The notes under the pieces: model-generated
Database searches by the model: none
What the model was told of the DNA's origin: nothing
Seen by the model: only the letters and a program-made list of their open reading frames with translations
From: a virus
DNA length: 34,988 nt
Strand: one strand, 5' to 3'
IMG/VR virus record: IMGVR_UViG_3300007511_000064
Location: 1-34,988 of that record
Part shown: positions 1 through 34,988 of the stretch, piece after piece
Numbering within the stretch: the stretch's first letter is position 1
How the letters are laid out: every line of letters starts with the position of its first letter
Translations under genes and position numbers: made by a program

Positions 1-135
1 AAAAAGCAGACTTACATTTCTAAGATAGGAATATACGATAAAAATAAAAATCTAATAGGAATAGCAAAGCTGGCAAACCCGATAAAAAAGACAGAAGAAA
101 AGGATTACACTTTTAAGTTAAAGCTGGACTTTTAA
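1..135 (+). CDS. C-terminal end of an unknown phage protein (5' truncated)
   Basis: Reading frame 1 is open from the first base and stops with TAA at 133-135, giving the last 44 residues of a protein whose start lies outside the window. The visible tail is lysine-rich and predicted beta-strand, with the segments ISKIGIYDKNKNLIGIAKL and a final FKLKLDF. Phage proteins with tails of the type 'IGLYN...LLAVAKL...IKK...LDF' occur in my memory of tailed-phage annotations, but I cannot assign a family or function from so little. The next gene starts one base after the stop, so the two are probably cotranscribed. Confidence 0.6.
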   Translation, partial: KKQTYISKIGIYDKNKNLIGIAKLANPIKKTEEKDYTFKLKLDF

Positions 136-136
136 G

Positions 137-766
137 GTGCGTCCGGAAAAGAAATACGAACTAATGCTGTTGAGATTGAGATATCTCAAAAAGGATTTAC
201 AATTTGTGGAAGAAACGAATGAGGAAGCCCAGCAAAAATTCTCCCAAGCGTTTAGAGCGTTTATCAGGTACCTGCCAGAAGCTCAGAAGGAGTCAATAGA
301 GAAGAACGTAAAGAAGGATGCCCCACCCACAAAAACTTCGGAAGAGAACGGCGAAAAGAAAAAAACTAGAAAGAAGGTGAGAGCACCAGTTAAATCTGAA
401 AAGAAAAAGAGAGAAGTCCAGAAGCTCTTTAAGGCAGTTGCAAAAAGCAGTCATCCCGATCGCATTATTGGCTTAAGCGAAAAAGAACAGGAAAGGAAAA
501 AGAAGCTCTTTAAAGAAGCTCAAGCTGCCGCCGATGAGTCCGATCTCTTTGATTTGATAGAGGTGGCTGAAAAGCTGGACATCGAGATACCGCAAGCCTC
601 AGAGGAGAGTATAGAGCTGCTGAAAGAGTCTATTGCAAAAATAAACGCAGAAATTAAAAAAATAAAACAATCTTTCGCGTGGGTGTGGTATCATGATCCT
701 TCGAAACGAGACAAAATAATGAGGCAATATATTGGAAAGCTTAAATTTAGTAACCCTCGGACTTGA
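137..766 (+). CDS. J-domain-like protein (HPD motif)
   Basis: A 209-residue, highly charged protein starting at GTG 137, one base after the upstream stop; an in-frame ATG near 164 is an alternative start. Residues 1-60 are predicted helical and 60-92 form a Lys/Glu-rich linker. Residues 93-150 look like a J-domain: a helix KLFKAVAKSSHPDR with the diagnostic His-Pro-Asp at 106-108, then a charged helix and LFDLIEVAEKL. A further helical region follows, ending in a basic tail. J-domains stimulate the ATPase of Hsp70 (DnaK), so the inferred role is recruiting host DnaK, perhaps to replication or assembly complexes. The G/F region and zinc centre of full DnaJ are absent. It overlaps the next gene by 35 bases. 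Assignment rests on HPD and helix pattern only. Confidence 0.6.
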   Translation: MRPEKKYELMLLRLRYLKKDLQFVEETNEEAQQKFSQAFRAFIRYLPEAQKESIEKNVKKDAPPTKTSEENGEKKKTRKKVRAPVKSEKKKREVQKLFKAVAKSSHPDRIIGLSEKEQERKKKLFKEAQAAADESDLFDLIEVAEKLDIEIPQASEESIELLKESIAKINAEIKKIKQSFAWVWYHDPSKRDKIMRQYIGKLKFSNPRT

Positions 767-1286
767 TATTTCTACAAGCATAACGGGCGCAACAATTCTA
801 GATAACTCAGGAACCATCCTCTACAGTGAAGCATGGGACACAAGAAACAAAAACAAATTCCCCACCCTCTATGACAAGGCATCTTTTATAAGGCAAAGAC
901 TCACAGAGATAAAAGGCAACTATCGCGTTGATGATATATTTATAGAACAATCGTTACAAAGTTTCCGATCGGGCTTTTCTTCAGCAAAAACACTATCAAC
1001 GTTGTCTCGATTCAATGGAATCGTTTCATGGCTTTGTTATAGCCTGTTTGAAATTCAGCCTCAAATGTTGGCTGCAACATCTGCGAGAAAGAAAGTTGGA
1101 ATAAAAGTCGACAGAAGTAAAGACACAAAAACACAAATATTACAGTTTTATCTTGACAAGAACCCCGGTATTGAAGTAGAATATACACATAAAGGAAATC
1201 CAAAACCGAAATACAAAGATATGGCGGACAGTTGGGTTATTGCAAAAGCGGGATTACAGATTTGTCAAGAAAAAAACACAAGCTAA
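732..1286 (+). CDS. RuvC-like Holliday junction resolvase / RNase H-fold nuclease
   Basis: A 184-residue protein starting at TTG 732, supported by GAGG at 721-724 seven bases upstream; no ATG start fits. The N-terminus has the RNase H-fold first strand LGLDISTSITGATI, with Asp12 in the catalytic position. FIEQSLQS supplies the expected central acidic residue (Glu72), and KDMADSWVIAKAG supplies C-terminal Asp163 and Asp166, a typical RuvC-type four-acid arrangement. RuvC-type enzymes cut four-way DNA junctions. In T4-like phages this job (T4 gp49) clears branches from replicating DNA before packaging, here by an unrelated fold. It sits between the J-domain gene and primase and overlaps both, so the three are likely translationally coupled. 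Another RNase H-fold nuclease role is possible. Confidence 0.75.
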   Translation: MESLNLVTLGLDISTSITGATILDNSGTILYSEAWDTRNKNKFPTLYDKASFIRQRLTEIKGNYRVDDIFIEQSLQSFRSGFSSAKTLSTLSRFNGIVSWLCYSLFEIQPQMLAATSARKKVGIKVDRSKDTKTQILQFYLDKNPGIEVEYTHKGNPKPKYKDMADSWVIAKAGLQICQEKNTS

Positions 1287-2194
1287 TATCTGACATACTT
1301 GGGAGAAGCTACCGAGTCAATGAAGAGTGTCTTTTCAGGTGTCCAAAGTGCAAGCACTATAAAAACAAGTTATCAGTAAATTACGATAAGAATGTTTTTA
1401 AGTGCTGGGTGTGCGATTATTCCGGCAAAGATATTTTAAGCCTAGTCCGCAAGTATGGGAGTTACAATCAGAAGAGTGAGTGGCTTGAGTTATCAGGCAA
1501 GGTTGATTTAAATGAATTTGATAACTTGTTTGAAGAGGTGGAAGAGGTGGATGTCCAGCAGCGTCTTGATTTACCAAAGGAGTTTAGGACTCTAACCTCG
1601 CGCAACCCGTCTCTCGCAGCATCACCAGCTTTAAATTACCTGAAAAAAAGAGGATATACCAGAGAGGACGTCCTTCATTGGAAAGTGGGATATTGTCTCG
1701 AAGGGGAATATGCCAATAGAATTATAATCCCATCTTTTGACGAAGAAGGGTATGTTAACTACTTTATTGCACGTAGCTTCACGGAGGATTGGTACCGATA
1801 TAAGAATCCACCAGCATCTCGAGACATTGTGTTCAATGAGTTATATATTGATTGGACAGACGATATAATCCTAACGGAGGGCATATTTGATGCAATGAAG
1901 GCTGGCAACGCAATCCCACTTTTGGGCTCAACCCTCAACGAGCGTTCGAAACTGTTTCAAAAGATTGTAGCACACGACTCTACAATCTTCATTGCTTTAG
2001 ACTCAGATGCCGAGAAGAAGTCTTTAAGATTGATAAAAAATCTGTTACAATATGATATAAGGGTTCGCAAGGTAGACATAAGTCCGTTTTCTGATGTCGC
2101 GGAGATGACAAAAGAAGAGTTTCAACAAAGAAAAGAGAAAGCATCTTTTGTTGAAGAAGGTGACTATTTATTATACCACGCCCTAAGCTTGTGA
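1262..2194 (+). CDS. DNA primase (zinc finger + TOPRIM)
   Basis: I place the start at TTG 1262 (310 residues), just inside the end of the resolvase gene; TTG 1232 in the same frame would add ten residues. The N-terminal zinc-binding domain has CPKC (Cys27, Cys30) and CWVC (Cys48, Cys51), the pattern used by DnaG-type primases to read template DNA. The TOPRIM domain shows ILTEGIFDA with Glu206 and ALDSDAE with Asp247 and Asp249, the metal-binding residues for primer synthesis. The protein is shorter than bacterial DnaG and lacks a helicase domain, so it should work with a separate phage helicase, as T4 gp61 does with gp41. Functional class is well supported; orthology with gp61 is inferred. 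Confidence 0.85.
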   Translation: MSRKKHKLISDILGRSYRVNEECLFRCPKCKHYKNKLSVNYDKNVFKCWVCDYSGKDILSLVRKYGSYNQKSEWLELSGKVDLNEFDNLFEEVEEVDVQQRLDLPKEFRTLTSRNPSLAASPALNYLKKRGYTREDVLHWKVGYCLEGEYANRIIIPSFDEEGYVNYFIARSFTEDWYRYKNPPASRDIVFNELYIDWTDDIILTEGIFDAMKAGNAIPLLGSTLNERSKLFQKIVAHDSTIFIALDSDAEKKSLRLIKNLLQYDIRVRKVDISPFSDVAEMTKEEFQQRKEKASFVEEGDYLLYHALSL

Positions 2195-2203
2195 GGAGAG
2201 AAT

Positions 2204-2386
2204 ATGCAAATTACTAAAGAAAAACTAAAAACACTTATTAAAGAGGAGCTTGTTCGCACTGCAGACATGTTAGCTCCAATAAACGAAAGCCAAAAAGCAG
2301 CACTTGCGGCTCTTTCCGAGTTGACTGATGCCGACGCCGCAACTGTTATAGCGCTATACGAATCTATCGCTGCAGAAAAAAATTAA
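2204..2386 (+). CDS. small hypothetical protein
   Basis: A 60-residue protein with a good ribosome site (GAGGAGAG, then ATG 2204), nine bases after primase. The N-terminus MQITKEKLKTLIKEEL is an amphipathic helix, followed by an Ala-rich helical segment. Short proteins starting with this kind of 'ITK..LK..IKEEL' helix are common in marine phage genomes, but I know of no function. It contains PINESQ, which loosely fits a T4-type prohead protease site (I-x-E), though nothing else links it to the head. It is the last gene before a strong promoter and could belong to the upstream operon. Confidence 0.6.
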   Translation: MQITKEKLKTLIKEELVRTADMLAPINESQKAALAALSELTDADAATVIALYESIAAEKN

Positions 2387-2395
2387 AAAAAACAA

Positions 2396-2424
2396 TTGAC
2401 TTTTGAAGCGACACCAGTTATAAT
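2396..2424 (+). promoter_or_regulatory. sigma70-type promoter
   Basis: TTGACT (2396-2401) and TATAAT (2419-2424) are separated by exactly 17 bases, matching the bacterial housekeeping consensus at eleven of twelve positions. Transcription would start near 2431, just ahead of a GGAGG ribosome site (2439-2443) and the ATG at 2448. This suggests the recombination nuclease gene is transcribed early by unmodified host RNA polymerase. It is the only match of this quality I found. Confidence 0.75.
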
Positions 2425-2447
2425 ATAAAAGATATACTGGAGGTATA

Positions 2448-5400
2448 ATGGCGTTTAAGATCGCGCATATTAGTGATGTACACATCAGGAATTATAGATA
2501 TCATGATGTGTATGAAGTAGTGTTTGAAAATCTCTACAAAATTTTAGAAGAAGAGAAGCCCGACATCATTGTTAACACCGGAGATACTTGCCACACTAAG
2601 CTGCAAATATCCCCATCCTTTGTTGATATGACAAGAAAGTTTTTTGAAAGACTGTCGGATATCGCCCCGCACCATGTTATTCTGGGCAATCACGACTTAA
2701 ATCTAAGAAACCCAAGCAAGATGGATGCGCTTACTCCGATTGCTTCAAGTTTGAAGCATCCAAATTTGCATTTACACAAGTACTCGACTGAAGTTGAGGT
2801 TTCACCAGGAATCTTCATAAATGTATTATCTATCTTGGATAGAGAAAACTGGAAGAAGCCTTCGAACCCTGATAAGACAAATATAGCATTGTTTCACGGC
2901 TCTGTTGCTGGCGTTAAAACAGACACTGGCTGGGTGATGGAGCATGGGGATATTGATATTTCTGAATTCGAAGGGTTTGATTATGTCATGTTGGGAGACA
3001 TTCATAAAACTTTTCAAAAACTAGACGAAGAGGGAAGAGTCTGTTATCCTGGTTCTTTGGTTCAGCAGAACCATGGCGAATCAAACGACAAGGGGTTTTT
3101 GTTGTGGGAGATAGAAAACAAGGAAGAGTTTACTTGCAAGCACATTAGGTTGGAAAATCCAAAGCCTTTCGTTACAATTCAGTTAACGCCGAAGGGTAGA
3201 ATTCCGAAAGGAACAAAAGTGACACCGGGGGCTCGCCTCCGCCTCGTCACAAACAATAACCTACCTCTCGACTCCTTGAGGAGGGCAGTGGATGTTGCAA
3301 AACATCGGTTTAAGCCAGAAAGCGTAACTTTTCTAAACAGAGGCGCCGGCGGCTCTGTGTCAATGGACGAAGCAACTAAGAACCTGGCTCAGGAGGACTT
3401 AAGAGATATCACAGTTCAGGAATCCCTAATCAAAGAGTACCTTAAGGAGCATCAGGTTGAAGAGGACGTAATGCAAACGGTTTTAGATTTAAATCGCCGC
3501 TACAATGCATCGATAACAGAGAACGAAGAGGTGTCTAGAAACATAAACTGGAATTTGAAGTCCGCTGAATGGAATAATTTATTCAACTATGGAGAGTTGA
3601 ATAAGATAGATTTTTCAAAACTTAACGGCATTGTTGGCGTTTTTGGTAAGAATTACTCTGGCAAATCATCATTGATTGATCAGATGCTTTACACTGTGTA
3701 TAATTCTACATCCAAAAATGTAAGAAAAAATCTTGATTTGATAAACCAAAATAAGGATAAAGCTGACGGCAAGGTTACCATTTCAGTTGGTGATATGGAA
3801 TACACGATAGAGAGAACATCGGAAAAGTACACCAAGCGATTAAAAGGAAAAGAAACCCTAGAGGCAAAAACAGATGTTGAGTTTTATAGCACCGATCTTA
3901 TGGGCGAAGTGGTGACTCTTACTGGCACAGCCAGAAGTGACACTGACAAGAATATTCGAAAGATATTTGGTACCTTGGACGACTTTCTATTGACATCGAT
4001 GGCTAGTCAGTTGGGATCGCTATCCTTTGTCAATGAAGGCTCTACAAAAAGAAAAGAAATTCTAGCTAAGTTTCTAGATTTAGAAGTTTTTGAAAGAAAG
4101 TTCAGACTAGCAAAGGAGGACTCACAGGATACTCGTGCTATTCTGAATCGCCTTGAGGGAAGAGATTACCAAAAGGAAATTACAGACATTGAGATAGAGC
4201 TTGAAAAGAGTAGGATATTAACAAAGGAAAACAAGTCTGTTTGTGAAGATTACAGAAGAGAAATATCAGAAGCATCAGAAGAGGTGGATGTTATTCAGAG
4301 CAATATTGATTCTGTCCCAGCGGAGATTATCGATATAAGGGCGGTAAGATCAAACATAGAAAATTCAGAAAGAGACATTTTGCTTCTGAGTGCTGAGAAC
4401 AAAGAAATAGAAAACTCTTTGTTTGAAAATCAACGCTTGTATAAAAAGATAGAAGACTTTTTAGAAGATTACGATATAGAAGAGTGTCTCCGAGATAACG
4501 AAGTAATTAAGGAAAAGAGGGGGGAACTCGATGATATTCTCTTGGCTATCAAAGAAGAAGAATCAAAACTCAAGACAAACAGAAAGAAAGTCAAACTTCT
4601 CTCTGAAGTACCTTGTGGTTCTGAGTTTTCTCATTGTAAGTTTATTAGCGATGCTTACGCTGCAGAGAGTTTGGTTAAAGTATCAGAGAGAAATACAAAA
4701 ACGTATGCTGGAGCGAGGGAAACGCTAGAGCAAGAAGTGCAGGATATGAACCCTGATCGAGTCGCAGAGCATTTGGAAAAGTATAACCAACTTTTAGAGA
4801 AAAAGAATAATGTTGCCAACAACATTAGTTCTGATCAAATAAAGTTTGAGAAAAACAAGACAAACGTTTTGCAACTAGAGATTTCTATGAGAGAACTGAA
4901 GGGGAAAGCGTTTGAGTATGAAGAAAACAAGGAGGCTATTGAAAACCTTGAAGGCTTGATGGATCATAGAAATAGACTAATCAACTTTCGAAAAGAAAGG
5001 GAAACAGCACTCGAGCAATGTCTTGAAGACACAGCTGCACTATACAGACAGAACGGCTCGCTGGAAGAAAAGCTCAGCTCTCTTACTGAGAGCAGAGACA
5101 TGCTTCAAAGAATGAGAGAAGAGTATTCTGCTTATGATTTGCTTATGACTTGTTATCATTCGAATGGCATTTCGTATAACATTATTAAAAGGAGGCTTCC
5201 GCTTATTAACGACGAGATAGCAAAAATCTTGACAGACGTTGTGGAGTTCGAAGTGTTCATTGAAAATGAAGAGAAAAAGCTCGATATCTTTATTAAGCAC
5301 CCCCGTCACGATCCTCGCCCTTTGGAGCTTGGCTCAGGCGCGGAAAAGACTATTGCTGCCATGGCAATACGATTGGCGCTTTTGTCGGTTTCAAGCTTGC

Positions 5401-5603
5401 CAAAGCCTGACATATTTATTTTGGATGAGCCAGGCACGGCACTGGACGAGGAAAATATGGAAGGGTTTGTTCGTATATTAGATATGGTGAAGAACTACTT
5501 TAAGACAGTTGTTCTGATTTCTCACTTGGATGCTCTTAAAGATTGTGTTGATTCACAAATTTTAATAGAAAAGAATGAAGGTTTTGCTCATGTTAATGTA
5601 TAA
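2448..5603 (+). CDS. fused Mre11/SbcD-type nuclease and Rad50/SbcC-type ATPase (gp47-gp46 fusion)
   Basis: One 1051-residue frame carries both subunits that T4 encodes as gp47 and gp46. Residues 1 to about 210 are a calcineurin-like phosphodiesterase: SDVH (Asp10, His12), NTGDT (Asp46), LGNHD (Asn81-His82-Asp83), FHGS (His150), GDIH (Asp184, His186) and YPGSLVQQNHGE. Around 400 begins an SMC-type ATPase: Walker A GKNYSGKS (400-407), long charged coiled coils, a hook-like Cys723-x6-Cys730, further coil, signature LGSGAEK (from 961) and Walker B IFILDEPG (Asp993, Glu994). The complex resects DNA ends for recombination-dependent replication. The Cys spacing differs from the classical CxxC zinc hook. 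No stop or frameshift separates the halves, and the start has both a strong ribosome site and a promoter. Confidence 0.93.
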   Translation: MAFKIAHISDVHIRNYRYHDVYEVVFENLYKILEEEKPDIIVNTGDTCHTKLQISPSFVDMTRKFFERLSDIAPHHVILGNHDLNLRNPSKMDALTPIASSLKHPNLHLHKYSTEVEVSPGIFINVLSILDRENWKKPSNPDKTNIALFHGSVAGVKTDTGWVMEHGDIDISEFEGFDYVMLGDIHKTFQKLDEEGRVCYPGSLVQQNHGESNDKGFLLWEIENKEEFTCKHIRLENPKPFVTIQLTPKGRIPKGTKVTPGARLRLVTNNNLPLDSLRRAVDVAKHRFKPESVTFLNRGAGGSVSMDEATKNLAQEDLRDITVQESLIKEYLKEHQVEEDVMQTVLDLNRRYNASITENEEVSRNINWNLKSAEWNNLFNYGELNKIDFSKLNGIVGVFGKNYSGKSSLIDQMLYTVYNSTSKNVRKNLDLINQNKDKADGKVTISVGDMEYTIERTSEKYTKRLKGKETLEAKTDVEFYSTDLMGEVVTLTGTARSDTDKNIRKIFGTLDDFLLTSMASQLGSLSFVNEGSTKRKEILAKFLDLEVFERKFRLAKEDSQDTRAILNRLEGRDYQKEITDIEIELEKSRILTKENKSVCEDYRREISEASEEVDVIQSNIDSVPAEIIDIRAVRSNIENSERDILLLSAENKEIENSLFENQRLYKKIEDFLEDYDIEECLRDNEVIKEKRGELDDILLAIKEEESKLKTNRKKVKLLSEVPCGSEFSHCKFISDAYAAESLVKVSERNTKTYAGARETLEQEVQDMNPDRVAEHLEKYNQLLEKKNNVANNISSDQIKFEKNKTNVLQLEISMRELKGKAFEYEENKEAIENLEGLMDHRNRLINFRKERETALEQCLEDTAALYRQNGSLEEKLSSLTESRDMLQRMREEYSAYDLLMTCYHSNGISYNIIKRRLPLINDEIAKILTDVVEFEVFIENEEKKLDIFIKHPRHDPRPLELGSGAEKTIAAMAIRLALLSVSSLPKPDIFILDEPGTALDEENMEGFVRILDMVKNYFKTVVLISHLDALKDCVDSQILIEKNEGFAHVNV

Positions 5604-5623
5604 TACTAAGAAAGGAGGAGAAT

Positions 5624-5833
5624 ATGATGACTGAACAATTAAAGGCATTTGCCGACAAATATGTGGAAAGGTTTATTTCTAGAAAGTTTTTGGCATGGGT
5701 TACTGCCACAGGCTTGTGTGCTTATGGTACAGTGACTAGCGATAATTGGACAGCAATAACTTTAGCGTATATAGGAACTCAGGCACTGGTGGACATGGCA
5801 GTGAAGTGGAAGCACGGCCCGGACAAGAGATGA
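5624..5833 (+). CDS. small membrane protein, holin-like candidate
   Basis: A 69-residue protein behind a very strong ribosome site (AAAGGAGGAG at 5611-5620). Residues 1-20 are charged, about 22-38 and 43-60 are hydrophobic and could form two membrane spans, and the tail KWKHGPDKR is basic. Size, two short spans and a charged C-terminus fit small phage holins, which make holes in the inner membrane at lysis. The next two genes have spanin-like architecture, which supports the idea. No holin family is recognised by sequence, and no endolysin lies next to it in this window, so this is a contextual call. ATG 5627 is an equally possible start. Its stop overlaps the next ATG (ATGA at 5830). Confidence 0.5.
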   Translation: MMTEQLKAFADKYVERFISRKFLAWVTATGLCAYGTVTSDNWTAITLAYIGTQALVDMAVKWKHGPDKR

Positions 5834-6234
5834 ACTGGTTAATCTTTAAGACATTTTGTAAGAAATCGTGGGTTTGGCTGCGTGAGCATTGGCAAATCCC
5901 GTTTCTTCTTGTCTGGTCCGTCGTTATCTGGATAATGGCGCGGAAGGACTTTGACGCCGCTCTCGGTGTATTGGAAGCGAAAAAGAAATCATATAATGAA
6001 CAAATGTCGGCAGTCAAAGATTCGCACAACAAGGAACTCATTAAGAGAGAGAATTTAATAAAAGAGTACAACGAACTGTTAACTCGCATTGAGAAAGATT
6101 TCGAGACAAAAGAGAAAGAACTCGAAGAACATCACAAAGCACAGATAAGAGAGGTGGTTGTGAAATCTAAAAACAACCCCGAAGAGGTGAGAAAAGAAAT
6201 TGAAAGAATCTTCGATTTTAAACATGTTGAGTAG
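5830..6234 (+). CDS. inner-membrane coiled-coil protein, i-spanin (Rz)-like candidate
   Basis: Start chosen at ATG 5830, which forms ATGA with the upstream stop; the frame is open further upstream but that part overlaps the holin-like gene. The 134-residue product has one N-terminal membrane span (about 22-37, IPFLLVWSVVIWIMA). A long Lys/Glu-rich coiled coil follows (about 45-120). This N-in, periplasmic coiled-coil design is that of inner-membrane spanins, which fuse inner and outer membranes in the last step of lysis. It overlaps the following gene by eleven bases. The C-terminal part lacks any signature I could check, so a structural or anchoring role is possible. Confidence 0.5.
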   Translation: MNWLIFKTFCKKSWVWLREHWQIPFLLVWSVVIWIMARKDFDAALGVLEAKKKSYNEQMSAVKDSHNKELIKRENLIKEYNELLTRIEKDFETKEKELEEHHKAQIREVVVKSKNNPEEVRKEIERIFDFKHVE

Positions 6235-6688
6235 AGCCCTGGTGTTTTGTATTGTTTTCAATGCATGTCCAGTTTACTCTCAGCCAGTTCCGTCTGAAGC
6301 CCCTAGTTTTACGCATCTTCGTAAAGGGGAAACGCTCCTGAGTCTAGACAGTGCTTGGTGTTATAGCGACAAGGCAAACGCAATACTTATCACATCCGCT
6401 GAGCAAGCAAAAAGAAGATGTCAGCTTGAAGCTGAGCTGCAGTTTACTAAAGATAAAGCTAAGCATGATTTGGAGGTGGGGCTACTGAAGGCGCATATCA
6501 ACTCTTTAGAGTCCTCCCATTCGAGAATCGAAGAAGCGTTAAAAGTAGAGAACGACAGTTTGACTAAAATTGCACTAGATCGGCCGACGGACATGCGAAT
6601 GTGGTTTGCCGCCGGAGGGTTCACTGTAGGCATAGCAACAACACTTCTGATAGGGTGGCTTGCAGTTTCAGCTCAGTCGGGGTTTTGA
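6224..6688 (+). CDS. exported coiled-coil protein with C-terminal TM, spanin-like candidate
   Basis: Start chosen at ATG 6224 (154 residues), overlapping the previous stop; a TTG at 6200 lies in frame upstream. The N-terminus MLSRALVFCIVFNAC is a signal-peptide-like stretch. It is followed by a proline-rich segment (PVYSQPVPSEAPS), a coiled-coil region and a hydrophobic C-terminus (about 126-150). VYS|Q could be a signal peptidase I site; FNAC (Cys15) is a poor but possible lipobox. An exported N-terminus plus a C-terminal span matches unimolecular spanins such as T1 gp11 and related phage proteins of the 'LxxGE...' type with two conserved Cys. Its position after holin- and i-spanin-like genes supports a lysis role. 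This is inference from architecture. Confidence 0.5.
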   Translation: MLSRALVFCIVFNACPVYSQPVPSEAPSFTHLRKGETLLSLDSAWCYSDKANAILITSAEQAKRRCQLEAELQFTKDKAKHDLEVGLLKAHINSLESSHSRIEEALKVENDSLTKIALDRPTDMRMWFAAGGFTVGIATTLLIGWLAVSAQSGF

Positions 6689-6692
6689 AAAG

Positions 6693-7073
6693 ATGTCAAT
6701 TGACTATGACAAGATAGCAAAGTTTGAAAAAGCAATATCGGAGAAGTATGGGAAAGATGCCATAAAGAATCCGAAAGGTGCCTGGACTGATGAAAAGGAA
6801 AAAGAGTTTATCGAGCAAATGAAGCAATTCTACAATAGGCTTGATAAGAATTTAGAAAAATCAGGGAAAGAGGAAGTAAATGGAGTTTTGGTATCTAAGA
6901 AAATCCTCTCGAGAAAGTCAGATAGAGAGTGTCCCGTTTGTCACAAATACTCTTTCGAAAGAAGAGACGACTTGTATATGAACAAGTTTCAGTGTTGTTT
7001 CGATTGTTTTATATTACATGTTGAGGGAAGAGAAGAGCGCTGGCGAGCAGGCTGGCGTCCAGAAATAGATTAG
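6693..7073 (+). CDS. zinc-ribbon hypothetical protein
   Basis: Start set at ATG 6693 (126 residues), just after the upstream stop; the frame opens earlier, but without a better start. The N-terminal 75 residues are helical and charged. The C-terminal part has CPVC (Cys80, Cys83) and CCFDC (Cys101/102, Cys105), separated by a short beta-type segment, so it should bind one zinc ion. It then ends in the charged segment EGREERWRAGW. I have the impression that similar zinc-ribbon proteins occur near terminase genes in marine T4-like phages, but no function is known to me. It could bind DNA or act as an adaptor for packaging. It is followed by a 71-base gap without a recognisable signal apart from the next ribosome site. 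Confidence 0.7.
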   Translation: MSIDYDKIAKFEKAISEKYGKDAIKNPKGAWTDEKEKEFIEQMKQFYNRLDKNLEKSGKEEVNGVLVSKKILSRKSDRECPVCHKYSFERRDDLYMNKFQCCFDCFILHVEGREERWRAGWRPEID

Positions 7074-7144
7074 CTTAAATGCGTTTAAAGAACTACTTAT
7101 GTTTAGGAGTCCTTTATTCAGAATGTAAAGAGGGAGCGTAACAA

Positions 7145-7720
7145 ATGGCAAGCACAATAGAAATTATTAACGGTATATCGCAAGCAGCAGCAAATGCGTA
7201 TGATGGAGCAACAGACTCAGACGGTGAAGCGCTCAGCGTTGGACTTAAGAGAGAAGAGGGTAACCCCCTTATTGATTCAAGGGTGATGGACGGCTTTAGT
7301 GTTAAGGTGTATGGGAACAAATTGTGTATAGGATATCATTCGGAAATCAGTATTAAAGAGGTGCACCAAAATAGTTTTGAGTCCGACATTGAACAGATGA
7401 TCGCGGATATCGCCTCCTTCCTCAAGAAAGAATACAAAAAGATAACAGGTAGCGCCCTGAGTCTTAAAAAGGACGGAGAGCCAGACATATTTGTTCAGAA
7501 TATTTCTCGAGTTCGATCAATGGTACAGGCAAAGTGTCACTATGTTATTGGAAACATGGATGCTGAAGCCATAGGGGAGCCCAGCGAAGATAGGCTGGAA
7601 GACAGCATAAAGAAGTGGCTTGCTCTCGGTGATGGCAAGAAGGCAGATAACGACAGCAGAAAAAAGGATAGCTTCGATCATTTCGATCCGACAAATATAA
7701 AAGCTGGCATTCGAAAGTGA
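7145..7720 (+). CDS. hypothetical protein directly upstream of terminase
   Basis: A 191-residue protein beginning at ATG 7145 behind GAGGGAG. The N-terminus is Ala-rich and helical. A central alpha/beta part (SVKVYGNKLCIGYHSEIS) is followed by the helix DIEQMIADIASFLKKEYKKI, and the last 45 residues are charged and probably disordered. It occupies the place where a small terminase subunit would be expected, three bases ahead of the large terminase gene. However, I see no helix-turn-helix or the coiled coil typical of T4 gp16, so I do not assign that function. A head or tail-completion role is equally open. The segment 'SIKEVHQNSFESDIEQMI' could be useful for remote-homology searches. Confidence 0.7.
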   Translation: MASTIEIINGISQAAANAYDGATDSDGEALSVGLKREEGNPLIDSRVMDGFSVKVYGNKLCIGYHSEISIKEVHQNSFESDIEQMIADIASFLKKEYKKITGSALSLKKDGEPDIFVQNISRVRSMVQAKCHYVIGNMDAEAIGEPSEDRLEDSIKKWLALGDGKKADNDSRKKDSFDHFDPTNIKAGIRK

Positions 7721-7723
7721 TAA

Positions 7724-9310
7724 ATGACATTTCGTTTGACAAAAAAAGAAATGATGAAGGAGATTGTCAAGTGCGGCAAAGATCCTGTCTACTTTATAGA
7801 TTCCTATTCTAAAATAACACACCCTCAAGAAGGCTTGATTCCGTTCAGGCTATACGACTTTCAAAAAGAGTTATTAAAAGATTACCAAGATAATAGGTTC
7901 AATGTAATATTGAAGGCACGCCAGCTGGGAATATCGACTGTCACGGCTTCTTACATTGTGTGGCTTATGTTGTTCCATCGAGAGAAGAATGTCTTGGTGG
8001 TTGCTACCAAGCTATCGGTTGCAGCAAACCTAGTAAAGAAGGTGAAACTGGCTATCAAGAGCCTACCCGAGTGGCTTCGTATAGCCAATGTTACTATTGA
8101 CAATAGAAACTCTTTCGAGTTATCAAATGGCTCCCTAATCAAGGCATCCTCCACCAGCGGCGACGCCGGTCGTTCTGAAGCTCTTTCCTTGTTAGTTGTC
8201 GACGAGGCAGCACACGTAGAGGGGATGGACGAACTCTGGACTGCGCTGTACTCTACCTTGTCTACTGGTGGACGATGCGTTGCCTTATCTTCCCCCAATG
8301 GAGTTGGGAACTGGTTTCACAAGACATACACAGAGGCGGATGAAGGAAAGAACGACTTCAAGCCGACTAGATTAATATGGGATGTTCATCCGGATAGAGA
8401 TAAGAATTGGTATGAAAAAGAAACCAGAAACATGTCTAGACGCGACATCGCACAAGAGTTGGAATGTAGCTTTAATATGTCTGGAGAAACTGTCTTTCAT
8501 GGGGAAGACATCGATAGAATATTAGAAAAAGTTTGCGAACCAAAGTACAAGACAGGGTTTGACAGGAACTTATGGGTGTGGGAAGAGCACAGGCAGGAGT
8601 TTAGTTACATTATATCAGCCGACGTCGCAAGAGGTGACGGAAAGGATTATTCAGTCTTTCATGTGATGAAGCTGGAAACTATGGAGATAGTGGCAGAATA
8701 CCAAGGCAAGGTAACACCTGATATCTTTTCTCGAGTTCTTTTCGACGCTGGGAGGGAGTACGGGAACTGTATGCTGATAGTGGAGAACAATTCAGTCGGT
8801 TTTGCAGTTTTGGATAAGCTAATTGAGAGCGGATACCCCAACCTTTATTATTCCATTAAGTCAACTCATGAATATGTGGATCAATATGAGGCGGAACTCA
8901 GAAGCAATTCTGTTGCTGGCTTTACAACCTCTATGAAAACCCGCCCTCTTATTATTGCAAAGATGGAGGAATTCGTAAGAAATAAACTAATTACCATATA
9001 TTCTTCCAGGCTTTTTAACGAAATGAAGACATTTGTCTGGAATCATGGTAGGCCGCAAGCTATGAGATCTTATAACGACGACTTAATAATGGCATGCGCG
9101 GTTGGTTGTTGGGTGAGAGACACGGCACTAGTTGTTGATAAGAGGGATGTAGAATACAAGAAGGCTATGATTGATTCGATGATAAGAACCAGCACAAAAT
9201 TAAATACATCAATAAAAGGTATGCAGGGCTATAAAAGCAATGAAATATCTGATAGAATGAAGGAACACACGAAGACACAGATAGACTATCCGTGGCTGTT
9301 TAGGGGATAA
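7724..9310 (+). CDS. gp17: large terminase subunit, DNA-packaging ATPase/nuclease (gp17-like)
   Basis: The 528-residue product has the two-domain layout and the usual length of T4-type terminases. The ATPase domain carries an adenine-binding FRLYDFQKELL segment and a deviant Walker A, KARQLGIST (64-72). It also has Walker B LLVVDEAAH with Asp160 and Glu161, and a coupling motif around LSSPNG. The RNase H-fold nuclease domain shows SADVARGDGKD (Asp300), VENNS and YNDDL (Asp452, Asp453), the acidic metal site. The enzyme docks on the portal, pumps DNA into the prohead and cuts the concatemer. The ATG lies three bases after the preceding stop, and portal follows after two bases, so these genes form one unit. 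Confidence 0.97.
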   Translation: MTFRLTKKEMMKEIVKCGKDPVYFIDSYSKITHPQEGLIPFRLYDFQKELLKDYQDNRFNVILKARQLGISTVTASYIVWLMLFHREKNVLVVATKLSVAANLVKKVKLAIKSLPEWLRIANVTIDNRNSFELSNGSLIKASSTSGDAGRSEALSLLVVDEAAHVEGMDELWTALYSTLSTGGRCVALSSPNGVGNWFHKTYTEADEGKNDFKPTRLIWDVHPDRDKNWYEKETRNMSRRDIAQELECSFNMSGETVFHGEDIDRILEKVCEPKYKTGFDRNLWVWEEHRQEFSYIISADVARGDGKDYSVFHVMKLETMEIVAEYQGKVTPDIFSRVLFDAGREYGNCMLIVENNSVGFAVLDKLIESGYPNLYYSIKSTHEYVDQYEAELRSNSVAGFTTSMKTRPLIIAKMEEFVRNKLITIYSSRLFNEMKTFVWNHGRPQAMRSYNDDLIMACAVGCWVRDTALVVDKRDVEYKKAMIDSMIRTSTKLNTSIKGMQGYKSNEISDRMKEHTKTQIDYPWLFRG

Positions 9311-9312
9311 GA

Positions 9313-11286
9313 ATGGCAGATAAGAATCAGAATCCGAGAAACGCAGAAAACTTGTTATTTAGAAGACTTACTAGGCTCCTCTCGGGCCCGTTAGTTAATT
9401 ATAGAACTCAGACGGGTAGGCGAATAAGAAGAATCGACTTAGACAAATTTGCGGATAGATTTAAGTCTGCATCCGGGCAGCACTTCAAGAAGATGGCTTA
9501 CGATCCATTCTCCAATTTGCAAGCCAACGTAATGGCAGGGCAAGCAAGAACCGAAAGATATGTTGACTTTGATCAGATGGAGTACACTCCCGAAATAGCA
9601 TCCTCATTGGATATATACGCTGACGAGATGACAACTAGCAGCAAGCTGCAGCCCTTAGTTAATGTGGACTGCCCAAACGAAGAAATAAAGCAGCTCCTAA
9701 ACGGACTATACTACAACATCATAAACATTGAATTTAACTTGTTTGGGTGGAGCCGTACTATGTGTAAGTACGGAGATATGTTCCTGTACCTGGACATTGA
9801 TGAAGACAGAGGGATACAATCTGTTATCGGACTGCCCACTGCAGAGATGGAAAGACTAGAAGGCGAAGACAAGACAAATCCAAACTATGTGCAGTTCCAG
9901 TGGAATTCTGCCGGGATGACGTTTGAAAATTGGCAAGTTGCACACTTCAGAATTCTTGGTAATGATAAGTATGCGCCATATGGCACTGCTGTCCTCGAAC
10001 CCGCGCGAAGAATCTGGCGCCAGCTAACTCTTCTCGAGGACGCAATGATGGCTTATCGCATTGTTCGTTCACCTGAACGCCGCGTATTCTATGTTGATGT
10101 TGGCAATATCCCGCCTAACGACGTCGAGCAGTTCATGCAAAAGATAATGACTCAGATGAAGAGGCATCAAGTTGTTGATCCCGACACTGGACGTGTTGAC
10201 TTGAGATATAACCCGCTGTCAATTGACGAGGATTATTTTATTCCTATTCGCGGCGGACAATCTTCGCGAGTGGAAAACCTTCCAGGCGGACAGTATACTG
10301 GAGATATCGACGACGTTAAGTATTTGAGAGACAAGCTGTTTTCAGCTCTTAAGGTGCCTCAGTCTTACCTCTCGCGCGGAGAAGGTTCGGAAGAAGACAA
10401 AACAACCTTAGCTCAAAAGGACATTCGTTTTGCTAGGACAATTCAAAGACTTCAGCGCTCTCTGATAACTGAGCTTGAAAAGATTGGGATTATACATTTG
10501 TATGTTCTCGGCTTTCGCGAAGACGACTTAGTTTCTTTTAAGTTGTCTTTGAACAACCCGTCTAAACTAGCAGAACTCCAAGAACTCGAACACTGGAAAA
10601 CAAAGTTCGAAACAGCATCATCAGCTACTGAGGGATTCTTCAGCAAGCGATGGCTGGCAAGAAAGATGTTTGGTATGACAGACGAAGAGTTCATGAGAAA
10701 CCAAAGAGAGATGTTTTATGATAGAAAATTTGAAGCAACACTAGAAGTTATTGGCGAAGCGGAACAAGCATCAGTAATGGGTGCTTCCCCCCCCGCTCCA
10801 GAAGGTGATATACTAGGTGGAGAGCCTCTGCCAGGTGAAGAAGGTGAGATGCCACTACCCGGAGCAGAAGCTGACACTGGCGCGCCAGAAGCCGACGCCG
10901 AAGGCGGCGAGGAAGAGGGTGAAACCGGTGAAGAGGACGTCCTCTTAGCAACTCCCGGAAAGAGAAAGGACAAGGCGCCAAGAATCACGGCAGGTTCGAA
11001 GGGTAAGGTATATACCCCAGTTGCTAGTGACAGAAGACAGTCCGCCGGCAGAAAGAAGCAGATGAAGGGATCATGGAATCATGAAACCTCGCAAAACACA
11101 ACCCGAAACATTTCGGCAGGATCATCAGACTTGCTGGGGCTAGGCAGAGGAATTTACGAGGAAGTAGAGGAAGTAGACTCTAATTATAAAGAGGAAGAAA
11201 AAAGACTATTCGAGGTAAATCAGGACATTAAACGTTTAATATCAGGACTAGGACTGAGGGAAGAAAAAGATGAGACTAAAGCATAA
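9313..11286 (+). CDS. gp20: portal protein (gp20-like)
   Basis: A 657-residue protein with the hallmarks of T4-type portals: an N-terminal segment DPFSNLQ, then YTPEIASSLDIYADE, a wing region, a crown/stem part with RSPERRVFYVDVGNIP and DIDDVKYLRDKLFSALKVPQSYLSR, and RFARTIQRLQRSL. These segments form the twelve-subunit ring that nucleates the prohead, binds terminase and later the neck. Residues from about 495 to 545 are a long acidic, proline- and glycine-rich stretch, followed by a basic linker and a C-terminal helix; this tail is longer than in T4 gp20 and probably flexible. It starts at ATG 9313 after AGGGGA, and its end overlaps the next gene by 17 bases. Confidence 0.96.
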   Translation: MADKNQNPRNAENLLFRRLTRLLSGPLVNYRTQTGRRIRRIDLDKFADRFKSASGQHFKKMAYDPFSNLQANVMAGQARTERYVDFDQMEYTPEIASSLDIYADEMTTSSKLQPLVNVDCPNEEIKQLLNGLYYNIINIEFNLFGWSRTMCKYGDMFLYLDIDEDRGIQSVIGLPTAEMERLEGEDKTNPNYVQFQWNSAGMTFENWQVAHFRILGNDKYAPYGTAVLEPARRIWRQLTLLEDAMMAYRIVRSPERRVFYVDVGNIPPNDVEQFMQKIMTQMKRHQVVDPDTGRVDLRYNPLSIDEDYFIPIRGGQSSRVENLPGGQYTGDIDDVKYLRDKLFSALKVPQSYLSRGEGSEEDKTTLAQKDIRFARTIQRLQRSLITELEKIGIIHLYVLGFREDDLVSFKLSLNNPSKLAELQELEHWKTKFETASSATEGFFSKRWLARKMFGMTDEEFMRNQREMFYDRKFEATLEVIGEAEQASVMGASPPAPEGDILGGEPLPGEEGEMPLPGAEADTGAPEADAEGGEEEGETGEEDVLLATPGKRKDKAPRITAGSKGKVYTPVASDRRQSAGRKKQMKGSWNHETSQNTTRNISAGSSDLLGLGRGIYEEVEEVDSNYKEEEKRLFEVNQDIKRLISGLGLREEKDETKA

Positions 11287-12097
11287 TAAAAAAAGGAACA
11301 CTGCGTTTGTTTATGAGGCGCTTATTCGAGAGCTAACCAAAGCCGTTGTAAGAAAGAATAAGCAAAGAAAAAATCAAATTGTCTCAATTATCAAGGAGCA
11401 TTTCAATAATGATTCTCTTTTATCGAAAGAGTTATCCTTGTATCAGGCAATCTGTGAGACAAGAGACTTAGATAGGGGGACAGCTGAGAAGGTAATCATC
11501 GAATCTAGAATTTCTCATCGCGCTTTAGATAAGAAGGCTTTGTATCAAGAGCAAAGCAAGCTTATCAAAATGATAAACAAAACACTTTCTGGCAACATAT
11601 ACAACAACTTTGTACCAAACTATCGAAGCATCGCCAGCGCTTATTCCATTTTTAATTCCGAAGTGCCGCCCAAAGATAGAGTTCTGTTGGAAAACAAGAT
11701 GGCAGAAATTATGACTCTGGAAAGTACAGAGCATAGCAGTGAAGAGAAAAAGCACATCGACAACATTGTGTACAAAACGTTTGTTAAAAAGTTTAATAGC
11801 GAATATGGTGAAACTTTGCTTTCTGAACAAAAAGAGCTTTTGAGTAGATACATCACCTCCTTCTCTGATAACGGAATAGAGTTAAAGATATACATGAATG
11901 AAGAGATAGGTAGGCTCAAGGAAGCGGTTGCTGCCGCCGGCATGAATACTCATATCAAAGCCGACGAAGAAATGAAAAAGAAAACTGAAAAGGTTTTGGA
12001 ACTTCTTCATGACTTTCGGAACCGAGAGATAGATGATTCGATGGTAGAGGTAACACTTAAAATACAAGACTTAGCTAAAGAGTTGACAGAGCAATGA
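11270..12097 (+). CDS. hypothetical protein between portal and protease genes
   Basis: A 275-residue, almost entirely helical, charged protein starting at ATG 11270 (GAGGGA upstream) inside the end of the portal gene. The N-terminus MRLKHNKKRNTAFVYEALI is strongly basic; the rest has several amphipathic helices and ends with LKIQDLAKELTEQ. Its place between portal and prohead protease is where T4 carries the prohead-core genes 67 and 68, so a head-assembly role is plausible. It shares no motif with those short acidic proteins that I can see. Similar N-termini ('KLKHNKKRNTAF.YEAL') seem familiar from marine T4-like phages, without known function. Its stop overlaps the next start (ATGA at 12094). 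Confidence 0.7.
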   Translation: MRLKHNKKRNTAFVYEALIRELTKAVVRKNKQRKNQIVSIIKEHFNNDSLLSKELSLYQAICETRDLDRGTAEKVIIESRISHRALDKKALYQEQSKLIKMINKTLSGNIYNNFVPNYRSIASAYSIFNSEVPPKDRVLLENKMAEIMTLESTEHSSEEKKHIDNIVYKTFVKKFNSEYGETLLSEQKELLSRYITSFSDNGIELKIYMNEEIGRLKEAVAAAGMNTHIKADEEMKKKTEKVLELLHDFRNREIDDSMVEVTLKIQDLAKELTEQ

Positions 12098-12672
12098 CAA
12101 TTAAGATAAACATCAGCCCAGAAATAGCAGGCGGCATGCCCGCAGCACCGGAGGCAAAGCCAATTGTTATTGAATTGGATGCAAGAAGAACCATCGATGG
12201 AAACATCATGATAATGGATCATGAAGACATTGATATTGTTTTAATTCCTTCGAAGTCCAAGTGCCTAGCCTTAGCAAAAGAAATGCACGACGATAAGGTA
12301 TATGGAGCGCAGGACAGATTGTTTAGATTCTTGTCTAAAAGAGGAGTTATTGTGCTAGAGTCTGTTCAGAGTGGGAATGTATACGGCTCGATGGAGGCAA
12401 CGATTCCGGAATCTGTTATTGAGGGAATCGACTCAACGCAAGCTGTTTTATACTCTGTCTATAAATATATTCAAGAAGAAACTCCATACTTTACTGCAAC
12501 TTCGAAGATAAGAGACAAGTCTTTGAACCACTTGCTGCATCCTGATGACGAACATGCAACGGATCTTGGAAAGGTGCCGCAAAAGTCGAGAAAGGGCTCT
12601 CACTCTCCTTCGGTTCGTCCATACGGATACATGTACAACTACTCTCTCTTGAGAGAAGGTGAGGAAGAGTGA
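12094..12672 (+). CDS. hypothetical protein in the head cluster
   Basis: A 192-residue protein whose ATG (12094) overlaps the previous stop, implying translational coupling. Residues 20-110 look like a compact alpha/beta fold: IVIELDARRTIDGNIMIMDHEDIDIVLIP, the helix KCLALAKEMHDDKVYGAQDRL, then RGVIVLESVQ. The last 60 residues are polar, with a His-rich piece and the run SRKGSHSPSVRPYGYMY, likely flexible. No family is recognised. Being locked between portal-linked and protease genes, it is most likely a virion or assembly factor. The stop again overlaps the next gene (GTGA at 12669). Confidence 0.65.
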   Translation: MTIKINISPEIAGGMPAAPEAKPIVIELDARRTIDGNIMIMDHEDIDIVLIPSKSKCLALAKEMHDDKVYGAQDRLFRFLSKRGVIVLESVQSGNVYGSMEATIPESVIEGIDSTQAVLYSVYKYIQEETPYFTATSKIRDKSLNHLLHPDDEHATDLGKVPQKSRKGSHSPSVRPYGYMYNYSLLREGEEE

Positions 12673-12971
12673 CAGACTTAGTCTTCTTTGTCCTTTGTTC
12701 TTTCGGGCTCACCCAAATTTTGCTCTTCGGTTCAATATTCGATGACGTTCGTCCCACCAATGGCTCAATCGGAAAACTCTTTCGATGCCCCATGTGCATG
12801 GGTTTTTGGACAGGTTTATTTCTTTGGGGCATAAACGACACAACAGAACTATTTAGTTTTGATCTGTCACTTGTGAATGGGTTGCTTCTTGGCTTCCTAA
12901 GCTCGGGGACATGCTATGTGCTTTCTATGCTCGTAGATGATTATGGTTTTAAGGTTTCTAGAGGAGAATAA
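12669..12971 (+). CDS. small membrane protein with CPMCMGFW motif (DUF1360-like)
   Basis: A 100-residue membrane protein starting at GTG 12669, which overlaps the upstream stop. Hydrophobic segments lie at about 3-22, 43-56 and 68-90, so two or three spans are likely. Between the first two is FRCPMCMGFWTG, the Cys-x-x-Cys-x-G-F-W signature I associate with the DUF1360 family of small bacterial and phage membrane proteins of unknown function. The two cysteines could be redox-active or bind metal near the membrane face. It is curious in a head-assembly cluster: the prohead in T4 assembles on the inner membrane, so a membrane link is conceivable, but that is speculation. It contains ACTATTTA at 12848. 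Confidence 0.7.
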   Translation: MTDLVFFVLCSFGLTQILLFGSIFDDVRPTNGSIGKLFRCPMCMGFWTGLFLWGINDTTELFSFDLSLVNGLLLGFLSSGTCYVLSMLVDDYGFKVSRGE

Positions 12972-12972
12972 C

Positions 12973-13026
12973 ATGACTGCGAAGTGGAAATTGCAACCAG
13001 TACGTAGATGCTGTCGGGGCAAGTAG
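12973..13026 (+). CDS. possible 17-residue peptide
   Basis: A tiny frame from ATG 12973 to TAG 13026 encodes a very basic peptide, MTAKWKLQPVRRCCRGK. It has GAGGAG 7-8 bases before the ATG, no overlap with the preceding gene, and a hairpin right after it. It may be a real micro-protein, a leader peptide acting on the protease gene downstream, or chance. The composition (Cys-Cys, Arg/Lys-rich, two aromatic or hydrophobic residues) is unlike neighbouring coding sequence. Only comparison with related phages can decide. Confidence 0.3.
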   Translation: MTAKWKLQPVRRCCRGK

Positions 13027-13030
13027 CTGA

Positions 13031-13057
13031 AGCGGGTGGCCCCCGCTGTTTATTTTT
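13031..13057 (+). terminator. probable rho-independent terminator or attenuator hairpin
   Basis: AGCGGG (13031-13036) pairs with CCCGCT (13042-13047) around a five-base loop and is followed by GTTTATTTTTG. The stem is short (six pairs) but GC-rich. It lies between the CxxC membrane protein or tiny ORF and the prohead protease gene, so it would separate portal-side from protease-side transcription. Confidence 0.5.
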
Positions 13058-13073
13058 GTGAGAGGAGAAGAGT

Positions 13074-13664
13074 ATGAAGCTAATAAGAGAATATTTTGAA
13101 TTATGCGAAGGCGGTATATGCCAAGACTTATTGACTGAAGAAGAAAAAATAAAAGTCAAGAATGGTGCACTGTATTTATCAGGTATAATGCAGATGTCAG
13201 AAACAAGAAATGGAAACGGTAGAGTTTATCCTCATGCTATTCTCGAAAGAGAAGTTAACAACTACAACAAGCTTGTGAAAGAAAGAAGGGCCCTCGGAGA
13301 ACTAGATCATCCTGAAGACTCCGTTGTAAACTTGAAAAACTGTTCGCATCTTGTGACAGCTATCTGGATGGAAGAGAACAAGGTATACGGCAAGATAGAG
13401 GTGCTGGGCACTCCCGCCGGCAGCATCCTACGCAACCTAGTTGAGAGCGGAGTTAAGATGGGGATATCTTCTAGAGGCATGGGTTCTGTGCGAGAATCAA
13501 ACGGACAAACCATAGTAGAAGATGATTTTCAGTTGATTTGCTTTGATATGGTTTCTGATCCATCTACGCCGGGAGCGTTTATGATGACTGAGGCAAAGAA
13601 CGCCCCTAACGTCTTTACTAGGGCTGATTCGATTAATAGAAAGTTAAATGATATTTTAAAATAG
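13074..13664 (+). CDS. gp21: prohead core protease (gp21-like, S77-type)
   Basis: A 196-residue protein with the typical length and motifs of T4-type prohead proteases. It contains METRNGNGRVYP-like residues (MSETRNGNGRVYPH), GELDHPED with the probable catalytic His79, a beta segment (IWMEENKVYGKIEVLGTPAG), and the helix-plus-strand VKMGISSRGMGSV with the probable catalytic serine at 132 or 133. Then comes DFQLICFDMVSDPSTPGAF. The enzyme is activated inside the prohead and cleaves the scaffold, the capsid protein N-terminus and internal proteins, usually after a glutamate in a (Leu/Ile)-x-Glu context. The start ATG 13074 follows GAGAGGAGAAG. It is followed after 13 bases by the large internal-protein candidate. 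Confidence 0.93.
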   Translation: MKLIREYFELCEGGICQDLLTEEEKIKVKNGALYLSGIMQMSETRNGNGRVYPHAILEREVNNYNKLVKERRALGELDHPEDSVVNLKNCSHLVTAIWMEENKVYGKIEVLGTPAGSILRNLVESGVKMGISSRGMGSVRESNGQTIVEDDFQLICFDMVSDPSTPGAFMMTEAKNAPNVFTRADSINRKLNDILK

Positions 13665-13677
13665 GAATTTTGCAGCT

Positions 13678-16587
13678 ATGCCCAAAAAAATAAGAATTGT
13701 AAGAAAAAAGAGCCACGCGATAAGAGAGCGAAAAAGAATCGTACGAAAGGCTCAAGAAGTCATTCTTCAGGAGGGGCTCCTTAAAAAGATAAAGAGGGCA
13801 TTTAAGTCTGCAAGTTTAGAAAAGGGTGGCAGTATTGTTGGTAGAGGCGGAAGAGCAAGTGACGCCAAAGAGATAGTAAAGGCTATTCTCAGCAAGGAAT
13901 CAAACAAATTCATCAAGGATTTGGATTCTGACATAAGGGAGAAGTTTTCTGGTTTCCCGAATAACGATGACGCGGAACAGTTTAATCTCGGTGCTACAAG
14001 CATTCTAGCGGTATATTATAGTATAGTTGCCGCCGCCGGTCAATGCGGTACTGAGGGGCTGCAGTGTAGTCCAAAAAATAATCTTTCAAAAGACGACGAA
14101 GGCTGGCTGCCAATTGTGGCGGCAAATCAAATCATTGAAGATTTGGAGATATATGCAAAGTATGTTGTCGATTATAAGATGGGAGATTACTTTAAGCACA
14201 AGATGAATGAGAGTGACAGCGAAAATAAAAAGCTGTACTCTCTCACAGAACAGCAGATAGCAAGAATGGATGAGCTGTGGGGATCTGCGAAGTCAAAGAT
14301 GGATAAGGCAGTCGCCGCATCTGAGAGAGGAGACGATTCACCAGGTGATGATGCTGCGCCAACAGACAGGGAGAGGCTTTTCGGGAAAGGTAAAAAGACA
14401 TTTGCAATGGCAGGGCTTGAGGATAGGTTCCTTCCAGCTGTTTTGGCAGCGATGGGCACGGCAACGGGGCTCGCTCATATAATAACTGCTAGTTTTGTTC
14501 CTAGTGATTACACGTTTGAATCATTCGGCAATGCCCAGGCTCAGGAAACTGTTAACACAGAGTTTGGTGGAATGGAGCAGGCTATAGCAGATAAGGGCGA
14601 AAACTTGACTTCGACGGTTGCGGAGATGGCAGGCTCTTCTCAAAACGCTACAACCATGGGGGAGTTCGCAGAGCAGTTCGAACAGATAAAGAATAACTCA
14701 GGATACTCGGTAGAGGATATCACAGCGGCATTTGAGAAGGACTTGGGCATGCCTATGGACGATGCCGACAAGATGATGAACCACATGGTTGAGTTTGGCA
14801 ACACTGACGCTGGCGGCGGTGCTAGCTATGGCTCGGTTGTTAACGACACCGGGGTATCACAAGAATTTATAAACCACGTCGCCCAGTCGGATCCAGAATT
14901 TGCAGCAGAGCTTAAAGAAGGGGCAGCAGGATCAGGTAGATACAAGGGAGGATTTACAGATCTTCTGGGTATCAAGCCAGGCACAGTTGTGTTGGCTGTA
15001 TCGTGGGGCTGGCGATTAACTCGCGAAGCCTTCCGTCAGTCCGGACATGCCGTGATGGATCCTACATTTACTCAAGCCTTGGTTGGATCTGGCGCCCTCG
15101 CGAAGATAGGCATTGGATTCCTGGCAATGGGTGGGCTTATCACTCTGGTTAGGAAGCACGGCGAAGAGCATGGCAGAGCTGCAGCAATGCAAGCGGTTAT
15201 TGACAAGATTAATCCTATATCGGGAGCAGAGCCTGTTGAACCAATCGAAGAAGAAGATTGTGTAACACTAGCAAAGAAGATGGACAGTGAAATACAGGTT
15301 GGTGACTTTGTTATGTATGAGGAGAGGCAAGGTTCTAAAAAAGCTCCAGGAGAATTCGAGACTGATTTTAGCGTGGCGATAGTGGTGGATAAACTTCAGG
15401 GTGTCGAAGCTGACATCGAAAATCCAAGATACCTCTGGGCAGCACAAGAAGAGGAGTTATCAGAGGGCCCACTCCCTAGCGGCGCTGCATTGGGTACTGA
15501 CAGGGTGCAGGGCTCGAAAGACACCGGAGAAGATTATCGAAACAGGATTTTCTGGAACATTTTTGAACTAGCAGTACGCACCAGCGACAAGCATGGAAAG
15601 ACTCCCAGCGGGACACAACATGCTGCAGCAGTATTTCGTAAGGAGGGCGCCAATCCATGCCGCCCATATATAACAAAGATATCGGAGGAAGAAGCACGCA
15701 CCCGGCTCAACGCTGTGCTTGCAGGCGGTCCTTTTGATGACTCTGTCGAAGCTTTCATGAGTCATAGTTCCGAAGTAGCACAAAATCTGAGAGATCAGGG
15801 CGCGGTGGAGAGGATAATGAACATAATTGCAGACGCCAACCCGCCTGAACTGACTGAGCAGTCGGAAGAGGGTGAGCCGGTAGATCCGCTCGCTGACTTC
15901 AAAGACGACGAAAGCAAGATAAAAGCCAAAAAGATATTTGACAAGCTGGGAGTTGGCAATCCTGAAGCGGATCCGTCGATACAAGTATATCAGTTTCTCT
16001 TGTCGGCACTGAGCGCTCTCCGCCGTGCTGGCGAAGCTCCACTCAAGAGAATAAAGAGATTGTCAGATGCAATAAGTAAATTTAGCTGGCGCGGCAAAAG
16101 ACAGCTTCCTGCTTCGAAAAAGAAGGAGGTTTTCAACCTAATCGCTTCTGCTGATCCGTTGCTTTCTGCCGGAGCTGGCGGAATTGGTACAGATATAGAT
16201 AGAGCAAAAGGTTATTTGTCTGCAATGGAGAGCCTGTATGTTCACCCTCGATGTAGTGAGTGGTGTATACTCGCGATAATTCAAGGCAATAAAGAAACAA
16301 AAAAGAAGTATCTCAGTGATAAGGTGGATAGAAAACCTAATCCACGCAAATCTACTGCAAAAAAGTGGCTAGAATTTGTACAAAGACAAGATCCGGAAAT
16401 GAAATGGCAAGCTCGCCCCAAGGCGAAGGCAAAAGCTGCTGAAAAGGCAGCATGGAAAGAAAAGCAAAAGCTGAGAGCAGCAGCCTATATGCAGTTCCTC
16501 GATTCTGGAGATATTGTAAAAGAATCTGATAAGATAAATGAAACATATGATCGCTGGCAAAAACTAGCGGGCATCCTGAAAGGATAA
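13678..16587 (+). CDS. large head-cluster protein with membrane segments, candidate internal/ejected protein
   Basis: A 969-residue protein starting at ATG 13678. The N-terminus is extremely basic (MPKKIRIVRKKSHAIRERKR) and is followed by VILQEG, where L-x-Glu32|Gly33 fits a gp21 cleavage site. Hydrophobic segments lie at about 251-275, 434-446 and 465-492. The region between the first and last is rich in Ala, Glu, Gly, Met and Gln. The C-terminal half is charged, with an Ala/Lys helix (about 905-940), and ends in YDRWQKLAGILKG, a tail like that of the scaffold protein at 19375-20541. I recognise no enzyme domain. Size, location directly after the protease, membrane segments and the shared tail suggest a core protein that is processed and perhaps ejected with DNA; this is inference. 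Confidence 0.75.
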   Translation: MPKKIRIVRKKSHAIRERKRIVRKAQEVILQEGLLKKIKRAFKSASLEKGGSIVGRGGRASDAKEIVKAILSKESNKFIKDLDSDIREKFSGFPNNDDAEQFNLGATSILAVYYSIVAAAGQCGTEGLQCSPKNNLSKDDEGWLPIVAANQIIEDLEIYAKYVVDYKMGDYFKHKMNESDSENKKLYSLTEQQIARMDELWGSAKSKMDKAVAASERGDDSPGDDAAPTDRERLFGKGKKTFAMAGLEDRFLPAVLAAMGTATGLAHIITASFVPSDYTFESFGNAQAQETVNTEFGGMEQAIADKGENLTSTVAEMAGSSQNATTMGEFAEQFEQIKNNSGYSVEDITAAFEKDLGMPMDDADKMMNHMVEFGNTDAGGGASYGSVVNDTGVSQEFINHVAQSDPEFAAELKEGAAGSGRYKGGFTDLLGIKPGTVVLAVSWGWRLTREAFRQSGHAVMDPTFTQALVGSGALAKIGIGFLAMGGLITLVRKHGEEHGRAAAMQAVIDKINPISGAEPVEPIEEEDCVTLAKKMDSEIQVGDFVMYEERQGSKKAPGEFETDFSVAIVVDKLQGVEADIENPRYLWAAQEEELSEGPLPSGAALGTDRVQGSKDTGEDYRNRIFWNIFELAVRTSDKHGKTPSGTQHAAAVFRKEGANPCRPYITKISEEEARTRLNAVLAGGPFDDSVEAFMSHSSEVAQNLRDQGAVERIMNIIADANPPELTEQSEEGEPVDPLADFKDDESKIKAKKIFDKLGVGNPEADPSIQVYQFLLSALSALRRAGEAPLKRIKRLSDAISKFSWRGKRQLPASKKKEVFNLIASADPLLSAGAGGIGTDIDRAKGYLSAMESLYVHPRCSEWCILAIIQGNKETKKKYLSDKVDRKPNPRKSTAKKWLEFVQRQDPEMKWQARPKAKAKAAEKAAWKEKQKLRAAAYMQFLDSGDIVKESDKINETYDRWQKLAGILKG

Positions 16588-16590
16588 AAA

Positions 16591-17010
16591 ATGGATAAGT
16601 CTGAATTAAAGAAAGTACTAAAGCCTCTTATAAAAGCCTGTATTAAGGAGGTTATATTTGAAGATGGGGTACTTTCTTCTATAATATCGGAAGTTGTGAG
16701 GGGGACATCGAATAATGTCGTCGTCGAAACAAAACAACAGGAGGAGACTTCGAAAGCTTTGAGAAAAGAAGCAATTGAGGCAAGAAATCAAAAGATTCAG
16801 GAAACAAGAAAAAAGATGGCTGATGCGTTGGGTAACGACGCATATGCTGGCATATTCGAAAACGTAGAACCACTAAAGGCGGGCGGGACAGCATCATCGC
16901 CATCAGCTCCAGCGAACCCCTTGAGTGGTTATGCTGCCGATGATTCTGGAGTAGATATTCGAGGCTTGTTATCGGTAGCCGGCGATAAATGGGGAAAACT
17001 AAGAGGATAA
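16591..17010 (+). CDS. small helical protein, prohead-core candidate
   Basis: A 139-residue protein starting at ATG 16591, three bases after the previous stop. The N-terminal helix MDKSELKKVLKPLIKACIKE is followed by VIFEDGVLSSIISEVV. Then comes a charged helix of Lys, Glu, Gln and Arg (about 48-80), a Pro/Ser/Ala linker and a C-terminal DKWGKLRG. The IFEDGVLS...ISEVV segment seems to recur in head genes of marine T4-like phages in my recollection, without known role. The end (DKWGKL) is reminiscent of the DRWQKL tail of the preceding gene. Position and helix content fit a minor core or scaffold protein, comparable in place (not sequence) to T4 gp67/68. Confidence 0.65.
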   Translation: MDKSELKKVLKPLIKACIKEVIFEDGVLSSIISEVVRGTSNNVVVETKQQEETSKALRKEAIEARNQKIQETRKKMADALGNDAYAGIFENVEPLKAGGTASSPSAPANPLSGYAADDSGVDIRGLLSVAGDKWGKLRG

Positions 17011-17011
17011 A

Positions 17012-17236
17012 ATGGGAAGAAGAACACCAGTAAATGTTGAAGTGATTGTATACGATCCAGATTCAATTGGAAGAATGATAAAAAAGTTTACTAGGAAAGT
17101 CAAAAAGTGTGGCATTCTCGACGAAGTGCATGAAAGAAGGTATTATACAAAGCGTTCCGACAAGAGACGCGCAGAAAAAAAGAGAAGGCGCCGCTTGATT
17201 GAAATAGAAAACGAAAAAAGAAGAAATAATAACTAA
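17012..17236 (+). CDS. rpsU: ribosomal protein bS21 homologue
   Basis: A 74-residue, very basic protein beginning at ATG 17012, one base after the upstream stop. It aligns by eye with bacterial bS21 along its whole length: a short first strand (VNVEVIVYDP), a basic helix IGRMIKKFTRKVKKCGILDEV and RRYYTKRSDKRRAEKKRRRR. The FxRxxxKxGIL-EV-xRxYY-K pattern is diagnostic. bS21 sits on the 30S subunit near the 3' end of 16S rRNA and assists initiation of translation. Viral bS21 is known from pelagiphage HTVC008M and many uncultivated phages. It probably replaces or supplements the host protein on ribosomes and biases them to phage mRNA. Its location within late head genes implies late expression. 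Confidence 0.88.
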   Translation: MGRRTPVNVEVIVYDPDSIGRMIKKFTRKVKKCGILDEVHERRYYTKRSDKRRAEKKRRRRLIEIENEKRRNNN

Positions 17237-17263
17237 TTATACTAAGTTAAGGAGAGTTATAAA

Positions 17264-17809
17264 ATGGCAACAGGTTTTGGACACGTAGCAGGCACAGGGC
17301 AGTTTCGAGGTTATGGTTCACCAGGTACCCGCTCAACGGGAGCCTACATGATAGGTGCTCGCCCATTTATAGTGGGCGGAACAATTGACGCCGGTGATAC
17401 CCTTAAGGTGTCTTTCCCGTATGTTACTAGATTGATAACAGTAATAAACAAGGATGCCGACTCTCACGATATGAGAATTCACTTTTCAAACACTAACAAC
17501 GACGGCGACGCTGCTGAGCCAGGCTGGAGAAACGGGCTTCATTATATTACTCTGGACTCTAAAAACCAGTCAATGACATTTAATGTTCGAGCTAAAGAAA
17601 TTTTTATTTCAGCAGCTGATGACTCTAATGACGTGACGTTTGAACTTTTTGCTGAACTAACAGACATAAATTCTGCTAGGATGCACACGTATGATTCAAC
17701 TACTGAATCAGACATACCTGCCACTGGATATGAAGGCACAGATACGGCAAAGGCAGCAAGATTTGGGAATGATTGCTCTTCAGAGGTGACGGAAGCAGGA
17801 GATAACTAA
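17264..17809 (+). CDS. putative virion structural protein
   Basis: A 181-residue protein, ATG 17264 after a clear AAGGAGAG. It is rich in Gly, Thr, Asp and Asn and mostly predicted beta. It opens with a Gly-rich segment (GTGQFRGYGSPGTRSTGAY), followed by strands such as DTLKVSFPYVTRLITVINK and SMTFNVRAKEIFISA. No charged coiled coils or enzymatic motifs are present. The look is that of a head decoration or outer-surface protein with a flexible N-terminus and a beta-sandwich. It lies two bases ahead of the next structural gene, which is also beta-rich, so the two may act together. No family recognised. Confidence 0.65.
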   Translation: MATGFGHVAGTGQFRGYGSPGTRSTGAYMIGARPFIVGGTIDAGDTLKVSFPYVTRLITVINKDADSHDMRIHFSNTNNDGDAAEPGWRNGLHYITLDSKNQSMTFNVRAKEIFISAADDSNDVTFELFAELTDINSARMHTYDSTTESDIPATGYEGTDTAKAARFGNDCSSEVTEAGDN

Positions 17810-17811
17810 TA

Positions 17812-18972
17812 ATGTCTAGTTTTAATCCAGGCCCCGGCGGGGATCTCGGCGCTACCGAAATCACAACAACAGGAAAAGGCACGTTTGGGAATGTAGCTGT
17901 AAGCGAATCAGCTGCACCTGCAGCGCCAGCCGATGGCGCTGGTGGTATTTTATACTGCAAGGCAGACGGAAAAATCTACTGGATATCTAACGAATTGGCA
18001 GAAACAGACTTGACATCTGGCGGCGGCGGTGGATTGACAGACGAGCAGCTTCAAGACAAAGTCGGAGCAATGTTCTCCGGTAACACAGAAACTTTAATTA
18101 CTGCAACATATCAAGACGGCGATGGCACCATTGACTTGGTGGTTAACAACGATTTGTCTGCATATGATAATAGTAGTTCCGGATTCATTACTGCCACCTT
18201 GACAGATGAGCAGCTTCAAGACAAGACTGGAGCGATGTTTACCAGCAATACAGAGACTGGCATCACTGCAACGTATCAGGACGCCGACGGCACAATAGAT
18301 TTGGTTGTTTCTGATTTGACTGTTGCAGGTGATTCAGGCTCAACCGGCATGACACCTGGCGATACTCTTACAATAGCTGGTGGCACAAACTGCACAACCG
18401 CGATGTCTGGAGATACGCTCACAGTCAATGCGACGGGCGGAAGTGATACGTATACGCTTATAGAGCGCGGATATGCATACATGGGGTTTCCGCATAGAAA
18501 ATATTTACACTATTATCCGGGAGCATCAACGACGTACGAAAGCTCTAGAGAATGGAGCAAGTACCTTGCTGGCTGGGGACACTCTCAAGCCACAAGTATA
18601 GATACAACACCGGAAGAAGCGCTAGCATATTGGGCATGCTTTATTGTACCAGCCGCATGCACAGTTACTTCTGCTATAGCGTGGTATAAGGCGGATCAGA
18701 CGCAAAGTACATATGTTTCCATACTTAAGGCGGATATGAGTTCTGCCAATGACAGTGCCGGCAACATTACTTGGACGGAAATGAAAAAAGCGACAAGCTC
18801 CGGCAACACTAGCGGCCGCTCTCACCAAGTTTCTCTTACTTCTTTGAGCAACAATACTTTAGCCGCAGGTGATATGATAGCCGTCGCCTTGGACGGCAAC
18901 CAAACCTCTAACACAAGTTGGAGCGCACAAAACTGCTTCTTCGAGATATCAATAAAAGTAACACCTAGCTGA
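17812..18972 (+). CDS. fibre- or decoration-like virion protein with two LTDEQLQD repeats
   Basis: A 386-residue protein. After a Gly/Ala-rich start come two tandem copies of a 37-residue unit beginning LTDEQLQDK and ending DGTIDLVV (coded at 18034-18144 and 18199-18309). Similar units ('LT.E.VQD.VGAM...NTE..I...Y.D..G.ID') are common in marine phage tail fibres and other virion proteins. The C-terminal 160 residues contain aromatic-rich strands (GYAYMGFPHRKYLHYYPG) and a predicted beta-sandwich ending FFEISIKVTPS, possibly a receptor- or glycan-binding head. A place among head genes rather than tail genes suggests a head fibre. Orthology is not claimed. Confidence 0.7.
   Translation: MSSFNPGPGGDLGATEITTTGKGTFGNVAVSESAAPAAPADGAGGILYCKADGKIYWISNELAETDLTSGGGGGLTDEQLQDKVGAMFSGNTETLITATYQDGDGTIDLVVNNDLSAYDNSSSGFITATLTDEQLQDKTGAMFTSNTETGITATYQDADGTIDLVVSDLTVAGDSGSTGMTPGDTLTIAGGTNCTTAMSGDTLTVNATGGSDTYTLIERGYAYMGFPHRKYLHYYPGASTTYESSREWSKYLAGWGHSQATSIDTTPEEALAYWACFIVPAACTVTSAIAWYKADQTQSTYVSILKADMSSANDSAGNITWTEMKKATSSGNTSGRSHQVSLTSLSNNTLAAGDMIAVALDGNQTSNTSWSAQNCFFEISIKVTPS
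18034..18309 (+). repeat. two direct repeats coding LTDEQLQD units
   Basis: Two 111-base units (18034-18144 and 18199-18309) separated by 54 bases encode near-identical 37-residue modules. They differ mostly at third positions and a few residues (Val/Thr after QDK, Ser/Thr, Leu/Gly), so the duplication is not recent. Confidence 0.85.
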
Positions 18973-18980
18973 GAAATTGA

Positions 18981-19253
18981 ATGATAACCGGCAAGGTTTA
19001 CATGAAAAAGCAAAATAACGACTTCCAGATTCTTGACGCGGCATTCATCAAGGATGACGTTGAATCAGGCTATTGTCACGTTTTGTTATTAGAGTGTCCC
19101 AGTGCGCCAGATGATTCCGGAAATTTAGATGCGATAGGTTCAGGGCGAGCGATACACGGTGAGATGTTCTATATTGCAAAAAGCTATACTGCTAGAGTGA
19201 GAAAAGCAACTTCAGTTGATAGCGATAGAGCAATTTTTTATATTGAAGATTAG
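18981..19253 (+). CDS. small hypothetical protein
   Basis: A 90-residue protein starting at ATG 18981, eight bases after the fibre-like gene, with only a weak ribosome site (TGAGAA). It is predicted mainly beta, with no membrane span. Recognisable pieces are VESGYCHVLLLECPSAPDD, HGEMFYIAKSYTARVRK and a C-terminal AIFYIED. No family is recognised. It is the last gene before a 121-base gap with a late-promoter-like motif, so it ends the preceding transcription unit. Its function could be a chaperone or a minor part for the preceding virion protein, but nothing in the sequence proves that. Confidence 0.6.
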   Translation: MITGKVYMKKQNNDFQILDAAFIKDDVESGYCHVLLLECPSAPDDSGNLDAIGSGRAIHGEMFYIAKSYTARVRKATSVDSDRAIFYIED

Positions 19254-19311
19254 CCCCGCTTGCCTCAACTCTCTGCTATCTAATTTTACGCTTCCTTTTA
19301 ATCATTTGCTT

Positions 19312-19319
19312 ACTATTTA
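19312..19319 (+). promoter_or_regulatory. ACTATTTA motif, candidate late promoter (copy 1)
   Basis: The octamer lies in the 121-base gap between 19253 and 19375, 55 bases ahead of the scaffold start, and is followed by TAAGAGAG. It is one of four identical intergenic copies ahead of late genes in this window. No -35 element accompanies it, as in T4 late promoters, though the sequence differs from the T4 consensus TATAAATA. The rest of the gap is AT-rich with no clear terminator hairpin. Confidence 0.5.
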
Positions 19320-19374
19320 TAAGAGAGCAGAAATATCTATTTTTTTCTGTATACAAATGTAGGAGTTTAGGTAA

Positions 19375-20541
19375 ATGTCTTCAATGTTAAATCAAGCTAT
19401 AATCGATGCAAAAGCACTCAAGGAGGCTGCGATTAAAAACGCGGAGAACTTGGTAATTGAAAAGTATGCAAGTGAAATCAAGGATGCGGTTAATTCCCTT
19501 CTCGAAGCACCAGGAGATGAAGTATTTGACGAAGATCCGTTGGGATTGAACGCTGCAGAGGCAGAAGATCCAATGGAGGAGCCACTCGGCGCTGAATCTG
19601 ACATAGATCCAGTTGTTGATGAGCTTCCAGACTCTTTCAAGAGCGCCGAAGGCGGACAGATAGAGATAAACCTAGATCAGCTTTCTGCAGAGGTATCGCA
19701 GGCAATGGGAGAGATGGCATCGCACGAAGAAGCAGCTGAAGACATGGCTGCAGCACCGTTGCAAGAACCACCTTCCGCACAGCCTACTGCTCCTGCTCCA
19801 GCTGCTCCAATGGCAGAAAACAATGAAGAAGAAGTTAACGAATCCGACGATGAAGAGATAAACGAGTCTGACGAGGATGTAAGCGAAGCTAGCGAAGAAG
19901 AGATTACTGAAGACGAAGAAATAGAAATAGACGAAAGCAAGCTTTTGGACATCCTCGAGAAGATGATAGTTGATGCGGAGCCAACCAAATCTGGTTGGAT
20001 GAACCGCTCCGACGGAGAGCTGCAGCATGAGGAAGACTTGGCACTAGCAAAAGAAGCCGCTTCCGACGAGGCAGACGAAGACGTTAACGAAGAAAACGAA
20101 GAAATTAAAGCAGAATTGGCAGAAGCCAATAGGCAAAACGAGATTTTAGCAAGTGCGAGCATCAAACTCCAAAATGAGAATGAGAAGTTTCGCACTGCAA
20201 TTTTTGACTTGAAAGAGTCACTGGAAAGAACAAATCTTTCCAACGCAAAGTTACTTTACATCAATCAGACACTGACGAATGCCTCCCTGAATGAGCGACA
20301 AAAACAAAGAATTGTCGAAGCCATTTCCACGACTGAAACAGTAAAGGAAGCGAAGGTTATTTTTGATACACTTCAAAGCACAGTGGGAGCCTCCACAAAG
20401 GAGCCAATTCCACAATCACTGAGCGAAGCTGTTAGCAGAAAACCTTCATTAATGGTAGCTGCTCGTAAACAGCAGCAAAAGACAGAAAATAATAGTCCAC
20501 TCTTTGATAGAATGCAAAGATTGGCAGGTATTAAAAATTAA
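19375..20541 (+). CDS. gp22: prohead core scaffolding protein (gp22-like)
   Basis: A 388-residue, very acidic protein placed immediately before the capsid gene, as gp22 is in T4. Residues 1-42 are a helix. NSLLEAPGD then offers a likely gp21 cleavage site (Glu44|Ala45). Residues 45-240 are rich in Glu, Asp, Ala and Pro and contain several Glu/Asp runs. Residues 240-330 form a coiled coil (ELAEANRQNEILASASIKL and NEKFRTAIFDLKESLERT), and the tail ends in DRMQRLAGIKN. This composition fits a scaffold that fills the prohead and is degraded by gp21 to small peptides. ATG 19375 follows AGGAG. The last dozen residues resemble those of the 969-residue protein at 13678-16587. Confidence 0.85.
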   Translation: MSSMLNQAIIDAKALKEAAIKNAENLVIEKYASEIKDAVNSLLEAPGDEVFDEDPLGLNAAEAEDPMEEPLGAESDIDPVVDELPDSFKSAEGGQIEINLDQLSAEVSQAMGEMASHEEAAEDMAAAPLQEPPSAQPTAPAPAAPMAENNEEEVNESDDEEINESDEDVSEASEEEITEDEEIEIDESKLLDILEKMIVDAEPTKSGWMNRSDGELQHEEDLALAKEAASDEADEDVNEENEEIKAELAEANRQNEILASASIKLQNENEKFRTAIFDLKESLERTNLSNAKLLYINQTLTNASLNERQKQRIVEAISTTETVKEAKVIFDTLQSTVGASTKEPIPQSLSEAVSRKPSLMVAARKQQQKTENNSPLFDRMQRLAGIKN

Positions 20542-20565
20542 AACTTATTTAGGAGGTACAGAATA

Positions 20566-22317
20566 ATGTCTGTTTTACAAAAACTTACAGAAGGTATTGT
20601 TCATCGTGACGTCTCTAAAGAGGGTGCAGCTCTTCTCGAAAAGTGGGAGAAGACTGGGCTTCTAGAGGGCATGGATGATGAGCGAAAAAAGAATAGTATG
20701 GCGGTTCTCCTCGAGAACCAAGCAAAGGAGCTTCTTCGTGAGGCATCCGCAATGGCAGCTGGCGACGTCGAAGGCTTCGCAGCAGTTGCGTTCCCAATCG
20801 TTCGCCGCGTTTTCGGTGGATTGATTGCAAATGATCTCGTCTCGGTTCAGCCGATGAGTTTGCCCTCGGGCCTCATCTTCTTCCTTGACTTTTCACACAC
20901 TACTAGTCGCGCCGGCATGGAAGCTGGTAAGTCGATTTACGGTGGTGACGTTCTAGGTAAAGAGTTGGCTGACGGTGTTAACCTTAACCCATCTGATCGT
21001 GACGGCCCACAGGGTTTTTATGACTTGGGTACTGGCTACAGTTCACCAACTGGTAGCGCCATTGTTCCTATAGCAAACGTTGCACTCGCAGCAAAGGCGA
21101 TAAGCGCTTTGACCGAAGCTGATAAGAAGCTTCTTCGCTTTGACCCGGACGTTTTGGCAGCGACAAGCACCGATATTGTGCAGATTGTTGATGTTGCTAA
21201 GTCTGGCTTGGATCAGCTTGATTTGAACGCTCTTACAGCAGTCACTTCATCTGCCAACTTTGCAGACGCCGGCGGCGCCATCAACGACGCTACCAACTCT
21301 AAGCTTCTTCGTCGTTTGACGGCAGTTAGTCCAGACAGCTCTGCTAATATCAGATTGGTATTTCATGGAACCAGCGCCGCGCCGACGATGGTTGTCACGG
21401 ACGATGATCTAGATCTCGAATATCCAATGACTGACGACTTCGGTGGCTCTGGTGCCATCGGTGCTGTCGTGCCACAGGACGTATGGGGACTTGAAGAGGC
21501 ATCTAACGCCAAAGGTGCCGGCCCTGCTGGTGGAGCACATGATATCATCCCTGAGATTGATATCAAGGTTGACAGCATCGCTGTTACCGCACAAACAAAG
21601 AAGCTCAAGGCTAAGTGGACACCTGAGTTGGGACAGGATCTCAACGCATACCACAACCTTGACGCAGAGGTTGAATTGACTGGTATCCTTTCGGAGCAGA
21701 TTGCTCTTGAAATCGATCAGGAGATTCTCTCCGCTCTTGTTAATGGCGCAACTGCTGGTACTCGCTACTGGAGCCGCGCTCCTGGCTTGTTTGTCGATGT
21801 TAATGGTAACGAGCTTGGTGCTACAGCTGCAGCTCCTGACTTCACTGGTACAGTAAGTGAGTGGTATGAGACACTCATCGAAACTATCAATGACGTTAGC
21901 GCTCAGATTCACCGTAAGACGCTTCGCGGCGGTGCAAACTTTGTTGTTTGTTCCCCCGAGGTTGCTAACATACTTGAGTTCACAAGCGGCTTCCGCGCCA
22001 GCGTAACAGCTGATTCGGACAAGGGCAGCATCGGTGCTCAGAAGTCAGGCTCCTTGTCGAAGAAGTTCGACGTTATGGTTGATCCTTACTTCCCACGCAA
22101 CGTGATACTCGTTGGTAGAAAGGGTGGTTCTTTCCTCGAGAGTGGTTTTGTATACGCTCCGTATGTACCACTCCAGGTGACACCTACTATCTTCGGTACC
22201 GAAGACTTCGTGCCTCGCAAGGGCGTGATGACTCGCTACGCTAAGAAGATGGTTCGTCCTGATATGTACGGCTTGGTTGTTGTACGTGGACTTCTCGGCG
22301 AAGGTGGTGCTAGCTAA
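20566..22317 (+). CDS. gp23: major capsid protein (gp23-like)
   Basis: A 583-residue protein with the T4-family capsid signature in the N-arm and early core: FAAVAFPIVRRVFGGLIANDLVSVQPMSLPSGLIFF (first part up to about 80, then 81-106). KELLREA places a probable gp21 cut after Glu59, close to Glu65 in T4 gp23. Later, KKLKAKWTPELGQDLNAYHN and a LEIDQEIL segment, YFPRNVILVGRKG and KGVMTRYAKKMVRPDMYG are conserved features. Hundreds of copies form the HK97-fold shell. It has the ribosome site AGGAGGT. Arginine codons are strongly CGT/CGC (19 of 22 by my count), unlike the AGA/AGG-rich neighbours, consistent with very high expression. A good terminator follows. Confidence 0.96.
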   Translation: MSVLQKLTEGIVHRDVSKEGAALLEKWEKTGLLEGMDDERKKNSMAVLLENQAKELLREASAMAAGDVEGFAAVAFPIVRRVFGGLIANDLVSVQPMSLPSGLIFFLDFSHTTSRAGMEAGKSIYGGDVLGKELADGVNLNPSDRDGPQGFYDLGTGYSSPTGSAIVPIANVALAAKAISALTEADKKLLRFDPDVLAATSTDIVQIVDVAKSGLDQLDLNALTAVTSSANFADAGGAINDATNSKLLRRLTAVSPDSSANIRLVFHGTSAAPTMVVTDDDLDLEYPMTDDFGGSGAIGAVVPQDVWGLEEASNAKGAGPAGGAHDIIPEIDIKVDSIAVTAQTKKLKAKWTPELGQDLNAYHNLDAEVELTGILSEQIALEIDQEILSALVNGATAGTRYWSRAPGLFVDVNGNELGATAAAPDFTGTVSEWYETLIETINDVSAQIHRKTLRGGANFVVCSPEVANILEFTSGFRASVTADSDKGSIGAQKSGSLSKKFDVMVDPYFPRNVILVGRKGGSFLESGFVYAPYVPLQVTPTIFGTEDFVPRKGVMTRYAKKMVRPDMYGLVVVRGLLGEGGAS

Positions 22318-22343
22318 AAGTGATTAGCTAACCAAAAAACTTT

Positions 22344-22376
22344 AAGCCCCCTCATCATTGGGGGGGCTTTTTGTTT
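22344..22376 (+). terminator. rho-independent terminator after the capsid gene
   Basis: AAGCCCCC (22344-22351) pairs with GGGGGCTT (22362-22369) around a loop of about ten bases; a U-rich tail (TTTTGTTTT) follows. It lies 27 bases after the capsid stop, so it would end the scaffold-capsid transcript and protect its 3' end. Confidence 0.9.
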
Positions 22377-22384
22377 TATAGGAT

Positions 22385-22392
22385 ACTATTTA
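22385..22392 (+). promoter_or_regulatory. ACTATTTA motif, candidate late promoter (copy 2)
   Basis: Identical octamer (context GGATACTATTTAATAC) just downstream of the capsid terminator and about 70 bases ahead of the next gene. A TATAAT at 22403-22408 lies close by but lacks a -35 partner, so the octamer is the better candidate for restarting transcription. Confidence 0.5.
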
Positions 22393-22462
22393 ATACAAGG
22401 AATATAATGATAAGGCGTTATATGCCTTTTGATTTTAAAAGGATATAAAAGGAGATTCTAAA

Positions 22463-22882
22463 ATGAGTAAACTAGGAAGATATAGTGCGCAGAGAAGAAA
22501 GGTGGAAGTTGCATCTTCAAAAACCATTGAGGTAGCAGACTGTGGAACACTGTTCACTTGTGGTGCTGCCGCCGCGACAATGGTACTTCCAACTGTCGCT
22601 GAGGCCGGCGCCGGCTGGTGGGCTGAGTTTTGGGTAAACAGCAATGCGCAAGCAACATCAATAACTTCACCAGGCACAGACTTGATGTATGGCTTCGCCA
22701 TCGTCGGCGTCGATGCACAAGCCACTCATGAAATAGCAGCTGTCGCAGCAGGTGGAGAGGTTATAACCCTCACAGGGGACGCTGTTCTTGGCGATTACGT
22801 TCGAATTTGGTGTGACGGCACAAACTACTTTTGGGAAGGGCAGTCACAAATTCTTACCGGCATTACATTTGCCGCTGAGTAA
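22463..22882 (+). CDS. small structural protein, capsid decoration candidate
   Basis: A 139-residue protein starting at ATG 22463 after AAAAGGAGA. It is rich in Ala, Gly, Val and Thr and predicted beta. Recognisable pieces are KTIEVADCGTLFTCGAAAA, a strand ATMVLPTVAEAGAGWWAEFW and a C-terminal YVRIWCDGTNYFWEGQSQI. The 'G.W..EFWVN..A.A..I' and 'V.IW.DGTNY.W' patterns occur in many small phage structural proteins. It is a single-gene unit, flanked by terminators on both sides and with its own ACTATTTA motif, which suggests strong separate late expression as for a decoration (Hoc/Soc-like in role, not in sequence). Function is not proven. Confidence 0.65.
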   Translation: MSKLGRYSAQRRKVEVASSKTIEVADCGTLFTCGAAAATMVLPTVAEAGAGWWAEFWVNSNAQATSITSPGTDLMYGFAIVGVDAQATHEIAAVAAGGEVITLTGDAVLGDYVRIWCDGTNYFWEGQSQILTGITFAAE

Positions 22883-22912
22883 TAACAGATAACATCGCCT
22901 TATCAAAGAATC

Positions 22913-22948
22913 AACCCCAAGTCTTATGGCTTGGGGTTTTCTATTTTA
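22913..22948 (+). terminator. rho-independent terminator
   Basis: AACCCCAAG (22913-22921) pairs perfectly with CTTGGGGTT (22930-22938) around an eight-base loop and runs into TTCTATTTTA. It follows the small structural protein gene by 31 bases and precedes an ACTATTTA motif. Confidence 0.92.
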
Positions 22949-22951
22949 TAA

Positions 22952-22959
22952 ACTATTTA
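22952..22959 (+). promoter_or_regulatory. ACTATTTA motif, candidate late promoter (copy 3)
   Basis: Identical octamer (TATAAACTATTTATTG) immediately after the terminator at 22913-22948 and 29 bases ahead of the next ATG. The arrangement terminator, octamer, ribosome site, gene is the same as around the sheath gene. Confidence 0.5.
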
Positions 22960-22987
22960 TTGTATAGCCTAGATAAAGGAGAACACA

Positions 22988-23506
22988 ATGGGCAAGACAA
23001 GAAAAAGATTGACAATGAAAAAGTATGCAAAAAAGTATGCAAAAAAGAGAGCGGCTCTTTTCGGAACAACAGAAGAGACGATAACCACAGTAGAGCCAAC
23101 TATAACGGAAGACGCAATAGATACCGAAACAATTGAGCCAATTATCGAAACCACTAGGGCACCCAATGCTCTCAAAGCGACAAAAAAGAAAACCACAACA
23201 AAGAGAAAGAGAAAGACAACAAATAAAAAGGAAAACAATATCATGACTACAACAACAAACACAGACACAACAACAAACACAGACACGACAACGAATACAG
23301 ATACTAACACAAACACGGATACCAACACCAACACAGGTACTAACACGAATACCAATACTGATACAACCACAACAACGGATACAAACACAACAGACACTAA
23401 CACGAATACTAACACGGACACGACGACAACGACGACGACTAACGAAAATACTACGAACACGACGACGAGAAAAACCAACACTCGGACACGTAAAAACAAG
23501 AAATAG
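22988..23506 (+). CDS. basic / Thr-Asn-Asp low-complexity protein
   Basis: A 172-residue protein with a clear ribosome site (AAAGGAG) and its own terminator-promoter-like surroundings. Residues 1-27 are a basic helix (MGKTRKRLTMKKYAKKYAKK). Residues 28-60 are acidic and Thr-rich, and 61-83 again basic. Residues 86-160 consist almost only of Thr, Asn and Asp with motifs such as TTTNTDTT and NTNTDT. The end is basic (TNTRTRKNKK). The matching DNA is an A/C-rich simple repeat. The length of such a tract can change by slippage. A basic head plus a polar, disordered tract could bind nucleic acid or act as a spacer or internal head protein. No family recognised. An ATG at the repeat start (about 23244) could give a short product. 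Confidence 0.7.
   Translation: MGKTRKRLTMKKYAKKYAKKRAALFGTTEETITTVEPTITEDAIDTETIEPIIETTRAPNALKATKKKTTTKRKRKTTNKKENNIMTTTTNTDTTTNTDTTTNTDTNTNTDTNTNTGTNTNTNTDTTTTTDTNTTDTNTNTNTDTTTTTTTNENTTNTTTRKTNTRTRKNKK
23244..23470 (+). repeat. A/C-rich low-complexity DNA coding Thr/Asn/Asp tract
   Basis: A degenerate run of ACA/AAC/GAT-type triplets with many near-copies of ACAACAACAAACACAGAC. Codon wobble (ACA, ACG, ACT, ACC) has broken up the repeats, which suggests selection to keep the amino-acid pattern while limiting slippage. Confidence 0.8.
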
Positions 23507-23579
23507 TATATCGAGCCGCTTTTCTTTTAGCTCTGAACTAATTAAACTGATATACCTTTAGCTAGAAGAGGATCCTTAA

Positions 23580-25232
23580 ATGTCTTATCCAACGTTAACG
23601 CCGGCCAGCACTACCAGTGCAATAGTGCTGACGACAACTGGTTCAGCAGCTCTTGTCGACGCCACCCTGCCCTATAGGATTTATTCAGATGAAACCTCGC
23701 CACTGTACTCTTCAGACTTTTTGTCTGGTGCTGCAGAGCAGGTGTCCTATGTCTTTAAGAAGCTCGGCGGCGATGTGTTAGATATAGAGATGACTGCAGG
23801 AAACGTGTACGCTTCATACGAAGAGGCATGTTTAGAATACTCATATATAGTTAATGTACACCAGGCTACAAACCTCCTCTCGAACGCTCTAGGGGACTCT
23901 ACAGGCTCTTTTGATCATAAGGGGCACATCAAGGAGACAACACCGGGAAACACGCCTCTAGCCACCGTTAGCGGCTCTCACGTGGCGCTTAAATACCCTA
24001 AGTTCGACTACGGGTTCTCCCGCCGAGCAGCAGAGGGAGTTTCATCAGAAGTAGGGCTTAATAGTTCTGTGCAGTATTCAGGATCGTTTGACGTGACAGC
24101 TGGTAAGCAAGATTATGACTTACAGTCAATAATGGCATCAGTAACAAATGTTTCAGCTACTGGTAGTATAACTTTCACTTCATGTCCCGCAGACGATGAG
24201 AAGATAACTTTGGTAGACACATCGGGACTTACAGTAGAGTTTCAGTTCAATACTGAGAATAACGATACTGTTGGAAACGGATCAATAGGGGTTGCTGCAG
24301 CGTCTGTTCAAGGGGGCGGTGACGCCGCAAAAGCAGCTGTAGCAGCATCACAAACAGCAGATGAAATAAACGCCCACGCTATAAAGATAACAGCAACAGT
24401 TGATGATAAGGTGGTGACATTGACACAAGATACTGCCAGTGCAGATGGAAACACAACAATAATTGACGCTGCATCTGGCTTGACAGTAACAAGTTTTGTC
24501 GATGGCGTTACTACAACTCCTTATGCTGAAAAGCTTGCGGGAAAAAGAATACTTGTCAAGAAGGTTTATTACAAGACTCCTCATGCAATGTGGAGGTTTT
24601 ATGGATACTATGGTGGGCTCAACGTTGTGGGTAACCTCCATAATTATGGACAGTTTTCGGATGATTCATCATTCCAACTTGTTCCAACATGGCAAAATAA
24701 AGCCCAAGCGTTGGCATTTGAAGACGCAATTTATACAAGAATGTCTCATTTTTCATATGAGATACATGATAACAATTTAAGGTTGTTCCCAATCCCGGCA
24801 AACTTTAGCCCAACAAAGATGTGGGTTGAATTTTCTATTCCGTCTGACTCCTTTACGGATGACGCGAATGGCTCTGCAGGTGTTGATGGAATAAACAATA
24901 TGAATACCCTGCCTCTTGCTAATATCCCATTTGAGAATATTAACTCAATAGGCAAGCAGTGGATAAGAAGATTTTCCTTGTCACTAAGTAAAGAAATGTT
25001 GGGACAGATTAGAAGCAAGTTTGCTCAAGTTCCGATACCTGGAGAATCTGTAACCTTGAACGGCACAGATCTTGTAAACCAAGCCCGTGAGGAGCAAGAT
25101 AAGCTTAGAGAAGAACTGAAGACTACTTTGTCCGAGATGACGTACGTCAAGCTATCTGAGAGTGATGCTTCATTGGCAGAGAACTCAAACCGTGTAATGG
25201 AACAGATGCCAATGCATATTTTTGTTGGATAG
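23580..25232 (+). CDS. neck-region virion protein with inserted beta domain
   Basis: A 550-residue protein occupying the place of T4 gene 13 (before 14- and 15-like genes). The N-terminal part has DETSPLYSSDFLSGAAEQVS, YASYEEACLEYSYIVNVHQA and KFDYGFSRRAAEGV; the C-terminal part has AMWRFYGYYGG, LFPIPANF, SLSKEMLGQIRSKF and a terminal helix. Residues about 195-312 form an inserted module ending VTLTQDTASADGNTTI...FVDGV, which also appears in the sheath and the giant fibre protein. Head completion/neck is the likely role from gene order. Similar proteins without the insert are familiar from marine T4-like phages. ATG 23580 follows AGAGGA. Direct homology with T4 gp13 was not verified. Confidence 0.7.
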   Translation: MSYPTLTPASTTSAIVLTTTGSAALVDATLPYRIYSDETSPLYSSDFLSGAAEQVSYVFKKLGGDVLDIEMTAGNVYASYEEACLEYSYIVNVHQATNLLSNALGDSTGSFDHKGHIKETTPGNTPLATVSGSHVALKYPKFDYGFSRRAAEGVSSEVGLNSSVQYSGSFDVTAGKQDYDLQSIMASVTNVSATGSITFTSCPADDEKITLVDTSGLTVEFQFNTENNDTVGNGSIGVAAASVQGGGDAAKAAVAASQTADEINAHAIKITATVDDKVVTLTQDTASADGNTTIIDAASGLTVTSFVDGVTTTPYAEKLAGKRILVKKVYYKTPHAMWRFYGYYGGLNVVGNLHNYGQFSDDSSFQLVPTWQNKAQALAFEDAIYTRMSHFSYEIHDNNLRLFPIPANFSPTKMWVEFSIPSDSFTDDANGSAGVDGINNMNTLPLANIPFENINSIGKQWIRRFSLSLSKEMLGQIRSKFAQVPIPGESVTLNGTDLVNQAREEQDKLREELKTTLSEMTYVKLSESDASLAENSNRVMEQMPMHIFVG

Positions 25233-25242
25233 GAGAAGGTAA

Positions 25243-25734
25243 ATGTCTGAAGATAATAAATGGAGTCAACCAGAACGTCCACCCGCTCCCCTGTTTACCG
25301 GAAAGAAAGAGAAAGATTTTGTTAAGCAGGTTAACGACGAAATAATCGAAAGAGTGGTGGGGCAAACTATTCTGTACTATCCAGTTAGTCTTGAGCACAC
25401 TTCATTCAACGAGGTGTACGGCGAGGCAATTGAGAAGAATTTTCTCAATCCCATAAGAGTACACGCCTTTGTAAAGTTTGAATCGCAGGAAACTACGACA
25501 ACTGGCTTGGGTGTCGACAGGATAGAGAGAATAACTGTTAACTTTCATAAGCGTAGATTAACAGAGGATCAAAATCTTTTTGTGCGCGAAGGCGATTTTG
25601 TCTTGTTTTCTGATAGATATTATGAGATACTTACATTAACAGAACCAAGATGGCTTTTCGGACAAGCAGAGAGCAGCTTTGAGATAGCCGCAACATGTGT
25701 CAGAGCGAGAGAGGGATTATTTAATGGCAAGTAA
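25243..25734 (+). CDS. neck/head-completion protein (gp14-position)
   Basis: A 163-residue protein starting at ATG 25243 with AGGAGAAGG upstream. Features are LFTGKKEKDFVKQVNDEIIE, a helix-strand VGQTILYYPVSLEH, then NEVYGEAIEKNFLNPIRVHA, GVDRIERITVNFHKRRL and EGDFVLFSDRYYEI. The pattern YP-V-xx-x-YGEA-EK-F-PI-x is common to neck-type proteins of marine T4-like phages, which close the filled head and carry the tail. Position between the 13-like and 15-like genes fits gp14. It overlaps the next gene by eleven bases, so production is likely coupled. Confidence in the structural role is higher than in the gp14 equivalence. Confidence 0.7.
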   Translation: MSEDNKWSQPERPPAPLFTGKKEKDFVKQVNDEIIERVVGQTILYYPVSLEHTSFNEVYGEAIEKNFLNPIRVHAFVKFESQETTTTGLGVDRIERITVNFHKRRLTEDQNLFVREGDFVLFSDRYYEILTLTEPRWLFGQAESSFEIAATCVRAREGLFNGK

Positions 25735-26983
25735 GAAAGACTGCGCACTCGACATAAAAGAGATACCATTTCCAGCATCTACTATAGAAAACGTCGACTT
25801 GGCAATGCTTAGGTACTTGCGAGATGAGTTGAATCTATTTTCTTCAACCAATACTGGGTGGAGAAAAGTGCCTGTCATGTGGGCGTCTGCTGAAAGAGGC
25901 TATCAGAGCAAGCAGGGAGAGGAAGTAAGAGACAAGAACGGAATGCTCATTCTTCCTATCATGACTGTTGAGAGAAGCTCTGTTGCGAAAGATCCGTCAA
26001 AGAAGGGAACAATATGGGCGAACGTACCAGAGGAGGGCGATCATAAGGGAGGCTCAATTCCTGTTGCAAGATTGCTGAAGCAAGTTAAGACTTCGAATTT
26101 TGCAAACGCAGACATGCAAAGAAAAAGGGGACAAATCAATTTCCCGCGTCCGAATCAAAAGATAGTCTATTCAACAGTTACCGTGCCAATTCCCGTATAT
26201 GTTACAGTGACGTATGAGATAACAATAAGAACAGAGTACCAACAGCAAATGAATGAGCTTGTAGTGCCCTTTGCTACCCGTCCAGGCGGCGTAAACTATA
26301 TTTTGATATCTAGCAATGGGCATAGATACGAAGGCTTTATACAGCAGGATTTTTCACAAAACAATAACGTTTCAGATTATACGAATGATGAGAGAAGGTT
26401 TGAAACGAAGATACAGATTGAGGTTCTTGGTTACCTTATCGGCGACGACAAAAATCAAGTAAAGCCAAAATTCGTATATCGTGAAAATGCAGTTGAAGTA
26501 AAGATTCCGAGAGAAAGGGTGATGTTGGGCGAAATACCTGAACACGAGCTTGGCAATTATTATGGGCTTTCAGGCTTCTCTTTTGGAGGAGGATATGTAC
26601 CTTGCCCTGGTTTACCTTATTTTAGCAACGTCGGCGCTGCAGGGACTCATTCTCTCGGCGGAGGAGGAGGAGGAACAGTAACGAAGGCTGTCTTCAACAC
26701 GTTGCTTGTCGAGGCATATGCTATAGGCGAAGTTCCAGCCGGCGTTATAGGTGGCGGAAATAGGGTGTTCACCACAGCAAACTCGATAAGGGAGAATACA
26801 GAGACTTTGTTTTTCAATGGCTTATTGTTATATCCAGGAAGTATTGCCGCCGACTTTGATTATGAGGTATCGGGAGGCAATACAATAACATTTCATGAAG
26901 ATTACACACCAGAAACTGCAGCAGAAAAAGGCGGCGGCGCAGCCGTCGACGATCAGGTAAGAATAACTTACGTAAAAGCATAA
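25724..26983 (+). CDS. gp15: tail sheath stabiliser and completion protein (gp15-like) with C-terminal extension
   Basis: Start set at ATG 25724 (419 residues), eleven bases inside the previous gene; GTG 25697 is a longer alternative. Residues 1-250 match T4 gp15 by eye: RKVPVMWASAERGYQ with gp15 IRVPITYASKEH, LILPIMTVER with ILPRINLHL, PVYVTVTYEITIRTEYQQQM with the gp15 segment ending IFTRYEDDM, and IQIEVLGYLIG with a late strand. gp15 forms the hexameric ring that locks the top of the tail to the neck. A Gly-rich linker (about 305-316) leads to a C-terminal domain (318-419) with FFNGLLLYPG and FDYEVSGGNTITF. T4 gp15 lacks it, and a similar one ends the fibre protein at 27874-32808. Confidence 0.85.
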   Translation: MASKKDCALDIKEIPFPASTIENVDLAMLRYLRDELNLFSSTNTGWRKVPVMWASAERGYQSKQGEEVRDKNGMLILPIMTVERSSVAKDPSKKGTIWANVPEEGDHKGGSIPVARLLKQVKTSNFANADMQRKRGQINFPRPNQKIVYSTVTVPIPVYVTVTYEITIRTEYQQQMNELVVPFATRPGGVNYILISSNGHRYEGFIQQDFSQNNNVSDYTNDERRFETKIQIEVLGYLIGDDKNQVKPKFVYRENAVEVKIPRERVMLGEIPEHELGNYYGLSGFSFGGGYVPCPGLPYFSNVGAAGTHSLGGGGGGTVTKAVFNTLLVEAYAIGEVPAGVIGGGNRVFTTANSIRENTETLFFNGLLLYPGSIAADFDYEVSGGNTITFHEDYTPETAAEKGGGAAVDDQVRITYVKA

Positions 26984-26998
26984 AAAAGGAGCAAAAAA

Positions 26999-27502
26999 AT
27001 GAGTTTAGCAGAAAAAATCAGACGCCTTAAAGACAAACTTAAAGAGTCCACCCTCGAAGTGTCTGACATGGAAGAGTTATCGTCTTTGTTGGGCGAAGTA
27101 GAGTCTGATGCATCGGAAGAGGACGATGCAGTCGAGGTTGTCGAGAAAGATATCATAAGAGAAGATGAAAAAGCTGCTTCTCCACCTCCGCTTCCTCCGG
27201 TTGCAGTCAGTGCAGCAGATTCTCCGGAGTATGTAGAGATAGAGTGGGAAGGTATGCAGCCAGTGGTTGACATTCAGGCTAATATTAAGTCTCTGCATGA
27301 GCAATTGGGAGTGTTGTGTGCCAATTTTGAGGATAACAAGCTTAAGCTTCGCAGAGCTATAGCTGAAGGGAGAGAAAAATTGTCAGAGCACGTTATGAGC
27401 TTGCGAAATCAAAGCAATCTCTCCGAAGACGTAGACTATGTCCTCAATGTCCCTCAGATTCGAGGTGAAAAGGGCTCATTTATGAAGAAAGAGACTAATT
27501 AA
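26999..27502 (+). CDS. hypothetical coiled-coil protein
   Basis: A 167-residue protein with a good ribosome site (AAAAAGGAG before ATG 26999). It has an N-terminal charged helix (LAEKIRRLKDKLKEST), an acidic stretch (SEEDDAVEVVEKD) and a proline-rich segment (SPPPLPPVA). A second helical part follows (VDIQANIKSLHEQLGVLC, then KLKLRRAIAEGREKL). No membrane span or cysteine motif. It resembles small head or tail chaperones in design, but I do not recognise the family. Lying between the 15-like and fibre genes, where T4 carries other tail genes, it may help tail or fibre assembly. Confidence 0.65.
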   Translation: MSLAEKIRRLKDKLKESTLEVSDMEELSSLLGEVESDASEEDDAVEVVEKDIIREDEKAASPPPLPPVAVSAADSPEYVEIEWEGMQPVVDIQANIKSLHEQLGVLCANFEDNKLKLRRAIAEGREKLSEHVMSLRNQSNLSEDVDYVLNVPQIRGEKGSFMKKETN

Positions 27503-27504
27503 AA

Positions 27505-27512
27505 TATAAATA
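27505..27512 (+). promoter_or_regulatory. TATAAATA, exact match to T4 late promoter consensus
   Basis: TATAAATA lies in the 31-base gap before the TTG start at 27534. It equals the classical T4 late -10 element. However, the region is AT-rich, the ribosome site begins only about six bases downstream, and other late genes here show ACTATTTA instead, so this may be chance. Confidence 0.25.
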
Positions 27513-27533
27513 AAGGTTGGAGGAGATAAAAGT

Positions 27534-27758
27534 TTGGAAAATTCAAATTACATTACGAGTGATATTGGTATTGCAGCTTTTTTGCAGCTGCATGGAATAA
27601 GGCTTGTGAACTGCAAAAGGCTTGAGAATGGTAAGTTTTACTTTGAATTTGAAGACTCTGCTGGCGTTTGTAAGTCAAAATCCCTCGAATTTCTAGAATC
27701 AGATTTTTGCAAGTTCGACAATATTGTGAGAAACTTGAAAAAAGTTTTGTTCTCTTGA
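27534..27758 (+). CDS. small DUF5659-like protein
   Basis: A 74-residue protein starting at TTG 27534; the strong GGAGGAG (27518-27524) at proper distance and the absence of ATG support this start. The layout ITSDIGIAAFLQLHGIRLVN, then a KFYFEFED strand and a C-terminal helix, matches small phage proteins of the DUF5659 type ('T.D..LAAFL...G..L......k..F.F.D'). Their function is unknown; the fold is a compact beta-alpha unit. It is followed by a 115-base gap holding an ACTATATA motif and three direct ATCAC repeats. The call rests on pattern memory only. Confidence 0.6.
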   Translation: MENSNYITSDIGIAAFLQLHGIRLVNCKRLENGKFYFEFEDSAGVCKSKSLEFLESDFCKFDNIVRNLKKVLFS

Positions 27759-27769
27759 GTAAGTTTGAT

Positions 27770-27777
27770 ACTATATA
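27770..27777 (+). promoter_or_regulatory. ACTATATA, variant of the candidate late promoter motif
   Basis: One base different from the ACTATTTA octamer (context TTGATACTATATAAG), about 97 bases ahead of the giant fibre gene. The same gap (27759-27873) holds three ATCAC direct repeats (27805-27819) and a strong ribosome site (AAGGAGG); no terminator is visible before it. Confidence 0.35.
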
Positions 27778-27804
27778 AGTTTGACGTTCGTTAATTCTAG
27801 ATAA

Positions 27805-27819
27805 ATCACATCACATCAC
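27805..27819 (+). repeat. three tandem ATCAC pentamers
   Basis: Perfect tandem copies of ATCAC in the leader of the fibre gene. They could be a simple slippage product or a binding site; nothing else supports a function. Confidence 0.5.
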
Positions 27820-27873
27820 ATTCAATAATATTATAGTCCTCAACAATGGAAATATGTAAGGAGGATTTTACAT

Positions 27874-30800
27874 ATGGCAGCAGCAACTGGAACAGTTGTC
27901 ATAGCACAAACCGGTAGTAATTTCGATTCCGCTACTTATCCTAGATTTGTACTCGGAGATGGAACTAATACACTAACTTTTGTTATAGACAACGACGCTA
28001 GAGGCCTCAAGTTGACAGGTGGCGCAGACGCAGCAGGATATAGTTCTGTCAGCGACTTACCATTTGAAGACTCACAGCAAGGCAGACTAGTCGTACCAAC
28101 TTATGATGAAGCTGACGGCGCCAAAAAAGCACTTTTAGCATGGATACCCACTGATTATGGGAATCTTACGAGCACGTGGAACAGCGTCACAGCGAATGAC
28201 GGAACTTCTGGATTGATAGCTATCGGTTCTCGCCCTCACTATGTCATCAGAGACGTAGATGGGGAAGAGATAAAGATAGGCTTTGGTAATTCAAACGCCA
28301 GCGCATTGACGGCAGAAGGCTCTGTTCTTCTTGCAAAGTACGGCTCAACTGGATCGCCTAGATACTTTTTGTATCGCGAAACAAACAGTAGTAGAAACTA
28401 CTTTATTCGTACCGTCAACACAGGCTCAAACCGTTGGAAGCTTAACGTAGCATTTATGGCTGCAATTAAGCATGCTAATGATAATAGCCTGATAAAGGTT
28501 GAAGCGAAAGGTTTGGGGCTTACGGGCTCTCTCGAGACACTAGGTAGTGTCGCACAGAACACTTATACTTCTAACGAAATATATGGTGTTCTTTTGCAAG
28601 CAGAAGACGCAGGATATAAAGGAAATGCTAGTAGCATGGAGTTTAAGGATCCCGGCGGTGATATCGGTGGTAGTGCACTAAAGTACGTCTCTTGGGGTTA
28701 CGATGAGTACACTCAAGGTTCAGACATCGACGATATTACTAGGCATACGCTTAGTCCAACAAACGCTCAATTTTGGCACGGTGCCGAAGATACTAAGATT
28801 TACTTTCGTCAAGGTACGATAGCTGGATCTGGTTCCGACGCATCACTCAGCACAGCACAAATAGCGGAAGCTATCAAGGACATGATAAACGGTTCTGTTC
28901 TTGGTATTACCGCAACAAGAAGTTCAAGTACAGTTAATTTAACTAATGACACAGATGGTAATAGTGGTAACGTAACAATAACAACAACAAATGAAGGCTC
29001 CTTGTTCTCGGTATCGGGAATGAGCAACGCCAGTGGAGGAGATGAAGTGGCTAAGACTTTTATCAACAATAAACAAATAAATATTACAACCGCACTTTTG
29101 CCAGGTAGTGCAAATGCGGTTGACTTGGGCAGCGCTGCGCTGGAGTGGAATGACATCTATCTCGGCGACGCAGCTGTTATCAAGTTTGGTTCCAACCAAG
29201 AGATAACAATGACCCACGTACACGATGTGGGACTCACAATAACGAATACCTCGACCGGAGACGACAAACCCGTTGTCTTGCAGTTGAAATCAGAGGAAGA
29301 CGCAGTCACTGCTAACGAAGTCATCGCTTCAGTTGAGTTTGCTGCAGGCGACTCAGATGGCACTGATGGTGCAACAGTCGCTGCTGGTATTCACGCAATT
29401 GCAGAGGAAACTTTCGCTGCAGATGCCAATGCTACAAAGCTGGTATTTACAACAGCCGATTCTGAAACTGCTGCAGCTTCTGCAACCGCTAAGATGACAT
29501 TGGCATCTACTGGTAACTTGACAACGGCTGGTTCTGTAACAGCTGTTGGTTCTTTTATCATCGGTTCTGCTGATATGAGCGAAGCTGATTTAGAGAAGCT
29601 TGATGGCATCACTAATGGTACTGCTGCAGCTAGCAAGGCACTTGTCTTGGACGGTAGTGGCAACATCGCGAACATCGGCACTGTTGGTTGTGGTGCTATC
29701 ACCTCGTCAGGCAACTTGGCTGTAACCGGTACGATAACTGGCGACACTAGTTTGACACTTGATTCAACGACAATCACTACTGCTGAAATCGGTGTTCTTG
29801 ATTCTGTTACTGCAGGTACTGCTGCAGCTAGCAAGGCAATGGTTTTGGATGCCAGTGCTGATATCACAGGTGCTCGCAACGTCACCATCTCTGGTGAACT
29901 CGATGCAGGTTCACTCGACGTTTCTGGCGACATTGATGTTGACGGTACAGCTAACCTTGACGCTGTTGACATTGATGGTGCAACACAGATTGACGGCACT
30001 GTAACTGTCGGTGTCAATGATACTGGCTATGATGTTAAGTTTTTCGGTGCAACATCGGGACAGTACATGTTATGGGATGAGTCTGCAGACGAGCTAGTTC
30101 TCGCTGGCGATTCAAAGCTTTCTTTCCATGACGCCGCCGGCGGCGAGAATCTCATCGCTTCAGGTGACGGACACCTGGAAGTCAACGCTGGCACAACTCT
30201 TGATATGACAGCTCCAACGGTTGACATTAACGCTTCAACAGCAGTTACTGTCGATTCGGATACTGTAACGTTTGGCTCAGCCAACTCTACAGATCCTCTT
30301 GTCACAATTAAAAACACAACTAACGATGCCAATGGTGCTCGCTTACGCTTTGTCAAGGACAAGGGTGCTGCTGGTGCTGACGGTGATGACGTTGGTCTCA
30401 TTGAGTTTTATGGTGACGACGACAATCAAGATCAAGTTTTATATGCTCGAATCTTGGCTGAAGTTGCTGACGCATCAAATGGTGCTGAAGGTGGTAAGTT
30501 GACTCTTGGTGTTGCATCTCACGATGGAGGCCTCGAGGCTGGACTTGTCATTACGGACGGCTCTGCAGACGGCGAACTTGATATCACCATTGGTGCTGGT
30601 TCTTCCTCTGTGACAACCATCTCAGGCGATCTCGTGGTTAACGGCACGACAACTACTGTAAATTCGACTACCGTTCAGATTGACGACTTGAACCTACAGC
30701 TTGCTGACGGTTCTGCTGCAGCATCTGCTGTGAACGCTGGTGGTATCACTCTTGCAAATAGCGGTGATGATTTTACTTGGCAGTATAACCATGCTTCGAC

Positions 30801-32808
30801 AGCATGGAAGTCAAGCATTGATGTCGACACAGCTTCCGGTAAGGCATATAAAATTGCAGGTACTTCGGTACTTAACGCCACAACTTTGGGTTCAGCAGTT
30901 GTAGCTTCTAGCTTAACATCTGTAGGTACTCTTGCTTCAGGCGCGATTAGTTCCGGTTTCGGTAACATCGACAACGGCGCGAGTACTCTCGACACTGGTG
31001 CTGCAACAGTTGCAAGCTTGGTTTGTACTGCTGCTGGTACTTTTGGCGGTGGCTACGGCTCCGCCGGTGCTACAATCTCGACAGCTGGTGTCATTCAGGC
31101 AGACGGCAATATCGAGACTGCTGGCAGCTTTGTCATTGGTAGTGCTTCTATTGCAGAAGCGGAGCTTGAAATGATTGATGGTATTACTGCTGGTACAGCC
31201 GCTGCTTCTAAGGCAATGGTTTTGGATGCCAGTGCTGATATCACAGGTGCTCGCAACGTCACCATCTCTGGTGAGCTTGATGCAGGATCCCTTGATATTT
31301 CTGGAAACGTTGACATTGACGGCACAACGAACCTTGATGCTGTTGATATTGATGGTGCTGTGCAAATTGACGGCACTGTAACTGTCGGCGTTGACGACAC
31401 AGGCCTCGACGTCAAGTTCTTTGGCGCTACAGCTGGAGCGTACCTCGAGTGGGACGAATCCGCCGACGAGCTAGAACTCAGAGGTGGCGCAGCCACACCA
31501 GGAAAGCTTCTTTTGGCAACTGCTGAAACAACAGTTGTCGACGGAGATAAGTTAGGACAAATTGATTTCCAAGCTCCATTAGAGGCTAGTGCTACTGACG
31601 CTATCTTGGTTGCCGCTTCAATCTGGGCAGAGGCAGATGATACTTTCGCTGCAGACAATAACGATACTGACTTGGTTTTTGCAACTGGGAAGTCTGCTGC
31701 AGCTTCAGAGAAGATGCGCCTTAATTCTGACGGTGACTTGAACACTGCTGGCTCTATAACTGCTGTTGGTTCTTTCATTATCGGCTCTGCTGATTTGAAC
31801 GAAGCCGATATGGAGAAATTGGATGGCATTACCAATGGTACTGTTGCTGCTAGCAAAGCTGTCGTCGCTGACGCCAACGCTGATGTTTCTGGTTTTCGTA
31901 ATGTTACCGCTACTGGTAGCTTTATCATTGGCAGTGCTAGCATGAACGAAGCGGACTTAGAAAAGCTCGATGGTATCACTAATGGTACTGCCGCTGCTAG
32001 TAAGGCTGTCGTTCTCGACGCAAGCAAGAACATTGCAACAATTGGAACACTTGGCTGTGGTGCTATCACCTCAACCGGAACTTCTGTCTTTGCGAGTCTG
32101 GATATCTCTGGCGACATTGATGTTGACGGCACAACTAACCTTGACGCTGTTGATATTGACGGCGCTGTTCAGCTTGACAATACATTTACTGTCGGTGCTG
32201 ACGATCAGGGTTACGACGTCAAGTTCTTCGGTGACACGGCAAGTGCTTACATGATGTGGGACACATCTGCAGATGACTTGATTCTCGGCGGCGCGGCAAG
32301 AGCGGTTGTTCCAGACGGACAGCTTGTTCTTGGTTCGACAGCGGTTTCTTCAACTGCTGCAGAGCTTAACTTCCTCGATGGATTTGCTGATGCAGCTTAC
32401 ACCATCGGCGCTGACTCTGTTGTTTTCTTTGACGCAGATGATTCGAAGCTTAAGCGTGAATCAGCAGCTGACTTTGCTTCAGCTATAGCCGGTAACGGTT
32501 TGACGGCATCGTCTGGTGCTTTGACGGTTTCTTGGCAGTCTGAGAGATTCACAAAGGCAAATGTTGATGCTACTGGTTCAGGTAATCCTGGCGGTGGTGC
32601 AGCTCTCACAATTCAGGTTGCACAGACACCACTCGGTAGTTCAGAGATGGTATTCTTGAATGGTATGCTTCTGACTGCTGAAGAGTCTTCGAACTCTGCA
32701 GGTGACTTCGATTATGCGATATCTGGTGCAGTTATCACTTTCGAGTCTGAGGTTGTCGATCTTATGGATTCTGACGACGTTATCAGCGTTCAGTATATCA
32801 AGCAGTAA
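27874..32808 (+). CDS. giant repetitive fibre-like virion protein
   Basis: A 1644-residue protein with a strong ribosome site (AAGGAGG) before ATG 27874. Residues 1-300 form an N-terminal beta-rich part, probably the virion-binding base. Residues 305-389 carry the VNLTND...GNSGNVTI module seen in neck and sheath proteins. From about 420 comes WNDIYLGDAAVIKFG...THVHDVGLTI, typical of phage fibre shafts. About 555-1480 consist of repeats: type A GSFIIGSA...EADLEKLDGIT (five copies) and type B SGDIDVDGT...LDAVDIDGA (three copies). The end (1592-1644) is a VFLNGMLL...FDYAISGAVITF domain. It is almost Cys-free, rich in Ala, Asp, Gly and Thr, as in trimeric fibres. Located before the sheath gene; likely a long tail fibre or whisker-type appendage. 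Confidence 0.8.
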   Translation: MAAATGTVVIAQTGSNFDSATYPRFVLGDGTNTLTFVIDNDARGLKLTGGADAAGYSSVSDLPFEDSQQGRLVVPTYDEADGAKKALLAWIPTDYGNLTSTWNSVTANDGTSGLIAIGSRPHYVIRDVDGEEIKIGFGNSNASALTAEGSVLLAKYGSTGSPRYFLYRETNSSRNYFIRTVNTGSNRWKLNVAFMAAIKHANDNSLIKVEAKGLGLTGSLETLGSVAQNTYTSNEIYGVLLQAEDAGYKGNASSMEFKDPGGDIGGSALKYVSWGYDEYTQGSDIDDITRHTLSPTNAQFWHGAEDTKIYFRQGTIAGSGSDASLSTAQIAEAIKDMINGSVLGITATRSSSTVNLTNDTDGNSGNVTITTTNEGSLFSVSGMSNASGGDEVAKTFINNKQINITTALLPGSANAVDLGSAALEWNDIYLGDAAVIKFGSNQEITMTHVHDVGLTITNTSTGDDKPVVLQLKSEEDAVTANEVIASVEFAAGDSDGTDGATVAAGIHAIAEETFAADANATKLVFTTADSETAAASATAKMTLASTGNLTTAGSVTAVGSFIIGSADMSEADLEKLDGITNGTAAASKALVLDGSGNIANIGTVGCGAITSSGNLAVTGTITGDTSLTLDSTTITTAEIGVLDSVTAGTAAASKAMVLDASADITGARNVTISGELDAGSLDVSGDIDVDGTANLDAVDIDGATQIDGTVTVGVNDTGYDVKFFGATSGQYMLWDESADELVLAGDSKLSFHDAAGGENLIASGDGHLEVNAGTTLDMTAPTVDINASTAVTVDSDTVTFGSANSTDPLVTIKNTTNDANGARLRFVKDKGAAGADGDDVGLIEFYGDDDNQDQVLYARILAEVADASNGAEGGKLTLGVASHDGGLEAGLVITDGSADGELDITIGAGSSSVTTISGDLVVNGTTTTVNSTTVQIDDLNLQLADGSAAASAVNAGGITLANSGDDFTWQYNHASTAWKSSIDVDTASGKAYKIAGTSVLNATTLGSAVVASSLTSVGTLASGAISSGFGNIDNGASTLDTGAATVASLVCTAAGTFGGGYGSAGATISTAGVIQADGNIETAGSFVIGSASIAEAELEMIDGITAGTAAASKAMVLDASADITGARNVTISGELDAGSLDISGNVDIDGTTNLDAVDIDGAVQIDGTVTVGVDDTGLDVKFFGATAGAYLEWDESADELELRGGAATPGKLLLATAETTVVDGDKLGQIDFQAPLEASATDAILVAASIWAEADDTFAADNNDTDLVFATGKSAAASEKMRLNSDGDLNTAGSITAVGSFIIGSADLNEADMEKLDGITNGTVAASKAVVADANADVSGFRNVTATGSFIIGSASMNEADLEKLDGITNGTAAASKAVVLDASKNIATIGTLGCGAITSTGTSVFASLDISGDIDVDGTTNLDAVDIDGAVQLDNTFTVGADDQGYDVKFFGDTASAYMMWDTSADDLILGGAARAVVPDGQLVLGSTAVSSTAAELNFLDGFADAAYTIGADSVVFFDADDSKLKRESAADFASAIAGNGLTASSGALTVSWQSERFTKANVDATGSGNPGGGAALTIQVAQTPLGSSEMVFLNGMLLTAEESSNSAGDFDYAISGAVITFESEVVDLMDSDDVISVQYIKQ
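29833..29897 (+). repeat. 65-base perfect direct repeat, copy 1
   Basis: Identical by eye to 31210-31274, including all third codon positions, 1377 bases apart. It codes KAMVLDASADITGARNVTIS. Identity at silent sites points to recent copying or gene conversion. Confidence 0.9.
31210..31274 (+). repeat. 65-base perfect direct repeat, copy 2
   Basis: Second copy of the 65-base direct repeat at 29833-29897, in the same reading phase. Recombination between the copies would remove 1377 bases (459 codons) in frame. Confidence 0.9.
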
Positions 32809-32842
32809 TATCTTGTATATACGATAAAGCTTTTGCTTTGGG

Positions 32843-32871
32843 GGGCTCCCTTCGGGGAGCCCTTTTCTTTT
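32843..32871 (+). terminator. rho-independent terminator after the fibre gene
   Basis: GGGCTCCC (32843-32850) and GGGAGCCC (32855-32862) form an eight-pair stem with a stable TTCG tetraloop, followed by TTTTCTTTT. It lies 34 bases after the fibre stop, which isolates fibre from sheath transcription. Confidence 0.95.
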
Positions 32872-32902
32872 CCGAAAAGATATTCCTTTTGCTTCTTGAT
32901 AA

Positions 32903-32910
32903 ACTATTTA
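32903..32910 (+). promoter_or_regulatory. ACTATTTA motif, candidate late promoter (copy 4)
   Basis: Identical octamer (GATAAACTATTTACTAAGAG) after the fibre terminator and 65 bases ahead of the sheath start. The gap of 167 bases (32809-32975) otherwise holds only the terminator, an AT-rich leader and the ribosome site AAAAAGGAGAG. Confidence 0.5.
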
Positions 32911-32975
32911 CTAAGAGAAAAAGTTTATAATTATTTCCTTGAAAATATTTTTCTTATAAAAAGGAGAGTTAAAAT

Positions 32976-34988
32976 ATGTCAGCCAAGAAATTTAAGTTTG
33001 TATCCCCCGGTGTATTTCTAAATGAAATAGACAATTCACAGTTATCTAAGACGTCCGACGCCTTGGGCCCAGTTATAATTGGTAGAGCCCGAAGAGGACC
33101 ATCACTACGCCCTGTTCGACTTGATTCGTTTTCCGAATTTGTCGAGATATTTGGTGATCCCATTGCAGGTGGTGAAGGTTCCGACGTATGGCGTGAAGGA
33201 AGCGAAAACCTCGCCCCTTCATATGCCGCATATGCAGTTCAGGCATACCTTAGAAACTCCGCCCCAGTCAACTTCGTTAGGCTTTTAGGTATTCAGGATT
33301 CTGAAGCCTCTGCTAACGAAGGTGAAGCCGGCTGGCAGGCAGGCAGCGCATATGCGCTTGTTGTTGGGCAGGGTACATCATCTCACGTTGGTGTGAGTGG
33401 AGGCGGACTGACTGGTTCTGTTGCAGCAATATTTTATGGTGCCAACTCTAATGTCAAGGTTAGACTTAGTGGTTCCTACCACAACCACTCAGCTGCCGGT
33501 GCTACAGGCCATGGTGACGCCAACGTAGCGGATCTAGTAACCACCTCGTCAGTCAACACACTGATAAGAGGTTGTCCGACAACAGCAAGTTATGCTGCGG
33601 GCACCCGCCCAGAGTGGAAGGCAGAAATATACGAATCAGAGACTCTTAAAGAGTCAATAACTTTTAACTTTGATAAGTCTTCTCCTAAGTTTATAAGGAA
33701 GGTTTTCAACACTAATCCGACGCTTACAAATGCGACTATAACTTCAAATCCGAAAAAGTACTGGCTCGGTGAATCATTCGAAGACAATATCCAGCAGGAT
33801 GTTATATCATATTCGGCAGGAGCAGGCGTCATAGCAGCCACCATGGAAATGACGTTTATTCAGGCAGGCACCGCAGATGGTACGCTAGCTCTGATAAGCT
33901 CAGACGGCTCCACTGCAACCTTTAAGGGGCTAAGCAACGGCGATGCCGCACTCGACGGCGCGACGGCTAAAGTCACCGCCGTCGCCGATGTGAAATTTGA
34001 TAGAGGCAACACCGGCGGCGACGATGCCGCCCGTGCACTATTGGCCGCGGCTAACTTTGCTGCAGCGGTGAACCTGGTAGGGCACAATCTTAGTGGCAAG
34101 ATAACGGCAGTAGCAGACGGTGCAAAGGTGACTTTGACTCAGGCTACTGTTGGAAGCGGAGGCAATACCGCAGTTACTGACGCCGCGAACTTCGACAACG
34201 GTGTTCAGGGTACCACGCCCGCGAGTTTTTCCGGCGGCGGAGGCCCACTACCATTCGCAGTCACACTTCCATTTGGATTAAGTGGAACGTTCGATGGGGA
34301 AGATAGAAGAGAGGCATCCCAGCCTGCAGGAACCAACTGGTTCATAAGCCAGGACATGGGAGCAACACCTACAAACTTTGACGCTGCCAGCATGCAAAAG
34401 CTGTTCAGGATTGTGGCTCTTGATTCCGGTGAAGACACACAAAAGAATTACAAAATATCAATAGGCAACATTGTCGCTGCTCGAAAAGACAGCGCGGATC
34501 CGTATGGTTCTTTCACAGTTCTAGTGAGAAGAGCAAGTGATTCTGATTTGGCTATGAAGATAGTCGAGCAATTTTCGAATTGTAACCTTAACCCCAACTC
34601 TTCCAACTATATCGCAAGAAAGGTTGGCGATATGTATCAAGAGTGGGATTCGAACGACAGGCGATACAAGACATACGGTAGCCACCCAAATCTTTCTAAG
34701 TATTTTAGAGTGGTTGTCGACACGGATGTTGATATGGGTGTTTCGGATCCAGAACTGCTTCCGTTTGGATTTTTGGGCACACCAAAGCTTAAAGATATAA
34801 ATATGACGCTTGCAGCAATGCCCGAGTCAACTTGGCTTGGTGATGAGCAGGCGAATACAAAGAACGCTAATAGCGGATTGTACACAGGCTCAGCGCAAGA
34901 ACTAGGAGTCAGATGGCCATCGATGAGAACAAGGGTTTCAGCCTCTCATGGTTCGATAGCAAATCCGAAGGACGCATATTTTGGAGTC
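32976..34988 (+). CDS. gp18: tail sheath protein (gp18-like), 3' truncated by the window
   Basis: Open from ATG 32976 to the window end (671 codons seen). The N-terminus KFVSPGVFLNEIDNSQL followed by GPVIIGRARRGPSLRPVRL, then AYAVQAYLRNSAPVNFVRLL, is typical of contractile sheath proteins. In the C-terminal part YGSFTVLVRR (510-519) and NPNSSNYIARKVGD (from 539) are the family's conserved core that interlocks with neighbouring subunits and tube. Residues about 294-412 are an inserted module (KVTLTQATVGSGGNTAV, VQG), probably on the outer surface, related to modules in the neck and fibre proteins. The sheath contracts to drive the tube through the envelope. The remaining residues lie outside the window. 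Confidence 0.95.
   Translation, partial: MSAKKFKFVSPGVFLNEIDNSQLSKTSDALGPVIIGRARRGPSLRPVRLDSFSEFVEIFGDPIAGGEGSDVWREGSENLAPSYAAYAVQAYLRNSAPVNFVRLLGIQDSEASANEGEAGWQAGSAYALVVGQGTSSHVGVSGGGLTGSVAAIFYGANSNVKVRLSGSYHNHSAAGATGHGDANVADLVTTSSVNTLIRGCPTTASYAAGTRPEWKAEIYESETLKESITFNFDKSSPKFIRKVFNTNPTLTNATITSNPKKYWLGESFEDNIQQDVISYSAGAGVIAATMEMTFIQAGTADGTLALISSDGSTATFKGLSNGDAALDGATAKVTAVADVKFDRGNTGGDDAARALLAAANFAAAVNLVGHNLSGKITAVADGAKVTLTQATVGSGGNTAVTDAANFDNGVQGTTPASFSGGGGPLPFAVTLPFGLSGTFDGEDRREASQPAGTNWFISQDMGATPTNFDAASMQKLFRIVALDSGEDTQKNYKISIGNIVAARKDSADPYGSFTVLVRRASDSDLAMKIVEQFSNCNLNPNSSNYIARKVGDMYQEWDSNDRRYKTYGSHPNLSKYFRVVVDTDVDMGVSDPELLPFGFLGTPKLKDINMTLAAMPESTWLGDEQANTKNANSGLYTGSAQELGVRWPSMRTRVSASHGSIANPKDAYFGV

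Follow-up and report, generated by a model that had tools for sequence, protein, structure and literature searches.

Can a single phage gene encode both subunits of the Mre11-Rad50 complex, and what has become of the nuclease and the hook in such a protein? The question is raised by a gene at positions 2448-5603 of a 34,988-base virus record from IMG/VR (the window, by which we mean the whole stretch of DNA that was analysed). A sequence-only reading of the window contrasted the fusion with the two genes used by T4, SbcCD and Mre11-Rad50. The fusion as such is not new: examples have been described since 2011, and the cultured phages PAU, PTm1, pT24, MA9V-1 and Mel-JY01 carry them. Yoshida, Claverie and Ogata (Virol J 2011, PMC3175470) recognized Mimivirus R555 as an Mre11/Rad50 fusion and listed twelve further fusions from plasmids, bacteria, eukaryotes and Bacillus phage 0305phi8-36. 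In R555, Asp replaces His206, and the order of the fusion is compatible with the Thermotoga structure. R555-like genes were found to dominate the viral fractions of marine metagenomes and to neighbour phage primases, which points to phages as their probable source (PMC3175470). The hook is not taken up in that paper. In part of a jumbo-phage review (PMC7824862), SbcC and SbcD figure as separate proteins, and no fusion is mentioned there.

The fused gene and its setting

All 1051 codons of 2448-5603 are open, with zero internal stops, and Pfam detects both halves in the frame, which the sequence-only reading had correctly called uninterrupted. The matches are Metallophos at residues 3-187 (E 7e-13), AAA_23 at 376-612 and SMC_N at 680-1026. 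PHROG 77 (SbcC, a phage family) covers residues 305-1049 (E 4e-52). Sequence matches in the PDB assign the first half to Mre11/SbcD and the second half to Rad50. An AlphaFold2 model of the monomer was built from 52 related sequences (mean pLDDT 82.9, pTM 0.51), and Foldseek against the PDB matched both halves, to SbcD (7dog, the nuclease plus cap) and to Rad50 or Mre11-Rad50 (3av0, 7zr1, 7yzp). The features of the locus are as follows.

732..1286, + strand: RuvC-like Holliday junction resolvase (PHROG 159), conserved neighbour with gene order kept
1232..2194, + strand: DnaG-type DNA primase (PHROG 47, E 7e-44), conserved neighbour directly upstream of the fusion
2396..2424, + strand: sigma-70-type promoter, TTGACT - 17 nt - TATAAT (11/12 match)
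2439..2443, + strand: GGAGG ribosome-binding site, 4 nt before the ATG (read directly)
2448..5603, + strand: fused Mre11/SbcD-Rad50/SbcC gene, 1051 aa (open frame, Pfam, PHROG, homologues)
2448..3152, + strand: Mre11/SbcD phosphodiesterase domain, residues 1-235 (Pfam Metallophos, 1ii7 alignment, 7dog fold match)
3153..3347, + strand: Mre11 capping domain, residues about 236-300 (predicted strands and helix 241-297; folds 7dog, 3tho_B, 3av0_A)
3408..3521, + strand: helix-loop-helix, residues 321-358 (predicted helices 321-335 and 339-358, pLDDT about 83-92)
3522..3545, + strand: 8-residue junction 359-366, from the helix-loop-helix to the first Rad50 strand (invariant residues, model)
3546..4082, + strand: Rad50 ATPase N-lobe, residues 367-545 (Pfam AAA_23, alignment, model)
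3645-3668, + strand: Walker A, G400-S407, in the N-lobe alongside the Q-loop Q521
4083..4607, + strand: ascending coiled-coil arm, residues 546-720 (predicted helices)
4608..4637, + strand: hook apex, residues 721-730, with Cys723 and Cys730 (C-x6-C); non-helical loop between helices 677-720 and 731-766
4638..5156, + strand: descending coiled-coil arm, residues 731-903 (predicted helices)
5157..5600, + strand: Rad50 ATPase C-lobe, residues 904-1051 (Pfam SMC_N; phmmer match to P. furiosus Rad50 3qkt at 923-1049)

Walker A, Q-loop, signature, Walker B, D-loop and H-loop are all present, on two lobes separated by the coiled coil. The Walker A at 400-407, the signature and the Walker B had been named from the sequence and are indeed there. 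Across 49-52 homologues, no or almost no variation occurs in the residues of the signature (LGSGAEK, 961-967), Walker B (FILDE, 990-994), the D-loop (D1000) and the H-loop (H1026). The helix-loop-helix is presumed, on the basis of the model, to be the Rad50-binding part of Mre11, serving here as a linker. In the junction that follows, R364 and N365 are invariant across 49 aligned fused homologues, as is W368 just after it. The model has a low-confidence stretch at 301-314, the N-lobe from 367, a loop at 721-730, helices at 731-929 and then the C-lobe. As a monomer model with a pTM of 0.51, it does not fix the arrangement of the nuclease relative to the ATPase. Two cysteines of the coiled coil, Cys599 (4242-4244) and Cys858 (5019-5021), are kept in 74/79 and 75/79 relatives, respectively. 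Cys858 is missing in four of the five proteins that lack Cys599, so the two may be linked to each other across the coiled coil.

The promoter ends 23 nt ahead of the ATG of the fused gene. In a scan of the 150 bases ahead of the start in relatives, scored against the sigma-70 consensus, the best match reached 11 or 12 of 12 positions in 22/52 relatives, versus 0.2% of base-shuffled controls. The earlier description of an own near-consensus host promoter thus holds for a promoter conserved well beyond chance, while its attribution to the host is presumed.

Judged by its head and packaging genes, the window phage, a marine virus, is tailed and distantly T4-like. The large terminase subunit (TerL), portal, protease and major head protein all belong to T4-type PHROG families. 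The nearest isolates are Flavobacterium phage immuto (43% identity for TerL, 49% for the head protein) and Microcystis phage Mel-JY01 (43% and 37.5%). In phage immuto (NC_055915), no SbcC match was found, and the Metallophos proteins are short only. Immuto, the nearest isolate by terminase, is thus without detectable SbcC, and the remaining group relies on the fused form. The order RuvC, primase, fusion, small genes, TerL, portal is conserved among relatives, with the primase upstream of the fusion in 81/101 loci. In every respect that can be checked (upstream primase, GDIH motif), the sequence of the window phage fits the phage source that Yoshida et al. predicted.

The proposed machine

Taken together, sequence and model make it very probable that one polypeptide encodes the Mre11-Rad50 (SbcCD, T4 gp47-gp46) machine for end resection and tethering. 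The order along the chain, from sequence and model, is nuclease, cap, helix-loop-helix, ATPase N-lobe, coiled coil, hook, coiled coil and ATPase C-lobe. Since the catalytic residues of both halves are invariant in 49-52 homologues, both activities are under selection. The RuvC and primase neighbours provide a recombination and replication context, which we count in favour of this assignment.

By analogy with Mre11-Rad50 biology, two chains would pair via their nuclease domains, their ATP-bound heads and the hook, to form a 2:2 machine from one gene. With the 8-residue junction as its tether, the helix-loop-helix would probably bind in cis to the root of the coiled coil. Between the C-terminus of Mre11 and the N-terminus of Rad50, a distance of ~28 A was measured, which about 9-12 residues can span (Yoshida 2011, PMC3175470). 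Driven by ATP, the heads would close and open and so control the access of DNA ends to the nuclease. T4 gp46/47 processes ends for recombination-dependent replication and takes part in host DNA degradation. Like it, the product of the fused gene probably serves recombination-dependent replication by resecting and tethering ends, and it may contribute to the breakdown of host DNA. It had been pointed out from the sequence that a fusion fixes a 1:1 stoichiometry. This is true, but changes little, because the two-chain Mre11-Rad50 complex is already 2:2.

The hook and motif V

CxxC is given as the conserved hook motif (PMC9569753, PMC5093744), and the Rad50 hook with CxxC has been described as conserved from archaea to viruses (PMC5093744). 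The window protein has no classical CxxC zinc hook at its apex, and a Cx6C pair is in its place. The cysteines had been correctly located at 723 and 730 from the sequence; in the AlphaFold2 model, they flank the predicted apex loop 721-730 exactly. A partial, non-exhaustive search of the literature found no report of a Cx6C hook. Among 79 window-like proteins, 64 have Cx6C (PCGxxxxxCKFI), one has Cx7C and 14 have CxxC; none of the 79 lacks the cysteine pair. CxxC is found in 10/10 sampled split pairs, in Mel-JY01 and LR756501, and in fusions of the PAU-PTm1 type. The CxxC relatives carry YDPxCxxCxxNxFVKDA: the helix start F[IV]KDA is common to both types, but the cysteines are placed elsewhere. 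On a tree of the nuclease and ATPase heads, the hook type requires at least 8 changes, compared with an average of 17.5 for shuffles; this is a quick tree with the coiled coil left out, and recombination between heads could inflate the count.

Because relatives in the same clade have CxxC, Cx6C is, at the level of sequence, a derived hook and not the mark of a different protein family. The hook seems to have been altered yet kept, and repeatedly remodelled or exchanged among relatives. Most likely, going by sequence and model, the Cx6C tip still binds metal between two protomers, with a geometry unlike that of the classical CxxC hook. The suggestion that dimerisation might be altered or lost is therefore upheld for the altered spacing and not for the loss, given Cx6C in 64/79 proteins with the cysteines at the apex. 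The strongest alternative takes up the second part of that suggestion: metal-mediated dimerisation at the tip would have been lost, Cys723 and Cys730 would form an intrachain disulfide or be structural, and dimerisation through nuclease and heads would suffice. The spacing, unlike the CxxC of the ten sampled split pairs, and the different position of the cysteines relative to the flanking F[IV]KDA helix speak for such a loss. However, it is hard to reconcile with a pair retained exactly at the apex, and with close relatives that switch between Cx6C and CxxC but never to none, and we regard it as unlikely.

A more specific and highly speculative thought, to which we give little credence, is that the tip is a compatibility module. 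The fused protein would then pair with itself and not with the Mre11-Rad50 of a co-infecting phage or of the host, and co-circulating related phages would repeatedly have exchanged or remodelled the tip (Cx6C, and CxxC of two sequence types).

In the nuclease half, the metal-site residues in alignment to P. furiosus Mre11 (1ii7) are D10, H12, D46, N81, H82, H150, D184 and H186, all of them invariant. The sequence-only reading had counted all phosphodiesterase motifs as present. The DxH, GDxxH, GNHD and H motifs are, and only motif V deviates from the metallophosphoesterase core set: it reads GDIH instead of the usual GHxH, with Asp184 at the position of P. furiosus His206. The Mre11 cap and the C-terminal helix-loop-helix are both found in the model (241-297; 321-335, 339-358). 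We count the GDIH protein, by its sequence, as a variant within the Mre11/SbcD family, in which the His-to-Asp change could lower or otherwise change nuclease activity. Pushed further, the exchange would mean that the nuclease half is weakened or specialised and that the protein is mainly a DNA tether or scaffold, as might be read from the loss of a metal-site His in nearly all fused relatives and from the identical change in Mimivirus R555. Yet the remaining metal-site residues are all invariant, Asp is a good Mn ligand, and the invariance of Asp184 in 52 sequences suggests use rather than decay, so that this reading is quite improbable.

Fused and split genes among phages

Relatives of the fused protein are encoded in 324 IMG/VR stretches, of which the best 80, including some near-duplicates, were examined. 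The whole frame lies in one ORF in 78 of these best 80 contigs (50-89% identity); the two exceptions are a cut contig (L004) and a contig whose frame contains one TGA (L048). Each of 13 long related contigs (102-203 kb) has its sole Metallophos match within the fused gene and a single strong match to SbcC, with two extra weak ones in Mel-JY01. A separate gp47 was not seen on these 13 contigs with the Metallophos profile; most related contigs are incomplete, which leaves some room for a split copy elsewhere. The single-chain gp47-gp46-type protein with the nuclease first, as originally proposed, is thus borne out by its domains and by its relatives, which are consistently fused and show no split at residues 350-390. 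The fused frames, the invariant junction and the single Metallophos match together exclude a stop that was missed through sequencing error. Although a joined frame in Listeria phage LMTA-57 (1010 aa, with the linker IKRRRKRM resembling a translated intergenic region) sets a precedent for read-through, an error in sequencing or assembly that deleted a stop between two normal genes has a negligible chance of explaining a frame kept in relatives from many assemblies, a short, conserved junction without intergenic-like sequence, and single annotated genes in the isolates PAU, PTm1, pT24, MA9V-1 and Mel-JY01.

The LMTA-57 frame itself (KJ591605, about 59,500-62,500) joins SbcD and SbcC via a linker that resembles a translated ribosome-binding region. 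It groups with the split Herelleviridae and is a separate (recent) fusion event or a sequencing error. Nitratidesulfovibrio phage SRB7757, which looked fused in tblastn, has two abutting genes.

Isolates with one fused gene are Mel-JY01, Sphingomonas phage PAU, Tenacibaculum phages PTm1, PTm5 and pT24, and Chryseobacterium phages MA9V-1 and MA9V-2; the genes are mostly labelled 'metallo-phosphoesterase'. The fused form is also present in uncultured phages of 484 and 735 kb. Split adjacent genes in the same order are found in T4, cyanophages, SPO1-like Bacillus and Staphylococcus phages, T5-like Vibrio phages and E. coli. In a tree of the nuclease half (19 fused, 10 split), a branch with support 87/92 separates the fused proteins from all others; in a tree of the ATPase heads (25 fused phage proteins, 10 split), the support is 100/96. 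The fusions thus form one clade in these sampled trees, apart from the split pairs of T4, of SPO1-like and T5-like phages and of E. coli. Both trees have a small sample and long branches, with giant-virus sequences left out, and fused forms were not monophyletic on a wider, cellular sample (Yoshida et al., PMC3175470). For these reasons, the single origin of the fusion that the sequences indicate is one among these sampled phages and not for all fusions.

A cellular origin found no support in one scan of bacterial and archaeal genomes, where the matches were either phage-like MAG contigs or weak and confined to one domain. In the 'chromosome' of a WOR-3 MAG (CP070664), a fragment of the phage fused gene runs into an N stretch, followed by unrelated genes; this is probably a chimeric scaffold join, or a masked stretch. 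A plasmid search at E 1e-3 yielded no match that covers 80% of the query, and its candidate from Vibrio campbellii H151 turned out to be a normal sbcDC pair of two separate genes. The best fold matches in BFVD are giant-virus proteins of 969-1389 aa. Tupanvirus comes first (22% identity over 1313 columns), and fused proteins of Tupanvirus, Harvfovirus, Terrestrivirus and Catovirus are the best viral fold matches (18-22% identity); pT24 and PTm1 rank lower (13-14%). This suggests, but does not prove, that the window clade lies closer to R555 than to the PAU-PTm1 clade.

R555 resembles the window protein in being a single chain with the Mre11-like part first, Asp at His206 and the helix-loop-helix kept, and R555-like genes lie beside phage-type primases, as does the window gene. 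It differs in length (1351 aa) and in its origin from a eukaryotic giant virus, whereas the coiled coil of the window protein is shorter and its tip is of the Cx6C type. The 'AAA domain' protein of Mel-JY01 and the protein of LR756508 are full-length fused proteins with 27-30% identity, an upstream primase and GDIH; they differ in their CxxC hook (735-738 in Mel-JY01), and the gene of LR756508 is interrupted after motif V. The proteins of PAU, PTm1, pT24 and MA9V-1 hold both halves in a single frame of about 1300 aa, but have a longer coiled coil and a CxxC hook and form a deep separate branch; in PAU, motif V is GHIH. T4 gp47/gp46 and other phage SbcD/SbcC pairs are the same two enzymes with the same gene order and motifs. 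They are encoded by two genes, lie far from the window protein in both trees and, in T4 and cyanophages, have CxxC and GHxH. Cellular Mre11-Rad50 and E. coli SbcCD share the fold of both halves, but have two chains and a CxxC hook, and in E. coli a much longer coiled coil (1048-aa SbcC).

In LR756508 (484-kb phage, 5944-10169), a 305-aa ORF breaks the fused gene immediately behind motif V (GDIHKRQK). This ORF has zinc-ribbon-like cysteines and may be a homing endonuclease; a search of the interruption for a group I intron or another Rfam RNA gave nothing at gathering threshold. In a further contig (L119), the frame is broken in the loop where this interruption lies.

The fusion as such is already known. 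The new data tie the marine R555-like genes of 2011 to concrete large tailed phages, with contigs up to about 200 kb, and the 1051-aa single-chain protein, whose coiled coil is short, would lend itself to structural studies of the Mre11-Rad50 cycle. The part that deserves the attention of specialists is the spacing of the hook and its repeated change: the cysteines of the Rad50 hook can apparently be spaced otherwise than in CxxC, and a single protein family can change its hook type more than once.
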